Source: Synechococcus sp. WH 7803
GTDB taxonomy: Bacteria > Cyanobacteriota > Cyanobacteriia > PCC-6307 > Cyanobiaceae
DNA length: 64,000 nucleotides
Direction of reading: 5' to 3'
Assembly (NCBI GenBank): GCA_000063505.1
Contig: CT971583.1
Location: forward strand, 310,001 to 374,000
This document shows positions 1 through 64,000 of this stretch, one piece after another (the stretch's first letter is position 1; every line of letters begins with the position of its first letter). Position numbers and translations under genes: made by a program. The notes below the pieces were generated by a model. That model ran no database searches, was not told the origin of the DNA, and saw only the letters and a program-made list of their open reading frames with translations.

Positions 1-2717
1 CCAAGACGGATGCGATGTTGGAGCCAGTCGCTGCCACCGGGACCGGTTTCAAGCGGTTCGGGCACCGTCCATTGCACCTGACCGCGCACGTGCAGCAACT
101 CCCTTCGCTGCAAGGCGTCGCGGGCATGATCGACATCCGCCAGCACCGTGCGCAGCCGTTGGCCAAGGCGGTGCGGCGGCTCGTCACACACGGCCTCAAA
201 GGCTTCGTCCTGGCTGAGTTGTCGTTCAGCAGCAAGCTCAGACGTGAGCAAAAGCATCAACTGTCCGAGCTGGAAGGTCAGAGAACCGCGGATCATGTCG
301 GGTTCGCGCCTGGCGATCCCGTCGAGGGCCAGCAGGAGTTCCTGCTGCAGCATCCACTCGCGACCATCACTGCCGCAGGTTTGCTCGATCAGAGCTGCAA
401 TCGCCTGGCTGGACACGGGGGTGCTCAGTCGTGAGGCCTTGGTGTAATTGCGTCCAACCACCACCTGCTTCTGCCGGCTGAGCAGGTCGATCAGTGCGTC
501 GTCCAGCTGCGGGTGAATGAGTCCCATGGCGCCGGCGCAGCGACGGGCCACGTTCCAGTCCTCCTGCTGCAACCCGCGTCGGTAGATCTCCTCCAGCAGC
601 GTTTTGATTTCTACCGGAGCTCCGTTAGGGCCGCTCAGGATCGCCGAGCTTCCCAGCTTGCGCGTGAGCAGTTCCAGCACTTCGGCCTGCTCGCGCAGGG
701 AGTTGCTCGACCAGAGACGCCGTCGCAGCTCCTCCAACGATGTGTCGTCCAGCTCCTGTTCCTGAGCAGCGGTGAGATCACTCAGATCGGTCGAAGCCTT
801 GAGCAGTTGCCTGGCATTGGCCGTGGGGGGCAGTTCAGAGGTCGCCAGTGCGTGATGAGGCAGTTCATGCCACTGGGCTCGGGCTGCCAGCGTTTCCAGG
901 GTTGCGAACTCCACATGCACGTCTTCCACGCAACCACTGCAAAGACGCTCTGTGAGGGCGAGCAGATGGGTGTCTCCTCGCTCCAGCAAGGAGGCCTGCA
1001 CTGGAATCAAGAGCAGGGGTGAACCAGGTCCTTGCCAGTGCCTCTGCAGCAGATGCAGCTCGTTCACCACGCTGTCCACCAGATGTCTGGGGTCGTGGCT
1101 GAGATAAAACGTTCCCTCTTCAAGAACGGCGGGAAGAAAGGCCAGCTGCCGTTCACCCAACCGATAAAGCCTGGCACTGGCGGCAGTCTCAGGCCTTAAA
1201 GGTGGACAACCGCTCAGGCCAAGCGCCTCGTCAACGCCGACGGCGCTCAGGTGTTGACGCAGGGCATCGGAGCTCAGGATTTCGATCCCTGCAGTGTCTA
1301 AATCGCTAACCGGAAGCCCGAGCTCCTTCAGGCGCGAGGCCACGCTGGGGTCGTCGGGCGCCAAGCAGACCAGGACTGACTGCGCGCCTAGAACAGACGG
1401 CAGACGCCGGCCACAGGGATCGAGGTCTGCGGCCTCGATCAGCCCGTCCATCAGCATCTCCCCGAGCCAGGCCAGGCTCTGGGTCCAGAGCAGGGGGACA
1501 TTGTCATTGGCGACGCGTTTCTGGCTCCCGGGGCGCTGGCGTTCGCGTTCCACGGCTTCTGCGGGAACGAGGTAAAGCTCTGGGTAGAGCATCTGGCCGT
1601 TGCGTTCCACCCGAACGGCTTCCAGGCGATGGCGCCACTGTCTGGCGTCGTCCCAGCGCTCTTCAAAACAGGCGGTGATCAATTCATAAGCCAGGAACAG
1701 GGGCCATTCCGATTCCACTCCCTCAAACGTGGCGAGTTCATCGCATTCGTAGTGCAGGCGCGTGATGTCTTCCACCACGGTTTGGTGGCCATCGCGCCTG
1801 AAGCGCTTGTATCCGTAGAGGCCGCCCAGTTCCCGGCGGATGCGTCGGGCGGTGCGTTCAACAAGCTCAGGATCCTCGATCGCCCAGGCGGGATAGCCGA
1901 TCACCGACAAACAGGCGCTGTCCACCTCTTTGCTGGCGGATTCACGTGGGAGAAGCCCCTGCAGCGCTCGCCTTAAACGCACCACGGCTCCGGGAGGGAT
2001 CAGCACGGTCACGCTGCCATCGCCATGGGCGGCGAAGAGATCCACACCGTCGAGAGCCTCCAGGGCAGCCTTGGCCATGCCGATCGAGCTGGCATTGCGT
2101 TCCGGCAGTCCATGGTTGCCTTTGTCTCCCCTCTCCCAGATGCCGTAGTCCGGGGTCTGGTAAGCCCGGGCGACGTAGTACACGAGGTTCTGAATGAAGG
2201 CCGCCTCATGGCGGTTGTGGATCACAGCCAGACCGCTGCGACTGAGCTGGGCCAGTTGAAGCAGAAACAGTGATGTGGCATCGAGCTGGAGGTGCCCCCA
2301 TCCGTCGTCAGGCACCACCGGTTCCCCAGTCCGGCTGTTGTACTTGGCATGGAGCGCGTCCAGTGGATCCAGGCTGTGCTTGAAGCGTTCGACCTTCTCC
2401 GACTGACGCAGCATGGCGCTGAGCAGTCCGCGCATGAGGTCGACCACCCGCTGCTCCAGTTCCCAGCTGCGTTGGCATGGGCCGAGGAGTTTGCGGTGGG
2501 CAATGGCCAAGCCCCAAACGCACTGAATCGAGTACACGCAGTCGCGAACCCAGGCATCGCCGTAGTTGCCGTGAACGGTATGGGCCGTGCTCGCCGGAAG
2601 CAGTCCGCTCAGCGGATTTTGCCGCTGCAAGACCACGGCTTCGATGGCGCTGTCGAGTTGCTGCAACTGGTCCAGCTTCTCCTGGTCATTGCTGGCAACC
2701 GGATGGGACAGAACCAT
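1..2717 (-). CDS. GH15 / phosphorylase-kinase-alpha-beta-like protein (partial)
   Basis: This gene runs off the left edge of the window. About 905 codons are open from an ATG at 2717 and the C-terminus is missing. Residues about 52-60 read YGDAWVRDC and are followed by VYSIQCVWGLA, the signature shared by glycoside hydrolase family 15 and the regulatory alpha/beta subunits of eukaryotic phosphorylase kinase. The rest is a long alpha-helical protein without membrane segments or signal peptide, so it should be cytosolic. A role in glycogen or glucan metabolism is an inference from the family. It could be a glucoamylase-like hydrolase or a non-catalytic regulator. It is divergent from the WecG-like gene with only 49 bases between them. 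Confidence 0.8.
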   Translation of the reverse strand, partial: MVLSHPVASNDQEKLDQLQQLDSAIEAVVLQRQNPLSGLLPASTAHTVHGNYGDAWVRDCVYSIQCVWGLAIAHRKLLGPCQRSWELEQRVVDLMRGLLSAMLRQSEKVERFKHSLDPLDALHAKYNSRTGEPVVPDDGWGHLQLDATSLFLLQLAQLSRSGLAVIHNRHEAAFIQNLVYYVARAYQTPDYGIWERGDKGNHGLPERNASSIGMAKAALEALDGVDLFAAHGDGSVTVLIPPGAVVRLRRALQGLLPRESASKEVDSACLSVIGYPAWAIEDPELVERTARRIRRELGGLYGYKRFRRDGHQTVVEDITRLHYECDELATFEGVESEWPLFLAYELITACFEERWDDARQWRHRLEAVRVERNGQMLYPELYLVPAEAVERERQRPGSQKRVANDNVPLLWTQSLAWLGEMLMDGLIEAADLDPCGRRLPSVLGAQSVLVCLAPDDPSVASRLKELGLPVSDLDTAGIEILSSDALRQHLSAVGVDEALGLSGCPPLRPETAASARLYRLGERQLAFLPAVLEEGTFYLSHDPRHLVDSVVNELHLLQRHWQGPGSPLLLIPVQASLLERGDTHLLALTERLCSGCVEDVHVEFATLETLAARAQWHELPHHALATSELPPTANARQLLKASTDLSDLTAAQEQELDDTSLEELRRRLWSSNSLREQAEVLELLTRKLGSSAILSGPNGAPVEIKTLLEEIYRRGLQQEDWNVARRCAGAMGLIHPQLDDALIDLLSRQKQVVVGRNYTKASRLSTPVSSQAIAALIEQTCGSDGREWMLQQELLLALDGIARREPDMIRGSLTFQLGQLMLLLTSELAAERQLSQDEAFEAVCDEPPHRLGQRLRTVLADVDHARDALQRRELLHVRGQVQWTVPEPLETGPGGSDWLQHRIRL

Positions 2718-2766
2718 GGCCTCGCGTTCGACCGGACCTAGATTCTCCCTCGGAGCCGTTTCGGAG

Positions 2767-3513
2767 ATGGAAACAATCAGTACTGGCCCGCGCGATCGTC
2801 GTCGCTGCCACGTTCTTGGGGTTCCTGTTGACGCTTGCCGCGATGTGGTGGCTTCTGCAATCGGCTTGCATGGTGACGGCGGAGGTCAGATCGTGACGCT
2901 CAATGCCGAAATGACGATGCGAGCGCGTCAGGACGCGGATCTTGGTGCCGTGATTGCCCACGCAGACCTCGTGGTTCCGGATGGAGCAGGTGTGGTGTGG
3001 GCTCTCGGTCGCCAGGGGGTCAGGGTGAGGCGCAGTCCTGGTATCGAGCTGGCCTGGTCTCTGCTGCGTTACGCCGAGGCCCACAACTGGTCTGTCGCCC
3101 TGGTGGGTGGTTCACCCGAGGTGATGGCGCGCCTGAAAACCAAACTGGCCCACAGCCATCCCAAGCTGCGGTTGCAGATGGCAGAGCACGGATTTCAAGC
3201 GCCGGAGGCATGGCCGGCTTTGGAGGCCCGATTACGCAGTCTTCGGGCTGATCTTGTGCTGGTCGCTCTGGGTGTGCCCCGTCAAGAACTCTGGGCGCAG
3301 AGCATGCGCCACTCCCTCCCCGGCGTGTGGATGGGCGTCGGCGGCAGTTTCGATGTCTGGTCCGGTGTCAAGCAGCGAGCACCGGAATGGACCAGCCGAC
3401 TGCAACTGGAGTGGCTTTTCAGGCTGCTCCAGGACCCGTCACGCTGGCGGCGTTATCTGGTGCTGCCTCAATTCGCTTGGGCGGTGCTCCGAGCGGGCGC
3501 AAGGCGGCGTTAA
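2767..3513 (+). CDS. WecG/TagA/CpsF family glycosyltransferase
   Basis: A 248-residue protein of the WecG/TagA/CpsF family, which transfers N-acetylmannosaminuronate or ManNAc to undecaprenyl-PP-GlcNAc during surface polysaccharide synthesis. The family pattern is visible as GVPVD near residue 18, VTLNAEM at 43-49, DLVVPDGAGVVWA at 68-79 and LVALGVPRQELW toward the C-terminus. No membrane segment is needed, since the family docks peripherally on the inner membrane. The start at ATG 2767 gives the usual family length; an in-frame upstream extension into the divergent gene is non-conserved in character. A WecA-like partner lies at 18956-20101. The exact sugar donor is unknown. Confidence 0.85.
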   Translation: METISTGPRDRRRCHVLGVPVDACRDVVASAIGLHGDGGGQIVTLNAEMTMRARQDADLGAVIAHADLVVPDGAGVVWALGRQGVRVRRSPGIELAWSLLRYAEAHNWSVALVGGSPEVMARLKTKLAHSHPKLRLQMAEHGFQAPEAWPALEARLRSLRADLVLVALGVPRQELWAQSMRHSLPGVWMGVGGSFDVWSGVKQRAPEWTSRLQLEWLFRLLQDPSRWRRYLVLPQFAWAVLRAGARRR

Positions 3514-3518
3514 GGCGT

Positions 3519-3662
3519 TCAGCGGAAGCCGACGGAGGCTTGCCAGACGAAGGCCAGAAGCAGGAAAAACACTGGGATGATCGGCAGGATGTCGATCAGT
3601 GGGCCGAATGCCTGATAGGCCTCGGGAAGTTGGGCCAGCAGGTCAAGGGAGAAGGCAGCCAT
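3519..3662 (-). CDS. psbK: Photosystem II protein K
   Basis: A 47-residue single-span thylakoid protein. The mature part begins around [16 protein letters not shown] and continues into a hydrophobic helix ending in [10 protein letters not shown], the diagnostic PsbK sequence. The roughly ten N-terminal residues ([11 protein letters not shown]) are the cleaved presequence. PsbK binds the CP43 side of the photosystem II core and helps stabilise plastoquinone and pigment binding. The start at ATG 3662 is chosen because the longer open frame upstream is non-conserved in character. It lies 31 bases downstream of tgt on the same strand and converges on the WecG-like gene. Confidence 0.95.
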
Positions 3663-3693
3663 CCCGGCGAACAGTTCGGTCAGTGAGCGGACG

Positions 3694-4818
3694 CTACCAC
3701 GTGTGATGGGCGGGTGAGTCGTCGTCCCAGGGACGGAAATCCTCTGCAAAACAGCCTTCGCGAATGGCGCGTTCCATCGCACTGGTGAAGCGGATCAGAT
3801 GGGTGAGGTTGTGCAGGCTCAGCAGAGTTAATCCGAGCAACTCTTCACTGCGGATCAGATGGTGCAGATAGGACCGGGTGTGCTGCTTGCAGGCGATGCA
3901 CGGGCATGTGGGGTCAAGCGGTGTGTGGTCATGCCGGAAGCGGGCGTTGCGCAGGTTCCAGCGCTCCCCGGCCACCATCGCCGTGCCGTGCCGCCCCAGA
4001 CGGGTGGGGAGCACGCAGTCGAACAGATCGATTCCGTTGGCGACAGCAACAGCCATTTCCCGGAGTGTGCCGATGCCCATGAGGTAGCGGGGACGATCCT
4101 CCGGCAGGAGAGGCGTGACCTGCCGAACGATGCGGTGCATCTCCTCCACCGGCTCTCCCACGCTGACGCCGCCAATGGCGATGCCCGGGAGGTTGAAGCC
4201 GGCGACGGCTTTCGCGCTGGCTTCGCGTAGGTGAGGGAAGCACCCCCCTTGCACGATCCCGAACAGGGCCTGGTCGGTGCGGGTGTGGGCGGTGACGCAG
4301 CGCTCGAGCCAGGCATGGGTGCGCCGACTGGCTTCCTCCACATCATTCTCAGTGGCGGGGTAAGGGGGGCATTGGTCAAAGGCCATGGCCACATCCGCAC
4401 CCAGCGCCATCTGAATCTCCATCGACCGTTCCGGCGTCAGCAGGATGCGGCTGCCGTCCCTCGGATTGCGGAAATCAACGCCGTGGTCATCGATGCGATT
4501 GAGGTCCCCCAGGCTGAACACCTGAAATCCCCCTGAATCGGTGAGCATCGGGCCCTGCCAGCCCATGAACCGATGGAGCCCACCTGCGGCCTCCACGACG
4601 GCTTCACCGGGTTGGAGGTGCAGGTGATAAGTGTTCGAGAGCACCATCTGTGCTCCGGTGGTCGCGAGTTGATCGGCCGTGACCCCCTTCACGGTGGCCA
4701 GCGTTCCCACGGGCATGAAGCGCGGTGTGGTCACCGGCCCATGGGGAGTCTGAAAACAACCGCAGCGGGCAGCGGTGTGCCGGCATGTTGCGTTGATCTG
4801 GAAGTCGAACACCCGCAT
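3694..4818 (-). CDS. tgt: Queuine/preQ1 tRNA-guanine transglycosylase
   Basis: A 374-residue TIM-barrel enzyme that exchanges guanine 34 of GUN-anticodon tRNAs for the queuosine precursor preQ1. Visible motifs are [13 protein letters not shown] near residue 91 (substrate pocket with the general-base Asp), GGVSVGE, DCVLPTR with the nucleophilic Asp near residue 265, and a zinc site [16 protein letters not shown] near the C-terminus. Length is normal for bacterial TGT. psbK follows on the same strand, and a YhhQ-type queuosine precursor transporter sits elsewhere in the window, which fits salvage of an imported precursor. The start at ATG 4818 keeps the usual N-terminus. Confidence 0.96.
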
Positions 4819-4884
4819 CTCCGCCCAGGTCTTGACCCTACGGTGAGGTGAGTTCGCCGATGCTGCCCTCTGAGGATCGCTGCT

Positions 4885-5655
4885 CTGCCCTGGCTTCGGG
4901 ATCTTGCCGGTGCCTGGATTTTCTACTCCGTCCTGCCTGCCTGGCCCTGGCCTTCACCACGGTTCGAGCGCATTGCCCGCTTTGCTCCTTGGATCGGTCT
5001 GGTGATCGGTGGCCTTCAGGCGTTGCTCTGGCTTCTGCTCAGTGCCATGAACTGGTCGGTTGAGAGTTGTGCTCTCTTGGCGATGGCTCTGGGGGCCTGG
5101 CTCACAGGTGGATTGCATCTCGACGGCTTGATGGACACGGCTGATGGTCTGGCTGCTGGGCAAGAGCGATGTCTTGAAGCCATGGACGACAGTCGGGTTG
5201 GAGCCAGTGGAGTGCAGGCTTTGCTGCTGGTGCTGCTGCTGCAGGCAGGGGCGTTGATCAGGCTTGGCCCATGGGCGCCGCTGGCGCTGGTGATGGCTGC
5301 GGTGATCGGCAGGGTTGCTCCTCTGAGCGCGATGGCACGGTTTCCTTATCTCCGCCAAGGGGGGACGGCGGGGTTTCATCGCCGGCATTGGCATGGCGCG
5401 CAGGAGTGGGTTCCATCTGTTGCTCTGCTCCTACTGCTCCTGATCGGCGCGGCCTTGATGGGGGGCGGTTTGGCTCCATCCGTGTCCCTTGTGCTGGTGG
5501 TGGGCCTGGGAGCGGCTTGGTTGATCGTGGGGTGTCTGGGGAGGCGCCTCGGTGGTCATACCGGCGACACCTACGGGGCCTGTTTGGTGTGGGGGGAAAC
5601 CGTCACGCTGGTGGGTTCAGCGCTGGTGTTTCCTGCGGTGTTGGGGGCAGGCTGA
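4885..5655 (+). CDS. cobS: Cobalamin synthase (adenosylcobinamide-GDP ribazoletransferase)
   Basis: A polytopic membrane enzyme joining adenosylcobinamide-GDP and alpha-ribazole in the last steps of (pseudo)cobalamin synthesis. The metal-binding [16 protein letters not shown] motif and the [15 protein letters not shown] region are clear. The first standard start codon in frame is GTG 5002, but the frame upstream still encodes family-like sequence ([18 protein letters not shown] from 4900), so translation should begin earlier. No ATG, GTG or TTG exists in that frame back to the stop at 4849. CTG 4885, nine bases after a GAGG at 4872-4875, is proposed here. The 3' end overlaps the convergent kinase gene by 53 bases. 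Confidence 0.85.
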
Positions 5656-6748
5656 GCAGAAAGGCATTGCCCTGATTCGGCAGGCTGTGATCAAGGTCTG
5701 CAGGTGTACGCAAGAGTTCGAGCTGCCCTCCCCGTTGCCGGGCCAACGTTTGAGCCAGGGCGAGACCGAGGCCTGAACCTGCGCGCTCGCTGCTGCTGCT
5801 GCCGCGAACCCCTTTCAAAAAAATCTGTTCTCGTTCGCTGTCGGGAATGGGAGGCCCTGCATCCCACACGCACACTCCGTGATCGTGCAGGTACAGGCCC
5901 AGGTCACAGCCATTGGGGCTATAGCGGAAGGCATTCTCCAGCAGGTTGGCCACGATCTCCGCCGTCACTGCGTCGGCGGCAGGACGCGGTGTCTGTGTCC
6001 AGCGCGGCCATTGCTGCGGTGCTCGCCACAGCCGTCCCTGCAGGGCGGCCGTCGCAGCGGCGCGATCAATCAGAGGGCGCAACAGATCGGCGATCGTGAG
6101 ATCGGGGGCATCGGCAGGCACCGGTGGCAGAAGCAGTGGGGTGGCGTTCTCCGGCTCAAGCCGCAGCTCCTCCCTGCCGATCCTGTCGAGAGAGGTCACA
6201 TAACGATCGAGCTCAACCTGTTCCCGGATCAGGTTCTCCACCAGTGGCCGCTGCTGGTCATCGGGACCGAGGCGCCGGAGCAGCAGCTGGGCGTAGGTTC
6301 TCAGGGCTGTCAGCGGATTACGGAGTTGGTGCACCATCACCGACAACTGCTGACGCTGGGCATCCAGTTGACCGTTCAGGCGGTTTTGCTCAAGTTCCAG
6401 TCCGCGAATGCAGGCGAGGGTTTCGGCGCAGGTTTGCAGGCGGCGGTTGTGGGCAGCGGCTTGCCCTCCGTCCTCACTCTGTTCAGCTCGCAGCACCCCA
6501 AGGAGCAAGGAGCGATAGCGCAGGGGGTACCAACGTCGTTCCGGCGCTGAACTGCGCAGGCTTGGGTCCTGGGCGATTGAATCGGGAAGGGCCACTCCCT
6601 CGGGCGACTGGGCGACGAGGGTGAGGCTGGGTGTGCTCCCTTCCTGGCGCTCCGTGAGGTACAGAGCAAGACGATCGGCGGCTCCGTCGGCGCTGAGGGC
6701 GTTGAGATGTTGCTGTGCCAGCGCCAGAAACTGATCAGAGAGATGCAT
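5603..6748 (-). CDS. Soluble sensor histidine kinase
   Basis: A 381-residue two-component kinase with no transmembrane segment. The N-terminal ~130 residues resemble a small-ligand sensor domain (possibly GAF-like), followed by a HisKA dimerisation domain with the phospho-acceptor His in VHQLRNPLTALRTY. The ATPase domain shows an N box (NLLENAFRYSPNG), a G1 box (WDAGPPIP) and a G2 box (GSGLGLALA). No response regulator is adjacent, so the partner is encoded elsewhere. The 3' end overlaps cobS by 53 bases. The signal sensed cannot be told from the sequence. Confidence 0.9.
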   Translation of the reverse strand: MHLSDQFLALAQQHLNALSADGAADRLALYLTERQEGSTPSLTLVAQSPEGVALPDSIAQDPSLRSSAPERRWYPLRYRSLLLGVLRAEQSEDGGQAAAHNRRLQTCAETLACIRGLELEQNRLNGQLDAQRQQLSVMVHQLRNPLTALRTYAQLLLRRLGPDDQQRPLVENLIREQVELDRYVTSLDRIGREELRLEPENATPLLLPPVPADAPDLTIADLLRPLIDRAAATAALQGRLWRAPQQWPRWTQTPRPAADAVTAEIVANLLENAFRYSPNGCDLGLYLHDHGVCVWDAGPPIPDSEREQIFLKGVRGSSSSERAGSGLGLALAQTLARQRGGQLELLRTPADLDHSLPNQGNAFLLSLPPTPQETPALNPPA

Positions 6749-7131
6749 CAGCTGGGCGGTCTTCGAAAACTGTCAAAGAGGCGACAGACGCCCGAGGCTT
6801 GCCAATTCAGCAAAAAGTCTTAAGATCAGATGAACGACCAAAGCCCGACCTCGTGGAGGTCTGGAATTGTCGATTGCTGGATCAAGGTTGCGCTTTGCGC
6901 GCTACCAAGGTTACAGCAGAGGTTGATGAATCTCCTGTTGTCGTCAGCAGCCCTGTTGGCGAATTCAACGGTGCGTGTCCAATCACGAAGGCGGTTTTGC
7001 CGGTTACTGCGTGGTTCGGGGCGCTGATTTCTGGATGCTTGCGATAAGCGTCCTGCGGTACGCGCTGAATTACGGCTCTTCCCGCCTGTCCACTGTTCTC
7101 TCTTCTATCCCTCTTCGGGGAATTCAACATC
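6749..7131. other. 383-base intergenic region between divergent genes
   Basis: This is the longest GC-rich gap in the window. It separates the divergent kinase and DUF3155 genes. It contains a good sigma-70-type promoter on the plus strand at 6799-6826 and, just downstream, a perfect six-base-pair hairpin (GACCTC GTG GAGGTC, 6847-6861). No convincing protein-coding frame of normal composition was found. It could be a long 5' leader of the DUF3155 mRNA or hold a small RNA. Confidence 0.5.
6799..6826 (+). promoter_or_regulatory. Sigma-70-type promoter
   Basis: TTGCCA at 6799-6804 and TAAGAT at 6821-6826 are separated by 16 bases. This matches a bacterial housekeeping promoter reading rightwards. 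Transcription would begin near 6833, about 300 bases before the DUF3155 start codon. Confidence 0.5.
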
Positions 7132-7500
7132 ATGTCCAAGAAGCGCAAGCGGATCAGCCGCCGCCGTCTCGCCGGCCAACGGGTTCTTGCCCATGTGCCC
7201 ACGTTTCATCTGGAAACCGGCGAGCACAAGCCCGTCACCGCTGCCCGGCGCTTCATTGCCGAGGGTGGTCTGGTGCCTCCTGCCCTCCTGAATGTGCGGC
7301 GCAACGAGCACACCACGGATCGCTTCTTCTGGGGAGAAAAGGGTCTGTTCAGCGCTCAGTACGCCGAAGAAAACCACTTCCTGTTCCCATCCCTGCGTCT
7401 GATTGTCGACAAGATCGGCGAAGAGGTGATCTTCGAGGGTCTCGAGCTTGCCTCCGACGACTGGGAGGAAATGGAGGAATACGAATACGCCTTCGTTTGA
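7132..7500 (+). CDS. DUF3155 family protein
   Basis: A 122-residue protein that I recognise as the cyanobacterial DUF3155 family. It begins with a strongly basic stretch (KKRKRISRRR) and contains the conserved blocks KPVTAARRFIAEGG, RRNEHTTDRFFWGEKGLF and EENHFLFPSLR. It ends in an acidic tail (DDWEEMEEYEYAFV). The family has no established function; the basic N-terminus could bind nucleic acid, which is only inference. The start at ATG 7132 follows a weak GGGGA ribosome site. A predicted promoter about 300 bases upstream would give it an unusually long leader. Confidence 0.9.
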   Translation: MSKKRKRISRRRLAGQRVLAHVPTFHLETGEHKPVTAARRFIAEGGLVPPALLNVRRNEHTTDRFFWGEKGLFSAQYAEENHFLFPSLRLIVDKIGEEVIFEGLELASDDWEEMEEYEYAFV

Positions 7501-7509
7501 GTCTCCTGT

Positions 7510-8133
7510 CTAGAAGTCTTGGCTGACTGGGTTCAGCCAGGACCGCAAGGCCTCAAGCATCAGCGGAACAGTGTCGTTGGGAATGGTGTGCCCGCCATCG
7601 AACGTGTGCAGGCGACAGGATTCACTGTCTCCACCCAGCTGTTCAGCGAGTCTTCGCTGCGCTTCGACGGGGACAACGTCATCATCACGGCCGTGCAGGA
7701 GCATGACTGGCGGCCGTGATTTTTGTGGTTGCCAATGGGGATGGGGATAGGCACTGCAGGCGATGATTCCCGCCAACGGCAGCTGACATCCCACGTTCAA
7801 GGCCATGGCGCCACCCTGGGAAAACCCCAGAAGGACTGTTTTTGAAAGCGGAATCTGACGTTGATCAAGCGCTTCGATGCGCTGTTTGAGTTCATGGACT
7901 GCTTGGGCAGCATCGGCCCACTGCTCTGGGAACAATCCGTACCACTGGCGCCCAGAGCCTGCGGGGTGAAGCTCCGGCGCGTTCAAGGCCATGCACTCGA
8001 TGGCCAACCCCGATGCTTGGCTCAGACACTCGCCTAACGGCATCAGATCACGGGCATCGGCCCCCCAGCCATGCAGAAGCACCAGGCGCGTCCGAGCTGG
8101 TTCCTGGCCGCGCTGGATCAGGAGGTCGTCCAT
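7510..8133 (-). CDS. Phospholipase/carboxylesterase-family alpha/beta hydrolase
   Basis: A 207-residue serine hydrolase of the carboxylesterase/thioesterase (YpfH/EstB-like) family. The oxyanion-hole loop is LLHGWGADARDL near residue 20, the nucleophile elbow is GFSQGG with Ser105, the acid is in HGRDDDVVP (Asp151) and the base is His182 in DGGHTIP. There is no signal peptide, so it should be cytosolic. The physiological ester is unknown. It is divergent from purH with a 59-base gap and convergent with DUF3155. Confidence 0.88.
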   Translation of the reverse strand: MDDLLIQRGQEPARTRLVLLHGWGADARDLMPLGECLSQASGLAIECMALNAPELHPAGSGRQWYGLFPEQWADAAQAVHELKQRIEALDQRQIPLSKTVLLGFSQGGAMALNVGCQLPLAGIIACSAYPHPHWQPQKSRPPVMLLHGRDDDVVPVEAQRRLAEQLGGDSESCRLHTFDGGHTIPNDTVPLMLEALRSWLNPVSQDF

Positions 8134-8192
8134 GGGGATCGAGACCGACTGCTGCGTAGGTTGGCGGATGGTATCCCCTGCGTCCTGTTGCC

Positions 8193-9779
8193 ATGGCCCC
8201 CACAGCGCTGCTGAGTGTGTCTGACAAGAGTGGTCTGTTGCCCTTAGCCAAGACCCTGCACGAGCGTTACGGGTATCAACTTCTTTCCAGCGGCGGCACA
8301 GCCAAGGTGCTGCAAGAGGCCGGTCTGCCGGTCACCCCTGTGGCTGATCACACCGGTGCCCCGGAGATTTTGGGTGGTCGTGTGAAGACGCTCCATCCCC
8401 GGATCCATGGCGGAATCCTGGCCCGTCGCGGAGATCCTGCGCATGAAGCGGATCTGCAGGCCCAGCAGATCACGCCCATTGATGTGGTGGTGGTCAATCT
8501 CTATCCCTTTCGCGAGACCGTCTCCGATCCCGCTGTGAGCTGGGAGCGGGCGATTGAGAACATCGATATCGGAGGTCCCACCATGGTGCGCTCCGCTGCC
8601 AAAAACCATGACCACGTGGCTGTGCTGACCGATCCGGATCAGTACGACCGCTTTCTCCAGGACCTGGCTGCATCGGGGGGGGCCGTGAGTGCTGCGGTTC
8701 GGCGGCGGCTTGCCTTGGACGCCTTCGCGCACACAGCGGCGTACGACGCCGCGATCACGCGCTGGATGCAGAACCGGCCTGAGTTGCAGCCAGCGGATGA
8801 CGGATCGGCATCCTCACTGCCCTGGCTGGAAGCCTTGCCTTTGCGTCAGCGACTGCGCTACGGCGAGAACCCCCATCAAGGGGCGGCTTGGTACAGCGCA
8901 CCCAAGGCTGGCTGGGGAGGCGCCATTCAGTTGCAGGGGAAGGAACTGAGCACCAACAATCTCCTCGATCTCGAAGCAGCCCTGGCCACCGTGCGGGAGT
9001 TCGGCTATGGCGAGGGTGGGAGCCATCCCGCTCAGCGGCCGGCAGCTGTTGTGGTGAAGCACACCAATCCCTGCGGTGTGGCGGTCGCCGATGGCCACGC
9101 GGCCGCTCTCACCCGGGCGCTGGATGGTGATCGGGTCAGTGCGTTCGGGGGGATCGTGGCGGTGAATGGCCGTGTGGATGCGCCCGCAGCCCGTGAACTC
9201 ACCAGTTTGTTCCTGGAGTGCGTGGTGGCGCCAGAGTATGCCCCCGAAGCCAGGGAGATTCTGGCGTCCAAAGGCAATCTCAGGCTTTTGGAACTCCCAC
9301 CCACGGCCATCGATGCTGCCGGCCATGACCACGTGCGCAGCATCCTGGGTGGCCTGCTGGTGCAGGACCTTGATGACCAACCGGTCGCGGCGGACGGATG
9401 GACCGTGGCCAGCGAGCGGGCCCCCAGTCAGGCAGAGCGTGATGACCTGTGCTTTGCCTGGCAGTTGGTCCGTCATGTCCGTTCCAATGCCATTGTCGTG
9501 GCCAGAAACGGTCAGAGCCTCGGCATTGGTGCGGGGCAGATGAACCGGGTTGGTTCGGCCAGGATCGCTCTTGAGGCGTCAGGGGATGGCGCCCGTGGAG
9601 CCGTCCTCGCCAGTGATGGCTTCTTCCCCTTTGATGACACGGTGCGTTTGGCGGCGCAGCACGGCATCACGGCTGTGATTCATCCAGGCGGTAGCAAGCG
9701 CGATCAGGACTCCATCAAGGCCTGCAATGAACTGGGGCTCGCCATGCTGCTCACAGGGCAGCGTCATTTCCTGCACTAA
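8193..9779 (+). CDS. purH: Bifunctional AICAR transformylase / IMP cyclohydrolase
   Basis: A 528-residue enzyme that performs the last two steps of de novo IMP synthesis. The N-terminal IMP cyclohydrolase (MGS-like) domain shows [19 protein letters not shown] and [16 protein letters not shown]. The C-terminal formyltransferase domain shows [22 protein letters not shown] with its catalytic Lys-His, and [10 protein letters not shown]. Length is standard. The start at ATG 8193 gives the canonical N-terminus. It is followed by a DUF4079 gene on the same strand after 58 bases. Confidence 0.97.
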
Positions 9780-9837
9780 GGAAGTGCGTCTGTATCGCTG
9801 CTGAAGACCACGGAGTCCTAGCCTCGCGCCAACTTCA

Positions 9838-10314
9838 ATGCGATCACTTCTGATGACGCTTGCCGCGCTGCCCTTTGCCCTGAGTTTCGTTCACCCACTG
9901 ATGATGTGGGTGTTGCTTCTGGCGTCTGCCTATGCGATGTATCTGGGGATCAAGGCCAAGAAAACGCGCACTGGAACGCCCGAGGAGCGCAAGACCCTGA
10001 TCCCTGGGAAGTTCGCTCAGCGTCATTTCCGTTGGGGCGGACTGCTGCTTGGTCTGATCGTTCTGGGCAGCATCGGTGGTATGGCCGTGACCTATCTGAA
10101 CAACGGCAAGTTGTTCGTTGGTCCTCACCTGCTGGCCGGACTCGCCATGACGGCCATGATCGCGGTCGCCGCATCCCTGTCACCTTTCATGCAGCAAGGC
10201 AATGTGATCGCCCGCAAAGCCCATGTCGGCCTCAACATGGGGATGATGACCCTCTTCCTGTGGCAGGCGGTCAGCGGCATGGAAATCGTCAACAAGATCT
10301 GGTCGAGCCGCTGA
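9838..10314 (+). CDS. DUF4079 family membrane protein
   Basis: A 158-residue integral membrane protein assigned to DUF4079, a family of cyanobacteria and plastids. Four hydrophobic segments are visible at about residues 2-22, 60-82, 95-115 and 125-145, with a basic loop (KAKKTRTGTPEERK) after the first ones. His residues occur near the membrane ends (SFVHPLMMW, KAHVGLNMG), which could coordinate a cofactor; this is speculation. It follows purH on the same strand. No function is established. Confidence 0.85.
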   Translation: MRSLLMTLAALPFALSFVHPLMMWVLLLASAYAMYLGIKAKKTRTGTPEERKTLIPGKFAQRHFRWGGLLLGLIVLGSIGGMAVTYLNNGKLFVGPHLLAGLAMTAMIAVAASLSPFMQQGNVIARKAHVGLNMGMMTLFLWQAVSGMEIVNKIWSSR

Positions 10315-10321
10315 AGCCGCA

Positions 10322-10345
10322 CCGGGCGGTCAGAAGGTCGCCCGG
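10322..10345. terminator. Hairpin at convergent gene ends (possible bidirectional terminator)
   Basis: CCGGGCG at 10322-10328 pairs with CGCCCGG at 10339-10345 around a ten-base loop that contains the stop codon of the DUF1997 gene. There is no T-tract, so intrinsic termination is only possible, not certain. Confidence 0.35.
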
Positions 10346-10893
10346 CGCCTTGGCGGGCAAACAAGTCCATGGCTTCCATGGAAATCTTCCTGCACCTTCC
10401 AGGTGAGTCGTCTTGAGATTTGCCTCACGATCTGACGCAGCAGTCGATCGCCGCTGGATTGCACCAGGCCCTCGGGAAGCATGGTGATCACCTTGGGAAG
10501 GGAGATCCAGATGCTGAGATCCAGCTCCCAACGCACACAGGTCGTCGGCAAGCCCTGGTGCGTGTCGTCATTCAGTGTGAGACCTGCCTGGAAATCAACG
10601 TCGTAGAGCGCGGCCAACGCTGGATCCCTGTCTGGCTGCGTCACCGTTTCGATGGCATACGTGCCTTCATGGCCTGGGAGAAGGCGCAAGGCGATGGTCG
10701 GTTCCACTTCGAAGCCAAAATTCCCGAACCGACCCAGGGTCAGCGCATAGGTCTGGGCATCGAGGGCCTCCACCTGCATCGGTGCGGCGCAGCGGCGGAA
10801 CCAATCGTCGTGTCGATCGAGATGGCGAGCCACCACCGCATGGCTGGCGCGCATCTCCATGCAGTCACTGAAGTGACTGCGGTAACAGCGCAC
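10330..10893 (-). CDS. DUF1997 family protein
   Basis: A soluble protein of about 187 residues that I assign to the cyanobacterial and plant DUF1997 family. It has the pattern of a START/SRPBCC-like beta-sandwich, with blocks such as HDDWFRRCAAPMQVEAL, YALTLGRFGNFGFEVEP and TCVRWELDLSIWISLP. GTG 10893, preceded by an AGGA, is preferred. An ATG-initiated frame reaches 10998, but the extra 35 residues look unconserved. It is convergent with DUF4079 and lies just downstream of ispH on the same strand. Function is unknown. Confidence 0.8.
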   Translation of the reverse strand: MRCYRSHFSDCMEMRASHAVVARHLDRHDDWFRRCAAPMQVEALDAQTYALTLGRFGNFGFEVEPTIALRLLPGHEGTYAIETVTQPDRDPALAALYDVDFQAGLTLNDDTHQGLPTTCVRWELDLSIWISLPKVITMLPEGLVQSSGDRLLRQIVRQISRRLTWKVQEDFHGSHGLVCPPRRRATF

Positions 10894-11016
10894 CTGTGGG
10901 TCCTGGCCATGGCACGAACGGAGGGAATCGGCTGATGGTCTCGACAAGAGCAGCACGGATGAGAGTCCCTGGCAGGGGTTGACCCCAAGGTCAACCAATG
11001 TAAAGCGAGCAGGTCT

Positions 11017-12216
11017 TCAGTTTTCTTCGCTGAGACTGATCAAGCGCTGGATCACGTGCTCCACGACGCGATCCGGGGTGGAGGCTCCGGATGTGATGCC
11101 CACGGTGACTGTTCCGCTAGGCAGGAACTCCAGTTCGCGGATCAGCTCCTGGCCGAGAGGCTTGTGTTCGATGCTGTTGTCGGCACTGATGCGCTCCGGG
11201 GTGTCGATGTGGAAGGAGCGGATGCCGCGGTTGATGGCGATTTCCTGCAGATGGGTGGTGTTGGAGGAGTTGTAGCCGCCGATGACCACCATCAAGTCGA
11301 GCGGTTCATCCACAAGGGAAAACATCGCGTCTTGGCGTTCCTGGGTGGCATCGCAGATGGTGTTGAACGCCAGGAAATGCTCATTGAGTTGCGTTGGGCC
11401 GAATTTGCTGAGCATGGTGCGTTCAAACAAACGACCGATTTCTTCGGTTTCCCGTTTGAGCATGGTGGTTTGGTTGGCAACGCCGAGTTTTTCGAGATCC
11501 TGATCAGGATCGAATCCTGGGGAGCAGGCTTTGGAAAAGCGAGCCATGAAGCTGTCGCGGTCTCCGTTCCCGAGGATGTAATCGGCAACGATCTGGGCTT
11601 CTTCGAGGTCAAGCACCACGAGATAAGTTCCAGCGAATGAGCTGGTGGCCAAGGTCTCCTCGTGCTTTACCTTGCCGTGAATGATTGAGGTGAATGTCTG
11701 CTTCTTGTGCTTCTCCACGGTGTTCCAAACCTTGGAGACCCAGGGGCAGGTGGTGTCAACGATGTGGCATCCCCGTTCGTTGAGAAGCTGCATCTCTTGA
11801 ACTGTTGCGCCAAAGGCGGGAAGAATCACCACATCACCCGAGGTGACACCAGAGAAGTCCTTCACCCCTTGCTCGACGGGGATGAATTGAACGTTCATCT
11901 CGCGGAGGTGGTCATTCACGGAAGGGTTGTGAATGATCTCGTTGGTGATCCACAAGCGCTCACTGGGGTAGTGCTTTCGGGTTTCATAGGCCATGGCAAC
12001 AGCGCGCTCCACACCCCAGCAGAAGCCGAAATCCTTGGCGAGGCGCACTTGAAGCCGACCATGGTTCAAGCGATACCCGTTGTCGCGGATCGATCCAATC
12101 AGGCTGCTCTGGTAGGCCTGCTCGAGACTTCCGGCCACCTCTTCGGCACGTCCGAACCCTCGGCGGTTGTAACGGTCGGAGTGGTGCAGGGAGCGCTTGA
12201 AGGCGTGGGTATCCAT
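11017..12216 (-). CDS. ispH: 4-hydroxy-3-methylbut-2-enyl diphosphate reductase
   Basis: A 399-residue iron-sulfur enzyme that makes isopentenyl and dimethylallyl diphosphate in the last step of the MEP isoprenoid pathway. The three cluster-ligand cysteines are in [18 protein letters not shown] and [11 protein letters not shown]. Other family marks are [24 protein letters not shown] and [11 protein letters not shown]. The N-terminal ~50-residue extension relative to E. coli IspH is typical of cyanobacterial members. It is a supplier for carotenoids and phytol; the carotenoid hydroxylase crtR is elsewhere in the window. Confidence 0.97.
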
Positions 12217-12293
12217 GGTCGCGACGACGATGCGATGACTCTATGGGCTGCGGGTCAGGCTTGACCCATCGGCATGCGATGGAGCAATCCTGC

Positions 12294-12322
12294 AAAAAAA
12301 AGCCCCGGCCCTGGGGCCGGGG
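12294..12322 (-). terminator. Rho-independent terminator of amt
   Basis: On the minus strand CCCCGGCC pairs with GGCCGGGG (12315-12322 against 12303-12310) around a four-base loop, followed by a run of eight T (12301-12294). It lies 24 bases beyond the amt stop codon and insulates ispH. Confidence 0.93.
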
Positions 12323-12345
12323 TGTCAAACATCACAATCCGGATC

Positions 12346-13857
12346 TCAATTTCCGGACGATGCGAAATCGGGATAGGCCTCCATGCCGTGCTCACCGATG
12401 TCAAGACCCATGGTCTCTTCCTCTTCGCTGACGCGGATGCCACCGAAGACAGTACCGATGATGCTCCAGGTGATCAGGCAGGTCACCACAGTCCAGATGG
12501 CATAGGCAGCGGTGCCAAGAGCTTGGATACCAAGTTGCTCGATGCCACCACCATTGAACAAGCCAAGGGCAGTGCCTTCACCCTGGATATCGAAGCCCCA
12601 GAGGCCGATCACCAAGGTGCCCCAGATGCCGCAGACGCCGTGCACGGAGAAAGCGCCAACGGGATCGTCAATTCCAGCTTTATCGAGAGCGGAAACAGCA
12701 AAGACAACGATGATTCCACCGATCAGACCAGCCACCCATGCGCCTACCCAGGTGAGGTTTGCGCAGCCAGCGGTGATGCTCACCAAGCCGGCAAGGATGC
12801 CGTTGATGATCATGGTGAGATCGGGCTTGCCCGAGGTCAGCGTGGAGATGATGGTGGCGCCAATGGCACCGCCTGCAGCGGCAAGAGTCGTGGTCACTGC
12901 GATGTAGGGAACCCACTCATCCATGCCGAGCTGAGAACCGGGGTTGAAGCCGTACCAGCCGATCCAAAGAATCAAGGCACCCAATGTGGCGATGGCCATG
13001 TTGTGACCTGGAATGGCTTGCGTGCGGCCATTCACGTACTTGCCAATGCGGGGTCCGAGCAGCACGGCCCCGATCAGGCCGGCCCATGCACCGACGGAGT
13101 GAACGATGGAGGAGCCAGCAAAGTCGATGAACTCCTTATTGCCAACGTTGTTCAGCCAGCCACCGTTCCACTCCCAAGAACCTGCGATCGGATAGATCAC
13201 CGCAGTCAGCACAAGTGAGAAGATCACAAACTCACCAAACTTGACGCGCTCGGCGACAAGACCGGAAACGATTGTTGCGGCAGTGCCTGCGAAAGCTGCT
13301 TGGAAGAGGAAATCAACCGAAGGCACAAGCTGGGAGCAGCCCTCTTCACCTTGACCTGCGGCACAGGTGAGCGCGTCAGCAGCGTTCCAATCAAAGAAGA
13401 ATCCTTGGAAAGACAGCCATCCGTCGACGACGGAACTGCCGTACATCAAGGAATAACCGACAACCCAATAAGCGGTGACGGCCAGGCCGAACACGAACAG
13501 GTTCTTGGCGAGGATGTTGACGGCATTTTTCTGCCGACACATGCCAGCTTCGACCATGGCGAAGCCGGCATTCATAAAGATCACCAATGCAGCGGCGACC
13601 AGAAGCCAAAGGTTGTCTGCAAGGAACTTTGCGGCTTGGGCGCCGTCAAGATTCCCGAGACCTACACCGGCTCGTGCGGAGAGATTGAAAACGCCGAGAC
13701 CGAGAAGAGCGATCGGCGCACAGGCAAGCCACGCAAGGGCGCGGTGGCTGCGGAGGCCGCGGATGCTTTTCAGGAGAAGCATGGGTCCATTCAGAAGGCT
13801 GACCTCCTGAAGCCGCGACTTGCTCCGCCTGGAAGGCGAATGCAGAGCAGTTGTCAT
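12346..13857 (-). CDS. amt: Ammonium transporter
   Basis: An Amt/MEP/Rh family ammonium channel with about eleven to twelve membrane helices. Diagnostic segments are MNAGFAMVEAGMCRQKN, DFAGSSIVHSVGAWAGL with the conserved Asp and pore His, GWYGFNPGS, and AFSVHGVCGIWGTL with the second pore His. A hydrophobic signal-like segment ending SARA precedes the mature N-terminus. The start is uncertain. ATG 13857 lacks a ribosome site and lies where the promoter -10 would fall. ATG 13782, or CTG 13794 eight bases after AGGAGG, are alternatives. Two NtcA boxes upstream suggest induction by nitrogen limitation. Confidence 0.93.
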   Translation of the reverse strand: MTTALHSPSRRSKSRLQEVSLLNGPMLLLKSIRGLRSHRALAWLACAPIALLGLGVFNLSARAGVGLGNLDGAQAAKFLADNLWLLVAAALVIFMNAGFAMVEAGMCRQKNAVNILAKNLFVFGLAVTAYWVVGYSLMYGSSVVDGWLSFQGFFFDWNAADALTCAAGQGEEGCSQLVPSVDFLFQAAFAGTAATIVSGLVAERVKFGEFVIFSLVLTAVIYPIAGSWEWNGGWLNNVGNKEFIDFAGSSIVHSVGAWAGLIGAVLLGPRIGKYVNGRTQAIPGHNMAIATLGALILWIGWYGFNPGSQLGMDEWVPYIAVTTTLAAAGGAIGATIISTLTSGKPDLTMIINGILAGLVSITAGCANLTWVGAWVAGLIGGIIVVFAVSALDKAGIDDPVGAFSVHGVCGIWGTLVIGLWGFDIQGEGTALGLFNGGGIEQLGIQALGTAAYAIWTVVTCLITWSIIGTVFGGIRVSEEEETMGLDIGEHGMEAYPDFASSGN

Positions 13858-13883
13858 AAACGAGAAGCAGGGCTGCAAGGCCA

Positions 13884-13897
13884 GTAGGGATTCCTAC
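13884..13897 (-). promoter_or_regulatory. Proximal NtcA box of amt
   Basis: GTAGGGATTCCTAC is a perfect GTA-N8-TAC palindrome, the binding consensus of the nitrogen regulator NtcA. Read leftwards it is followed after 22 bases by GTTTAT (13861-13856), a weak -10, predicting a transcript start near 13849. Confidence 0.7.
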
Positions 13898-13936
13898 TGC
13901 TAAGAGCAAAGGTGGCTGCCCAAGCGGACCCCTCAA

Positions 13937-13950
13937 GTAGTTGTTGATAC
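13937..13950 (-). promoter_or_regulatory. Distal NtcA box of amt
   Basis: GTAGTTGTTGATAC is a second perfect GTA-N8-TAC match. It starts 53 bases from the proximal box, close to five helical turns, so both dimers would sit on the same DNA face. No good -10 is seen at the class-II distance from this box. Confidence 0.6.
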
Positions 13951-14003
13951 CAAACACCCCAGAAAGGTGCGTTCGGCTTGGCGGTTGGTAGCCGTTGATG
14001 CCA

Positions 14004-14795
14004 TTAGAGAGCTGCAGAGGGTTGCTGGCCTTGTGCCGGACGCGTCCCTTGCCAGGTCACGCCATCACGATCAAAGCGGAAGCAACAGGGCAGCACCTCC
14101 ACTCCTGCATCCAGGGCGTTGCGGAACAGCTCCCCGTAGCGGGGATCGGCGCTGTCTCCGGGTGCAAAGGCCGTGACATCGGGGCGGCTCAGGCAGGGAA
14201 TCAAAACGGCCCTGGCTTCCGGAAGCACATCCATAAGTTCCTGCAGGTGTTTCTGGCCACGGGTGGTCACAGTGTCTGGAAACAGTGCAGTGCTGCCGGT
14301 GCTCCAGGTGGTGTTTTTAACTTCCACATAGATCGGGCGCTGATCGATCGCTTCGCGTGACGGTTGAAGCAGGAGATCAATGCGGCTTTTGCGGTTTTTG
14401 CCGTAAACGACTTCGGCGCGGATGCTTTCGATCTCTCCCAGCTGCTCACGCAGGCAGCCTGCTTCGATCGTTGCCCGGATCAGACGGTTGGGTAATGCGG
14501 TGTTGATCCCCACCCAACAGAGTTGTCCATCAGCACCGGGTACTTCGGCCTGTTCCCAGGTCCAGGCCAGCTTGCGGGTTGGAGAGGGGGCATGGCGCAG
14601 GCGCACCCGTTGGCCTGGAATCAAAACGCCCGTCATCGGTCCTGTGTTCGCGCAGTGGGCGGTCACGCACGATCCGTCCTCCAGTTCGATGTCTGCCAGA
14701 AAACGCTTGTAGCGCTTGAGCAAAATCCCCTCTGTGAGCGGTTCAAAGGAGAGGAGAGGGGTGCCGGTCATGGGGGCGGGCAGGTCGAACGCCAT
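14004..14795 (-). CDS. sfsA: SfsA family DNA/RNA-binding nuclease
   Basis: A 263-residue protein of the sugar-fermentation-stimulation family SfsA, now viewed as a nuclease-like nucleic-acid-binding protein. Conserved pieces are RYKRFLADIEL, VTAHCANTGPMTGVL, GKNRKSRIDLLL and YVEVKNTTW, the last two being a PD-(D/E)XK-like active site. Length is slightly longer than E. coli SfsA (234). ATG 14795 is used; ATG 14771 (MTGTPLL) is an alternative. It is divergent from murJ with a 54-base gap. The cellular role is not settled. Confidence 0.9.
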   Translation of the reverse strand: MAFDLPAPMTGTPLLSFEPLTEGILLKRYKRFLADIELEDGSCVTAHCANTGPMTGVLIPGQRVRLRHAPSPTRKLAWTWEQAEVPGADGQLCWVGINTALPNRLIRATIEAGCLREQLGEIESIRAEVVYGKNRKSRIDLLLQPSREAIDQRPIYVEVKNTTWSTGSTALFPDTVTTRGQKHLQELMDVLPEARAVLIPCLSRPDVTAFAPGDSADPRYGELFRNALDAGVEVLPCCFRFDRDGVTWQGTRPAQGQQPSAAL

Positions 14796-14849
14796 GGTGC
14801 CTGGGAATCAACCGAGAATTGGGCGCGTAAAGGTGGTTTGGCTGCGCTG

Positions 14850-16457
14850 ATGGCGGGTTCTCTCAAGCGCATTGCCCTGGTGGTCACCGTGGGGACCCTC
14901 TTCAGCAAATTCGGAGGCCTTGTTCGCCAATTGGTGATCGCAGCGGCGTTCGGCGTTGGTGCTGCCTACGACGCTTACAACTACGCCTACGTGCTGCCTG
15001 GTTTTCTCCTCATCCTTCTGGGGGGCATCAATGGACCCTTCCACAGCGCCATGGTGAGTGTGCTCAGTCGCAGGCCCAGAAACGAGGGCGCTCACATCCT
15101 GGCCACTCTGAACACCACGGTGAGTGCCCTGCTGCTGGCGGTCACCGTGGTGCTGGTCCTGGCTGCTGGTCCGTTGATCACCCTGGTTGGGCCAGGCCTG
15201 CCGCCAGAGCTGCACCGCATCGCTGTCGTCCAGCTGCAGGTCATGGCTCCCATGGCCTTGCTGGCTGGTTTGATCGGTCTGGGATTTGGATCCCTCAATG
15301 CCGCCGATGAGTTCTGGATTCCAGCGATTTCGCCCCTGATGTCGAGCCTGGCGCTCATCGTTGGTGTCGGTTTGCTCTGGTGGCAGCTCGGGTCGGCCAT
15401 CGCTTTGCCGGAGCATGCCCTCTGGGGAGGGGTTGTGCTGGCCCTGGCCACGCTCGTTGGTGCCGGCTTGCAGTGGTTGTTGCAGTTGCCGGCGTTGATT
15501 CGGCAGCGTCTCGCCCGATTCAAGTTGTCCTGGGATTGGCGTCACCCCGGTGTGCAAGAGGTCTGGCAGGTGATGGGCCCCGCCACCTTGTCGTCCGGAA
15601 TGCTGCAGATCAATGTCTTCACCGATCTGTTCTTCGCCTCGGGGATCCTCGGTGCAGCGGCAGGGCTTGGCTACGCGAATCTTCTGGTGCAGACACCGCT
15701 CGGGTTGATTTCCAATGCCCTCTTGGTGCCGCTGCTCCCCACGTTCTCCAGGCTCACGGCTCCGGAGGATCGGCCTCAGCTCATCGCCAGGATCCGCCAG
15801 GGCCTGATGCTCTCCACTGCCTCGATGCTGCCGTTGGGCGCCTTGTTTCTGGCCTTGGCTGCTCCAATTGTCGCTCTTGTGTACGAGCGCGGTGCCTTCG
15901 ATGCGCAAGCGGCGCAGTTGGTCACCGGGCTGTTGATGGCTTACGGAATCGGCATGCCGGCTTATCTCGGCCGCGATGTGCTCGTGCGTGTGTTCTACGC
16001 CCTCGGGGACGGCACGACGCCCTTCCGATTGTCGATGGCCGGTATTGGCCTGAATGTGCTGTTCGACTGGGCTTTGGTTGGGGGGCCTTCCCCCTGGGGG
16101 CCTCAGCTGCCCTTCAATTTCGGGGCGCCCGGGTTGGTGCTGGCCACGGTGCTGATCAATGCCCTCACCTGCCTTGCGCTGCTGCTGCTTCTGCAGCAAC
16201 GCTTGGGTGGTCTGCCACTGCGCAGCTGGGGGTACGACGCCCTACGCCTCACAGCAGCGGCAGCCCTGGCCGGTGTGGTCGCCTGGGGGCTCAGCGCAAC
16301 GGTTCACTGGCCCTCCAGCTTGATCGGCCGTGGGCTGCAGGTGGCCCTTTCCGCTGGGGTCGGCGGCGTTCTGTTTGCGTTGTGCGGGCAGGCGCTGGGG
16401 ATCGCTGAAGTTGTTGAGATCAACCAGGTTGTTGCACGCAGGATTACTCGTCGCTGA
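14850..16457 (+). CDS. murJ: Lipid II flippase MurJ
   Basis: A 535-residue polytopic membrane protein of the MATE-like MOP superfamily that flips lipid II across the inner membrane for peptidoglycan synthesis. The N-terminus KRIALVVTVGTLFSKFGG LVRQ, the pattern GAAYDAYNYAYVLP, and YALGDGTTPFRLS are typical of MviN/MurJ. About fourteen hydrophobic segments can be counted. ATG 14850 is chosen because it matches the family N-terminus; the frame is open further upstream inside sfsA but is non-conserved there. It overlaps the convergent small gene by 14 bases. It works with glmM and slt, also in the window. Confidence 0.95.
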   Translation: MAGSLKRIALVVTVGTLFSKFGGLVRQLVIAAAFGVGAAYDAYNYAYVLPGFLLILLGGINGPFHSAMVSVLSRRPRNEGAHILATLNTTVSALLLAVTVVLVLAAGPLITLVGPGLPPELHRIAVVQLQVMAPMALLAGLIGLGFGSLNAADEFWIPAISPLMSSLALIVGVGLLWWQLGSAIALPEHALWGGVVLALATLVGAGLQWLLQLPALIRQRLARFKLSWDWRHPGVQEVWQVMGPATLSSGMLQINVFTDLFFASGILGAAAGLGYANLLVQTPLGLISNALLVPLLPTFSRLTAPEDRPQLIARIRQGLMLSTASMLPLGALFLALAAPIVALVYERGAFDAQAAQLVTGLLMAYGIGMPAYLGRDVLVRVFYALGDGTTPFRLSMAGIGLNVLFDWALVGGPSPWGPQLPFNFGAPGLVLATVLINALTCLALLLLLQQRLGGLPLRSWGYDALRLTAAAALAGVVAWGLSATVHWPSSLIGRGLQVALSAGVGGVLFALCGQALGIAEVVEINQVVARRITRR

Positions 16458-16707
16458 GAGTCACCGTTCGGTCGTCGCGCACCTGAATGGGCAATTCGAG
16501 CTGCTGCCGCCCCACGAGCTGTGGCCCCTGCACCGACACGATCCTGGCTTCAATGCCGAACTCGCGGAAGGCTGTATCAAGCTCCTGAATCAGGGCTTTT
16601 TCCACCTGGGCTTCAGGATCCACCACCTTGCCGATCAGGCGCTCACCCAGTCGGCCGATGCGCTGCCGCACCACGTCACGTGCGTTGGTGACCTCAATAA
16701 TCAGCAC
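16444..16707 (-). CDS. Conserved 87-residue hypothetical protein
   Basis: A small soluble protein of 87 residues, MLIIEVTNARDVVRQRIGRL at the N-terminus, with alternating charged and hydrophobic residues suggesting an alpha/beta fold. I do not recognise a named family with certainty. It is coded on the minus strand just downstream of the DUF3181 gene (24-base gap) and overlaps the end of murJ by 14 bases. Base composition and codon use match the neighbours, and the ORF sits in a run of small same-strand genes, which supports it as real. Confidence 0.7.
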   Translation of the reverse strand: MLIIEVTNARDVVRQRIGRLGERLIGKVVDPEAQVEKALIQELDTAFREFGIEARIVSVQGPQLVGRQQLELPIQVRDDRTVTLSDE

Positions 16708-16731
16708 GCAGGTTCCCCAATCGGGGCAACC

Positions 16732-17022
16732 TTATCGGCAGTGGTCCTCAAGGATCTGTTCGAGGTCGGACAGTTGCGAGGACGGCAACAGCCTGGCGAG
16801 GGGCAACCGACTGCTCCCGCCGCCGATCGGGACCTGGACACGCTCGAGCGCCTGTCGCGCGGCAATTGCTGCTCCCTGATCGAGGAGTGCGCTGCATTCG
16901 ATCGCCAGCGACTCGGCCAGGCCTGCATCCTTCAGATACAGGTGCCAGCCGGAGATCTGCAGATACAGGCGATCACCGATGGCTGAGGTCAGATCCTGCA
17001 GATCAGCAGCGTCCATGGTCAT
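16732..17022 (-). CDS. DUF3181 family protein
   Basis: A 96-residue protein of the cyanobacterial DUF3181 family. Recognisable blocks are AIGDRLYLQISGWHLYLKDA near residues 14-33 and RVQVPIGGGSSRLPLARLLP near residues 61-80. It is soluble and has no signal peptide. The second codon position offers two close starts (MTMDAADL); ATG 17022 is listed. It lies between two other small same-strand genes and is probably co-transcribed. No function is established. Confidence 0.8.
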   Translation of the reverse strand: MTMDAADLQDLTSAIGDRLYLQISGWHLYLKDAGLAESLAIECSALLDQGAAIAARQALERVQVPIGGGSSRLPLARLLPSSQLSDLEQILEDHCR

Positions 17023-17064
17023 GGCAAGAGATGGTCATGGCGAACGGTCAGTCGCATGTTGGCT

Positions 17065-17319
17065 TCACGACGCCGGGTTGTCTGGTTCCGGTTCGGGGCG
17101 CAGTCTCAGCACCACCGTGAGATGGATCACCAGTCCCACCAGCCACAGACCTGTCACAACGTTGAGGTGGCTCCAGGGATGGCGCATCTCCTGGAAAAAC
17201 CAGAGCCCGCTGTTCACGGCTGCAAACGCCATGCCGTGGAGTGTGAGATTCACCACCCGGTTGAAGTGCCGGTAAGTGGGATCAGTGGGGTCAGCAGGCC
17301 CGTACCAGCGGATTGGCAT
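17065..17319 (-). CDS. Small membrane protein, two transmembrane segments
   Basis: An 84-residue protein starting MPIRWYGPADPTDPTYRHFN. Two hydrophobic segments, about residues 25-41 (LTLHGMAFAAVNSGLWF) and 50-70 (LNVVTGLWLVGLVIHLTVVL), point to a hairpin in the membrane, followed by a short acidic tail. ATG 17319 is preferred over 17343 because the motif-like PIRWYGP block follows it. It is upstream of DUF3181 on the same strand. No family could be named with confidence. Confidence 0.7.
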   Translation of the reverse strand: MPIRWYGPADPTDPTYRHFNRVVNLTLHGMAFAAVNSGLWFFQEMRHPWSHLNVVTGLWLVGLVIHLTVVLRLRPEPEPDNPAS

Positions 17320-17412
17320 GGAGAGAGACCGAGGGAAGCGCAACGATTCTGGCGTGGGGATGTGCCCCAGTTGACGAAGGGCCCCTCCGTGGGGTCAGAT
17401 AGGGGGACGCCA

Positions 17413-17486
17413 GCGCTTGTAGCTCAGCGGATTAGAGCATCTGACTACGGATCAGAGGGTCGGGAGTTCGAATCTCTCCAGGCGCG
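17413..17486 (+). tRNA. tRNA-Arg(ACG)
   Basis: A complete cloverleaf can be drawn. The acceptor stem GCGCTTG pairs with CAGGCGC. The anticodon arm is TCTGA-CTACGGA-TCAGA with anticodon ACG, and the T arm is GGGAG-TTCGAAT-CTCTC. CCA is not encoded. It reads CGN arginine codons after A34 deamination. A terminator follows directly. Confidence 0.97.
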
Positions 17487-17492
17487 TGACTC

Positions 17493-17517
17493 AACTGCCT
17501 TCGGGCAGTTTTTTTTT
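17493..17517 (+). terminator. Rho-independent terminator after tRNA-Arg
   Basis: AACTGCC pairs with GGCAGTT around a TTCG tetraloop, followed by a run of nine T that includes the stem end. It ends the tRNA transcript and insulates glyA. Confidence 0.93.
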
Positions 17518-17576
17518 GTTCAGCACTGCTGCTGTTGACCGTTGCCTACCATCCAATCAACGCATCGAGGCAACCC

Positions 17577-18866
17577 ATGGTGGATTTCGAAACCGCTCCG
17601 ATCAATGCACCACTGGCAGAGTCTGATCCAGCGATTGCCCGTTTGATCGATCAGGAGCGCGATCGCCAGGAAACCCATCTCGAGCTGATTGCCTCGGAAA
17701 ACTTCGCATCGAGCGCCGTGATGGCTGCTCAGGGCTCGGTGTTGACCAATAAATACGCGGAAGGCCTGCCGAACAAGCGCTACTACGGCGGTTGTGAGCA
17801 CGTGGATGCCATTGAAGACCTGGCGATTGAGCGGGCCAAGGAACTCTTCGGTGCTGCCTGGGCCAACGTTCAGCCGCACAGTGGTGCTCAGGCCAATTTC
17901 GCTGTCTTCCTGGCCCTGCTGCAGCCCGGCGACACGATCATGGGTCTGGACCTGTCCCATGGGGGCCACCTGACCCATGGCTCACCGGTGAATGTGAGCG
18001 GCAAATGGTTCAACGTTGTCCAGTACGGGGTCGACAAAGAGACCCAGCGCTTGGATATGGAGGCGATCCGTCAGCTCGCCCTCGAGCACAAGCCCAAGCT
18101 GATCGTTTGCGGTTTTTCGGCTTACCCCCGCACCATCGATTTTGCGGCGTTCCGTGCGATTGCTGATGAGGTTGGGGCTTACCTCCTGGCTGATATGGCC
18201 CATATCGCAGGCCTGGTGGCAGCCGGCGTCCATCCCAGCCCGGTCCCCCATTGCGATGTGGTCACCACCACCACGCACAAAACCCTGCGCGGTCCCCGCG
18301 GTGGTCTGATCCTTTGCCGGGATGCCGAGTTCGCCAAAAAGTTCGACAAGGCCGTTTTCCCCGGTTCGCAAGGTGGACCCCTTGAGCATGTGATCGCAGC
18401 CAAAGCCGTGGCCTTTGGCGAGGCACTCCGTCCTGCGTTCAAGGCTTACAGCCAACAGGTGGTGGCCAATGCCCAGGCCCTGGCCGACCGCCTGATGGCC
18501 CGTGGCATCGATGTGGTGAGCGGAGGGACCGATAACCATGTGGTGCTGCTTGATCTGCGCAGCATCGGCATGACCGGGAAGGTGGCCGACCTGCTGGTCA
18601 GCGATGTGCACATCACCGCGAACAAGAACACGGTTCCGTTTGATCCAGAATCACCCTTCGTCACCAGCGGTCTGCGCTTAGGAACCGCTGCGCTCACGAC
18701 CCGTGGCTTCGATGCTGACGCGTTCGCTGAAGTGGCCGAGGTGATTGCTGATCGTTTGCTCAATCCAGAAGACGATGCCATTCAGGCCCGTTGCCTGGAG
18801 CGGGTGGCCAGTCTCTGTCGGCGTTTTCCCCTCTACGCGATGGCAACGGAACCGGCGCTTGTCTGA
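17577..18866 (+). CDS. glyA: Serine hydroxymethyltransferase
   Basis: A 429-residue PLP enzyme interconverting serine and glycine with tetrahydrofolate; in cyanobacteria it links one-carbon metabolism with photorespiratory glycine. Marks are [29 protein letters not shown], and the PLP lysine in [19 protein letters not shown] 17577 is chosen because GAGG lies seven bases upstream at 17567-17570; the frame is open upstream to a TTG at 17535. It follows the tRNA-Arg terminator, and a perfect hairpin follows its stop. Confidence 0.97.
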
Positions 18867-18878
18867 CTGGACCAAGCT

Positions 18879-18901
18879 GACCTGGATTCCCAATCCAGGT
18901 C
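18879..18901 (+). terminator. Perfect ten-base-pair hairpin after glyA
   Basis: GACCTGGATT pairs with AATCCAGGTC around a CCC loop. It starts 12 bases after the glyA stop. No T-tract follows, so it may act as a 3' stabiliser or a factor-dependent terminator. Confidence 0.5.
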
Positions 18902-18955
18902 TGCCTACATTGGGAGTCATCCGCCCGTTTCGGGCCGTCCTCACCGGGGTTTTGC

Positions 18956-20101
18956 GTGACCATCGCGAGCACTCCTCTTGCTGTCGCTGTGGTGATTTTC
19001 CTGGCGGCGGCTCTGGTCACCACGGTGACCGTGCCGCTCGTGCGCAGGCTCGCCCTTCGCCATGGTTTCACCGATACCCCTGATTCGCGCAAGCAGCACA
19101 GTGTGCCGATGGTCCGCCTCGGTGGTGTGGCCATGGTGCTTGGTTTCAGTGTTGCGCTAGGCCTCACCTGGCTAGCCGGTGGCTTCGGCATGCTTACCCC
19201 CGCGCGGGATCAGCTGATCTGGACCACGCTGGCGGGGTCTCTCTGTTTCTTCATCATCGGCTTAGCCGATGACCTCTTTTCGCTGTCACCCTGGCCCCGC
19301 CTGGCGGGCCAGGTTGCCGTTGCCATGGTGGTTTGGTCTCAGGGCGTGAGAATTGGCGCTATCGATTTGCCCTGGGCGTCCAGCACCGCCGACGCTGTTG
19401 TGCTTCCCGGCATGCTCAGCCTGATCGCCACGGTGATCTGGCTTGTGGGCATCACCAATGCGATCAACTGGCTTGACGGACTCGATGGCCTGGCGGCGGG
19501 CGTTGCAGGGATTGCAGCCATCGGACTGGTGTCCGTGAGTTTCTCGTTGCATCAGGTCGCTGCTGCATTCCTGGCGGCTGCGCTGGCGGGAAGTTGCCTT
19601 GGTTTCCTTCGCCACAACTTCAATCCCGCTCGCATTTTCATGGGTGATGGCGGGTCTTATTTTCTCGGCTTCAGCCTTGCGGCGATCAGCATCGTTGGCC
19701 CAGCCAAAGGCCTCACCACGGTGAGTTTGCTGCTGCCCTTGCTCATTCTTTCGCTGCCACTGGCCGACATGTCAGCCGTGATCATGGGGCGCTTGCGTTC
19801 GGGGCATTCGCCCTTTTATCCAGATCGCCGCCATCTGCATCACCGTTTGCTCAGGGCCGGATTCAGTCACCGCCGCACCGTGCTGCTGATTTACGTGTTC
19901 ACCCAGTGGCTTGCTGCCATGGCCATGGTGGTGGCCAACGTGGAACTGCGCTTTCTCTGGTTGGGTCTGGCGACCGCCATCCTCGTGGGCACCGTGGTGG
20001 TGATGCAGAGGCAGAAACAGGCCGAGCTCGCTCGGTGCAAGGCGGAGGCGGAGTCCCTTTCCGACACGGCGCAATCCTGCTCCTGCGAACACCATGGCTG
20101 A
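18956..20101 (+). CDS. WecA/TagO-like undecaprenyl-phosphate sugar-1-phosphate transferase
   Basis: A 381-residue membrane enzyme of the MraY/WecA family that starts lipid-linked glycan synthesis by placing a UDP-sugar phosphate on undecaprenyl phosphate. Marks are [15 protein letters not shown] (Mg-binding Asp pair), [32 protein letters not shown] and the cytosolic [10 protein letters not shown], which is typical of WecA rather than MraY. About ten membrane helices are visible. The start is GTG 18956. It may supply the substrate of the WecG-like enzyme at 2767-3513. It overlaps cinA by 8 bases, so translation is probably coupled. Confidence 0.92.
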
Positions 20102-21398
20102 CGCTGCTGGCCGTTCCGGTGTGGAGGTTCTCTGCATCGGCACGGAGCTTTTGCTCGGAAACATTGTGAATGGCAATGCACGCTGGCTGGCGGAGGAGCT
20201 GGCGGCTCTGGGCTTGCCCCATTTCCGGCAGACCGTGGTTGGAGACAATCGGGATCGATTGATCGCTGAGGTGCGAGAGATTGCGAGTCGCTCTCGGGTG
20301 TTGATCACCACGGGGGGGTTGGGCCCGACTCCCGATGACCTCACCACTGAAGCGATCGCGGCGGCCTTTCAAACGCCCCTCGAGGAACGTGCCGACGTCT
20401 GGGCTGACATCACAGCCAAGTCGCGCAGTCGTGGCCGGGAGCCTGGCCCGGAAACCAGGCGTCAGGCCCTCCTGCCAGTGGGCGCGACGGTGCTTCCCAA
20501 TCCCACTGGAACGGCGCCGGGGATGGTCTGGTCCCCCACCGACCACTTCACGGTGCTCACTTTTCCTGGCGTACCCAGTGAGATGCGTGCCATGTGGCAA
20601 GCCACCGCGGCTCCCTGGTTCCGCCAGTCCGGACTCTCCAGCGGCGTGTTTGTCAGTCGGACGCTGCGCTTCTGGGGGATTGGTGAATCCACCCTCGCTG
20701 AGCAGGTCAGGGATCTGCTCAATCAGACCAATCCCACTGTGGCTCCCTACGCCGGCCGCGGCGAAGTGAAGCTGCGCATCACCGCCTGCGCCTCGGATCA
20801 GCCTGAAGCCCTTGCGCTCGTGGATGAGACCGAACGCGATCTCCGCTCCCGTACAGGTGATCTCTGTTTCGGGGCCGATGAGGCTTCACTCGCGTCCGTG
20901 GTGCTCGCGCATCTGCGCGCGCGAGGGGAGACCCTGGCTGTGGCGGAATCCTGTACGGGCGGAGGACTTGGCGCCGAGCTCACCGCAGTGCCTGGTTCCT
21001 CGCAGGTGCTCCTCGGTGGTGTGATCGCTTACGCCAATGCGGTGAAGTGTGAATTGCTGGGTGTGCCCTCCTCCCTGCTGGAGGAGGTTGGCGCTGTGAG
21101 TGATCCGGTCGCTCAGGCGATGGCGGAGGGGGTGCGACGGCTGACAGGCAGCGACTGGGCGCTCGCCCTCACGGGAATCGCCGGTCCGGGAGGTGGGAGC
21201 GATGAAAAACCGGTCGGGCTCGTGCATATCGCTGTAGCGGGACCGGACGGTTGTGAGAGTCATCCCATCCGGCTGGCCGCGTCCCAAGGACGGGACTGGA
21301 TCCGGCTGGTGAGCGCCGGGGAGGCTCTCAACCGCCTGAGGCTGCGGTTGATGGCAGCCGAATCGGGGCAGACCCACACTGAAGCTGAAGGCCATTAG
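20094..21398 (+). CDS. cinA: CinA family protein (MoCF-like plus nicotinamide-nucleotide amidase domain)
   Basis: A 434-residue two-domain protein. The N-terminal MoCF-like domain starts [17 protein letters not shown] and contains [16 protein letters not shown]. The C-terminal PncC-like domain shows [15 protein letters not shown] and [17 protein letters not shown], the signature of NMN deamidase in pyridine-nucleotide recycling. The name comes from competence induction in Gram-positives, which need not apply here. It overlaps the WecA-like gene by 8 bases and precedes leuC. Confidence 0.95.
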
Positions 21399-21431
21399 CC
21401 GTTAAGTTGATTCTTTACGGCTGACCTGGAA

Positions 21432-22850
21432 ATGAGCAGCGGGACCCTTTACGACAAGGTTTGGGATCTGCATCGCGTCGCTGATCTTCCCGGTGGATCC
21501 ACCCAGCTGTTCATCGGCCTGCACCTGATCCATGAGGTAACCAGTCCCCAGGCTTTTGCGGCTCTCGAAGACAAGGGACTCACGGTGCGCTGTCCGCAGC
21601 GCACCGTGGCCACGGTGGACCACATCGTGCCCACCACCAGTCAGGCCAGACCCTTTGCGGATCCTCTCGCCGAGGAGATGCTGAGCACCCTGGAACGCAA
21701 CTGTTCCCATCACGGCATCACCCTGCATGGTCTTGGCAGTGGTCGCCAGGGCATCGTGCATGTGATCGCGCCGGAGCTTGGCCTGACCCAGCCGGGAATG
21801 ACCGTGGCCTGCGGTGACTCGCACACCTCCACGCACGGCGCCTTCGGAGCCATCGCCTTCGGGATCGGCACCAGTCAGGTGCGCGACGTCCTCGCCAGCC
21901 AGAGCCTGGCGATGAACAAACTCAAGGTGCGTCGGATTTGGGTGGAGAACCAGCTCAGCCCAGGGGTGTTCGCCAAAGATTTGATCCTGCACGTGATTCG
22001 CTCCCTGGGCGTGAAGGCAGGGGTTGGATACGCCTATGAGTTCTCAGGTCCAGCCATCGAGGCCCTGTCGATGGAGGAGCGCATGACCCTCTGCAACATG
22101 GCGATTGAAGGGGGGGCGCGCTGCGGGTACGTGAACCCTGATCAAACCACCTTCGACTATCTCCATGGGCGTGCGCAGGCGCCTTCGGCAGAGGCCTGGG
22201 ACCGGGCGGTGAGCTGGTGGCGCTCCCTGGCTTCCGGTGCTGATGCCTGCTTCGACGATGAGGTGCGTTTTGACGCTGCCACCATTGCCCCCACGGTGAC
22301 CTGGGGCATCACACCCGGTCAGGGAATCGGTGTGGATGAAACCGTGCCCAGGCCTGAGCAGCTGGACCCAGCCGATCGCCCCATTGCCGAGGAGGCCTAT
22401 CGCTACATGGATCTGGCGCCCGGTCAGGCCATCGCAGGGGTGCCTGTGGATGTGTGCTTCATCGGCAGCTGCACCAATGGACGACTCAGTGACCTGCAGG
22501 CCGCGGCCGCAGTGGCCAAGGGCCGTCATGTGGCCTCAGGCATCCGTGCGTTTGTGGTTCCTGGTTCTGAACAGGTGGCCCGGGCTGCGGAAGCCGAAGG
22601 GCTTGATGCTGTGTTCCGTGAAGCCGGTTTTGAATGGCGGGAACCGGGCTGTTCCATGTGTCTGGCCATGAATCCTGATCGGCTGGAGGGGCGTCAGATC
22701 AGCGCCAGCTCGAGCAATCGCAATTTCAAAGGTCGGCAGGGTTCGGCGAGTGGCCGAACCCTGCTGATGAGTCCCGCGATGGTTGCCGCCGCCGCGATCA
22801 CCGGGCAGGTTCGTGATGTGCGGCAGTTGAACTGCATGACGACTGACTGA
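21432..22850 (+). CDS. leuC: 3-isopropylmalate dehydratase large subunit
   Basis: A 472-residue aconitase-family subunit that isomerises isopropylmalate in leucine synthesis. The N-terminus [10 protein letters not shown] and the substrate loop [19 protein letters not shown] are present. Cluster cysteines are in [13 protein letters not shown] and [11 protein letters not shown], with the RNFKGRQG motif close to the end. Its stop overlaps the leuD start by one base, so the two subunits are translationally coupled. Length is normal. Confidence 0.97.
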
Positions 22851-23464
22851 TGACTGAGACCACTCCGTTCCCGCAAGGTTCGATCGCGATGGTGAGGGGG
22901 CGCGCCCTGGTGCTGCGCGGTGACGACATCGACACCGATCGGATTATTCCCGCGCGCTTTCTGAAGTGCGTCAGTTTCGAGGCCCTCGGTGCACAGGCCT
23001 TTGCGGATGATCGCCAGGAGCTGGCCGGTCGCCATCCCTTTGATCAGTCGGTGCACGCCGGGGCTTCGATCTTGGTGGTCAACGACAATTTCGGCTGCGG
23101 GTCCAGCCGCGAGCACGCTCCCCAGGCGCTGATGCGCTGGGGAATCAGGGCGCTGGTGGGTGTGAGCTTTGCTGAGATCTTTTACGGCAACTGCCTTGCG
23201 CTTGGGATTCCCTGCGCCACGGCTTCGTCGCAGCAGATCAGCGTTCTCCAGGATGCTGTGGCCGCGGATCCTGCGCTGAACTGGCAGCTCGATCTCAACG
23301 GTCTTACGTTTTCCGCCGGTGCTGTTTCCGAGCCGATTCAGGTGGGTTCGGGTGCCCTCGACATGCTGCGTAGTGGCCAGTGGGATGCCACAGGCCAGTT
23401 GGTGGCTCGCGATGCGGAACTCACACGCACCATGGACAACCTTCCTTACCTTCGAGGGTTCTGA
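22850..23464 (+). CDS. leuD: 3-isopropylmalate dehydratase small subunit
   Basis: A 204-residue partner of LeuC that forms the swivelling domain of the dehydratase. Characteristic segments are LRGDDIDTDRIIPARFL near residue 22, FGCGSSREHAPQAL near residue 81, and GISFAEIFYGNC-like sequence after it. It begins at the A of the leuC stop codon. Both genes together provide leucine biosynthesis; leuA and leuB are not in the window. Confidence 0.97.
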   Translation: MTETTPFPQGSIAMVRGRALVLRGDDIDTDRIIPARFLKCVSFEALGAQAFADDRQELAGRHPFDQSVHAGASILVVNDNFGCGSSREHAPQALMRWGIRALVGVSFAEIFYGNCLALGIPCATASSQQISVLQDAVAADPALNWQLDLNGLTFSAGAVSEPIQVGSGALDMLRSGQWDATGQLVARDAELTRTMDNLPYLRGF

Positions 23465-23516
23465 CGCGGCAGCCGCATCCAGGATTGTCTATGAATGAGA
23501 CAGAGGGGCTCAGGTC

Positions 23517-23987
23517 ATGGCGAATCCCAAGGCGGCTTCATGGGTTGCGGCATTGCTGACAGCACTGCTGACACCCTCGGCTCTCCAGGCGGGAACGCCA
23601 CAATCCGTCGAGGTTGTTCCCTACGGGACGCCGCAGGAGCGACTGCTTCAGCTTGGAGCCTGCGCTGGATGCGATCTGCGTGGGCTCAACCTTCAGGGTG
23701 AGCATCTGATCGGTGTGGATCTGCGCGACGCTGACCTCCACGGAGTGGATCTGCGCGAGGCCAATCTCGAAGGGGCAGACCTCAGTGGTGCTCGACTCGA
23801 TGGCGCGGATCTGCGCGGCGCACGGCTCAGCAATGCCGACCTCACGGACACGGACCTGCGACGGGCAGACCTGCGCGATGCGGTGGTGATCAATGCCTAT
23901 GCACCGAATGTACGAACGGATGGCATGCGCTTTGCCGGAGCGGATCTCACCGGCAGTCATCTGATCTATGGCGGCGGTCCCGACTGA
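23517..23987 (+). CDS. Secreted or lumenal pentapeptide-repeat protein
   Basis: A 156-residue protein with a Sec-type signal peptide (hydrophobic segment at 8-24 ending ALQA). After a CAGCDLRGLNL start it carries about fifteen A(D/N)LXX pentapeptides, such as DLRDADLHGVDLREANLEG, which should fold into a right-handed quadrilateral beta-helix. The signal peptide suggests the thylakoid lumen or the periplasm, where several cyanobacterial pentapeptide proteins reside. Function is unknown. It converges on the LptD-like gene with an 11-base gap. Confidence 0.88.
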   Translation: MANPKAASWVAALLTALLTPSALQAGTPQSVEVVPYGTPQERLLQLGACAGCDLRGLNLQGEHLIGVDLRDADLHGVDLREANLEGADLSGARLDGADLRGARLSNADLTDTDLRRADLRDAVVINAYAPNVRTDGMRFAGADLTGSHLIYGGGPD

Positions 23988-23998
23988 TTGGAAGCGCT

Positions 23999-26900
23999 CT
24001 AGAACGGGCGACTATCGAGGGCGTTGGGGAGAGGGTCTGATGAATAGGGAATGAACGGTCGACCGGTTCCCGTGAAGTTGAAATCGTTGAGGCGGAAGCG
24101 GAATCCACCGATGCCTTCATAGGGGTTGTAGTAGAAGCCGAGGTCATAACTGCGTCGCTGCCAACGCAGTTCGATGTTCGAATTGATCACGTTTCCGTAG
24201 AACTCAGAGGCTGGATCGATGTTCACGCCCACGCCCGCATTGAGCAGCAGAGGGCCTGCAATCTGCTGTGTCAGGCCGATCCCCAGGGTGCCCAGGTCGA
24301 TGGCTTGGTCGAATTCGAAGGGACTGGATCCCTGCTTCAACGTGCCTCCGCCTGCGATCGAGAGTTGGGTGTAATCCAGGAAGGGTTTGCTGAAGGTGCC
24401 GAGGGTGAGGGTGGGTCCCCCCGTGAGGCTGATGGTGTTCTGGCGGTTGCCATCACCGAACGCTGCCAGCGAGGTGTTCACGTTGGTGCGCAGCTCCAGC
24501 CCAGGAACAATGGCGACGGGGCTGTAGCGGTAGGCCGCTTCAGGCGTTAGCTCCGCTGGCTGACCTCGCCACAGTTGGTAGCGGCTGTTGAGCGATCCAT
24601 AGAAGTTGGCGCGCAGGGTGTCGATCAGGTTGGTGCTGGTGAAGCTTTCAGCCTGGTAATTGCCTACGCCGAAACGCCAGATGTAGTCGTTCTTCAGTTG
24701 TCCCCAGCTCCAGTTGCCCTTCTGTTCGGCAAAGCCGCCATAGGCGCTGTACACATCGGTTTCACCCAACGATCCGTTCCAGGTGCGGTAGCGATAAGCG
24801 CCGAACACGCGTGCGCTCACATCTCCGATCCACGGAAGGGTGACGGTTCGTCGTGTGGTGCCCCAGAAGCGGCTGCCGTCGCTGAAGTTGCTGGGATTGA
24901 AGGTGCTGATGTCAGCTTCAATCTTGGTTGATAAGCCGAGGAATTCGCTGTTTAGTTCCGCCTCCAACCCGAACAGGTCACCGACGGTGTTGTCCTGGGT
25001 GACCTTGTTGCTGTCGATGGACGATCCGGGCGCCACGTAGCTGTTGTTGTCACCATTGATGGCACGCTGCAACAAGAACTGGGGCTGAAGCTCGAGCACG
25101 AGGTCTTCTGAGAACTCGATGGGGCGAAGGTTGCGGCCGATGAAGAAGCCACTGCGGTCGTCGTTGTCGATGCCCAACACCCAACGGTTCTCCACCTCTT
25201 CCTGCTTCTGGATGCGTTGTGTTCGCGAGACAGGAATCGGCAGACGCTCCTCAACGATCAGGCGATTGCGTTCACTCTTGATCAAGATGTCGCCATTGTC
25301 TTCTTCCGTTGCCACAACGTTTTCAGCATCGATGCGGGTCTGCGCCGGGGTGAACGGATCGTTGGTGAACCCCATCCGATCGGCACTCCACCCATCTGGA
25401 GTGAGCCGGACCCTGGCGGCCTGAATGCGCCAGCGGCTGATTTCACCGGTGATGAACTGCGTGCGCCCTTTTTGATTGAGCTGGGATGGCCGCACGCCGC
25501 CGTAGCGATTGGCTGCCAGCACCTCGTTGTTGCGGAGATTGTCGGATCCACGGCTGCGTTCGAACACAAGGCGCTGCTGCAGCTGAATGCTGCTGATGCG
25601 CTGATCGATGGCGGCGATGGCTTCGGCTCGCAGCCGCTCCTGCTCCCTGAGCGACAAGGTGGAGTGTTGTGTTTGAGAGAAGGATGGCGACGATGGTGCC
25701 TCGGCTGCGCTCGGCTGGTCGCGACGCGTGGGGTTGCCGAGCGTGATGTCTTCGAGTTGCTCATTCAGGGTCTGGGGGGCAACCCGGGCGCTGCGTCCTG
25801 GGTCAGGGCAACCCAGGGGCGGCGGTGCCTGCGCTGACAAGGCTGCAGGCTTGTCCTGTCCCCAGCGGTAACGGATGCCGATCAGATAGGCGTTGCTGCC
25901 TTCTTTCACACCGCTGTAGGTGCCGAATGCACCGGATCGGTGGTGGATGCGGCCGACCAGGGAGAGTTCTGGAGACACAGCTGCCTCCAGTTCAAAGGCG
26001 AGGTAGTTGAGGAGCTGGGCGAAGTTCTCCCGGTAGGTGCGCTCGTAGTTGCTGACGGAGGTGTTGTAACTGATGCCTTCCACAAACCCGAAGCTCAGCC
26101 ATGGCTGCACCCAGAGGCGAGCGCCGATGCCGATGATGCCCTCGGCGAAAGTTTGATCCGGGGTGTCGGCATTGGGGACGCTCTGGTTGAAGGGGCCGCC
26201 TTGCTGTTTGTAAGCCTGGTGGCCGAACAGATCGGCTTCCAGTTCGATCGCAAGCGGGCCTGCCCTCCAGATGCGCTTTTGCATGCTGACGCCCAGCAGA
26301 TATTCCGGACGCAAGCGCCCATTGAAGAGAAAGGTGTCACCGAAATTGGAATCGATCATCTGGCCGCCCCAGGCGGTGATCGCCCAGGGATGGGGATGCC
26401 AGTCGGGAATCGGAGGTAGCTCCGGAGGACAGGCCATGCCGTCCTGGTCCTCAGCGGCCTGATCTTCAGGATCCTCAGGGGTTGACGCTTCAGGAACGAG
26501 CCATTCCGGAGAGGGGGGGCGTTCTAAATCCCAGAACGTGCCGTTGTCCCCCTGCGGACTCAGCCGCTCTGCGGTGCTGGCCTCAAGGTCGATGTCGATG
26601 GCGGTGGGAAAGCCCAGACCACTGCTTTCCAGCACGGGGAGCCTGCGTTGGGGAGCTCCCGCGGGCGTACGCGGTCGCCCAGGGTCGGTAGCGCTTGCCG
26701 ATGGGAAGGGGTTGAAGTCAACGGCCGCTGTGTCGAGGTCCAACACGCCGTAAACATCCTCCATCTCCCCACTGCCCTGGATCAGGCTTAAGCGCAGGGT
26801 GCTGGCCTGGAAGTACTGAGCCCCCCTGCGGAAGCGCACACTGCCGCGCGCCAGGAGCGTGTTGAACCCAGCGTCGAATTCGATTCGGTCGGCCTGAAGC

Positions 26901-27223
26901 ACACCACCGTTGAGGGTGGCTTGCACATCACCTGTGGCGATGAACAGATTGCGGCGAGCGTCATAAAACTGGCGATTCGCACGCAACAGCAATTCGGCAG
27001 GAGGCCGAACCTCGGCTGGCTGACGATTCCGCACTTCAGGGCTTTGGGGCCCCGGGTCAGGATCATCTCCAGGCGGCTCCTGTGCGCGCACCTCTGCGTT
27101 GACTTCAGGAACGATCCCGAACTCAACCAGGTCTTCACCCTCGGCCGCTCTGACAGGAACGACAAGAGCAGAGGCGATGGCTAGCAGCCCCGTGATGGTG
27201 ATTGGCGCCCGGAAGGCTGGCAA
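23999..27223 (-). CDS. Cyanobacterial LptD-like outer-membrane protein (DUF3769)
   Basis: A 1074-residue protein with an N-terminal signal peptide (about residues 1-26, ending VRA). An LptA/OstA-like beta-taco region (about 75-160, ANRQFYDARRNLFIATGDV) follows, then a linker rich in Pro and acidic residues, and a long C-terminal beta-rich region ending in aromatic F, as in outer-membrane barrels. I assign it to DUF3769, which includes the cyanobacterial homologues of the LPS-assembly protein LptD. It would insert LPS or another glycolipid in the outer membrane. It is the largest gene of the window and is upstream-adjacent to psbI. Confidence 0.85.
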   Translation of the reverse strand: MPAFRAPITITGLLAIASALVVPVRAAEGEDLVEFGIVPEVNAEVRAQEPPGDDPDPGPQSPEVRNRQPAEVRPPAELLLRANRQFYDARRNLFIATGDVQATLNGGVLQADRIEFDAGFNTLLARGSVRFRRGAQYFQASTLRLSLIQGSGEMEDVYGVLDLDTAAVDFNPFPSASATDPGRPRTPAGAPQRRLPVLESSGLGFPTAIDIDLEASTAERLSPQGDNGTFWDLERPPSPEWLVPEASTPEDPEDQAAEDQDGMACPPELPPIPDWHPHPWAITAWGGQMIDSNFGDTFLFNGRLRPEYLLGVSMQKRIWRAGPLAIELEADLFGHQAYKQQGGPFNQSVPNADTPDQTFAEGIIGIGARLWVQPWLSFGFVEGISYNTSVSNYERTYRENFAQLLNYLAFELEAAVSPELSLVGRIHHRSGAFGTYSGVKEGSNAYLIGIRYRWGQDKPAALSAQAPPPLGCPDPGRSARVAPQTLNEQLEDITLGNPTRRDQPSAAEAPSSPSFSQTQHSTLSLREQERLRAEAIAAIDQRISSIQLQQRLVFERSRGSDNLRNNEVLAANRYGGVRPSQLNQKGRTQFITGEISRWRIQAARVRLTPDGWSADRMGFTNDPFTPAQTRIDAENVVATEEDNGDILIKSERNRLIVEERLPIPVSRTQRIQKQEEVENRWVLGIDNDDRSGFFIGRNLRPIEFSEDLVLELQPQFLLQRAINGDNNSYVAPGSSIDSNKVTQDNTVGDLFGLEAELNSEFLGLSTKIEADISTFNPSNFSDGSRFWGTTRRTVTLPWIGDVSARVFGAYRYRTWNGSLGETDVYSAYGGFAEQKGNWSWGQLKNDYIWRFGVGNYQAESFTSTNLIDTLRANFYGSLNSRYQLWRGQPAELTPEAAYRYSPVAIVPGLELRTNVNTSLAAFGDGNRQNTISLTGGPTLTLGTFSKPFLDYTQLSIAGGGTLKQGSSPFEFDQAIDLGTLGIGLTQQIAGPLLLNAGVGVNIDPASEFYGNVINSNIELRWQRRSYDLGFYYNPYEGIGGFRFRLNDFNFTGTGRPFIPYSSDPLPNALDSRPF

Positions 27224-27332
27224 ACCCGCTCAGCAGTGGCCGGCGATCCTCCCATGGGCAGGAGCGTCAGGACGCGTTGGATGACCAGTGATCGGCGTGG
27301 ACCCGACGAATGTCAGGGCAGGAGATAAGGCA

Positions 27333-27452
27333 TCAATCTTCGAGATCCTTGCGGCTCGGTGTGCGGCTGGGGTCGCTCGCGAGGAAGCCGAACACGAAGA
27401 TCCCGAGGAAAAAGAAGACGACCGAGTAAACGGAGATCTTGAGGGCGAGCAT
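27333..27452 (-). CDS. psbI: Photosystem II reaction centre protein I
   Basis: A 39-residue protein beginning [19 protein letters not shown] and ending [13 protein letters not shown], which is the conserved PsbI sequence with one transmembrane helix and a charged stromal tail. PsbI binds D1 and CP43 early in photosystem II assembly. It lies between the LptD-like gene (same strand, 109-base gap) and the divergent alpha-mannosidase gene. Confidence 0.96.
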
Positions 27453-27513
27453 GGAGACCGACCGGCGTCTGGGACAGCGTCATCATCTTATGGGTCAAGG
27501 ATGGGAGTTCACG

Positions 27514-30477
27514 ATGCAGGACCCTCTACAGCCCCGGCGATTGGCGTGGATTGAAACGTTTCGGCGCCGCAGCAGCCTCGATCTCCTGCCTGGGTGGCAC
27601 CGCCGCGGTGACCATCAGCAACGGTCTGCACTGGCGGACCCCTGGGGGGGCATCCACCGTCCTGACTGGGCTGAGCGGGGGCTGCTGATCTGGCCCAGGG
27701 GTGGTGTGTGGCTGACGATTGAGCAGCTGATCCGCTGGCCATCGCACTGGAATCAGAGTCCACATCAGCAGGAGCGTCTTGTTCTCAGTTGGTGGGCGGA
27801 TGAGGTCCGGGTCTGGGTTGATGATGTGCTCGTGCACAGCGGCGATCTCTTCGATACCCGTTGCCGTTGGGTTCTGCCGGAGCGTTGGCGCAGCGGTTCC
27901 GGACTGCGGGTTCGGCTTGAGCTGCGCAGCCCATGCCATGACGATGGTGCGCTGATCAGCAGCCGGCTGGTGCGGGAGCCGCGCAATCCCCAGGTGGACC
28001 CAGACGGTTGCCTGCTGCCGGAAGCGCTGGATCTTCAGCAGCTCAGGCAGTCTTCAATCCCCGAGCCCTGGCTCGACTGTGCGCCCGACTCGGACCGGGC
28101 TGCTGCGTTGGTGCAGGCTCACCTCGCCGAGCAGGCCTCCGCCGGCGGTGTTGTGCATTGGGTTGGCCATGCCCACCTGGATCTGGCCTGGCTCTGGCCC
28201 GTGGCCGATACCTGGCAGGCGGCCGAACGGACGTTCCAATCGGCCCTGGCGTTGATGGAGCGTTGGCCGGATCTGCATTTCGCCCACTCCACACCGGCTC
28301 TCTACGCCTGGATGGCCCAGCATCGGCCTGCCCTGTTTGCCCGGATCCAGGACGCCAGTCGCAAGGGGCGTTGGGAGCCCATCAATGGCCCCTGGGTTGA
28401 AACTGACTGCGTTTTGATCAGCACGGCCTCCCTCTGGAGACAGTTCGACCGCGGTCAGCACTTCAGTCGGCAGCAGTTTCCTGAATGGAGGCATGACCTT
28501 GCCTGGCTGCCCGACAGCTTCGGCTTTGCTGCCGGGCTGCCTGCCGTTGCCAACGCCACCGGCGTGCAGTGGTTCTGTACCCACAAACTGGCCTGGAACG
28601 CCACGAATGCATTCCCCCACAGGTTGTTTCGCTGGCGGGGCCGTGGCTCCGCTGAGGTGATGGCCCTGATGCTCCCTGGAATCGGCACCGATGCCGATCC
28701 CGTGGCCATGGACTCTGAGCAGCTCGAATTTCAACAGAGCACGGGCATCGACCGGGCGTTGTGGCTTCCCGGTGTGGGAGACCACGGTGGTGGCCCCACG
28801 GCCGAGATGCTGGAGCAGCTCCAGCTCTGGCAGCGCCATCCCCAGGCGGCGGCTCGGGACGGTGGAACCGTGCGCGGTTTTTTGCAGCACCTTGAGCCTC
28901 TGCGCGAGGGATTGCCGGTTTGGCGTGATGAGCTTTATCTCGAGCTGCATCGCGGTTGTGCCACCTCACGCCCCGATCAGAAACGCCACAACCGAACCCT
29001 GGAGCGTCTGCTGCGGGAAGCCGATCTGGTGGCGGCACTGCTGGGCCGGGAGGGGCAGGACTGGGCCTGGTCGGTTCTGCTCTTTCATCAGTTCCACGAC
29101 ATTCTTCCCGGCACCGCCATCCCTGAGGTGTTCGATCAGGCCGAACCGCAGTGGCGCGCGGCCCGTCGCGCAGCGGCTGCGGCCCGTGATGCAGGCCTGA
29201 GGCATCTCCTCGGTGCTGAAACGGCAGGCCACGGCGGTGGCAGCTCCTGTCCCAGGCGTTGGGCCTGGTGTGCGCTGCAGCCCTTGCCGCTCTGGTCGCC
29301 GCTTGTGCGCCTGCCGCGAGGGCATTGGTGCAGTGCTGGTCGGCAGCTGCCGGTGCAGGTTGCTGCAGCCGGTGGCGTGTGGGTGCAGCTGCCCGTGGTT
29401 GATGGCGTGAGTGCAGTGCCGCTCGAGCGCACCGACCATGGGGCTGATCCTGGCCAGATCGCCACGGCTATTCGCGACCCCGTTGGCGTCACAGCCCGCG
29501 AAGACGGAGGTTGGAGGCTGGGCAATGCTCGCCTCACAATCGAGGTTGGACCTGAGGGTTTGATCGCTTTGGGCGATGCGGAGGGACGCTCCCATCTGGC
29601 GGCCCCACTGCGCCTGAGCCGCTACAGCGATCACGGTGAATTCTGGGATGCCTGGGATCTTGCCGCTGATTACCGCACGCATCCATTGCCCATGCCAGAG
29701 CGATGGCAGGTGGAGCTGCAAGACAGCGGCCCATTGGTGGGCCGCGTCACCCTTCGCGGTCAGTTCGGCAACAGCAGCCTTCGCCTTGATGTGCTGCTCG
29801 CTGCTGACGCTCCGTTTGTGGAGCTGCGCCTCAGCGTTCAGTGGCGCCAGTCCCATGAGGTGTTGCGGCTTGAATGCCCCTTGCAGACCCCTGCGGTGCG
29901 CTGGGCCTCAGACACCAGTGGTGGTGTGATCGAGCGGCCCGCCAAGCTGCACACGCCTATGGAAAAAGCCCGTTGGGAGGTGCCCGTGATTTCCTGGCTG
30001 GCCAGCGTGCCTGCCGCTCCGGGAGGTGGCCTGGCGGTGTTGCTCGACGGACCCCAGGGCGCTGACGCAAGCCCTGATCACCTCGGGGTGTCTCTGCTCA
30101 GAGGCCCCACCTGGCCGGACCCCTCGGCTGATGCGGGCTGGCATCGGCAGCGCATCGCTCTGATGCCATTGGCGGAGGGATGGATGCGCAATGGTGTGCC
30201 GCAAGCCGCCATTCGCTTCCGCGAACCGGGGTGGCATGGTCCTGTGGATCTGAAGCGCGTCTGGCAGGGGCTTCCCGCAGTTCCGGATGGGCTGATTCCC
30301 TTGGCCATCAAGCCCTCAACAGACGCTTCAGCACTCGTGATCCAGCTGCTGAATCCCGGAGCTCAGCGCTTGCAATGGCAGTTAACGGAGGACTGGGCGG
30401 TCCCTGATGGAACCAACCGGATCGAGCTCAGGCCCGGTGAACTCCGGGAGGTTCGCTTGGTCCGTCAGTCCTCGTGA
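27514..30477 (+). CDS. GH38-family alpha-mannosidase
   Basis: A protein of about 987 residues with the glycoside hydrolase family 38 layout. The metal-binding [11 protein letters not shown] motif is at about 219-229, and the nucleophile Asp near residue 298 is in [15 protein letters not shown]. Further marks are [12 protein letters not shown] and [17 protein letters not shown], and beta-sandwich domains follow. No signal peptide is seen, so it is probably cytosolic. It would cleave alpha-mannosides, perhaps storage or osmolyte glycosides such as mannosyl-glycerate derivatives (inference). ATG 27514 with GGGAG seven bases upstream avoids overlap with psbI; the frame is open to 27439. It overlaps psbN by 13 bases. 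Confidence 0.9.
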
Positions 30478-30605
30478 TCGTCAAAGGGATCGTCAAGCCG
30501 TTTCGACGGCGGACCGAAGGCTGTGTACACCCCGAAACCGGTGAGGCCAAGCAAAGCAGCCAAAACAGCGATCGCGACGGACAGAGCCGGCGAAGAACTT
30601 TCCAT
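30465..30605 (-). CDS. psbN: Photosystem II protein PsbN
   Basis: A 46-residue protein with one N-terminal transmembrane helix ([21 protein letters not shown]) and a conserved tail [17 protein letters not shown]. PsbN is required for photosystem II assembly and repair rather than being a stable subunit. ATG 30605 is chosen from the conserved MESSSPALS start. It is divergent from psbH, the arrangement conserved in cyanobacteria and plastids, and overlaps the mannosidase gene end by 13 bases. Confidence 0.95.
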
Positions 30606-30690
30606 CACATCTCTCGACAGGATCGGCCTCATCCGGGCCGGGACCCCTAGAGTATCCGGACTGAACTTCACCCGAGACCCAAGCGCCGTT

Positions 30691-30891
30691 ATGGCTCAAC
30701 GCACTCGTCTGGGCGATCTGCTCCGTCCCCTGAACTCTGAGTACGGCAAGGTCGTGCCTGGCTGGGGTACCACGCCCGTGATGGGAATTTTCATGGTGCT
30801 GTTCCTGGTCTTCCTGCTCGTCATCCTGCAGCTGTACAACCAGTCGTTGATCCTTGAGGGCATCAATGTCAACTGGAACGGGGCTGGCTGA
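30691..30891 (+). CDS. psbH: Photosystem II protein PsbH
   Basis: A 66-residue single-span subunit that starts [20 protein letters not shown], continues [12 protein letters not shown] and ends [13 protein letters not shown]. It stabilises CP47 and the quinone side of photosystem II. The start is fixed by this conserved N-terminus at ATG 30691. It is divergent from psbN with an 85-base gap that must hold both promoters. tatA follows after 35 bases. Confidence 0.97.
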
Positions 30892-30926
30892 TTGCTGCCG
30901 GCTCATCCCTTTCGCGGGTCAGGCTC

Positions 30927-31175
30927 ATGAATGTGTTTGGAATCGGCCTTCCTGAGATGGCCGTTATCGGCGCCGTGGCATTGCTTGTCTTCGGTCCGAA
31001 ACGTCTGCCTGAGCTCGGTCGCACCCTGGGAAAAACCTTGAAGGGATTTCAATCCGCTTCCAAGGAATTCGAACGGGAAATCAACAAAGCCATGGCCGAG
31101 CCCGAAAGGCTTCCTGAAGCGTCTGAGTCCTCGAAGGACAGCACGCCAGCAGCAAAAGACGTCAGCACCGACTGA
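30927..31175 (+). CDS. tatA: Twin-arginine translocase subunit TatA/E
   Basis: An 82-residue protein with the TatA architecture: short N-terminus, one transmembrane helix (PEMAVIGAVALLVFGPKRLP), the FGPKRLPELGR hinge, an amphipathic helix (KTLKGFQSASKEFEREINK) and a charged tail. It forms the pore of the Tat export system for folded proteins in the thylakoid and plasma membranes. It is followed two bases later by pth, so the two genes are probably co-transcribed. Confidence 0.93.
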   Translation: MNVFGIGLPEMAVIGAVALLVFGPKRLPELGRTLGKTLKGFQSASKEFEREINKAMAEPERLPEASESSKDSTPAAKDVSTD

Positions 31176-31177
31176 TC

Positions 31178-31807
31178 GTGATCAAGTCCGGCGACCTCCG
31201 GTTGGTGGTGGGGCTTGGTAACCCCGGTGATCGTTACGCCTCCACGCGTCACAACGTGGGGTTCATGGCTCTCGAGCAGCTCGCTGCCCGGGATCATGCT
31301 CGCTTCCGCGCCATGGCCAAGCTTCAAGGTGATTTGGCCGATGTGGGTGCCGGCTCGGATCGGCTGCGCCTGCTGATGCCGAACACCTACATGAATGAGA
31401 GCGGCCGATCGATCCGCGCCACCCTCGACTGGTTTGGTTTGAATCTGGGGCAAGTCATCGTTCTCGTCGATGACATGGACCTTCCCCTGGGGCGGCTGCG
31501 CTTGCGGGCCCGGGGCAGTGCCGGTGGCCACAACGGATTGAAAAGCACCATTCAGCATCTCGGTACGCAGGAGTTCGCCCGTCTTCGCATTGGGATCGGC
31601 GCTCCAGGGCGTTCTCCCGAGGAGCGCCGGGCGCGCACGGTGTCCCACGTGCTGGGGGCATTCAGCCGTGAAGAAGAGCCTTTGCTCAAGGAGGTCTTAA
31701 ACGAGGTTCTTGCCGGGTTGGAACGCATCCAGCGTCAGGGACTGGAGCGGGCGGGCAATCACATCAATGCGCTGAATCTTGCCCCTGCTCAGAGTGAGTC
31801 GGTGTGA
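31178..31807 (+). CDS. pth: Peptidyl-tRNA hydrolase
   Basis: A 209-residue enzyme that frees tRNA from prematurely released peptidyl-tRNA. Marks are LVVGLGNPGDRYASTRHNVGF with the catalytic His, LLMPNTYMNESG, VIVLVDDMDLPLGRLRLR, and GSAGGHNGLKS. The start is GTG 31178, two bases after tatA. Its TGA stop overlaps the ATG of the DUF3146 gene by one base, indicating coupled translation. Confidence 0.96.
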   Translation: MIKSGDLRLVVGLGNPGDRYASTRHNVGFMALEQLAARDHARFRAMAKLQGDLADVGAGSDRLRLLMPNTYMNESGRSIRATLDWFGLNLGQVIVLVDDMDLPLGRLRLRARGSAGGHNGLKSTIQHLGTQEFARLRIGIGAPGRSPEERRARTVSHVLGAFSREEEPLLKEVLNEVLAGLERIQRQGLERAGNHINALNLAPAQSESV

Positions 31808-32064
31808 TGGCACCGTTGCCAGTCACCACAGCCCATCTGAGGGTGCACCGCCAGAGTTTCAGCGAGCAGTGTCTGGAAGGTGAAGTTCAGGCTGGTGGTT
31901 TTCTCTGGCAGTTTCAGTGGTTCTTCAACCGCGGTGAATTGAACGTTGAGCCGTCGCTCGGACGCGCCTTGATCCAGGATGCGCTGCAGCGATTTTTGGT
32001 GAAATCCGACTACCGGCTCGAAGCCGGAGGGGATTACAGCTTCACGGTTCGAGCCAAGTTCTGA
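31807..32064 (+). CDS. DUF3146 family protein
   Basis: An 85-residue protein assigned to the cyanobacterial DUF3146 family. Typical blocks are TTAHLRVHRQSFSEQ, GGFLWQFQWFFNRGEL and EPSLGRALIQDALQRFL. It is soluble and probably beta-rich. It begins at the A of the pth stop codon and overlaps the convergent YqgF-like gene by 23 bases. No function is known. Confidence 0.85.
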   Translation: MAPLPVTTAHLRVHRQSFSEQCLEGEVQAGGFLWQFQWFFNRGELNVEPSLGRALIQDALQRFLVKSDYRLEAGGDYSFTVRAKF

Positions 32065-32479
32065 GGGGAGCCGGTGCCGGCCATTGCAATCGGCGGTTGA
32101 GCGCAGACTCGAGAATCACCAGAGCTGCGACAGCATCGAGATCGCAGGGGGGGATGCGCAGACCCTCAGGGAGCAGTCGCCGCCAACCTTGAGGAGGCCA
32201 GAGCTCCCAGTAGCGACGTCTGGCCGCAAGGGTGGTGCCGCGTTCGTCGACAACGGTGAGTGGCAGGTCCGCTGGCAGTTGGTCACGCCAGTGGGCACTG
32301 GCAGTGCCGTTGCCGATCACCATGCGCTCAAGTGGACCCACACCGCGCCACTGCTCCAGGGTTGCCAAGACGGACTCTGCCGGTGCGACCTGGCCTTCAA
32401 GAACGCGTCCCAAGTCCAGGTCAACGAGCACAAGCCCGCATTTGCTTCGGCCTGGATCCAGGGCGGCGATGCGGGTCAC
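32042..32479 (-). CDS. YqgF/RuvX-like RNase H-fold protein
   Basis: A 145-residue protein with an RNase H-like start (IAALDPGRSKCGLVLVDLD) and a VDERGTTLAARRRYWE block similar to the VDERLTT motif of YqgF/RuvX. It ends with a DLDAVAALVILESAL acidic motif. YqgF proteins process the 5' end of 16S rRNA. This one is a divergent cyanobacterial variant, so a resolvase-like or RNA-processing role is inferred only. Its start overlaps the DUF3084 stop by 4 bases, so the two are probably one operon. Confidence 0.75.
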   Translation of the reverse strand: MTRIAALDPGRSKCGLVLVDLDLGRVLEGQVAPAESVLATLEQWRGVGPLERMVIGNGTASAHWRDQLPADLPLTVVDERGTTLAARRRYWELWPPQGWRRLLPEGLRIPPCDLDAVAALVILESALNRRLQWPAPAPLRTWLEP

Positions 32480-33681
32480 AGTGAATCCCCCGCAGGGGCG
32501 GATTGGAAGCTGCGTTGCACCCGAAGCTCAATCGCCACGGGATCGGCTGTTTCAGTGTCGCCAAGGGCCACCGCCTCCAGCTCAACCCGCCCGGTGCTGC
32601 GCTCGATCAAGGTCTGTCCAAGCGCATTCAGCGCCTGGGAGTCGAATTGCAGTCCCTTGCTGATCGATCCCCGCCGTTGAATCTCCGCCAGTGTTGAGGC
32701 CAGAAGCAGGTTCAACCTGTTGCGCACCTCCTCGGCAGATGTTTCTGTGCTGGCCAGTGCGGTTGCGGCAAGCACCTCGCCATCGCGGGTGATGGTGAGG
32801 TTCGGCCTGACCTCAGGAAAGGCATACACAACCGTTTCCCCCTGGAGCACGTTGGCGGCCGAGCGCAGCAGCACAACCCAGGTGCCTGGTTTGCGGATGG
32901 CGTCTTCCAGGCGTTTGATGTCCTGACGGGGCACCAAGAGGATCTGCTTGTCGGGTGTTTGCCCCGGCAAAACCTGCTGATAGGCCTGAAGATTGGCTTC
33001 CCGCAACACCTGGTCGATTACCTGGCGCGCCTGGTCAGGGCGTTCAAGCCTGAGCGTGACTGTTGCCAAGGGCTGACCACTGCTGATGGCCACGTTGCCG
33101 CGGCGCAGGGCCAGAAGATTGTCTTCGAGCTGTTTCAATTCGGCTTCGCCGGAGCGAATGCGATCCCGCACCGCGGCGAGCTCGCGGTCGGTTCTGCGGA
33201 TTTCGTCATCGCGTTGGCGAACGTCCTGGCTCAGGCGTTGTCGTTCGGCTTCCAGTCGGCGGGTTTGCTCCTGCAGGGGTTTGAGGGTGTCTCTCAGCTC
33301 CGTGGCTTGTTTGCGCGCTTCCTCAAGGCGACGACGCACTTCAATCTCATCCTTGCGCGCTGTCTCCAGTTGTCGTCTGGACTGTCGCTGTGCCGACCGA
33401 CTGGACTTGAGATCGGCACGGCTGCTGCGCAGGCGCGCCTGAAGGTCGTTCAACTCAAACAGGCCGACGCGCAACTGCCTGCTGACGAGCAGCATCAGCC
33501 CCAGGGAGAGGACGCTGATCAAGCTGCCGGTGAGCACGGTGATCACCACCGCGGTCTGGCGGGGACGCAGGCCGAAAAGGCTCAGGCGTGCCTTGCCCAC
33601 CTTGGAGCCGAGGCGATCCCCCAAGGTCGAGAGCACACCCCCAAGCACCAGCAATGACAGCAGCAGTAACCAGCCGGTCAC
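32476..33681 (-). CDS. DUF3084 membrane-anchored coiled-coil protein
   Basis: A 401-residue protein of the cyanobacterial DUF3084 family. Two N-terminal membrane helices (about 3-20 and 44-66) are joined by a basic loop containing GLRPRQTAVVITVLTG. A long coiled coil (about 75-195, rich in R, E, Q and L, such as RRLEEARKQATELRDTL) and an alpha/beta C-terminal domain follow. It may scaffold something at the membrane; no role is established. It is upstream of and coupled to the YqgF-like gene by a 4-base overlap. Confidence 0.85.
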   Translation of the reverse strand: MTGWLLLLSLLVLGGVLSTLGDRLGSKVGKARLSLFGLRPRQTAVVITVLTGSLISVLSLGLMLLVSRQLRVGLFELNDLQARLRSSRADLKSSRSAQRQSRRQLETARKDEIEVRRRLEEARKQATELRDTLKPLQEQTRRLEAERQRLSQDVRQRDDEIRRTDRELAAVRDRIRSGEAELKQLEDNLLALRRGNVAISSGQPLATVTLRLERPDQARQVIDQVLREANLQAYQQVLPGQTPDKQILLVPRQDIKRLEDAIRKPGTWVVLLRSAANVLQGETVVYAFPEVRPNLTITRDGEVLAATALASTETSAEEVRNRLNLLLASTLAEIQRRGSISKGLQFDSQALNALGQTLIERSTGRVELEAVALGDTETADPVAIELRVQRSFQSAPAGDSL

Positions 33682-33738
33682 AGAGAATTCATCGCAGGGC
33701 GTGCAGCTTGAACGCCGCTATCTTCACCTGTCCAACGT

Positions 33739-34473
33739 TCAACTGAAGCGTTTGGCCAGGGCAATTGGATCGAGAACCGTGATTTTTTTGCGGTCAATCT
33801 CCACGAGCCCTGAATTGCGAAGGTCTCCAAGCAGACGAGTGATCGTGACTCGGGTGGATCCGATGGCCTCGGCGATGGCTTGATGCGACAGCCGCAGATC
33901 GATGGTGATCCCCTGGCTTCCAGGAATGCCGAAGTCGCGGCAAAGCACCAGCAGAAAACTCACCAGGCGGGACGACATATCGCGGTGGGTGAGCGTCTCG
34001 ATCATGGTCTCCGTTTGGAGGATTCGGCTGGAGAGTCCCTGCAGCAAGAGCAGTCCAACCGAGGTATCGGCTTCGATGGCTTGGCGGACCGAGGTGGCGG
34101 GAGCCGTGACCATTTCCACTCTCGTGAAGGCCACGGAGTGGTAGAAGCGATCAGAGCGATGGCCGGTGAGCAGGGAGAGCACACCGAACAGGCTGTTCTC
34201 TCGAAGCAGCGCCACGGTGATCTCTTCCCCTGACTCATAAACGCGAGAGAGGCGCACTGCACCTCGTCGGATCAGATACACCTTTTCCGCCGGATCGCCG
34301 GGGAAGAAAATGGTCTTGTTGCGTTCGATCAGCTCCGTGTTGGCACCGTCGAGGTCGCGGATCACCTCCAACAGGGTTCTGCTGGTGGGAGCGGGTGCGT
34401 TGGCGAGGCTCACGTTGCCTATGCGGCCCTGCTGGGGCACTGTGCGGCTGAAGCCGCGGATTACTTCGGGCAT
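33739..34473 (-). CDS. ntcA: Global nitrogen regulator NtcA
   Basis: A 244-residue CRP-family regulator that binds 2-oxoglutarate and activates nitrogen-assimilation genes. The effector domain has [22 protein letters not shown] and [11 protein letters not shown]. The helix-turn-helix [20 protein letters not shown] near the C-terminus is identical in type to known NtcA. ATG 34473, eight bases after GAGG, is preferred to GTG 34482. An NtcA-type promoter lies directly upstream, implying autoregulation. It probably controls the amt gene of this window. Confidence 0.96.
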
Positions 34474-34494
34474 GGCCAGCACCTCGCTTCAAGG

Positions 34495-34536
34495 AAATTA
34501 AGGAGCGATCGATTCCCACCCTGTAGCAACGCACAC
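34495..34536 (-). promoter_or_regulatory. NtcA-activated (class II) promoter of ntcA
   Basis: On the minus strand GTGTGCGTTGCTAC (34536-34523) fits GT-N10-AC and, on one half, the full TAC. Exactly 22 bases later comes TAATTT (34500-34495), the TA-N3-T -10 expected for NtcA-dependent promoters. The start of transcription should be near 34488. Confidence 0.7.
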
Positions 34537-34548
34537 GGTTCCAGGGGC

Positions 34549-35274
34549 TCAGCGCAGTCGTAGCGCTTCCTTCTGGGCGTCCATCAGTTGCTTCAGTCCA
34601 GGCTCCGCGCGGTCGAGGAGCAGGTTCAGTTGCTGTCTGCTGAAGGCTTTGCCTTCCGCTGTGCCCTGAAGTTCCAGCAGCTCGCCACTGTCATTCATCA
34701 CCACGTTGAGGTCCACGTCAGCCTGGGAATCCTCGCTGTAATCCAGATCAAGCAGGGCCTCGCCTCCGAGCAGTCCCACCGAAACGGCTGCCACCTGCGA
34801 GCAGACCGGATTGCTCTGCAGCACTCCCTGCTTCACGAGGGATTCACAGGCGTTCTGCAGGGCAAGCCAGGCTCCAGTGACCGAGGCCGTGCGTGTGCCC
34901 GCATCAGCCTGAATCACGTCGCAGTCGATCAGCAGGGTGTTCTCCCCAAGTGCCTCCATGGAGAGTGCTGCGCGCAAGCTGCGACCGATCAGGCGTTGAA
35001 TCTCCTGGGTGCGGCCGGAGAGCTTGAGCCATTCCCGTCGCTGGCGTTCGGGGGTGGACCCCGGAAGCAGCCGGTATTCCGCGCTGAGCCAGCCGAGGCC
35101 CTGGTCACGGCGCCAACGGGGCACGCCTTCTTCATGGCAAACGCTGCAGAGCACAGCGGTTCGGCCGGTGCGCACGATCACGGAGCTGAGGGCGAAGCCC
35201 ATGGGATCCCATTCAACGGCGAAGGGCCTGAGTGCGGATGCTTGGCGTCCGTCCTTGCGGGAGGTGGTGTTCAT
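34549..35274 (-). CDS. rph: Ribonuclease PH
   Basis: A 241-residue phosphorolytic exoribonuclease that trims tRNA 3' ends. It starts [18 protein letters not shown]. The family blocks [51 protein letters not shown] and [18 protein letters not shown] are clear. ATG 35274 is chosen because the open frame further upstream is non-conserved and would run into the neighbouring gene. Several genes here do not encode the tRNA CCA end, which makes 3' maturation enzymes important. Confidence 0.96.
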
Positions 35275-35433
35275 GCCTGGCGACGATGGCTTGCTTGAGC
35301 CTGCCAGTTGGACCGGTACACCATGGGCCAAGACACCATGGATGGTGTCAAAGGGCTTGTGGATCGGATCCGCACCGCTAGATTCGAATTCTGCTGGGCC
35401 GTCTGGACACCAGCCCTGACGCCAGCGAACGAG

Positions 35434-36042
35434 ATGACCACCAGCCTGAGCCCCAGCCACCGAGCCCGAGACGTCCGCAGTGCGGACCACCGGACGCTGG
35501 AGCAAGCCGGTCTGCGCGGCCTGCCGGCCTTGGAGCCGCGGCCACCGCTACACCTGGTGGCACCGGAAGGACAGCTGCAGGTTCACACGGCCCCGTACCG
35601 CGGTAGTTACGGGACCGTGTTAAGTCAGGCTCTGCGCAGCGCAGGGCTGGGGAGCCGGGTGATGGTGGCCCAGTTCCTCAAAGGCGGTGTGGTGCAGGGG
35701 CCTGATGCGGCGGTCACGCTGTGTGACCGTCTTATCTGGATGCGTCCGGCCGTGCTCGAGTGTTTGTCCCAGCCTGCTGCGCAAGCGGAATCAGCGGTTG
35801 TGGATGCGGTGCAATCAATCTGGAGCGCCTGCTCCACCCATCTCAGTCGGGGAGATCTTGATCAGCTGGTGCTTGATGAGCTCGGTTTGGCGATTGCCTT
35901 CGGCTACCTCGATGAACAGGAGGTGCTGTGTCGTCTGGAGCAGCGTCCAGCATCGATGGATGTGATCATCACTGGGCCATCCATCCCCGACTCGCTGATG
36001 GCTCTGGCTGATCAGGTCACGGAATTGCGCAGAGGGTTCTGA
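35434..36042 (+). CDS. CobO/BtuR-like P-loop-fold protein with degenerate Walker A
   Basis: A 202-residue protein resembling cob(I)alamin or cob(I)yrinate adenosyltransferase of the CobO/BtuR type. [15 protein letters not shown] matches the part after the P-loop, and [18 protein letters not shown] resembles the Walker B-like LDEL segment. The usual ATP-binding GKGKGKTTA is replaced by [13 protein letters not shown], so nucleotide binding may be altered. ATG 35434 follows the conserved-looking boundary; the frame is open to 35308. It overlaps dcd by one base, suggesting an operon. The activity is uncertain. Confidence 0.7.
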
Positions 36043-36635
36043 TGCTGAAAAACGATCGCTGGATCACCGAGCAAGCGGCTCAGGGGATGCTGGAGCCGTT
36101 TCAATCGGGACTGGTCCGTCATTTGGAGCCAGACCAAAAGCTCCGCCCGGTGCTCAGTTTTGGTTGTTCGTCGTATGGCTACGACCTGCGCCTTTCGCCG
36201 CAGGAGTTTTTGATCTTCAAGCACGTGCCCGGCACGGTGATGAATCCCAAGCGGTTCAACCCTGCCAATTTGGAACCCACCGAGCTTCACCACGACGAGG
36301 ATGGTGATTACTTCATCCTCCCGGCCCACTCCTATGGGCTTGGTGTGGCGCTGGAAAAGATGAAGGTGCCGCCCAACATCACGGTGATCTGCCTTGGCAA
36401 GAGCACCTATGCCCGCTTGGGCATCATCGTGAACACCACGCCGGCGGAAGCGAGCTGGGAAGGACATCTCACCCTGGAGTTCAGCAATAGCTCAGGGGCT
36501 GATTGCCGCATTTACGCCAATGAAGGCATCTGCCAGTTGCTGTTCTTTGAAGGTGATCCCTGCGACACCACCTACAGCGACCGCCAAGGCAAGTATCAGC
36601 ATCAGCCCGAGCGGGTCACCCTGGCCAAGGTTTAA
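36042..36635 (+). CDS. dcd: dCTP deaminase
   Basis: A 197-residue trimeric enzyme that deaminates dCTP to dUTP, feeding dUMP for thymidylate synthesis. Visible motifs are LSFGCSSYGYDLRLS-type sequence near residue 42, GKSTYARLGIIVNTTPAEASWEGHLTLE (with the catalytic Glu region) and IYANEGICQLLF. It starts at the A of the upstream TGA. thyX, the next enzyme of the pathway after dUTPase, is adjacent and convergent. Confidence 0.95.
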   Translation: MLKNDRWITEQAAQGMLEPFQSGLVRHLEPDQKLRPVLSFGCSSYGYDLRLSPQEFLIFKHVPGTVMNPKRFNPANLEPTELHHDEDGDYFILPAHSYGLGVALEKMKVPPNITVICLGKSTYARLGIIVNTTPAEASWEGHLTLEFSNSSGADCRIYANEGICQLLFFEGDPCDTTYSDRQGKYQHQPERVTLAKV

Positions 36636-36656
36636 AAGCCTGCGGGAACCTTGCCT

Positions 36657-37388
36657 TCAGGGCGCCAGTCTCGCTTTATGGAGTCGACTTTTTTCGTACC
36701 AGGCCGCGAACTCAGGGGCCCAGGTTTGCAGGTGCGGCCAGAGCAAATCGCAGAGTTCACGGATTTCCTGCTGGGCATCGAGCTTGGCGCGCAGATCCAT
36801 GAAGTGCAGAAAAGCGCGCAAGCTGAAGCTCACCACGAAGTGCTGGCGGTAATCAAACGGGAGAATCCCCCGGGCGTGCTCTTCTGCGAATCCAGCTTGA
36901 AGCAGATCCCGATAGCGGGCCGCCGCCTGCCTGCACAGCTCCAGATCTTGTTGTCTTAACTCTGGGCTGTAGTGATATTTCTTGCCCTGGCGATCGCTGT
37001 AATCCCCCACTGGCCTGAGATAGAAAACATCCTCCAGGTCCAGGTCGCCATCGGCAGCCCTGGCAATGCGATCGCCGGTGTAGCGCATCGATTGCACATC
37101 GAAGCTCACCCCCACCCGGTGGGTGCGGGCCTGCTGCATCACCGAGTGCGGAAACCAGCCCACATTCAGCACGATCTGGGCGTGCTCGAGCGGACCGTAG
37201 TGACCGCGCTCTCCGGCCAGAAGACGCTTCACGCAGATCTCGCCGGCTTTGGTTTCGTCAGGCCAGTCGGCGCGGTCGGCAGCCACAAACCCCTCGCTGT
37301 AGTCCTGATGCATGCCGGCGTACACGCACTGCTGGGGGTTTGGCGTTGCAGCGATCAGGTCGACGCGGAAGCGGGGATCCATGGTCAC
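36657..37388 (-). CDS. thyX: Flavin-dependent thymidylate synthase
   Basis: A 243-residue FAD enzyme methylating dUMP to dTMP with methylenetetrahydrofolate. ERGHYGPLEHAQIVLNV and LPFDYRQHFVVSFSLRAFLHF are typical of the ThyX fold. The signature stretch reads RTHRVGVSFDVQSMRY rather than the textbook RHR-X7-S. ATG 37388 is listed; ATG 37382 is close. No thyA is seen in the window, and glyA supplies the folate cofactor. It is convergent with dcd. Confidence 0.95.
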   Translation of the reverse strand: MTMDPRFRVDLIAATPNPQQCVYAGMHQDYSEGFVAADRADWPDETKAGEICVKRLLAGERGHYGPLEHAQIVLNVGWFPHSVMQQARTHRVGVSFDVQSMRYTGDRIARAADGDLDLEDVFYLRPVGDYSDRQGKKYHYSPELRQQDLELCRQAAARYRDLLQAGFAEEHARGILPFDYRQHFVVSFSLRAFLHFMDLRAKLDAQQEIRELCDLLWPHLQTWAPEFAAWYEKSRLHKARLAP

Positions 37389-37450
37389 GTCGGATTGGGA
37401 AACAGGCGTGCGTCGATCATGGCCGGTCTGCCTGGGAATGGCTGCGCAGG

Positions 37451-37999
37451 TTAGGAATGGCTGCGGGGTCCTGCTGCGGAGGCCATCGAGGCCGGCTCTG
37501 GCAGAGGGCTGCTGCCGCCAACGCCTGTCAGTTTTGGCAATGGGGCGTTCGTCACCAGCGCGGCGGCCAGGGTGTTCAGCTCGCCTTCCGTGCGGCCACC
37601 GAGGGAGCGGCCCCGCAGATCACCGTCAGCAGCGAAAAGGTTGAGCTGAGGAATCCCCGTCACGTCGTAGCGGTCGGTGAGGTCGAGCCAGCGAGGGTTG
37701 TCGATGTTCACGAGCACCACGTCGAGTTCGCCTGCGTGGGCGTTTTCCATCGCCAGCATCGCGGGAGCCATCTCCCGGCAGACCTCACACCAATCGGCGT
37801 AGAACTCCAGAATCGTGGGCTTGCCATTGCTGAGGGCCACCTCTGGTGCCAGCGAGCGGCGGGCCAGCTGGTCGAGAGGTGATTCCGTCATCCCTCCATT
37901 GCGCACCAGAAACAAACTCACGGCTAAGGCAATTGCCGACACGAGCAGTAGACCTTTCTGCAGTGCGGTGAGGCTGGTGCTCTCGGGAGTGCCGGTCAT
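37451..37999 (-). CDS. txlA: TxlA/HCF164-type membrane-anchored thioredoxin
   Basis: A 182-residue protein with one N-terminal membrane anchor (about 14-34) and a thioredoxin domain. The active site is EFYADWCEVCREMAP with Cys71 and Cys74, and the cis-Pro loop is VTGIPQLNLF. It is similar to TxlA of Synechococcus and HCF164 of chloroplasts, which bring reducing power to lumenal cytochrome and photosystem assembly. The C-terminal 30 residues are Pro/Ala-rich and probably disordered. ATG 37999 is preferred over 38023. Confidence 0.9.
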   Translation of the reverse strand: MTGTPESTSLTALQKGLLLVSAIALAVSLFLVRNGGMTESPLDQLARRSLAPEVALSNGKPTILEFYADWCEVCREMAPAMLAMENAHAGELDVVLVNIDNPRWLDLTDRYDVTGIPQLNLFAADGDLRGRSLGGRTEGELNTLAAALVTNAPLPKLTGVGGSSPLPEPASMASAAGPRSHS

Positions 38000-38117
38000 C
38001 CCTGCAAGGGTTTGGGACCCCATCCTGACAGGACAAACCAGCTGCTGTTGCTAGCGTTTGGCCGCGGATCCAGCATCGCTAAACGGTGTCTGTCCACCAG
38101 GGAACTTCGCCACGTTG

Positions 38118-38588
38118 ATGCCACTTCTGCGCTTTCTGCTGCTGCCCCTGAGAGCTCCCTTGCTCCTTGTGCTTTTCGGTGTGTCGTTGTTCCTCGGCCA
38201 CCACTGGGCGATCGAGGAAACGTGGCTTGCGCAGGCCCATCAGATGAGTGTCCAAGTGTTCTGGACGATCGAGCTGATTCAGGCACTGGTGGTGGTGGTG
38301 ATCTGCACCATGCCGGATCTGCTGCTGCGTCAGCTCTCCCTGCTCATGGCCTCCAGCCGGGTGCTCAGCCTGGTGGTCACGCTCACCCTGGTGATCACCG
38401 TTGGTTTGTACGTGCTCAGCCTCAGCCTGCTCTCTGATGTGTTGATCCTGGCGTCAGCCACCCTGCTCGCCCGCTTGGACCTCACCAGAATCAAAGTGGT
38501 GCCGGCGCCTCAGGTCACAGCCTTTTGGCTTGCTGTGATCGTGATCAGCGGGATCTGGATCGGTCACGACCTGCCCAGTCCGGTTTGA
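38118..38588 (+). CDS. Conserved membrane protein, unknown function
   Basis: A 156-residue protein with four strongly hydrophobic segments at about 8-30, 47-66, 75-100 and 130-148. A few charged residues occur in the linkers (ARLDLTRIKVVPAPQ). It starts at ATG 38118 (MPLLRFLLLPLRAPLLL). No family is recognised. It is divergent from the thioredoxin gene and overlaps the transglycosylase gene end by 44 bases on the opposite strand. Confidence 0.75.
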   Translation: MPLLRFLLLPLRAPLLLVLFGVSLFLGHHWAIEETWLAQAHQMSVQVFWTIELIQALVVVVICTMPDLLLRQLSLLMASSRVLSLVVTLTLVITVGLYVLSLSLLSDVLILASATLLARLDLTRIKVVPAPQVTAFWLAVIVISGIWIGHDLPSPV

Positions 38589-40626
38589 GATAGGCCCAGA
38601 GATTGCCCAGCACCTTTTTCGTGTAAAGCCTGGTTTCCGGGTAAGGAATGCGCTCGACCCACAGCTCCGGATCTTGGGCGAGTTCCTCACTCCGCCACGA
38701 ACCAGCGGCTCCTGGTCCGGCGTTGTAGCTGGCGGCGGTGAGCCAGATGTTGCCCTGCCACTCCTCGAGTAACCAGGCCAGGTAGCGCGCGCCCAGGATT
38801 GCGTTGCGACCGGGTTCTTGAAGGTCGTCGTCGCTGATGGGAGCGGCCGCCATCTCCGCAGCAGTGGCCGGCATCAGCTGCAACAGGCCCACGGCGCCTA
38901 CCGGTGAGCGCACGCCCGGGGAAAAGCGCGATTCCTGACGGGCGATCGCCAGAAGCAATTCCAGGCGCACCGCTTCCTGCTGCGCTGCGGCGCTGAACTC
39001 AGGAAGAAGAGGTCGCGGATGCTGGCTCTGGTGCAGCTGCAGCTGCGTTTCGTCATCGGGCGCAACCAGCCGCAGATTGGCCCTCCACAACCGATTCAGG
39101 CCTGTCCAGTAGTCCTGCACGCCCAGGCGCAGCCGCCCTTCGATCAGCTGGCTTTGTGGAGAGGGTTTGACGTCGGCTTGGCTACTGCGCCAGGTGTCCC
39201 AGGCCTCCTGGCGTAATCCCAGTCTCCAGAGTTGATCCACCAAGGGAAGGCCGCTGTTCAAAGGGCTCCAGCCCTGGCCTATCCCGGTGTTGGCCTTGAT
39301 GGTTCGGGTTGCAGCGGCAGCCGTCTCCGCCCTCAGGGCTGGCAGATCGCCGCCGCCGAGTCGGGCTTCAGCGCGCCAGGTGTAGTACCCAGGGGGATAG
39401 TCCTTCACCAAGGAGTCCCAGACGCGCTCTGCCTGCTCCTGCTTCCCCAGCTTGGCCAGGCTGAAGCCGATCCAAAACTGCTGCCGTGCGGCGAGGGGAT
39501 CGGGAAGCTTGTTCCCCGGGATCGTTGTCAGAACGCTGAGGGCCTGCTCCCACTGGTCGTCCAGCAAGGCGTTACGGGCCAGATCCCATTGCAGTTGCCA
39601 GATCGCCGGGTGGTCAGGCCATCGCGTCAACACCTCCAGTCCGTTTGGGTCGCCATTCAGGCGCACGCGGGCTGCGGCCACATCCGCTGAACGCTCTTGC
39701 AGCGACAGCGGCAGCGCATCCAGCAGCGCTTGCTTGGGCCTCAGTGGCTCACTGAGGAGAGCCGCAGCCTTGAGGGCTTCCTCGGATTGAGGATGGGCAT
39801 TGGCCAAGTCGAGAAGCAGCGCTTCCCCGCGACGTTTCTGGACTGGGGTTCCGCGCAGCAGGGTGCGACCGATGATCAGTTCCTGGGGCGGTTGCAGCGG
39901 AGTGCCCTGAAGGCAGAGCTCCGCGGCCTGGCCATCGCCGAGTTCGGCCAGGGCTGAGGCCAGGCTGAGCCGTTGCTCTTGCGAGAGTCCGATGCCGCTG
40001 AGCGTCCCGCAGCTGCGGCGCATGAGGCTGGCCGCACCTGGCCAGTGGGGGCCCCAGCGTGCCAGGTGCAAGGCATTGGCCTGAAGCCTGTCCTCACTGG
40101 CGTCGTCGGGGAGTTCTGCTGCTGCTGCAAGGGCGGCGGGATGGGCAGGCTGCTGGGACAGCAGTTGTTGCTTCAGCTGCGCGTCCTTGCCCTTGAGGTA
40201 GTAACGGGCATCGGCGCTGGCAGCGCTGGTGGGGAAGCGCTCGAGCAGGCTGCGCCAGCGCTGTTTTGCTTCTGCAGGCCGGCCCAGCCGTTGAGCGGCC
40301 AGGGCTTGCTGCTTGAGCGCCACGGCGGCCAGGGGCGCCGGTCCCCACCCCTGGCCGGCGAGCAACCGTCGCTGGCGTTGTGGCGAGTCTTTGCTGCGGC
40401 TGGCCAGGAGCAGGGCCGCTTCCCTGCGCTGCACCGGGTCAAGCGACCAGCGATAGCGCGCCCACACCTGCGCGCTGTCCATCCGAGGGGTCACAGCGAT
40501 GGCTCGCTGACGCAGCAACCGCTGCCCGCCCACGATCGCCATCAGCGTGAGAATCGACGTGCCTCCGAGGAGCAGAAGTCCGCGCGTCGGTCCAGCACTC
40601 ACACAGGCTCTCTGAACTGCTGCCAT
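38545..40626 (-). CDS. slt: Soluble lytic murein transglycosylase
   Basis: A protein of about 693 residues with an N-terminal membrane anchor or signal segment (GLLLLGGTSILTLMAIV). A long alpha-superhelical region of TPR-like repeats and a C-terminal SLT domain follow. The catalytic Glu lies in AIARQESRFSPGVRSPVGAVGLLQLMP, and AASYNAGPGA completes the family signature. It cleaves peptidoglycan glycan strands with anhydro-MurNAc formation. ATG 40626 is preferred over 40647. It is divergent from the small membrane gene by 24 bases. Confidence 0.93.
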   Translation of the reverse strand: MAAVQRACVSAGPTRGLLLLGGTSILTLMAIVGGQRLLRQRAIAVTPRMDSAQVWARYRWSLDPVQRREAALLLASRSKDSPQRQRRLLAGQGWGPAPLAAVALKQQALAAQRLGRPAEAKQRWRSLLERFPTSAASADARYYLKGKDAQLKQQLLSQQPAHPAALAAAAELPDDASEDRLQANALHLARWGPHWPGAASLMRRSCGTLSGIGLSQEQRLSLASALAELGDGQAAELCLQGTPLQPPQELIIGRTLLRGTPVQKRRGEALLLDLANAHPQSEEALKAAALLSEPLRPKQALLDALPLSLQERSADVAAARVRLNGDPNGLEVLTRWPDHPAIWQLQWDLARNALLDDQWEQALSVLTTIPGNKLPDPLAARQQFWIGFSLAKLGKQEQAERVWDSLVKDYPPGYYTWRAEARLGGGDLPALRAETAAAATRTIKANTGIGQGWSPLNSGLPLVDQLWRLGLRQEAWDTWRSSQADVKPSPQSQLIEGRLRLGVQDYWTGLNRLWRANLRLVAPDDETQLQLHQSQHPRPLLPEFSAAAQQEAVRLELLLAIARQESRFSPGVRSPVGAVGLLQLMPATAAEMAAAPISDDDLQEPGRNAILGARYLAWLLEEWQGNIWLTAASYNAGPGAAGSWRSEELAQDPELWVERIPYPETRLYTKKVLGNLWAYLKPDWAGRDRSRSR

Positions 40627-40650
40627 TCTGTGCCCAGTGGCAGGCAATGG

Positions 40651-40854
40651 ATGGGTGCGGATCCGCGCACGCCCCGCCCCGGGCGGCGGCAGCGACTGCG
40701 TTGCTTGAGCGTCTGCTGTGTCGCCCTTGTGGTGTGGGGGATGCGTTGGCTCTGGCCGTTGCAGTGGCTGCCTGGATGGGTGGTGCTGTTGGTTGGCGCC
40801 TGGGCATTGCTGGAACTGGTTGCCATTCTTTTGCTCCCCCAGCGCTGGCGTTGA
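40651..40854 (+). CDS. Small basic membrane protein (67 residues)
   Basis: A 67-residue open frame starting MGADPRTPRPGRRQRLRCL. An Arg-rich N-terminus precedes two close hydrophobic stretches (LSVCCVALVVWGM and GWVVLLVGAWALLELVAILLL). It sits between slt and glmM in a gap that would otherwise be 316 bases long. No family is recognised. Reality is supported only by its position and the membrane-protein-like composition. Confidence 0.45.
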   Translation: MGADPRTPRPGRRQRLRCLSVCCVALVVWGMRWLWPLQWLPGWVVLLVGAWALLELVAILLLPQRWR

Positions 40855-40942
40855 ACCCCTGGCGTGCAGCTATGGGCCTGTCCTTGCGCGGAAGGGCGAA
40901 CGCTGTCAGGCCTTTTAAGGTTCATTCCATCAATGAGACTCC

Positions 40943-42331
40943 ATGGCCTCACCTGCATTCCATCCCCTGGATTGTCCTGATCCGGCCCAGGTGAGTTTTG
41001 GCACCGATGGCCTGCGCGGCCATGTCGGTTCGGCAATCACCTCCACGCTGGCTTTGCAGGTGGGTTTCTGGTGCGGGCGGGTTCTCCCCGCGGATGGCCC
41101 CGTGCTGATCGGGATGGATTCCCGCACGAGTGGATCCATGCTCGTCTCTGCACTCGCGGCCGGTCTGACCGCAGCCGGGCGCGAGGTCTGGACCCTTGGG
41201 CTCTGTCCCACCCCGGCAGTCCCCGGCCTGATTCGCCGGTTTGGAGCAGCCGGTGGCTTGATGGTGTCCGCCAGCCACAACCCACCGGAGGACAACGGCA
41301 TCAAGGTGTTCGGTGCCGATGGCAGCAAGCTTGGCTCAGCTCTGCAGTCGCGCATCGAAGCCGGTTTGCGCGGTGAGGAGCCAGCGTCAGCGCAAGCCCA
41401 TGCGTTCGGTGCATCCCACCAGCGCTCTGATCTCCTCGATCTCTACAAACAGGACCTTCTCAGCAGCGTGCGCCATCAGCGGCTGGATGGTGTGCCGATT
41501 GTGCTGGATCTGTGCTGGGGCTCGGCCACAGCCTGCGGCGCCGCGGTGTTCTCCGAGCTCGGCGCTGATGTCACGGTGCTCCATGGCGAGGCCGACGGGG
41601 AGCGGATCAATGTGGATTGCGGGTCCACCCATCTCGAGCCCTTGCGGCGGGCCGTGCTGGAGCGTGGGGCGGCCATGGGCTTCGCGTTTGATGGCGATGC
41701 CGATCGGATGTTGGCGGTGGATGGCCGGGGCCGCATCGTTGATGGCGACCATGTGCTTTTCCTCTGGGGTTCGGCCCTGCAGGACAGCGGCGTGCTCCCC
41801 GACCAGAGACTGGTGGCCACGGTGATGTCCAATCTGGGATTTGAGCGGGCCTGGCAGGCGCGAGGTGGGCAGCTTGATCGCACTCCAGTGGGTGATCAGC
41901 ATGTGCACGCCGCCATGGTCCGCAGTGGTGCGGCACTTGGTGGGGAGCAATCTGGCCACATTCTCTCCTCCGCCCACGGGCTTTCCGGTGATGGGGTGCT
42001 GACGGCCCTGCAATTGGCCAGCCTTTGCCATGGCCAGGGGATCACCCTGGCCGATTGGTTGGATCGCAGCTTTGAGGCCTATCCCCAGAAGCTGGTGAAT
42101 GTGCGGGTGCCTGATCGCTCACGGCGCAAGGCCTGGGCAGACTGCCAATCCCTCACCGCACTCGTGCAGGAGGCTGAGCGCAGCATGGCGGGCGATGGGC
42201 GTGTGCTGGTGCGGGCCAGTGGCACCGAGCCACTCCTGCGGGTGATGGTGGAGGCGGCCGATCCCAAGGCCGTTGAGCACTGGACCCAGCGCCTGGCTGA
42301 AGCGGCGGACCAGCACCTCAATGCGGCTTGA
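40943..42331 (+). CDS. glmM: Phosphoglucosamine mutase
   Basis: A 462-residue member of the alpha-D-phosphohexomutase family converting glucosamine-6-phosphate to glucosamine-1-phosphate for UDP-GlcNAc. Marks are FGTDGLRG at 19-26, the phosphoserine loop GLMVSASHNPPEDNGIK, the metal loop FAFDGDADRMLAVD and the C-terminal VRASGTEPLLRVMVEA. The choice of glmM over glucomutases rests on these loops. It feeds peptidoglycan synthesis together with murJ. It overlaps the convergent sugar-kinase gene by 14 bases. Confidence 0.94.
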   Translation: MASPAFHPLDCPDPAQVSFGTDGLRGHVGSAITSTLALQVGFWCGRVLPADGPVLIGMDSRTSGSMLVSALAAGLTAAGREVWTLGLCPTPAVPGLIRRFGAAGGLMVSASHNPPEDNGIKVFGADGSKLGSALQSRIEAGLRGEEPASAQAHAFGASHQRSDLLDLYKQDLLSSVRHQRLDGVPIVLDLCWGSATACGAAVFSELGADVTVLHGEADGERINVDCGSTHLEPLRRAVLERGAAMGFAFDGDADRMLAVDGRGRIVDGDHVLFLWGSALQDSGVLPDQRLVATVMSNLGFERAWQARGGQLDRTPVGDQHVHAAMVRSGAALGGEQSGHILSSAHGLSGDGVLTALQLASLCHGQGITLADWLDRSFEAYPQKLVNVRVPDRSRRKAWADCQSLTALVQEAERSMAGDGRVLVRASGTEPLLRVMVEAADPKAVEHWTQRLAEAADQHLNAA

Positions 42332-43286
42332 GCTGACAGCAATCGCGGGCCAGGGTCAGGGCGCCATCACAGGCGTCGCCCAGGGGCTGGGTCCAGCGAG
42401 CACCGGGTAGGTGCTCCTGCACCGACCGGCGTACGGCGCCCTTGAATTCCGTGAGATTCAAGAGTGCGCCTCCGTGGGCGCAAAGGTTGGGGGTCTTCAG
42501 GTGCAGCGTCCTGGCCACAGCGCCGGCGGCTTCGGCCAGAGCGAATGCCGATCGATCAAGGATGCGCTGGGCTTCGCGATCTCCCTGGGCGGCGGCCTCG
42601 TCCACCAGCGGTGCCAGGCGTGCCAGATCAGCAGGTTGATGATCTGGCTGCACCACCAGGGATTTGAGGTCGTTGGCCGACCGGCAGCCGAGCCGTTCCC
42701 ACAGCGATTCGCGCAACGGTCCATCCGCCAGTCGCCCATCGGCCATGCGCAGGCTCACCTGCAGGCCCTGGTGCCCGAGGTCGAAGGCTGAGCCTGCACC
42801 ATCAAGGCGCCAGCCCCAGCCGCCGCAGCGTTGTTCTTCGCCGAGGGTGTTGCGTCCCACCACAATCATCCCCGTTCCACTGATCAGCACGATTCCCGCT
42901 TGCTCGGCGAAGGCACCGCGAAGGGCGGTGCGTTCATCGCCAGTGGCGACGCAGCGATCGTTGGGGAGATGCACCACCTCGCGGAGCAGGGATGCCGCGC
43001 GGGCCTGCAAACCTGTGCCCGCTTCCACGCCACTGGCGCCAACCGCTGCAGCGGATAGGGGCTCGTCCTGATGATCGGGCCAGGCGGCATGCAGGCTTGA
43101 GCGGATGGCTTCCCGGAAGCGCTCCTCTCCTCCAGGGGCATCCAGATGGCTGACGCCCGTGCCCGTGCCTTCTCCCAAACACTGCCAGCCAGCCGGGGTC
43201 CAGCGACTGAGCCGACAGCGGCAATGGGTCTGGCCTGCATCGAATCCGGCCAGAACCAGGGAGTTGCTTGTCGAACTGTCAGTCAT
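42318..43286 (-). CDS. BadF/BadG-type N-acetylglucosamine-kinase-like ATPase
   Basis: A 322-residue ASKHA-fold kinase. The phosphate-1 loop is LAGFDAGQTHCRCRLS near residue 12, the phosphate-2 region is GIVLISGTGMIVVGRN, and the adenosine motif is near NLCAHGGALLNL. The family includes human and bacterial N-acetylglucosamine kinases, so amino-sugar recycling is a reasonable inference. ATG 43286 is chosen because the upstream open frame is an overlap with the previous gene. It overlaps ictB by 4 bases and is the last gene of a four-gene operon. Confidence 0.85.
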   Translation of the reverse strand: MTDSSTSNSLVLAGFDAGQTHCRCRLSRWTPAGWQCLGEGTGTGVSHLDAPGGEERFREAIRSSLHAAWPDHQDEPLSAAAVGASGVEAGTGLQARAASLLREVVHLPNDRCVATGDERTALRGAFAEQAGIVLISGTGMIVVGRNTLGEEQRCGGWGWRLDGAGSAFDLGHQGLQVSLRMADGRLADGPLRESLWERLGCRSANDLKSLVVQPDHQPADLARLAPLVDEAAAQGDREAQRILDRSAFALAEAAGAVARTLHLKTPNLCAHGGALLNLTEFKGAVRRSVQEHLPGARWTQPLGDACDGALTLARDCCQLKPH

Positions 43287-44581
43287 GCCCTCTGCCGGCA
43301 TTGGCTGAGGGTGGCCAAACAGAACCAACCAGTGATCTGCACTTCGGGGCGGAAGAAGATCGTGTCGGCAGCGCCATGCACCAGAAGCCCGGTGATCGCG
43401 GCAAGGCAGCCGATGCAGGGCAAGGCCAGATCCGCATCGGACGCCAACGCTCTCAAGCCTCTGCGCAGGCTGGCAAGGGCGAGGCCGATGCAGGCGATCA
43501 GGCCGGGAATGCCTGTTTCCACCAGAAGTTCGAGCGGCACGGAGTAGGCGCTCAGGGCATTGAACTTCGGTTGTTGATAGAGGGGGTAGACGCTGTTGAA
43601 GGCTGCGTTCCCCGGACCGATCCCCAGCCAGGGGCGGTCTTGGATCATGTCGATCGCAGCCAGCCACACATTGATCCGGAAGTTGTTGGAGCTGTCACCG
43701 CGACCGGCAAGCAGGCTCATCACCCGGGTGCGGATCGGGTCGACCTGGGTGACGGCCAGGGCCAGCAGAAGCCCCCCGGCTCCCAGCAGGGCCAGGGGCA
43801 CCAATCGCTTCCAGAGTGGGGGCCAGTGGCGAATGGCGCGAAGCACCAGCAGCAGCACCAGGCTGCCGATCGCAGCCACAAGGGCGAGCCATCCCCCCCG
43901 GCTGTAGCTGAAGAGCACCGATGCACAGCCGAGGCTGAAGGCCGTTGCGGCAAAAGCCCGGCTGCCCCATCCGCGCCAGCGGATGCAGGCCACAAGCGCC
44001 AGCGGCAGGATCGGCACCAGGTAGCCCGCCAACAGATTGGGGTTGCCGAGCGGCCCATAGATCCGGATCGTTCCTGCGGCCACTGAATTCGGATCAGCCC
44101 AGCGGGCCAGCTCTTCGGTGGGGGCATAGAGCTGGCGCAGGGCGAGCACATCGGTCAGCAACGATCCCCCGAGCAGAGCCGCCAGCAGCCGGTCCCACCA
44201 TGCAGGGCGAACGGCGAGAAGCTGGCGCATCAGTGCATAAACCCCCAGATAGCTGAGCAGCTTCACCAGCCCCTTGAGGGCCGCGGCGGGAACTGGCGAG
44301 AAGCCTGTGGCCAGCACGGCGACAGCCAGGAACAGCAGCAGCCAACCGCTGATTTCACCCAGCCGCTCGGGAGGCTTGCTGAGCGACCACAGCAGCCAGA
44401 GCGCACCACACGCCAGCACGATCAGTCCCAGCCCCGTGCGCGTCACCAGGGGCAGTCCTGCAAGCAGGAGGATCAAAACAATGCCGGCCAGATTGGCGAG
44501 GCGCTTTTGTTGGGCTGCCGAGCTGGGGAGACATCCTTGCCAGCGCAGCAACCATGGAGACGGTTCTGAAGCCTCAGCCAT
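43283..44581 (-). CDS. ictB: IctB-family / O-antigen-ligase-like membrane protein
   Basis: A 432-residue protein with about ten to eleven membrane helices and the Wzy_C/O-antigen ligase domain, seen in the periplasmic loop [21 protein letters not shown]. The cyanobacterial members are called IctB and were linked to bicarbonate accumulation, though a glycan ligase or polymerase activity is what the fold suggests. ATG 44581 ([10 protein letters not shown]) is used. It overlaps trmB by 8 bases and the sugar kinase by 4. Confidence 0.88.
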
Positions 44582-45287
44582 CCGGGGGGACTGCGTCGTT
44601 GGCGGGATTATCGACCCGTTGCCAAGCAATCTCCAGCTCTTCAGGATCCGGCAGTGGCTGCCGATTGCGCCGGTAGAGCACCCGATAGGCCGGAAGCCCC
44701 AGCTCCTGCACGTAGCGTTCCCGCTCCGTGGGTACCGGCAGGGGGTTGTCGGCTCGCCACGGTCGGGCGTCCTCGGCGGGGCGATCGAAACAACCGCTCA
44801 GCTCAACCAACGCCACCATCGGGTCGATCACGGCCAGCACGTCACTCTGCACAAACAGTTCCCGCCCCGGTTGCAGGGTTGCGGCAATGGCCAGCAACAG
44901 GGAGGGCTGCAGCACGCGCCGTTTGCGGTGGCGTCGCTTGAACCAGGGATCCGGAAACTGAATGCTCACCAGCTGCAGGCGATCCTGCGGCAGCGCGGCC
45001 ATCCACCCTTCCAGGCTCACATTGGCGTTGCAGAACAAGTAGTGCAGGTTGAGGCGTTCCAGCTGGTCCCGATCGCGCTGGGCGGACCGCACCAGGGGCC
45101 GTCTGATTTCCACACCCAGGTGATTGCGATCCGGTCTTAGGGCGGCCAGCTCCTGCAGGCAGATCCCTCGGGCGCAGCCGATGTCGAGATGGATGGGACG
45201 GCCGGGATCATCGAACAGTTGCTCCGGAGCAGGCAGCTCCAGCGGCAGCTGAAAGAACCGGCTGAGGGGATTGACGTGCTGACGCAT
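44574..45287 (-). CDS. trmB: tRNA (guanine-46-N7)-methyltransferase
   Basis: A 237-residue SAM enzyme making m7G46 in the tRNA variable loop. The SAM motif is [17 protein letters not shown], followed by [32 protein letters not shown] and the C-terminal TERER element that binds the target guanine. Its ATG overlaps the last base of the FIST gene stop, and its end overlaps ictB by 8 bases, so expression is closely coupled. Confidence 0.95.
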
Positions 45288-46612
45288 CAGGACGGTGAGG
45301 ACGCGAGCGGTGCATGGCGGAGAAGGCCCCAGCAGGCGGTGTAACCATGCAGATGGGTCGCGCCGCCGAGGGGACCGATCTCCCCGTTGCAGAAGCTTCC
45401 GGCAATGGGGAGATCGGGGATGACCTCTCGGGCGATGGTCACATCACCGTCAGCGCCACCGAACAGGCCGCTGCCTCGTCCGAGGCAGGCGAACAACAGC
45501 CCGCAAAGAGGAGCTTTTGTGGCTGCGGTTGCCCTGCTGGCTTGCAGCAGTTGGCGTGCTTCCTGGCGGGAGGCCTGCGCTTCCCGCAGTTGAAATTGCA
45601 CGTTCTGTCCCGCGCGCACGCGCTCGGCGACAGCGACGGCTCCGTTGCGGGGATCCACCCCGATCAAGTTGCGCACAAGAAAGGTGCGCTCCTGCTCGTC
45701 GTCGGCTTGTGGTTCCGGCTGTTCGCTCTCGGATTGGATCCGCTGCAGCTTGGCCAGTGCAGCCCCTGCGGAGAGTTCCTGCCGCTCCACACCCAGAAAC
45801 AGGGAGTGCTGCACCAGTTCACGATCCTCGGCGCTCAATCCTGCAAGCACCCGCTGCAGGCAAGCCACGGGGCTGTCGCGCCGCTCGCCATCACTGAGTT
45901 CCAGCAGCACGTTGCGCTGGGCCTGTTCGATGGCAAACACCGGCCCAATCGGTCGGCACCCCTGCGCCACCACAGGGTCGAGAGACCAATCGCCGCCAAT
46001 GCTCAGAGCAACGGCCCCGGCTGCAATGCCATCAGCGCAGAGCAGGGAGCCATGGGCCGCGTTGTGGGGGATGGCGATTCCACCGATCTTGTCCACCTCG
46101 GGGTAGGCGTAATCCAGACCGCTGATCAGATCATTGATGCCGCTGCATGTGGGATCGATCAACAGCAGAAGGGATCGACTGGATCCCGGCTTCAGTCCCA
46201 CCCACTCGTGCCAGTGCTGCGCAGCACCGTCGAGATCTGGAAGGTCGCTGCCGCTGAGTTGCACGCTCTGAAGCTCGGCTCCGGGAAGGTTGAGCAGCAT
46301 CACGCTCAACGCCGGGTTCTGCTCCACTTCATGGGCTTCGTTGGCTGCGGTGGTGCCCACCACGCCACCGCCGAGACATCCAAGCCAGTGGCTGGCGTGC
46401 AAGCGCTGCTGAAGCAGGGGCAGCAAACGAGGCAGATCACTGGCGAAGTGACTGGACACAAACACCAGGGCAACATCGGCGGCGTTGCCCCCAAGGGTGC
46501 TGGACACATCCCGAACGGCCTCCTCCATGGATGGCTGATGGGAGAGGGCATGGCGGCAACGCGCTTGGGAACCCGAACTCCGGAACCAATCGAGAGGATT
46601 AAACGGAACCAT
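45287..46612 (-). CDS. FIST-domain sensory protein
   Basis: A 441-residue protein with FIST N and FIST C domains. The N-terminal part shows [31 protein letters not shown] and [19 protein letters not shown]. The C-terminal domain contains [20 protein letters not shown] and [24 protein letters not shown] domains sense small ligands, often amino acids. ATG 46612 ([10 protein letters not shown]) is preferred over the longer frame. It is the first gene of the operon with trmB, ictB and the sugar kinase, and overlaps trmB by one base. Confidence 0.9.
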
Positions 46613-46682
46613 GAATTGGACCTTACCAATCCTGTGGTCTTGATGGATGGCACTGATAATGACGTGCTGATGTGCCTGGCTG

Positions 46683-47294
46683 GTGCCTGATCTCACGACC
46701 CGAACCCTGGTGTGGCTGACCTACCGCCTGGGCGCCACGATTGCTCTCGGTCTTCCCTTGATCCTGCTGATCTGGGCTGGAGTGCGCCGTGATCCGGCCC
46801 TCGTGCGTCTGCTGAGCATTTACTGGAAGGTGGCCAGCCTGCTGGCGATCAGCGTGCTGTTGCTCACCGATCAGAGGCCGATTGGTTACGTCACGGCCTT
46901 GCTGGCCCCCCTGCTGATGGCTGGATCGGTGTGGTTCTGGGTGGATCTCAACGAGGAACTGGCCGATAGTCCCCCGGGCCGGGCTCTGCCGATGACCGTG
47001 CGCATCTGGCGCTGGTCCCTCACGGTGTTTGCGGTGTTTGCCGTGGGGATGTCGGGATCGGCGCTGGGCTGTGCCCGCGCGCTGGAGGCTGCCGAGTGCA
47101 AGATCTGGCTGGAAGCGCCCCAGGGACTGCACCGGGTTGCCGAACGTCTGTTTGATTTTGTATTCGGCGGCCAGTGGACGGAAGCCGTTGCCGCCTTCAT
47201 CGGCTATGTGGCTCTTGTGGCCTATGCGGTGGGTCTGTTGCAGTGGCTGCTGGTGCGCCTCCCGCGCCAAGGGCGCGTGGCCGGTGAATTCTGA
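46683..47294 (+). CDS. DUF3177 family membrane protein
   Basis: A 203-residue polytopic protein of the cyanobacterial DUF3177 family. Five to six hydrophobic segments are visible, including the conserved start RTLVWLTYRLGATIALGLPL, IYWKVASLLAISVLLL and the end of the sequence YVALVAYAVGLLQWLLVRL. The start codon is GTG 46683. It overlaps the following 105-residue gene by one base. The FIST operon is divergent. No function is known. Confidence 0.85.
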   Translation: MPDLTTRTLVWLTYRLGATIALGLPLILLIWAGVRRDPALVRLLSIYWKVASLLAISVLLLTDQRPIGYVTALLAPLLMAGSVWFWVDLNEELADSPPGRALPMTVRIWRWSLTVFAVFAVGMSGSALGCARALEAAECKIWLEAPQGLHRVAERLFDFVFGGQWTEAVAAFIGYVALVAYAVGLLQWLLVRLPRQGRVAGEF

Positions 47295-47611
47295 TGCCGG
47301 TTGACGATGATCTGGTTCACGCGCTCGAGGAGCGCACCCGCCAACATTCCGACCGTGTGGTGCGCTTGCGGGGACGGGTCGATGCGGAGCCTTTCGAACT
47401 CTTGATTTTTCGAGGCTTCAGCAGCAGCACAACCCACCCCACCGCGTTTGATCCAGACGCCTCTGTTCTGCCCGAGGGCACGCTGCTGGATCAGGTTGAA
47501 GTGCTGCGAGGTCCGTTATCACCAGCCAATGAGATTGTTTTGGCAGGTCCGATGCAGCCTGGCGCTCTGCTGAGCGACGAGCACTGGGTCAAAGCCTCCC
47601 CAGAACGCTGA
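47294..47611 (+). CDS. Conserved hypothetical protein (105 residues)
   Basis: A soluble 105-residue protein with a beta-strand-rich pattern: [30 protein letters not shown] in the first half and a ALLSDEHW end. Similar proteins occur in cyanobacteria, but I cannot name the family with confidence. It starts at the last base of the DUF3177 stop codon, so the two are co-translated. It overlaps the end of ileS by 23 bases on the opposite strand. Confidence 0.75.
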
Positions 47612-50495
47612 CGCAGCGGCCGCAGAGATGGGGGTGGTCGGCATGCTGGCCCACATCACTCTCGTAATGCCAGCAGCGCTCGCATTTGCTGCCGCGAGCC
47701 CGGGCCACTTCAATGAGCGCGACGTCGTCGTCATGGTTGGCGAGCAGTTCCGCCCAGGGCTCACCGCCAATCTGCAACTGGGACACCAGCAGCCAGTCAC
47801 GCAGCCCATCCACCTCGGCATGGCCCTGGTCGTTGAGCCACTGCAGAGCCGATTGCAGGCTTGGATTGTGGGCCTCAAGGCGAACCGCTGCTTCTAGCGA
47901 TGCGCCCAGCTCCCCACGGCTGCGGCAGTCTTCCAGCACTTTGTTCACTGATGTCCGCAGTTCGCGCAGTTGCTGCATCGGTTCGTTCAAGGACGCGTCG
48001 CGCCAACGGTCCGGAGCGGTTGGCCAACCGCGTTGGAAGACCGAGGTCTCCTCCACCGGGTAGGGGAGGTTTTGCCAGATGTCTTCGGCCATGTGGCAGA
48101 GCACAGGCGCAATCAAGCCGGCCAGGCGTTCGATGATCAAGGCCATCACGGTCTGACAGCTACGCCGGCGCCGGTCGGCCGGGGCGCTCACGTACAGCCG
48201 GTCTTTGGCGATGTCGAGGTAGAAGTTGGAGAGGTCGGTGACGCAGAAGTTCTGCAGCAGCTGGAAGAAGCGGAAAAACTCGTAGCTCTCGAAGGCTTCC
48301 GTGATCTCATCCATCACTTCAGCCGTGCGCTGCAGCATCCAGCGGTCCAGCAGGGGCAGGTCCTCCACCGCGATGGCATCGGTGGCGGGATTGAAGTCGT
48401 GCAGATTGCCGAGCAGGTAGCGGCTGGTGTTGCGCACTTTCCGGTAAACGTCAGCGAGCTGGCGCAGAATTCCGGCGCCGATGGGCACATCGGTGGAGTA
48501 GTCCACCGAGCTCACCCAGAGCCGCAGCACATCAGCGCCGTAGGCCGGCTCCTGCTTCTGGTTTTTGCCTCCCTCGATGATCACCATCGGGTCGACCACA
48601 TTGCCGAGGGATTTGCTCATCTTTCGCCCCTTCTCGTCGAGGGCGAACCCATGGGTGAGAACGCGTTTGTAGGGGGCATGGCCGTTGACGGCCACGGAGG
48701 TGAGCAACGAGCTCTGGAACCAGCCGCGGTGCTGATCGGATCCCTCGAGGTAGAGGTCGGCGGGGTAGCTGAGCGACTCTCGCTGGCTTGACACGGCAGC
48801 CCAGCTGGATCCGGAGTCGAACCACACATCCATGGTGTCGGTGCCCTTGCGCCATTGATCGGCCTGGTCGGCGTAGGCGGGTGGCAGCAGATCTGCTTCG
48901 TCTTTCTCCCACCACACGTCGCCGCCGTGGGCGGCGATCAACGTCTCGATATGGCTCAGGGTGTCGGCGTTGAGCAGCACCTCGCCGTTGCTGCGGTGAT
49001 AAAACACGGGGATCGGCACTCCCCAGGTGCGTTGGCGGGAGATGCACCAGTCCCCCCGCTCCTTCACCATCGCTTCGATGCGGTTGCGACCTGAGGCTGG
49101 GGTCCACTGCACCTGGTCGATGGCGTCGAGGGCGTCCTGGCGGAAGCCCTCCACCGACGCGAACCACTGTTCCGTGGCGCGGAAGATGGTGGGTTTCTTG
49201 GTGCGCCAGTCGTAGGGGTAGCGGTGGCTGTAGGCCTCCTGCTTGAGCAGTGCTCCGGCTTGCTCGAGGGCCTCGATGATCCCTGGATTGGCGTCCTTGA
49301 GCACGTTCAGGCCTGCGAAAGGACCTGCCTCTGCGGTGAGGGTGCCGGCTTCGTCCACGGGGCACAGCACGGGCAGGCCGTGCTTCTGGCCGGTATGAAA
49401 GTCGTCGACGCCATGCCCCGGGGCGGTGTGCACAAGGCCTGTGCCGGATTCGGTGGTGATGTAGTCGCCGCCGATCACTACGGGGCTGGTGCGATCCAGC
49501 AGCGGGTGCCGATAGACGAGCCCAGCAAGCAGGGCACCTTTCACCGTGGCGCGCTGCTGGAGGGGACGCTCGAGGGTTTTGCTGAGCGACTCGATCAGTT
49601 CGGCAGCCACCACCAGCAACCGGCCGTTGCCATCGTCGACCAAGGCGTAGTCGAGCCGTTCGTTGACGGACACCGCCAGGTTGGCGGGAAGCGTCCAGGG
49701 GGTGGTGGTCCAGATCGCCACTTGCAGGGCCTGGCCAAGGGCGGCCGCATCAGCGGGCAGCTCGACGCCATGGCTCTGCAGGGTCTCCCGCAGGGGGACG
49801 GGAACCTCCACCGCCGGAAAGGCCACATACACGCTGGGGCTGGTGTGGCCGTCGGGGTATTCCAGCTCGGCTTCGGCCAGGGCGGTGCGGGAACTGGGGC
49901 TCCAGTGCACGGGCTTCAGGCCCCTGTAGATGTGGCCCTTGAGCACCATCTCGCCGAACACCTTGATCTGGGCGGCTTCGTACTCCTTCTGCAGGGTGAG
50001 ATAGGGCTGGTCCCAGTCGGCCCAGATGCCCCAGCGCTGGAAGCCCTTCATCTGGCCATCCACCTGCTTGCGGGCGTAAGCAGCGGCTTTCTTGCGCAGC
50101 TTGATCGGTGTCAGCGCTTGGCGCTGTTCCTGATCCATCGACTGCAGCACCTTGAGTTCGATCGGCAGACCGTGGCAGTCCCAGCCAGGCACGTAGCGCA
50201 CCCTGCGGCCCTGCAGCACTTGATATTTGTTGATCACATCCTTGAGCACCTTGTTCAGGGCATGGCCCATGTGCAAGGCACCGTTGGCGTAGGGAGGCCC
50301 GTCGTGAAGCGTGAAGGTGGGCCCGCTGTTGTTGAGCCCCAGTTGCCCATCGATGCCGTTGTCGCGCCAGAAGGCCTGCAGCTCCGGCTCCCGCTTCACC
50401 GCGTTGGCGCGCATGCCAAAGCCTGTTTGCAGCAGGTTGAGCGTGTCCTTGTAGGAGGGACGTCCCTCGGCGGCGTCGCGGGTCTCCTTGCTCAC
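47589..50495 (-). CDS. ileS: Isoleucyl-tRNA synthetase
   Basis: A 968-residue class I aminoacyl-tRNA synthetase. HIGH-type motif [16 protein letters not shown] near residue 68, an editing (CP1) domain with [11 protein letters not shown], and the KMSKS loop [15 protein letters not shown] are clear. The C-terminal zinc finger [20 protein letters not shown] is present, so it is the bacterial type with the C-terminal zinc site. It is convergent with the 105-residue gene (23-base overlap) and downstream of the Ycf66-like gene by 22 bases. Confidence 0.98.
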
Positions 50496-50517
50496 GTTGG
50501 GGCAGCTGCAACCGGAA

Positions 50518-51132
50518 TTATCCGTCTTCGCTGGGTGGGGTTGCGGCTTCTTGGTCAGGCGCTGTCGGTTCCGGGGCTTCTTGTTCTGGTGCTTCAGCGT
50601 TCACTGCTTCGCTCACGGCCTCGCTCACTGCTTCGCTTTTCGCCGCTTCAGCTTTGGCGTCTTGGGCGTCAGCGGCTTGCGGTTCGGGCCTGACCCAGCG
50701 CTTGCCCGTGCGGCTGCTGCCTTCAGGGCGGTCAGCCGCTGGCGCTTTGGGTTTCAGGCTTCCCAGGGCCTGGCCGGTGTTGCTCAGCAGCGCGTTGAGG
50801 GTGGCAGAGAGCTGCTGGAGGCTGGTGGACCAGCGCTCAGTGGATTTCAAGCGCTGTTGTTCTTCGGGGCTCAGCTGCTGCCAGCGGGACTGAGCCACTT
50901 CGCTGCCGAGGCGGCTGATCAGCAGCCCTGCGCAAACCACCGCCAACATCGGTGCACCCCGGAGGCGGTCGCTGCTGGTCACCAGCACCAGCCCAAGCAG
51001 CAAAACCACCGCACCCCAAACTCCATCGCGGGGTCGGCTCAGTTCCGTGACCAGAAGCGGAAGCAGCAGCACCGCCAGGCCCAACACCAGACAGAGATCT
51101 CCAGCAAGGGTGGCCAGCATCGCGGGCTCCAT
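50518..51132 (-). CDS. Membrane protein, possibly Ycf66-like
   Basis: A 204-residue protein with three N-terminal hydrophobic segments (about 5-28, 38-52, 61-76) and a C-terminal low-complexity tail rich in Ala, Glu and Pro (repeats such as [12 protein letters not shown]). The order of helices, with [21 protein letters not shown], resembles the Ycf66 family of cyanobacteria and plastids, but the similarity is weak and only a possibility. It lies upstream of ileS on the same strand, divergent from tRNA-Leu. Confidence 0.65.
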
Positions 51133-51173
51133 GGATCAACCCATTCTGGGCTGCTGCCTAAAGTTGCCACCTT

Positions 51174-51255
51174 GCCCATCTGGCGGAATTGGTAGACGCG
51201 CTGGTTTTAGGTACCAGTGGCTTCGGTCGTGGGGGTTCAAGTCCCCCGGTGGGCA
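51174..51255 (+). tRNA. tRNA-Leu(UAG)
   Basis: The acceptor stem GCCCATC pairs with GGTGGGC. The anticodon arm is CTGGT-TTTAGGT-ACCAG with anticodon TAG. A long variable arm (class II tRNA) is present, and the T arm is GGGGG-TTCAAGT-CCCCC. CCA is not encoded. It reads CUN leucine codons, chiefly CUA/CUG. Confidence 0.97.
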
Positions 51256-51308
51256 TCCGTTTCTCTAATTTGGTGGCTCTTAGCAGTCGGCTGACGCGCT
51301 TTCGCTGA

Positions 51309-52337
51309 ATGACCCAGGCTTTCGCACAACCTGAAATGCCGGCTGCGGAGGTGCGTTGGCGATCTGTTCCCAAACAGTTCGTTGACCCTCCGGCTGCCTG
51401 GAACCCCACGGTGGGTCTGTTCCTGGGTGGCTATGCCTTCGCTGCGCTCACCATCTGGGGCTGGTTTGCTGCTGGTTGGCCGTTGCCGGTGCTGCTGATC
51501 ACTGGGTTTCTGGCGCTGCATCTGGAGGGAACCGTTGTTCACGATGCCTGCCACAAATCGGCCCATCCCGTGCCCTGGGTGAATCAATTGATGGGGCATG
51601 GGTCGGCGTTGTTGCTGGGTTTCAGTTTTCCGGTTTTCACCCGGGTACACCTTGAGCACCACGCCCATGTCAACGATCCAAAGAATGATCCCGACCACAT
51701 CGTGAGCACCTTCGGCCCGCTGTGGCTGATCGCTCCGCGATTTTTTTATCACGAGGTCTTTTTCTTTCAGCGCAAGCTCTGGAAGCGCTGGGAGTTGATG
51801 CAGTGGGGATTGGAGCGGGCTGTGTTCTTCACGATCATCGCCGCTGCAGTCACCTTTGATTTTCTTCCTTTCATCTTCAATTGCTGGTTCGCGCCGGCTC
51901 TGATGGTGGGAGTCACCCTCGGGCTCTTCTTCGACTACCTGCCCCACCGTCCCTTCACCTCCAGAAATCGCTGGACCAATGCCCGGATCTATCCAGGCAG
52001 GCTGATGAATTGGCTGATCATGGGTCAGAACTATCACCTGGTGCACCATCTCTGGCCATCGGTGCCCTGGTTTGAGTACAAGCCCGCTTACGAGGCCACC
52101 AAACCCCTTCTCGATGCCAAGGGATCACCGCAACGGCTTGGCATTTTTGAAACCCGAGCGGATGGGGCCAATTTCCTCTACGACATCCTCGTGGGCGTGC
52201 GCAGTCATAAGCACCGCAAGGGCAAGATGCGCCGCGCCGCCCGCTTCATTCCTGGCCGCGCCCTGCAGCGCAGTTGGTTGGGTTTCGTCGACCGCAGTGC
52301 CATCAAAACCCAGCCACGGCGGCCTCACTCACCCTGA
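51309..52337 (+). CDS. crtR: Beta-carotene hydroxylase
   Basis: A 342-residue membrane di-iron enzyme of the fatty-acid-desaturase-like CrtR family that makes zeaxanthin from beta-carotene. Histidine clusters are HDACHKSAH near residue 79, HLEHHAH near 116 and NYHLVHHLWP near 241, with four hydrophobic helices around them. Zeaxanthin is a major carotenoid of marine Synechococcus. It converges on gatC with a one-base gap. A basic C-terminal tail (HKHRKGKMRRAARF) extends beyond the helices. Confidence 0.94.
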   Translation: MTQAFAQPEMPAAEVRWRSVPKQFVDPPAAWNPTVGLFLGGYAFAALTIWGWFAAGWPLPVLLITGFLALHLEGTVVHDACHKSAHPVPWVNQLMGHGSALLLGFSFPVFTRVHLEHHAHVNDPKNDPDHIVSTFGPLWLIAPRFFYHEVFFFQRKLWKRWELMQWGLERAVFFTIIAAAVTFDFLPFIFNCWFAPALMVGVTLGLFFDYLPHRPFTSRNRWTNARIYPGRLMNWLIMGQNYHLVHHLWPSVPWFEYKPAYEATKPLLDAKGSPQRLGIFETRADGANFLYDILVGVRSHKHRKGKMRRAARFIPGRALQRSWLGFVDRSAIKTQPRRPHSP

Positions 52338-52338
52338 C

Positions 52339-52632
52339 TCATTCGGCCAGGATCTTCGGCACTCGGAAGAAATCTCCCTCCCGCAGGGGAGCCTGCTCCA
52401 GCAGATCTTCCCTCACTTCGGTTGCTTCCACCTTGTCCTCACGGGTGACATTGACAACCTCAACGGCGCGGGTGGTTGCCGGCACGCCTTCGGTGTCAAC
52501 GGCCTGAAGCTGGTCGACGTAATCCAGGATCCGCTCCAGTTGACCGGTGTAGGTGGCGATGGTGTCCTCAGGGAGATCGAGCCGGGCCAGGTGGGCCACC
52601 TTGCGCACGTCGTCGGCCGTGATGTTGCTCAT
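52339..52632 (-). CDS. gatC: Aspartyl/glutamyl-tRNA amidotransferase subunit C
   Basis: A 97-residue subunit of GatCAB, which converts Glu-tRNA(Gln) to Gln-tRNA(Gln). It starts [20 protein letters not shown] and ends [10 protein letters not shown], both typical. The start overlaps the end of the creatininase-family gene by four bases, so they are coupled. gatA and gatB are elsewhere. Confidence 0.95.
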
Positions 52633-53417
52633 GCGGCAGTGAGGAAAGTGCTGAGATCCTCGCGCAACGCCTCCGCGGCCGTGTTCAACAGCTCCAGGCC
52701 ATGTTCCGGTTTGGCCAGATAGGGATCGGAGCCCATGCGCCCGTCGGGATAGCGGCGGCGGAAATCGGCTGGCCCATGAATGGATCCGCAGGGGGCCGCC
52801 TCCGGCAGCGCCCGCTGTTTGGCGATGAGGCTGTTGTGCAGATGCAGGGTGACGGCGATTTCGCTGGGGGTGGCGTGCTGGCCTTCACGGTCGCCGTAAA
52901 GCTCGCGGGCCCGCCGCATCACTGGGCCGGCCATGAACCAGTTGGACAGCTTGCAGCGCAGACGGGGTGCCACCTCGAGGCCGCGGCTGGCAGCGGTGCC
53001 ATAGGCCTGGGCGAAGGCGGCCCTGGTGGTGGCCATGTTGCCCCCATGGCCGTTCACCACAAAGATGCGCTCGAATCCATGGGTGGCCAGGGAGAGCACC
53101 ATGTCATGCAACACGGCCAGCAGGGTGGCGGGCTGAAGGCTCATGGTGCCGGCAAAGCCGAGGTGGTGCTCGGCCATGCCGAAAGCCTGCACCGGCGTGA
53201 CCAGCACACCGCTGCGTCGTCCCAGTTCCAGGGCCACGGCTTCAGCGGTGAGGGCATCGGTGCCGATGGCACCGGTCGGTCCGTGCTGCTCGGTGGAACC
53301 CAGAGGAATGATCACCCCTTTGCAGCTCTGCAGGTACCGGTCCACGTCCGGCCAGCTCTGCAGGGCTAAACGAATGGCATCGGTGTGGTCCACCGGGCCC
53401 GGGAGCGAAGAGGTCAT
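52629..53417 (-). CDS. Creatininase-family amidohydrolase
   Basis: A 262-residue protein of the creatininase/MftE family. The metal ligands appear in [18 protein letters not shown] near residue 37, [11 protein letters not shown] near 104 and [11 protein letters not shown] near 142, with an acidic [10 protein letters not shown] motif near 196. The family includes enzymes that hydrolyse cyclic amides or process RiPP precursor peptides, but the substrate cannot be told here. It overlaps gatC by 4 bases. Confidence 0.9.
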
Positions 53418-53449
53418 GGCCGTTTCACGACTGACAGAGATCCTGGCGC

Positions 53450-53593
53450 TCAGTGGGCGGTGCCGTTGCCGTCGTACTTGTCGGTGTTGTAGTAACCGCC
53501 TCGGGTGCCAAAGAAGAGGGTGGTCAGCACGAACAGTCCACTGCCGAAGAGCAGAACTGTGCCCAGGTTGAATCCGGAGAGGGCGGCGTCCAT
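53450..53593 (-). CDS. 47-residue single-span membrane protein, probably thylakoid
   Basis: A complete small frame starting MDAALSGFNLGTVLLFGSGL and ending in GGYYNTDKYDGNGTAH. One hydrophobic helix (about 8-30) is followed by an aromatic, Gly-rich tail. It has the size and layout of photosynthetic complex small subunits. I recall similar proteins in picocyanobacteria but cannot name the complex. It lies between a creatininase-family gene and the queuosine precursor transporter on the same strand. Confidence 0.8.
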   Translation of the reverse strand: MDAALSGFNLGTVLLFGSGLFVLTTLFFGTRGGYYNTDKYDGNGTAH

Positions 53594-53598
53594 CTGAA

Positions 53599-54387
53599 TT
53601 AGGTCCACTTGTTCAAGCCTGGCAAGGATGCGCTCGATGTCACGCCTTGCATGATCGGATCGTCACTTCCGCCGATTTCGCTGCCCGTGCGAGGCACGGC
53701 CAACCACTGGCGCAGCCAGCTGGTGAGCCAGATGAAAGGCATGGTGTCGATCACTGCGGCCATGGCCTTGAAGAGGTAACCACTGGCGATGAATGACAGC
53801 AGCTGCGGTGCCACAGGTTCGCCGGGGCGAACGGGGAGGACGCCGGAGGCGTAGTGGCTGATCAGCACCACAGCGCTGGTGTCCACCAGCTGGCTCACCA
53901 GGGTTGAACCGTTGTTGCGCAACCAGAGAGCCCGCCCGCCGCTGAACTGTTTCCAGAAGTGAAAGAGACGGACGTCCACGAACTGGGCGGTGAGGTAGGC
54001 CGCCATGGAGGCCAAGACGGAGCCGAAGGCCAGTCTCTGGATTTCGAAAAATGTGGAGTCTGGAGCCCCCTCCACGCCGGGGAGCAAGCCGCCCAACCAG
54101 AGGATCAGCACGACCCAGCCGTTGAGAAGGAGGCCGACCCACACCACCTGGCTGGCTCGCTTCTCACCCCACAACTCACTGATCAGATCCGTGCACAGAA
54201 ACGTGATCGGATAGGGAAGGGCGCCAACGGCCACCACGATCGGCCACGACCCGATGTGCCCCAGTTCCAGGAAGCGGGTGAGGCCAAGGATGTTGAGCAT
54301 CCCCAGGGTGCCGAGGAACAGCCCTGCAAGAGCCAGAAAGACAAAGTCGCGGCGTGCCTGGATTGAGGCGTTCATCGCTGCGAGCAT
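53599..54387 (-). CDS. Queuosine precursor transporter, YhhQ family
   Basis: A 262-residue membrane protein of the VUT/YhhQ family. Six hydrophobic helices are visible. The family block ALPYPITFLCTDLISELWGEK near residue 56 and the NNGSTLVSQLVDTSAVVLI segment near 157 are typical. E. coli YhhQ imports preQ0/preQ1. Together with tgt at 3694-4818 this suggests salvage of queuosine precursors. ATG 54387 is used; ATG 54375 is an alternative. An AT-rich islet begins about 40 bases upstream. Confidence 0.88.
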   Translation of the reverse strand: MLAAMNASIQARRDFVFLALAGLFLGTLGMLNILGLTRFLELGHIGSWPIVVAVGALPYPITFLCTDLISELWGEKRASQVVWVGLLLNGWVVLILWLGGLLPGVEGAPDSTFFEIQRLAFGSVLASMAAYLTAQFVDVRLFHFWKQFSGGRALWLRNNGSTLVSQLVDTSAVVLISHYASGVLPVRPGEPVAPQLLSFIASGYLFKAMAAVIDTMPFIWLTSWLRQWLAVPRTGSEIGGSDDPIMQGVTSSASLPGLNKWT

Positions 54388-54429
54388 GGAGATCGAAATG
54401 CAGCCTGGCGGCAGTCTGCTTCCCTGTCA

Positions 54430-55150
54430 CCACTCCAGAAGTTTGGAAACAATTCGATCGGGGGTCGTTAACGCGTTTAAGGAATTATGAGGAGTTGCAA
54501 TTATCATGAGATCTAGACGAGCCAATTGCATGGGGGTGGCGAATCTGAACGAGCTATTAAGCTTTTGAGCTAAGGAAATGATTGCACAAGCTAAATAAAA
54601 TGGTAAATCTTTATTGCGGGTATTTTGGAATTTGGATTAAACGCCGGGATTCGATACCGTGATAGCTATTAATTAATTTTAACCAATGCTGTTGATAAAC
54701 TGTTTAAATGCTTTGACTTGTTCATTGCTGGGCGGTGCTATGCCACCGTTCACTGCCAAATTCGTAGGGCCTGGTAGATTGACTTTTGCGAAGCCACCAG
54801 CAGCATTCATCATTTCGTCGTCGGAGAGTTCATCCTCAGCAACTGAGTGGGCTTGCGTGATGTCATCAGCTGAGATCGTAAAGCCCGCTGCTTTGGCAAT
54901 TGCCACAACGGCATCGGGATTGGCGGCTGCCTTGAGTTTTCCTTGAAGTTCTGAATTAGTTGCGACGGCATCTAGAAAATTTTTGAATTGCTCTGCCGAC
55001 ATGGTTGAAAAAGTATTGACTTTAAATGTTGGTTAGCAGTAGCTGGCGGTTTTGGCAAGTATTCGGAAGCGCAAAGTCATGATCAGAATGGGATGTCGGT
55101 TCTAGGTTTAAGCACTGGTTGTATCCATAAATACCCTTCCCATCGCTAAG
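54430..55150. other. AT-rich islet
   Basis: About 720 bases are strikingly AT-rich compared with the GC-rich surroundings. They hold the Nif11-type gene and a 290-base non-coding left part with runs such as TTAATTAATTTTAA. No integrase, inverted terminal repeat or direct repeat at the edges was found. The left part (54430-54678) shows no convincing gene. The segment may have been acquired by transfer. Confidence 0.65.
54679..55002 (-). CDS. Nif11-type leader peptide with cysteine-free core
   Basis: A 107-residue precursor-like protein. Residues 1-70 form a Nif11 leader (SAEQFKNFLDAVATN, KAAANPDAVVAIAKAAGFTI) ending in the double-glycine site ELSDDEMMNAAGG, as in prochlorosin and other marine cyanobacterial RiPP leaders. 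The 37-residue core FAKVNLPGPTNLAVNGG and onwards has no Cys, so lanthionine formation is excluded; Asn, Pro and Ser/Thr residues are plentiful. No modification enzyme or C39-peptidase ABC transporter is nearby. It has no clear ribosome site. It is on an AT-rich islet, indicating transfer. It may be exported unmodified. Confidence 0.85.
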   Translation of the reverse strand: MSAEQFKNFLDAVATNSELQGKLKAAANPDAVVAIAKAAGFTISADDITQAHSVAEDELSDDEMMNAAGGFAKVNLPGPTNLAVNGGIAPPSNEQVKAFKQFINSIG

Positions 55151-55810
55151 GATTTCCCAGCCCTCCTCCCAGCCTTCTTCTGCCGCCCCGCCGAGCTGGT
55201 CGCCCCCGACTTGATTGGTTGCCTGCTGGTGAAACGCCAAGAGGGCGACAGCTTGCTCTGGGGCGTGATTGTGGAAACCGAGGCGTATTCCCAGGAGGAG
55301 CCTGCCTGCCACGGCTATCGGCGCAGGAGCCCTCAAAACGAGACGCTCTTCGGGGAGCCTGGGCGTTTTTATGTGTATGTGAGCTACGGCATTCACCACT
55401 GCGTGAATGTGGTCACCGATCGGGCGGACTGGGCCAATGGTGTGTTGCTCAGGGCCGTGGCGCTGCCGGGTGAGCCTGAGCGCGTGGCAGCGGGACCTGG
55501 GCTGCTGGCCCGTCGCTTCGGGATCGACCGGCAGATGGATGGTTGTTCCGCCTGCTCCGGGCAGGATCTCTGGATCGCTCCGCGCCCTTCGGAGCTTCAG
55601 GATCTGGCGCTGGTCACCACCACCCGCATCGGGATTGCCCGAGCGCAGGAGTGGCCGTGGCGCTGGTACCTCCAAGCCAGCCGCAGTGTGAGCAAACGGG
55701 CCAAGGGAGATCGCAAGCCACTGCTGCAAGCCGCTTACCACCCCAATGCTGCCTGGGCGAATGGATCTCCTCCCACTAAGCTTCAGCAGAGTGAGCGGAC
55801 GCCCAGTTGA
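55142..55810 (+). CDS. mpg: 3-methyladenine DNA glycosylase (MPG type), start unclear
   Basis: An alkyladenine DNA glycosylase of the MPG/AAG fold that removes alkylated purines. Family marks are [61 protein letters not shown] and [11 protein letters not shown]. The frame is open from 55112. The first standard start is TTG 55211, which lies inside the conserved N-terminus. Nothing but ATA, ATC or CTG is available upstream, so 55142 (ATC) is only an approximate start. The gene begins at the edge of the AT-rich islet. Its stop overlaps the pyrB start. Confidence 0.8.
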
Positions 55811-56835
55811 GCGCGTGGACCCACCGCCACATCCTCGATCTCTCCACCTTCTCCAGGGAGGATTACGCGGCTGTTCTGGAGCTGGCCCATCGCTTCAGCG
55901 CGATGCCCGTCACCGGCGCGCGTCGGCTGCCGGCGCTCCAGGGGCGGCTGGTAGCCACACTCTTCTTTGAACCAAGCACCCGCACCCGCAGCAGCTTTGA
56001 GCTGGCAGCCAAGCGCTTGTCTGCCGACGTCTCCAGCTTCTCGCCCTCCAGCAGTTCGCTCAGCAAGGGAGAGTCCCTGCTCGATACAGCTCGCACCTAT
56101 GTGGCCATGGGCGCCGATGTGCTGGTGGTGCGCCACCGCTGCACAGGCGTGCCCAGGCAGTTGGCTGAAGCCCTCGAACGCACGGGTGAGCGCACCGTGG
56201 TGCTCAATGGCGGCGATGGCTTGCACAGCCATCCAAGCCAGGGGCTGCTCGATCTCTACACCCTGGCGCAGCATTTCAACCCCAGTCACCCGTTGCCGGA
56301 AGCCCTGCGCGGACGCCGCATTGTGATCGTGGGCGATGTTCTCCACTCCAGAGTGGCGCGCTCCAATCTCTGGGCCCTCACCGCCTGTGGCGCGGATGTG
56401 ATTCTCTGCGGTCCGCCAAGCCTTGTTCCTGAGGCCTTTGCGCAGTTCGTAGCCCAGCCGCCGCCTGGACAAGCCTCAGACCCCGTTGCTGATCGGGGCG
56501 CATTGACCGTGGTGCGCAATCTTGATGATGCGCTGGCCGGAGCCGATGCGGTGATGACCCTGCGTTTGCAGAAGGAGCGCATGCGTCAGCACATGCTCAC
56601 CAGCTTGGATCGCTATCACCGCGACTTTGGGCTCAGCCATGAGCGACTGCAGGTCTGCCAGGTTCCCATTCCTGTGCTCCACCCTGGCCCGGTGAACCGG
56701 GGTGTGGAGATGAGCGGTGCCCTTCTCGATGATCTGAGCGCCAATCGTGTGGAGGATCAGGTGCGCAATGGCATCCCGATCCGGATGGCACTGCTTTATT
56801 TAATGGCGGCTGCGGAGTCTCCGCTTTCGCTCTGA
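55807..56835 (+). CDS. pyrB: Aspartate carbamoyltransferase catalytic subunit
   Basis: A 342-residue enzyme of pyrimidine synthesis. The carbamoyl-phosphate loop is [20 protein letters not shown], the [12 protein letters not shown] and [13 protein letters not shown] loops follow. The start is TTG 55807, overlapping the stop codon of mpg, so translation is coupled. No pyrI is adjacent. The gene end overlaps the NDH-2 gene by 40 bases on the opposite strand. Confidence 0.96.
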
Positions 56836-58289
56836 GTGGGGAGCCCGGACACCTGGTTGGAGTAGTAATCCATCGCGGCCCGTAGGGCAGCTCCGGGTTC
56901 GGCGATCGAGGGGCCAGAGCCAGGCTGCATTGGGAATGCAGCATCTGGGGCATCCAGTCCCATGTGTTGACTGGGCATCCCCGTGAGCAGCATCGATGCT
57001 CTCGACTGCGACACCACTGCAAAGATCCATTTGATCAGCAGGGTGTAGCGGTTTTCCCGATCGGGCATGAAGGCGAGGTGGGCGGCAGCCCAGAGCAGCC
57101 AACCGATGCCACCCTTGAACTTGAAACCACGCAGATCGGCTACCGCGTCAACCCGGTCGAGCACGGCCATGCTGCCGAAGTCAAACCAGCTGAATGTTGG
57201 ACGCGATTGTCCGCCCACCATGGCGGCAATGTCTTTGCCAACGAAACCGCCGGCCTGGGTGGCGGGACCCGCCATCCCCGGCAGGGGGTTGCCGTCTTTG
57301 GTGTGCTTGTACGAGCAGAGATCGCCCACCACACGGATTTCCGGGTGGCCTTGCACCGAGAAGTCCGGTTCCACGATCACCCGTCCGCTCCGGTCGGTTT
57401 CGCAGCCGATGGCGTCGGCCAGCTTTTTGCCAAGATGGGAGGGGCGTACACCAGCTGTCCAGATCACGGTGGCGGCCTGAAGTCGTTGGTCTCCATCGGG
57501 AGTGCCCACGGTCACTTCGCCGGGCTGCATCGTCTGCACCCGACCCTTGAAGAGCATTTCCACGCCGAGGGCCTCAAGGGTTTCCTGGGCTGCTTGAGAC
57601 AGCGCTTCCGGCATCGCCCGCAGCACACGGTCGCCGGGATCCACCAGAACGATTCTCGTATCAGCCGGATTGAGCTGGCGGAACTCACGGCGCATGGCAT
57701 TGCGCATCAGTTCTGAGGTGGCTCCTGCCATTTCGCAGCCCGTGGGGCCGCCGCCCACGATCACAACGGTTTGCAGGAAGCGACGCGCTTCCGGGTCAGG
57801 GGTCTGCTCCGCCTGCTCCATCGCCATCAACAGGCGCCGGCGGATCTCTTCAGCGTGTTCGAGGATCTTCATCGGTGGCGCAAAGGTGCGCCAGTTTTCA
57901 TGGCCGAAGAACGTGCTGCCTGAACCGGTGGCCAGAACGAGATAGTCGTAGCCGTAGCCCTTGCCGTTGAAAACGATCTGCTTGCCTTCAGGGTTGATCT
58001 GGGTCACTTCACCCAGCAGCACCTGCACATTGCGCTGCCGTCCCACAAGCTGCCGCAGGGGTGTGGCCACATCCCCTCGGGACACCAAGCCGGTGGCCAC
58101 CTGATACAGGAGCGGCTGAAACAGATTGAAGTTGCGTTTGTCGATCAGGCTGATTCGAACGTCGGCATTGGCCAGGGCTTTGCAGGCTCTGACGCCGGCG
58201 AAGCCGCCGCCAACGATCACCACGTGAGGAGCGTGGCGTAGGCGTTCTTCAGGGGGCTCCAGCTCGAGATAGAAACGCTCACCAGCCAT
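56796..58289 (-). CDS. ndb: Type-2 NADH dehydrogenase
   Basis: A protein of about 497 residues with two Rossmann folds: the FAD site [18 protein letters not shown] near residue 22 and the NAD site [16 protein letters not shown] near residue 167. The second FAD motif is near [18 protein letters not shown]-2 passes electrons from NADH to plastoquinone without pumping protons and adjusts redox balance. ATG 58289 is preferred; the frame is open to 58361. The 3' end overlaps pyrB by 40 bases. The C-terminal 60 residues look flexible. Confidence 0.93.
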
Positions 58290-58384
58290 GGCCAGAACTT
58301 CAGCAGATCTATCCGTAGGGTATGGATTGAACGTGGTTTTGTCCGTGCGCTGCGGCGCCAATCAGGTCGGTGCCAATCAGGGCG

Positions 58385-58726
58385 TCAGAGCAGCTTGAAT
58401 CCCTCGAGCAGAAGGCCGTAAAGAAGGCCGATCCGAACCATGTCGAGAAGCTGTCGGCCCAGATGCGTCTGATGATCCCGGGCCCAGTGACGCCTCACGC
58501 GCACCATCACTTCCAGCACGCCCACACTCAGCATCGCTGCCAGGGGATCCATCAAATTCAGGGATCCGGAGATTGCGGCGATTCCATTCCCCAACATGAA
58601 GCTTCCCGTTAGCGCGATCAGGAGCAGGGAGATGCGGCGCCATGGATTGGTCGCCCAATGATCGAGGCGGGTTGAAGCTTCACCAAGACTGCGTTGAAGC
58701 CTGGTCGACTGAAGACGGGCGGTCAT
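58385..58726 (-). CDS. ycf20: Ycf20-like protein (DUF565)
   Basis: A 113-residue protein of the Ycf20/DUF565 family found in cyanobacteria, algae and plants. Three hydrophobic stretches occur (about 30-52, 60-76 and 95-112), preceded by the conserved NPWRRISLLLIALTGSFMLG block. In plants and algae Ycf20 proteins affect non-photochemical quenching, so a thylakoid role is plausible. It is upstream of NDH-2 on the same strand. Confidence 0.85.
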   Translation of the reverse strand: MTARLQSTRLQRSLGEASTRLDHWATNPWRRISLLLIALTGSFMLGNGIAAISGSLNLMDPLAAMLSVGVLEVMVRVRRHWARDHQTHLGRQLLDMVRIGLLYGLLLEGFKLL

Positions 58727-58807
58727 GAGGGCAGCCGCTCAGGGAAGAGGCAGGGAGGTGCACCGGTGATCCCCATCACCCGACCCAGACCCTGCCGACC
58801 TTTGTAT

Positions 58808-58827
58808 ACACCATTTGTGGTGTTTTT
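58808..58827 (+). terminator. Plus-strand terminator-like hairpin
   Basis: ACACCA pairs with TGGTGT around TTTG and is followed by TTTT. It looks like an intrinsic terminator for a rightward transcript, although no plus-strand gene ends nearby; pyrB ended about 2 kb earlier. Confidence 0.45.
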
Positions 58828-58861
58828 GCCTTTATCAGGCGCTACATCTTGGACTTCTAAG

Positions 58862-58886
58862 AAAAAAGCCCAGGCTCAGCCCGGGC
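58862..58886 (-). terminator. Rho-independent terminator of the 67-residue gene
   Basis: On the minus strand GCCCGGG pairs with CCTGGGC (one G-T pair) around a five-base loop and is followed by a run of six T. It lies about 60 bases after the stop of the 58950-59153 gene and ends the small-gene transcript. Confidence 0.88.
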
Positions 58887-58949
58887 CGGATGATGGGGAC
58901 TGGCGAAGGAAAGCTTGAACTTCACCACTTGGCAAGTGGCTGTTTGAAA

Positions 58950-59153
58950 TCAGTCGGATTCAGCCTTGGCCTTGCGAGAGCTCTTGCCCTCGAGAAGTTC
59001 GAGCAGGGCTTCCATCTGTGCCATCACGCCACGCACTTCGCCTGCCTCCGGGAGAAGGCCGTCTTCCATGACACCTTGGTGCATCTCCCGCAGTTCTTGG
59101 CGGATGTAGCGCAGGTGACTCACAACCTGTTCTCGTTTTGACTGAGACATCAA
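58950..59153 (-). CDS. Small conserved helical protein (67 residues)
   Basis: A 67-residue hydrophilic protein, MMSQSKREQVVSHLRYIRQE followed by two amphipathic helices and a Lys-rich tail (KSSRKAKAESD). It has neighbours' base composition and its own terminator at 58862-58886, which supports it as a gene. No family could be named. Two adjacent ATG codons make the start ambiguous by one residue. Confidence 0.7.
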   Translation of the reverse strand: MMSQSKREQVVSHLRYIRQELREMHQGVMEDGLLPEAGEVRGVMAQMEALLELLEGKSSRKAKAESD

Positions 59154-59215
59154 CCAAGGGCCTTTCAGCTTCTCTTTTACCTCATGGCCCGCAGCTGCCG
59201 ATCAATGGGCCTGGG

Positions 59216-59365
59216 TCAGCGGCGTGCCAGACCGCCGGCCATGAGGATCAAGACGTAGGTGAGTAAGGCTGATGGCCGCACAGGAATCGACGCCATCACA
59301 GCGCATCCCAGCAGCGTCAGCAGAAGCGGTCGCCAGCTTCTGCGGGTGATGCCAAACGTGGTCAT
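59216..59365 (-). CDS. 49-residue membrane protein, coupled to PCP_red gene
   Basis: A 49-residue frame starting MTTFGITRRSWRPLLLTLLG with two hydrophobic stretches (about 13-28 and 33-46) and a short basic end. Its ATG overlaps the stop of the PCP_red mini-gene by four bases (ATGA), so it is translated from the same mRNA. Its function is unknown. It is too short for normal gene callers but the coupling makes it likely real. Confidence 0.6.
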   Translation of the reverse strand: MTTFGITRRSWRPLLLTLLGCAVMASIPVRPSALLTYVLILMAGGLARR

Positions 59366-59529
59366 GACGAGCGGCGTGAAAATTTGGCGCGTGCCTCTTG
59401 GTAGAAGGCCTCGTCGATCAGATTTCGGCTGAGTTCTGTTGCTAGCGCCTCAATTTTGCGACGCACAGCTGGACGAACAAAGAAAGGAACTTCGCGAAGC
59501 GCTTGTTCGGCTTCGGCCGTCCAATCCAT
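59362..59529 (-). CDS. PCP_red-domain mini-protein
   Basis: A 55-residue protein. The stretch MDWTAEAEQALREVPFFVRP and its continuation AVRRKIEALA match the Pfam PCP_red domain, otherwise the C-terminal domain of the light-independent protochlorophyllide reductase subunit ChlB. Here the domain stands alone. Such free-standing copies are known in cyanobacteria, but the function is not. It is followed by a coupled 49-residue membrane protein and preceded by tRNA-Ala on the same strand. Confidence 0.8.
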   Translation of the reverse strand: MDWTAEAEQALREVPFFVRPAVRRKIEALATELSRNLIDEAFYQEARAKFSRRSS

Positions 59530-59550
59530 GTCCTCAGCGATGACTACGAA

Positions 59551-59623
59551 TGGAGGATAGGGGATTCGAACCCCTGACCTCTGCGGTGCGATCGCAGCGC
59601 TCTACCAACTGAGCTAACCCCCC
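59551..59623 (-). tRNA. tRNA-Ala(CGC)
   Basis: On the minus strand the acceptor stem GGGGGGT pairs with ATCCTCC (with two G-U pairs). The anticodon arm is CTGCG-ATCGCAC-CGCAG with anticodon CGC, and the T arm is AGGGG-TTCGAAT-CCCCT. CCA is not encoded. It reads GCG codons, which are frequent in this GC-rich genome. Confidence 0.96.
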
Positions 59624-59669
59624 GTGCCTGAAACCTAGCGTCTGTGTTTTGTGCAAGAGGCCAGGCACA

Positions 59670-59897
59670 ATGAAGCGAGCGTCCACGCTCTGCATGCCGA
59701 TTACGCCGGAGCGTCTGGCTTCCTTCGATGAAGCGTCGGTGGCTTCCCTGGCCCGACGCCTGGAAGACGACGACTACCCCACCCCGTTTGCGGGTCTGAG
59801 CGACTGGCACTTGTTGCGTGCTCTCGCGATCCATCGCCCCGAGCTCACGCGCCCGTACGTCCACCTGATCGATCAGGAACCCTTCGACGAGGACTGA
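59670..59897 (+). CDS. DUF2555 family protein
   Basis: A 75-residue protein of the cyanobacterial DUF2555 family: EASVASLARRLEDDDYPTPF near residue 18, LSDWHLLRALAIHRPELTRP after it and an acidic end. It is soluble. ATG 59670 is listed; ATG 59694 (MPITPERL) is an alternative. Its stop is followed three bases later by coaBC, so they are probably co-transcribed. No function is known. Confidence 0.87.
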   Translation: MKRASTLCMPITPERLASFDEASVASLARRLEDDDYPTPFAGLSDWHLLRALAIHRPELTRPYVHLIDQEPFDED

Positions 59898-59900
59898 TCC

Positions 59901-61157
59901 ATGGCCGGGCTGCTGCAAGGACAGCGGGTGATTGTTGCGGCCTGCGGAAGCATTGCGGCTGTGAAGACTCCACTGTTGGTCAGCGCGCTGATCAAGGAGG
60001 GGGCGCAGGTCCGCTGTGTGGTCACCAGCAGCGGTTCTCAACTGGTGAGTCCTGTCGCACTGGCGTGTCTCAGTCGCAATCCCTGCCTTCAGGACGCTGA
60101 CCAATGGGATCCCTCTCGCCCACGGCCTCTGCACATCGAGCTCGCGGAATGGGCAGACCTGCTGATTGTGGCGCCCCTCAGCGCAAGCTCTCTGGCGCGA
60201 TGGGTGCACGGTGATGGCCAGGGACTGCTGGCCAGCCTTCTGTTGGCCTGCGAGTGCCCGGTTCTGGCCGCAAGCGCCATGAACACGGCCATGTGGCAAC
60301 ACCCGGCCGTTCAGCGCAATTGGAGCAGGCTCCACGACGATCCCCGGGTGCTGCCTCTGGCTCCGCAGGCTGGACTGCTGGCCTGTGACCGCGTCGGCAC
60401 CGGCCGGATGGCGGATCCGGAGTGCATCGTGCTGGCTGCAGCCAGCACGATGCTGCAGGCTGACAGCGAGGGGAAGCTGCGTTCCGATTGGCGCGGCAAG
60501 CGCGTGCTGGTCAGCGCTGGGCCCACCCGGGAACCGTTGGATTCAGTGCGTCTGATCAGCAACCGCAGCAGCGGGCGCATGGGCGTTCTTCTCGCCCAGG
60601 CGGCACGCTTCCGCGGTGCGGACGTGGATCTGGTGCATGGTCCGCTGACTGTTCCAGACGCCTGGTTGGAGGGCTTGCACTGTCTGCCGGCGTTCAGTAG
60701 CGCCGCCATGGAGGTCTGCCTGTTGGAGCGTCAATCCCGCGCTGATGCTGTGTTGATGTGCGCAGCCGTTGCGGATGTGCGGCGCGAGCGCTCAGACAAC
60801 TCCTCCAAGCTTCCCAAGGGCGAACTCATGGAGACGATGGCCCAGGGCTGGGAGCAGGTGCCGGATCTGCTGCAGTCGCTGGGGGCGCGACGTTCTTCCC
60901 AGCAGCATTTGCTTGGTTTCGCTGCCTTGGCGGGAGACGATGAAACGCTGCTCCGGCGCGGTCGTGAGAAGCTCCAGGCCAAAGGCTGTGACCTGTTGAT
61001 GGTCAATCCGGTAGATCGCCCCGATCAGGGCCTTGACAGCGACCTGAACGGTGGATGGCTTCTCGGTCCAGGTGAACGCGAGGAGGCCATTCCCGCTGTG
61101 CACAAGCTCGCTCTGGCGCACGATCTGTTGGATCGGCTCAGCCAGCTTGGCGATTAA
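59901..61157 (+). CDS. coaBC: Phosphopantothenoylcysteine decarboxylase / phosphopantothenate-cysteine ligase
   Basis: A 418-residue bifunctional coenzyme A enzyme. The N-terminal flavodoxin-like decarboxylase shows ACGSIAAVKTPLLVSALI, the active-site His in RPLHIELAEWADLLIVAPLS, and the ASAMNTAMWQHPAVQRN motif. The C-terminal ligase contains VLVSAGPTREPLDSVRLISN and NRSSGRMG. It overlaps the convergent 101-residue gene by 4 bases. Length is standard. Confidence 0.96.
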   Translation: MAGLLQGQRVIVAACGSIAAVKTPLLVSALIKEGAQVRCVVTSSGSQLVSPVALACLSRNPCLQDADQWDPSRPRPLHIELAEWADLLIVAPLSASSLARWVHGDGQGLLASLLLACECPVLAASAMNTAMWQHPAVQRNWSRLHDDPRVLPLAPQAGLLACDRVGTGRMADPECIVLAAASTMLQADSEGKLRSDWRGKRVLVSAGPTREPLDSVRLISNRSSGRMGVLLAQAARFRGADVDLVHGPLTVPDAWLEGLHCLPAFSSAAMEVCLLERQSRADAVLMCAAVADVRRERSDNSSKLPKGELMETMAQGWEQVPDLLQSLGARRSSQQHLLGFAALAGDDETLLRRGREKLQAKGCDLLMVNPVDRPDQGLDSDLNGGWLLGPGEREEAIPAVHKLALAHDLLDRLSQLGD

Positions 61158-61438
61158 GCCGCCATGTCTGCAGGTCCTTGATCGAGTAGGGCGATGAAGG
61201 TTTTCAGTTGCAAACGGGGGATATAAGGCCAGCCGCCACTGCGCTCGAGGGTTTGAAGAAAGCCAAACAACTGCTGACGGTCTTCCGGGAGGCTGTTGCG
61301 AAATGCTCCTTCTTGAACGTCGCGATGGAGCGCCTCAAGTTCCCTGAGAAAGAGGAGAAGGGCTTCAGGCTCATCGCGATGGTCGTCGGCGAGCACACGG
61401 AGCTGCTCCAGCAGGGGCTGTAGTTGAGCCTGAATCAT
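61154..61438 (-). CDS. Conserved hypothetical protein (94 residues)
   Basis: A soluble, helical protein, MIQAQLQPLLEQLRVLADDH at the start and FLQTLERSGGWPYIPRLQLK near the end. No family is recognised. ATG 61438 is used; the frame is open to 61459. It is convergent with coaBC (4-base overlap) and divergent from psbO. Codon use matches the neighbours. Confidence 0.7.
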   Translation of the reverse strand: MIQAQLQPLLEQLRVLADDHRDEPEALLLFLRELEALHRDVQEGAFRNSLPEDRQQLFGFLQTLERSGGWPYIPRLQLKTFIALLDQGPADMAA

Positions 61439-61576
61439 GGAATCTTCGTTGCCCTGCACGCCGAACGCTTCACGTTGTTGAGAGGTTGCGAACCTAACTG
61501 GAGTGGCTGATCAACTTCTGTAGGATCCGCCTCATCGGTGGACATTGTCACCACCCGGCCATTCGGCAACTCTCCC

Positions 61577-62398
61577 ATGCGCTTCCGTCCCCTGCTGGCC
61601 CTTGTGCTGGCTTTCTGTTTCACGGTTGTGACCGCCTGCAGTGGCGGTGCTCAAGCCGTTGATCGCTCCAATGTCACTTACGACGACATCCGCAATACCG
61701 GTAAAGCCAACGATTGCCCAACCCTTTCGGATTCGGCTCGAGGCTCCATCGATCTGACCGCGGGTGATGCCTATGAGCTCAGGGGGATCTGCATGCATCC
61801 CACCCAGGTCTTCATCAAGGGAGAGCCAGCCAACAAGCGCCAGGAAGCTCAGTTCGTGGAAGGCAAAATTCTCACTCGCTACACCTCAAGTCTTGATGAG
61901 GTTTACGGCACCCTCACCGTGGGCGAGGACAGCATCAGCTTCAAAGAAGAAGGCGGAATTGATTTCCAGCCGATCACCGTGCTGATCCCTGGTGGTGAGG
62001 AGTTTCCCTTCACGTTCTCCAGCAAGAACCTTGATGCCGTGGCCAACGGAGCGGCCATCACAACCAGCACCGACTTCGAAGGCACCTACCGCACACCCAG
62101 CTACCGCACGAGCAACTTCATCGATCCCAAGGGTCGCGCGCTCACCACGGGTGTCGACTACCCCCAAGGTCTGATCGGCCTCGGCGGCGACTACAAAGAG
62201 CTCGAGTCTGAGAACGTCAAGCGTTACATCGACGGTCAGGGCGTGATGAGTATGTCCATCACGAAGGTGGATCCTGAAACCGGTGAATTTGCTGGTGTGT
62301 TCTCAGCCATTCAGCCTTCGGACTCCGATATGGGTGGCCGTGAGATCGTTGACGTGAAGATCAACGGTGAGCTCTACGGACGGCTTGAAGAGGCTTGA
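61577..62398 (+). CDS. psbO: Photosystem II manganese-stabilising protein
   Basis: A 273-residue extrinsic lumenal subunit that stabilises the oxygen-evolving cluster. A signal segment (LLALVLAFCFTVVTACSGG) ends in a cysteine context that could be a lipobox, or be cleaved after AQA. The mature part begins near NVTYDDIRNTGKANDCPTL, with the first Cys of the conserved disulfide; the second is in LRGICMHP. FQPITVLIPGGEEFPF and GKGR-like GLIGLGGDYKELE blocks follow. ATG 61577 gives the signal peptide. A strong terminator follows. Confidence 0.96.
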   Translation: MRFRPLLALVLAFCFTVVTACSGGAQAVDRSNVTYDDIRNTGKANDCPTLSDSARGSIDLTAGDAYELRGICMHPTQVFIKGEPANKRQEAQFVEGKILTRYTSSLDEVYGTLTVGEDSISFKEEGGIDFQPITVLIPGGEEFPFTFSSKNLDAVANGAAITTSTDFEGTYRTPSYRTSNFIDPKGRALTTGVDYPQGLIGLGGDYKELESENVKRYIDGQGVMSMSITKVDPETGEFAGVFSAIQPSDSDMGGREIVDVKINGELYGRLEEA

Positions 62399-62431
62399 TC
62401 GCCGTAGCTTTCGGGCTCATTGATGCGTCAC

Positions 62432-62456
62432 AGGGGGCCTGGAGCCCCCTTTTTTT
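62432..62456 (+). terminator. Rho-independent terminator of psbO
   Basis: AGGGGGC pairs with GCCCCCT around a CTGGA loop and is followed by a T-tract to 62456. It lies 34 bases after the psbO stop. Confidence 0.95.
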
Positions 62457-62503
62457 GTGATCTGGGAGAATCGCCACGTCTCACGATCGAGCGAAGGCCC
62501 GTC

Positions 62504-63673
62504 ATGACCGCCAGCACCACCTCCACACAGCCCTCAGGCGTGATTGCTCCCTATGGAGGCACCCTTGTGAATCTGATGGTGGCTGAGGCTGATCGGGGCG
62601 CTGTGAAGGCCACGGCAACGACAAGTCTTGAATGCTCTGATCGCAACGCCTGTGATGTTGAGCTGCTGTGTGTCGGTGGCTTTTCACCCCTGCGGGGCTT
62701 CATGCATCAGGAGGACTACGACGCTGTTGTGGGTGGTCATCGCTTGGCTGCAGGCCAGCTCTTTGGTCTCCCGATCGTGATGGACACCGATCGGGATGAC
62801 ATCGAAGTCGGCAGCTCGGTTCTGCTCACCTACAAGGGGCAGGATCTCGCTGTCCTCCAGGTGGAAGCGAAGTGGGAGCCCGACAAGGTGGCCGAAGCGA
62901 AAGGTTGCTACGGCACCACCTCGATTGAGCACCCTGCCGTGCGCATGATCACCATGGAGCGCAAGCGCTTTTATCTGGGCGGCAGTCTTAAGGGTCTGGA
63001 ACTGCCCCAGCGTGTGTTCCCCTGCAAAACTCCAGCCGAGGTTCGTGCCGGACTCCCCGAAGGTGAGGACGTGGTCGCCTTCCAGTGCCGCAATCCCATC
63101 CACCGAGCTCACTACGAACTCTTCACCCGTGCCCTTCACGCTCAGAATGTGAGCGAGAACGCCGTGGTGTTGGTGCATCCCACCTGCGGGCCCACCCAAC
63201 AGGACGACATCCCAGGCGCCGTTCGTTTCCAGACGTATGAGCGTTTGGCCGCTGAAGTGAACAACGACCGCATCCGTTGGGCCTACCTCCCCTACGCCAT
63301 GCACATGGCTGGTCCCCGCGAGGCGCTGCAGCACATGATCATCCGCCGTAATTACGGCTGCACTCACTTCATCATCGGCCGCGACATGGCCGGCTGTAAG
63401 TCGTCCCTCACGGGAGACGATTTTTACGGCCCTTACGACGCTCAGAATTTCGCCAAAGAATGTGCGCCTGAGCTCACGATGGAGACCGTGCCTTCGCTCA
63501 ACCTCGTTTACACCGAAGAAGAGGGCTACGTCACCGCTGAACACGCCGAAGCGCGTGGCCTTCACGTGAAGAAGCTCAGCGGTACGCAGTTCCGCAAAAT
63601 GCTGCGTGGTGGCGAGGAAATCCCGGAATGGTTCGCATTCCGTAGCGTGGTTGAAGTGCTTCGAGCCTCCTGA
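62504..63673 (+). CDS. sat: Sulfate adenylyltransferase
   Basis: A 389-residue ATP sulfurylase of the monomeric/homo-oligomeric Sat type that activates sulfate to APS. The N-terminal PUA-like region is followed by the nucleotide site FQCRNPIHRAHYEL and the HFIIGRDMAGCK loop, with KKLSGTQFRKMLRGGEEIP close to the C-terminus. ATG 62504 is chosen; the frame is open to 62420 across the psbO terminator. It precedes ftsH by 45 bases. Confidence 0.97.
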   Translation: MTASTTSTQPSGVIAPYGGTLVNLMVAEADRGAVKATATTSLECSDRNACDVELLCVGGFSPLRGFMHQEDYDAVVGGHRLAAGQLFGLPIVMDTDRDDIEVGSSVLLTYKGQDLAVLQVEAKWEPDKVAEAKGCYGTTSIEHPAVRMITMERKRFYLGGSLKGLELPQRVFPCKTPAEVRAGLPEGEDVVAFQCRNPIHRAHYELFTRALHAQNVSENAVVLVHPTCGPTQQDDIPGAVRFQTYERLAAEVNNDRIRWAYLPYAMHMAGPREALQHMIIRRNYGCTHFIIGRDMAGCKSSLTGDDFYGPYDAQNFAKECAPELTMETVPSLNLVYTEEEGYVTAEHAEARGLHVKKLSGTQFRKMLRGGEEIPEWFAFRSVVEVLRAS

Positions 63674-63718
63674 GCTCTCAGGATCCCATTAACATTCCTT
63701 CACCCCAGGCAAAAAACC

Positions 63719-64000
63719 TTGAACAAGCGCTGGCGCAACGTAGGGCTGTACGTCCTTTTAGTGGTCGTGGTGATCGTGGTCGGAACGGCCTTCCTCGATC
63801 GTCCCGATCCCGCATCGACCGCTCAGAATCTCCGTTACAGCGATTTCGTTGAGCAGGTTCAGGAAGACCAGGTCAGTCGCGTTCTGCTGTCTCCCGATCG
63901 TGGAACCGCTTCGGTTGTGGCAACCGATGGCCGTCGTTCCGAAGTGAATCTGGCTCCGGATAAGGATCTGCTCAAGATGCTCACGGATCACAACGTGGAC
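63719..64000 (+). CDS. ftsH: Cell-division/quality-control protease FtsH (partial)
   Basis: The first 94 codons of an FtsH AAA+ zinc protease; the rest is beyond the window. The start is TTG 63719 (NKRWRNVGLYVLLVVVVIVV), with one membrane helix, a DPASTAQNLRYSDFVEQVQE lumenal/periplasmic segment and the FtsH extracellular domain beginning. In cyanobacteria FtsH degrades damaged D1 in photosystem II repair. Its position next to psbO and sat fits common picocyanobacterial order. Confidence 0.93.
   Translation, partial: MNKRWRNVGLYVLLVVVVIVVGTAFLDRPDPASTAQNLRYSDFVEQVQEDQVSRVLLSPDRGTASVVATDGRRSEVNLAPDKDLLKMLTDHNVD

Follow-up and report, generated by a model that had tools for sequence, protein, structure and literature searches.

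A prochlorosin-type precursor gene with a cysteine-free core at a recurrent prochlorosin site beside a DNA glycosylase gene in Synechococcus sp. WH 7803

In Synechococcus sp. WH 7803, an islet of 674 bp, whose sole gene encodes a prochlorosin-type precursor, occupies the exact site that in the closest relative examined (G246; pyrB 99.4%, yhhQ 97%) holds a prochlorosin cluster of ~17 kb and that is empty in three other relatives, a correspondence that is new here. The islet lies in the 64,000-nucleotide stretch of DNA analysed in this study (the window), and the best reading of its gene is that of a putative remnant of a prochlorosin island or of an allele of such an island with one gene. We consider it likely that the precursor was left at, or brought to, this recurrent site in a genome that has no lanthionine synthetase. 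Its most likely function would be cleavage and export in trans as a linear 37-residue peptide, which we infer tentatively and hold to be possible rather than probable. For the joint reading, in which a precursor of the prochlorosin type stayed behind at, or came to, a recurrent site beside a 3-methyladenine DNA glycosylase-type gene (MPG) and is exported in linear form, our preference is a slight one.

The precursor gene (54679..55002, minus strand) is an ORF with an ATG start and, by its translation, a product of 107 aa. The first-pass annotation had described a Nif11 leader ending in a double glycine and a 37-residue core devoid of cysteine, and both features were borne out. The protein scores 65 bits against Pfam Nif11 (PF07862; cut-off 23.8) and 89.2 bits against NCBIfam leader_Nif11 (TIGR03798; cut-off 32.3), the latter match covering residues 1-70 and stopping at the GG (residues 69-70). 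The leader (54793..55002, minus strand), supported by this match, by genus-wide conservation and by low dN/dS, ends in DELSDDEMMNAAGG, and the core (54682..54792, minus strand, followed by the stop codon at 54679-54681) reads FAKVNLPGPTNLAVNGGIAPPSNEQVKAFKQFINSIG, with 0 Cys among its 37 residues. Thus, with a leader above the curated cut-off that ends at GG, the gene is by its leader a member of the N11P (TIGR03798) family of RiPP precursors, while its predicted product, without the Cys in the core that defines lanthipeptides, falls outside that class. Compared with the prochlorosin precursors of marine picocyanobacteria (ProcA/SyncA), it has in common a Nif11 leader ending in GG, with ~60% leader identity, and the yhhQ-MPG site, which it shares with the G246 cluster, just as a place beside MPG is common to it and to the prochlorosin genes of relatives that have LanM; it differs in that its own genome has no LanM/ProcM, its core has no Cys, and that core counts 37 residues versus a median of 19. 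A promoter scan of the gene, which covered one promoter type, gave nothing above chance.

The islet (54465..55138) is flanked on the left by the gene of a yhhQ-like membrane protein (53599..54387, minus strand; named by resemblance), found with 94-97% identity in the same place in G246, G304, G204 and G231, and on the right by MPG (55136..55810, plus strand; named by resemblance rather than by a family search), which is a mosaic in its identity to relatives. In blastn comparisons, positions 54380-54464 match the yhhQ-side flank of relatives and 55139-55200 match MPG, and within the islet only the leader part has a counterpart among them, in G246 (72% over 136 bp). The GC content of the islet (0.41-0.48 vs. 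0.62-0.64 in the flanking genes) agrees with the first-pass view of a foreign islet, but its location speaks for a recurrent prochlorosin site and not for a random foreign insertion. In G246, the yhhQ-MPG interval of ~17 kb contains a truncated MPG 5' end, several precursors, an ORF of LanM size (1065 aa) and ORFs of exporter size before MPG itself is reached, with matches to LanC-like and C39 domains at G246:C1:411923 and 416952, both inside this stretch. The islet is missing from G304, G204 and G231, whose empty alleles consist of a short yhhQ-MPG intergenic region without a precursor. Since the islet stands at the exact place of the G246 cluster, it is most likely a remnant of such a cluster; as the spacing to MPG is 134 bp here versus 89-108 bp elsewhere, it is not established that both descend from one insertion. 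Close relatives thus show a single prochlorosin site in three states (empty, with one gene, and with a full cluster), so that the gain, the loss and a possible re-use of the peptide family can be put to the test.

The mosaic structure of MPG also bears on the origin of the islet. Residues 1-60 are 90% identical to G246 versus 78-81% to the empty alleles, and residues 61-224 are 98% identical to G246 versus 87-95%, so that, judged by these identities, the 5' end of the gene is of the occupied (island) type, as beside prochlorosin genes. This mosaic, the G246 cluster at the same site, the three empty relatives and the recurrent pairing of Nif11 genes with MPG all support the proposed origin, by which a prochlorosin-type gene would have remained at, or arrived at, the MPG-side site in a genome that lacks lanthionine synthetase. 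Close to the conserved N-terminus of the window's MPG there is no ATG, the candidate starts being TTG at 55118 or 55211, whereas in G231 the sequence of the empty allele is ATGGTCATCGCC; the start codon may have been displaced by the island junction.

The pairing with MPG extends well beyond this locus. MPG used as a query was found in 29 of 31 genus genomes, several of which carry extra 5' fragments of it. Divergent Nif11 genes adjoin a full MPG in eight genomes of the genus and in a single genome from a different genus, and they adjoin 5' fragments of MPG at another 13 places (tallied by hand from a table, with overlapping loci merged); the Nif11-MPG spacing is 89-108 bp at all of them except in the window. 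Duplicated MPG 5' fragments beside prochlorosin-type genes were seen in relatives at loci L112, L115, L116, L117, L120, L129 and L139. MPG remnants also occur in 16 of 175 regions upstream of prochlorosin genes, and since the random control of that scan drew on loci that contain MPG, we base the link on the fixed spacing instead. Recurrent adjacency at a near-fixed distance of ~100 bp points to recombination within MPG as the route by which prochlorosin genes would have spread. This would suggest how these genes move and multiply, a point left open in the literature searched, where no text joined 'prochlorosin' and '3-methyladenine' (a body of papers that does not extend to the principal study of their evolution, Cubillos-Ruiz 2017).

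Searched against 300 family genomes, the precursor found a match in 120 at E 0.001, and the matches listed extend over the leader and no further than the first core residues. A comparison of cores across relatives, proposed in the first-pass annotation, accordingly came back empty, no relative of the core being among the listed matches from the 300 family genomes; viral contigs likewise yielded no relatives, and the genome-contig search returned Synechococcus UW105 only, in the leader part (65% over residues 1-52). Leaders aligned over at least 60 residues reach up to 66% identity, and leader dN/dS versus relatives is mostly ~0.13-0.2, with dS near saturation. From these alignments the GG leader is the conserved part of the precursor and the core the variable one, and the double glycine, whose absence from homologues had been named beforehand as a refutation, is retained. 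Could the protein instead be a cytoplasmic Nif11 protein, with an incidental GG and no role as an export precursor? Several Nif11 proteins of this genome indeed do not end their leaders in GG, but the match to the GG-leader subfamily is full-length and, in the leader tree, the window leader falls among those of GG precursors (the two genes of this genome being joined there weakly, 98/61), so that we regard this as highly improbable.

The genome is a single contig of 2,366,980 bases, 99.9% complete, and was searched as a whole, as had been proposed, for LanM-type synthetases, C39 exporters and further Nif11 genes. No LanC-like domain was matched in it, by a search that was positive in 12 of 31 genus genomes; one C39 operon was found, and Nif11 matches number about a dozen. 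These include two intact GG precursors, the window gene and one at 998428, both with Cys-free cores, and a third leader copy (G000:C1 1756710-1756851; L047 9711-9852) that is frameshifted inside the leader. The published tabulation for WH 7803 likewise gives 2.4 Mb with one group V cluster and no group IV LanM cluster (PMC3140520). In relatives, a single synthetase acts on precursors encoded at dispersed places in the genome (PMC10783134), which lends some sense to the earlier suggestion that the peptide is modified by a distantly encoded enzyme. Against this stand the lack of a LanC-like domain and of YcaO in the genome and the lack of Cys in the core, and the DUF4135 search found no match either, though its controls likewise gave no signal and it thus had no positive control. 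The genome's only SPASM match, in a radical-SAM gene, is below cut-off and lies beside a precursor of its own, and we judge modification by a distant enzyme very improbable. The radical-SAM gene adjoins a small Gly-rich ORF with RAWGNGG and GFANG repeats, a pair (L166 371-1854) that we take to resemble the GrrM/GrrA type of RiPP.

The first-pass remark that no modifying enzyme or exporter is nearby stands for the immediate neighborhood, but the genome does hold an exporter elsewhere. Its only C39 exporter operon (G000:C1 557664-563478; C39 gene 561244-563478, C39 domain 563107-563457) lies ~190 kb from the islet and consists of a C39-ABC protein, a second ABC protein and HlyD; in NCBIfam, HlyD alone passes its cut-off, and the two ABC proteins, with 681 and 547 bits against TIGR03796 and TIGR03797, stay below the equivalog cut-offs. 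Beside it are three tandem GG precursors (G000:C1 556259-557567; L045 2760-4068), with an adjoining YadA-like gene. Their leaders end in DDELMAAAGG and their cores are Ala/Gly-rich and Cys-free. They thus resemble the window gene in having GG leaders, Cys-free cores and a C39 exporter, and differ from it in that their genes adjoin the exporter and that they score only 21-23 bits against TIGR03798 (cut-off 32.3), i.e., are distantly similar. For WH 7803, N11Ps have been reported next to a transport cluster of this kind (Haft 2010, PMC2887384), and export in trans by such a cassette has been proposed for MIT9313 (PMC3140520). In the proposed export step, the exporter of this operon would act in trans on the window precursor, cutting it behind the GG and releasing the linear 37-residue peptide. 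This is plausible because C39 domains cleave varied Nif11 leaders, whose hydrophobic residues at -4, -7 and -12 sit in a groove (PMC6363468); these are Val, Leu and Leu in the crystal structure (PMC6363468), and Ala, Met and Leu as read from the window precursor. We rejected the idea that its AAGG leader end is co-adapted to the local exporter, as 36 of 157 leaders from genomes with LanM also have Ala at -4. We count in favor of export the operon with its own three Cys-free GG precursors, as well as the second intact Cys-free GG precursor at 998428, and count against the favored explanation the core without a conserved relative, the outcome of the promoter scan, the frameshifted third leader copy and the fact that the operon has precursors of its own. 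The main texts of two exoproteome studies covering WH7803 mention neither Nif11 nor bacteriocins. In Synechococcus elongatus PCC 7942, EbfG1-4 (compared here by description) are also small GG-motif proteins whose export is aided by a C39 peptidase transporter (PMC4997328); they differ in that this source does not describe them as having Nif11 leaders and in that a function in biofilm formation has been shown for them.

Cysteine content was further compared across genomes. GG-Nif11 cores without Cys make up 16 of 168 in LanM genomes but 7 of 8 where LanM is missing (Fisher p 2e-6, which overstates independence, the eight genes coming from four genomes), in a sample taken from best-scoring loci and clusters that is not exhaustive and to which one of the eight was added by hand. 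Relaxed drift and re-use would both give this pattern. The seven Cys-free cores are therefore also in line with an inert relic: island and enzyme would have been lost and the remaining precursor would drift, its core having lost its Cys or been scrambled by indels, perhaps through fusion to the start of the following tandem precursor. In the LanM-less relative G075, one copy lacks an ATG where the start usually lies. Such decay would fit this copy and the frameshifted leader copy of the present genome, as well as the end of the core (its last 16 residues), which resembles a Nif11 leader start (p ~0.001, best of 84 cores and unique among them; the likeness was noticed before being tested) and weakly hints, on this likeness, at a fusion to a following precursor. 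Yet a search of the DNA in and after the core turned up no remnant of a second leader fused to it, the ORF is intact, the leader seems to retain what C39 cleavage requires, and its dN/dS is low, though most of that divergence may predate the loss of the enzyme. A relic is, all in all, a serious if doubtful candidate, nearly as likely as an exported linear peptide.

Returning to the exported linear peptide, one may also imagine a more general scenario, which we think unlikely: islands would spread by MPG-anchored recombination that leaves 5' fragments, and, after loss of the synthetase, precursors would be re-used as linear Cys-free export peptides via another C39 cassette, the window gene being one such converted precursor. 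The last 16 residues of the core are amphipathic (moment 0.51, p 0.015 by shuffling) and helical in a single-sequence model of low confidence (pLDDT 60.5).
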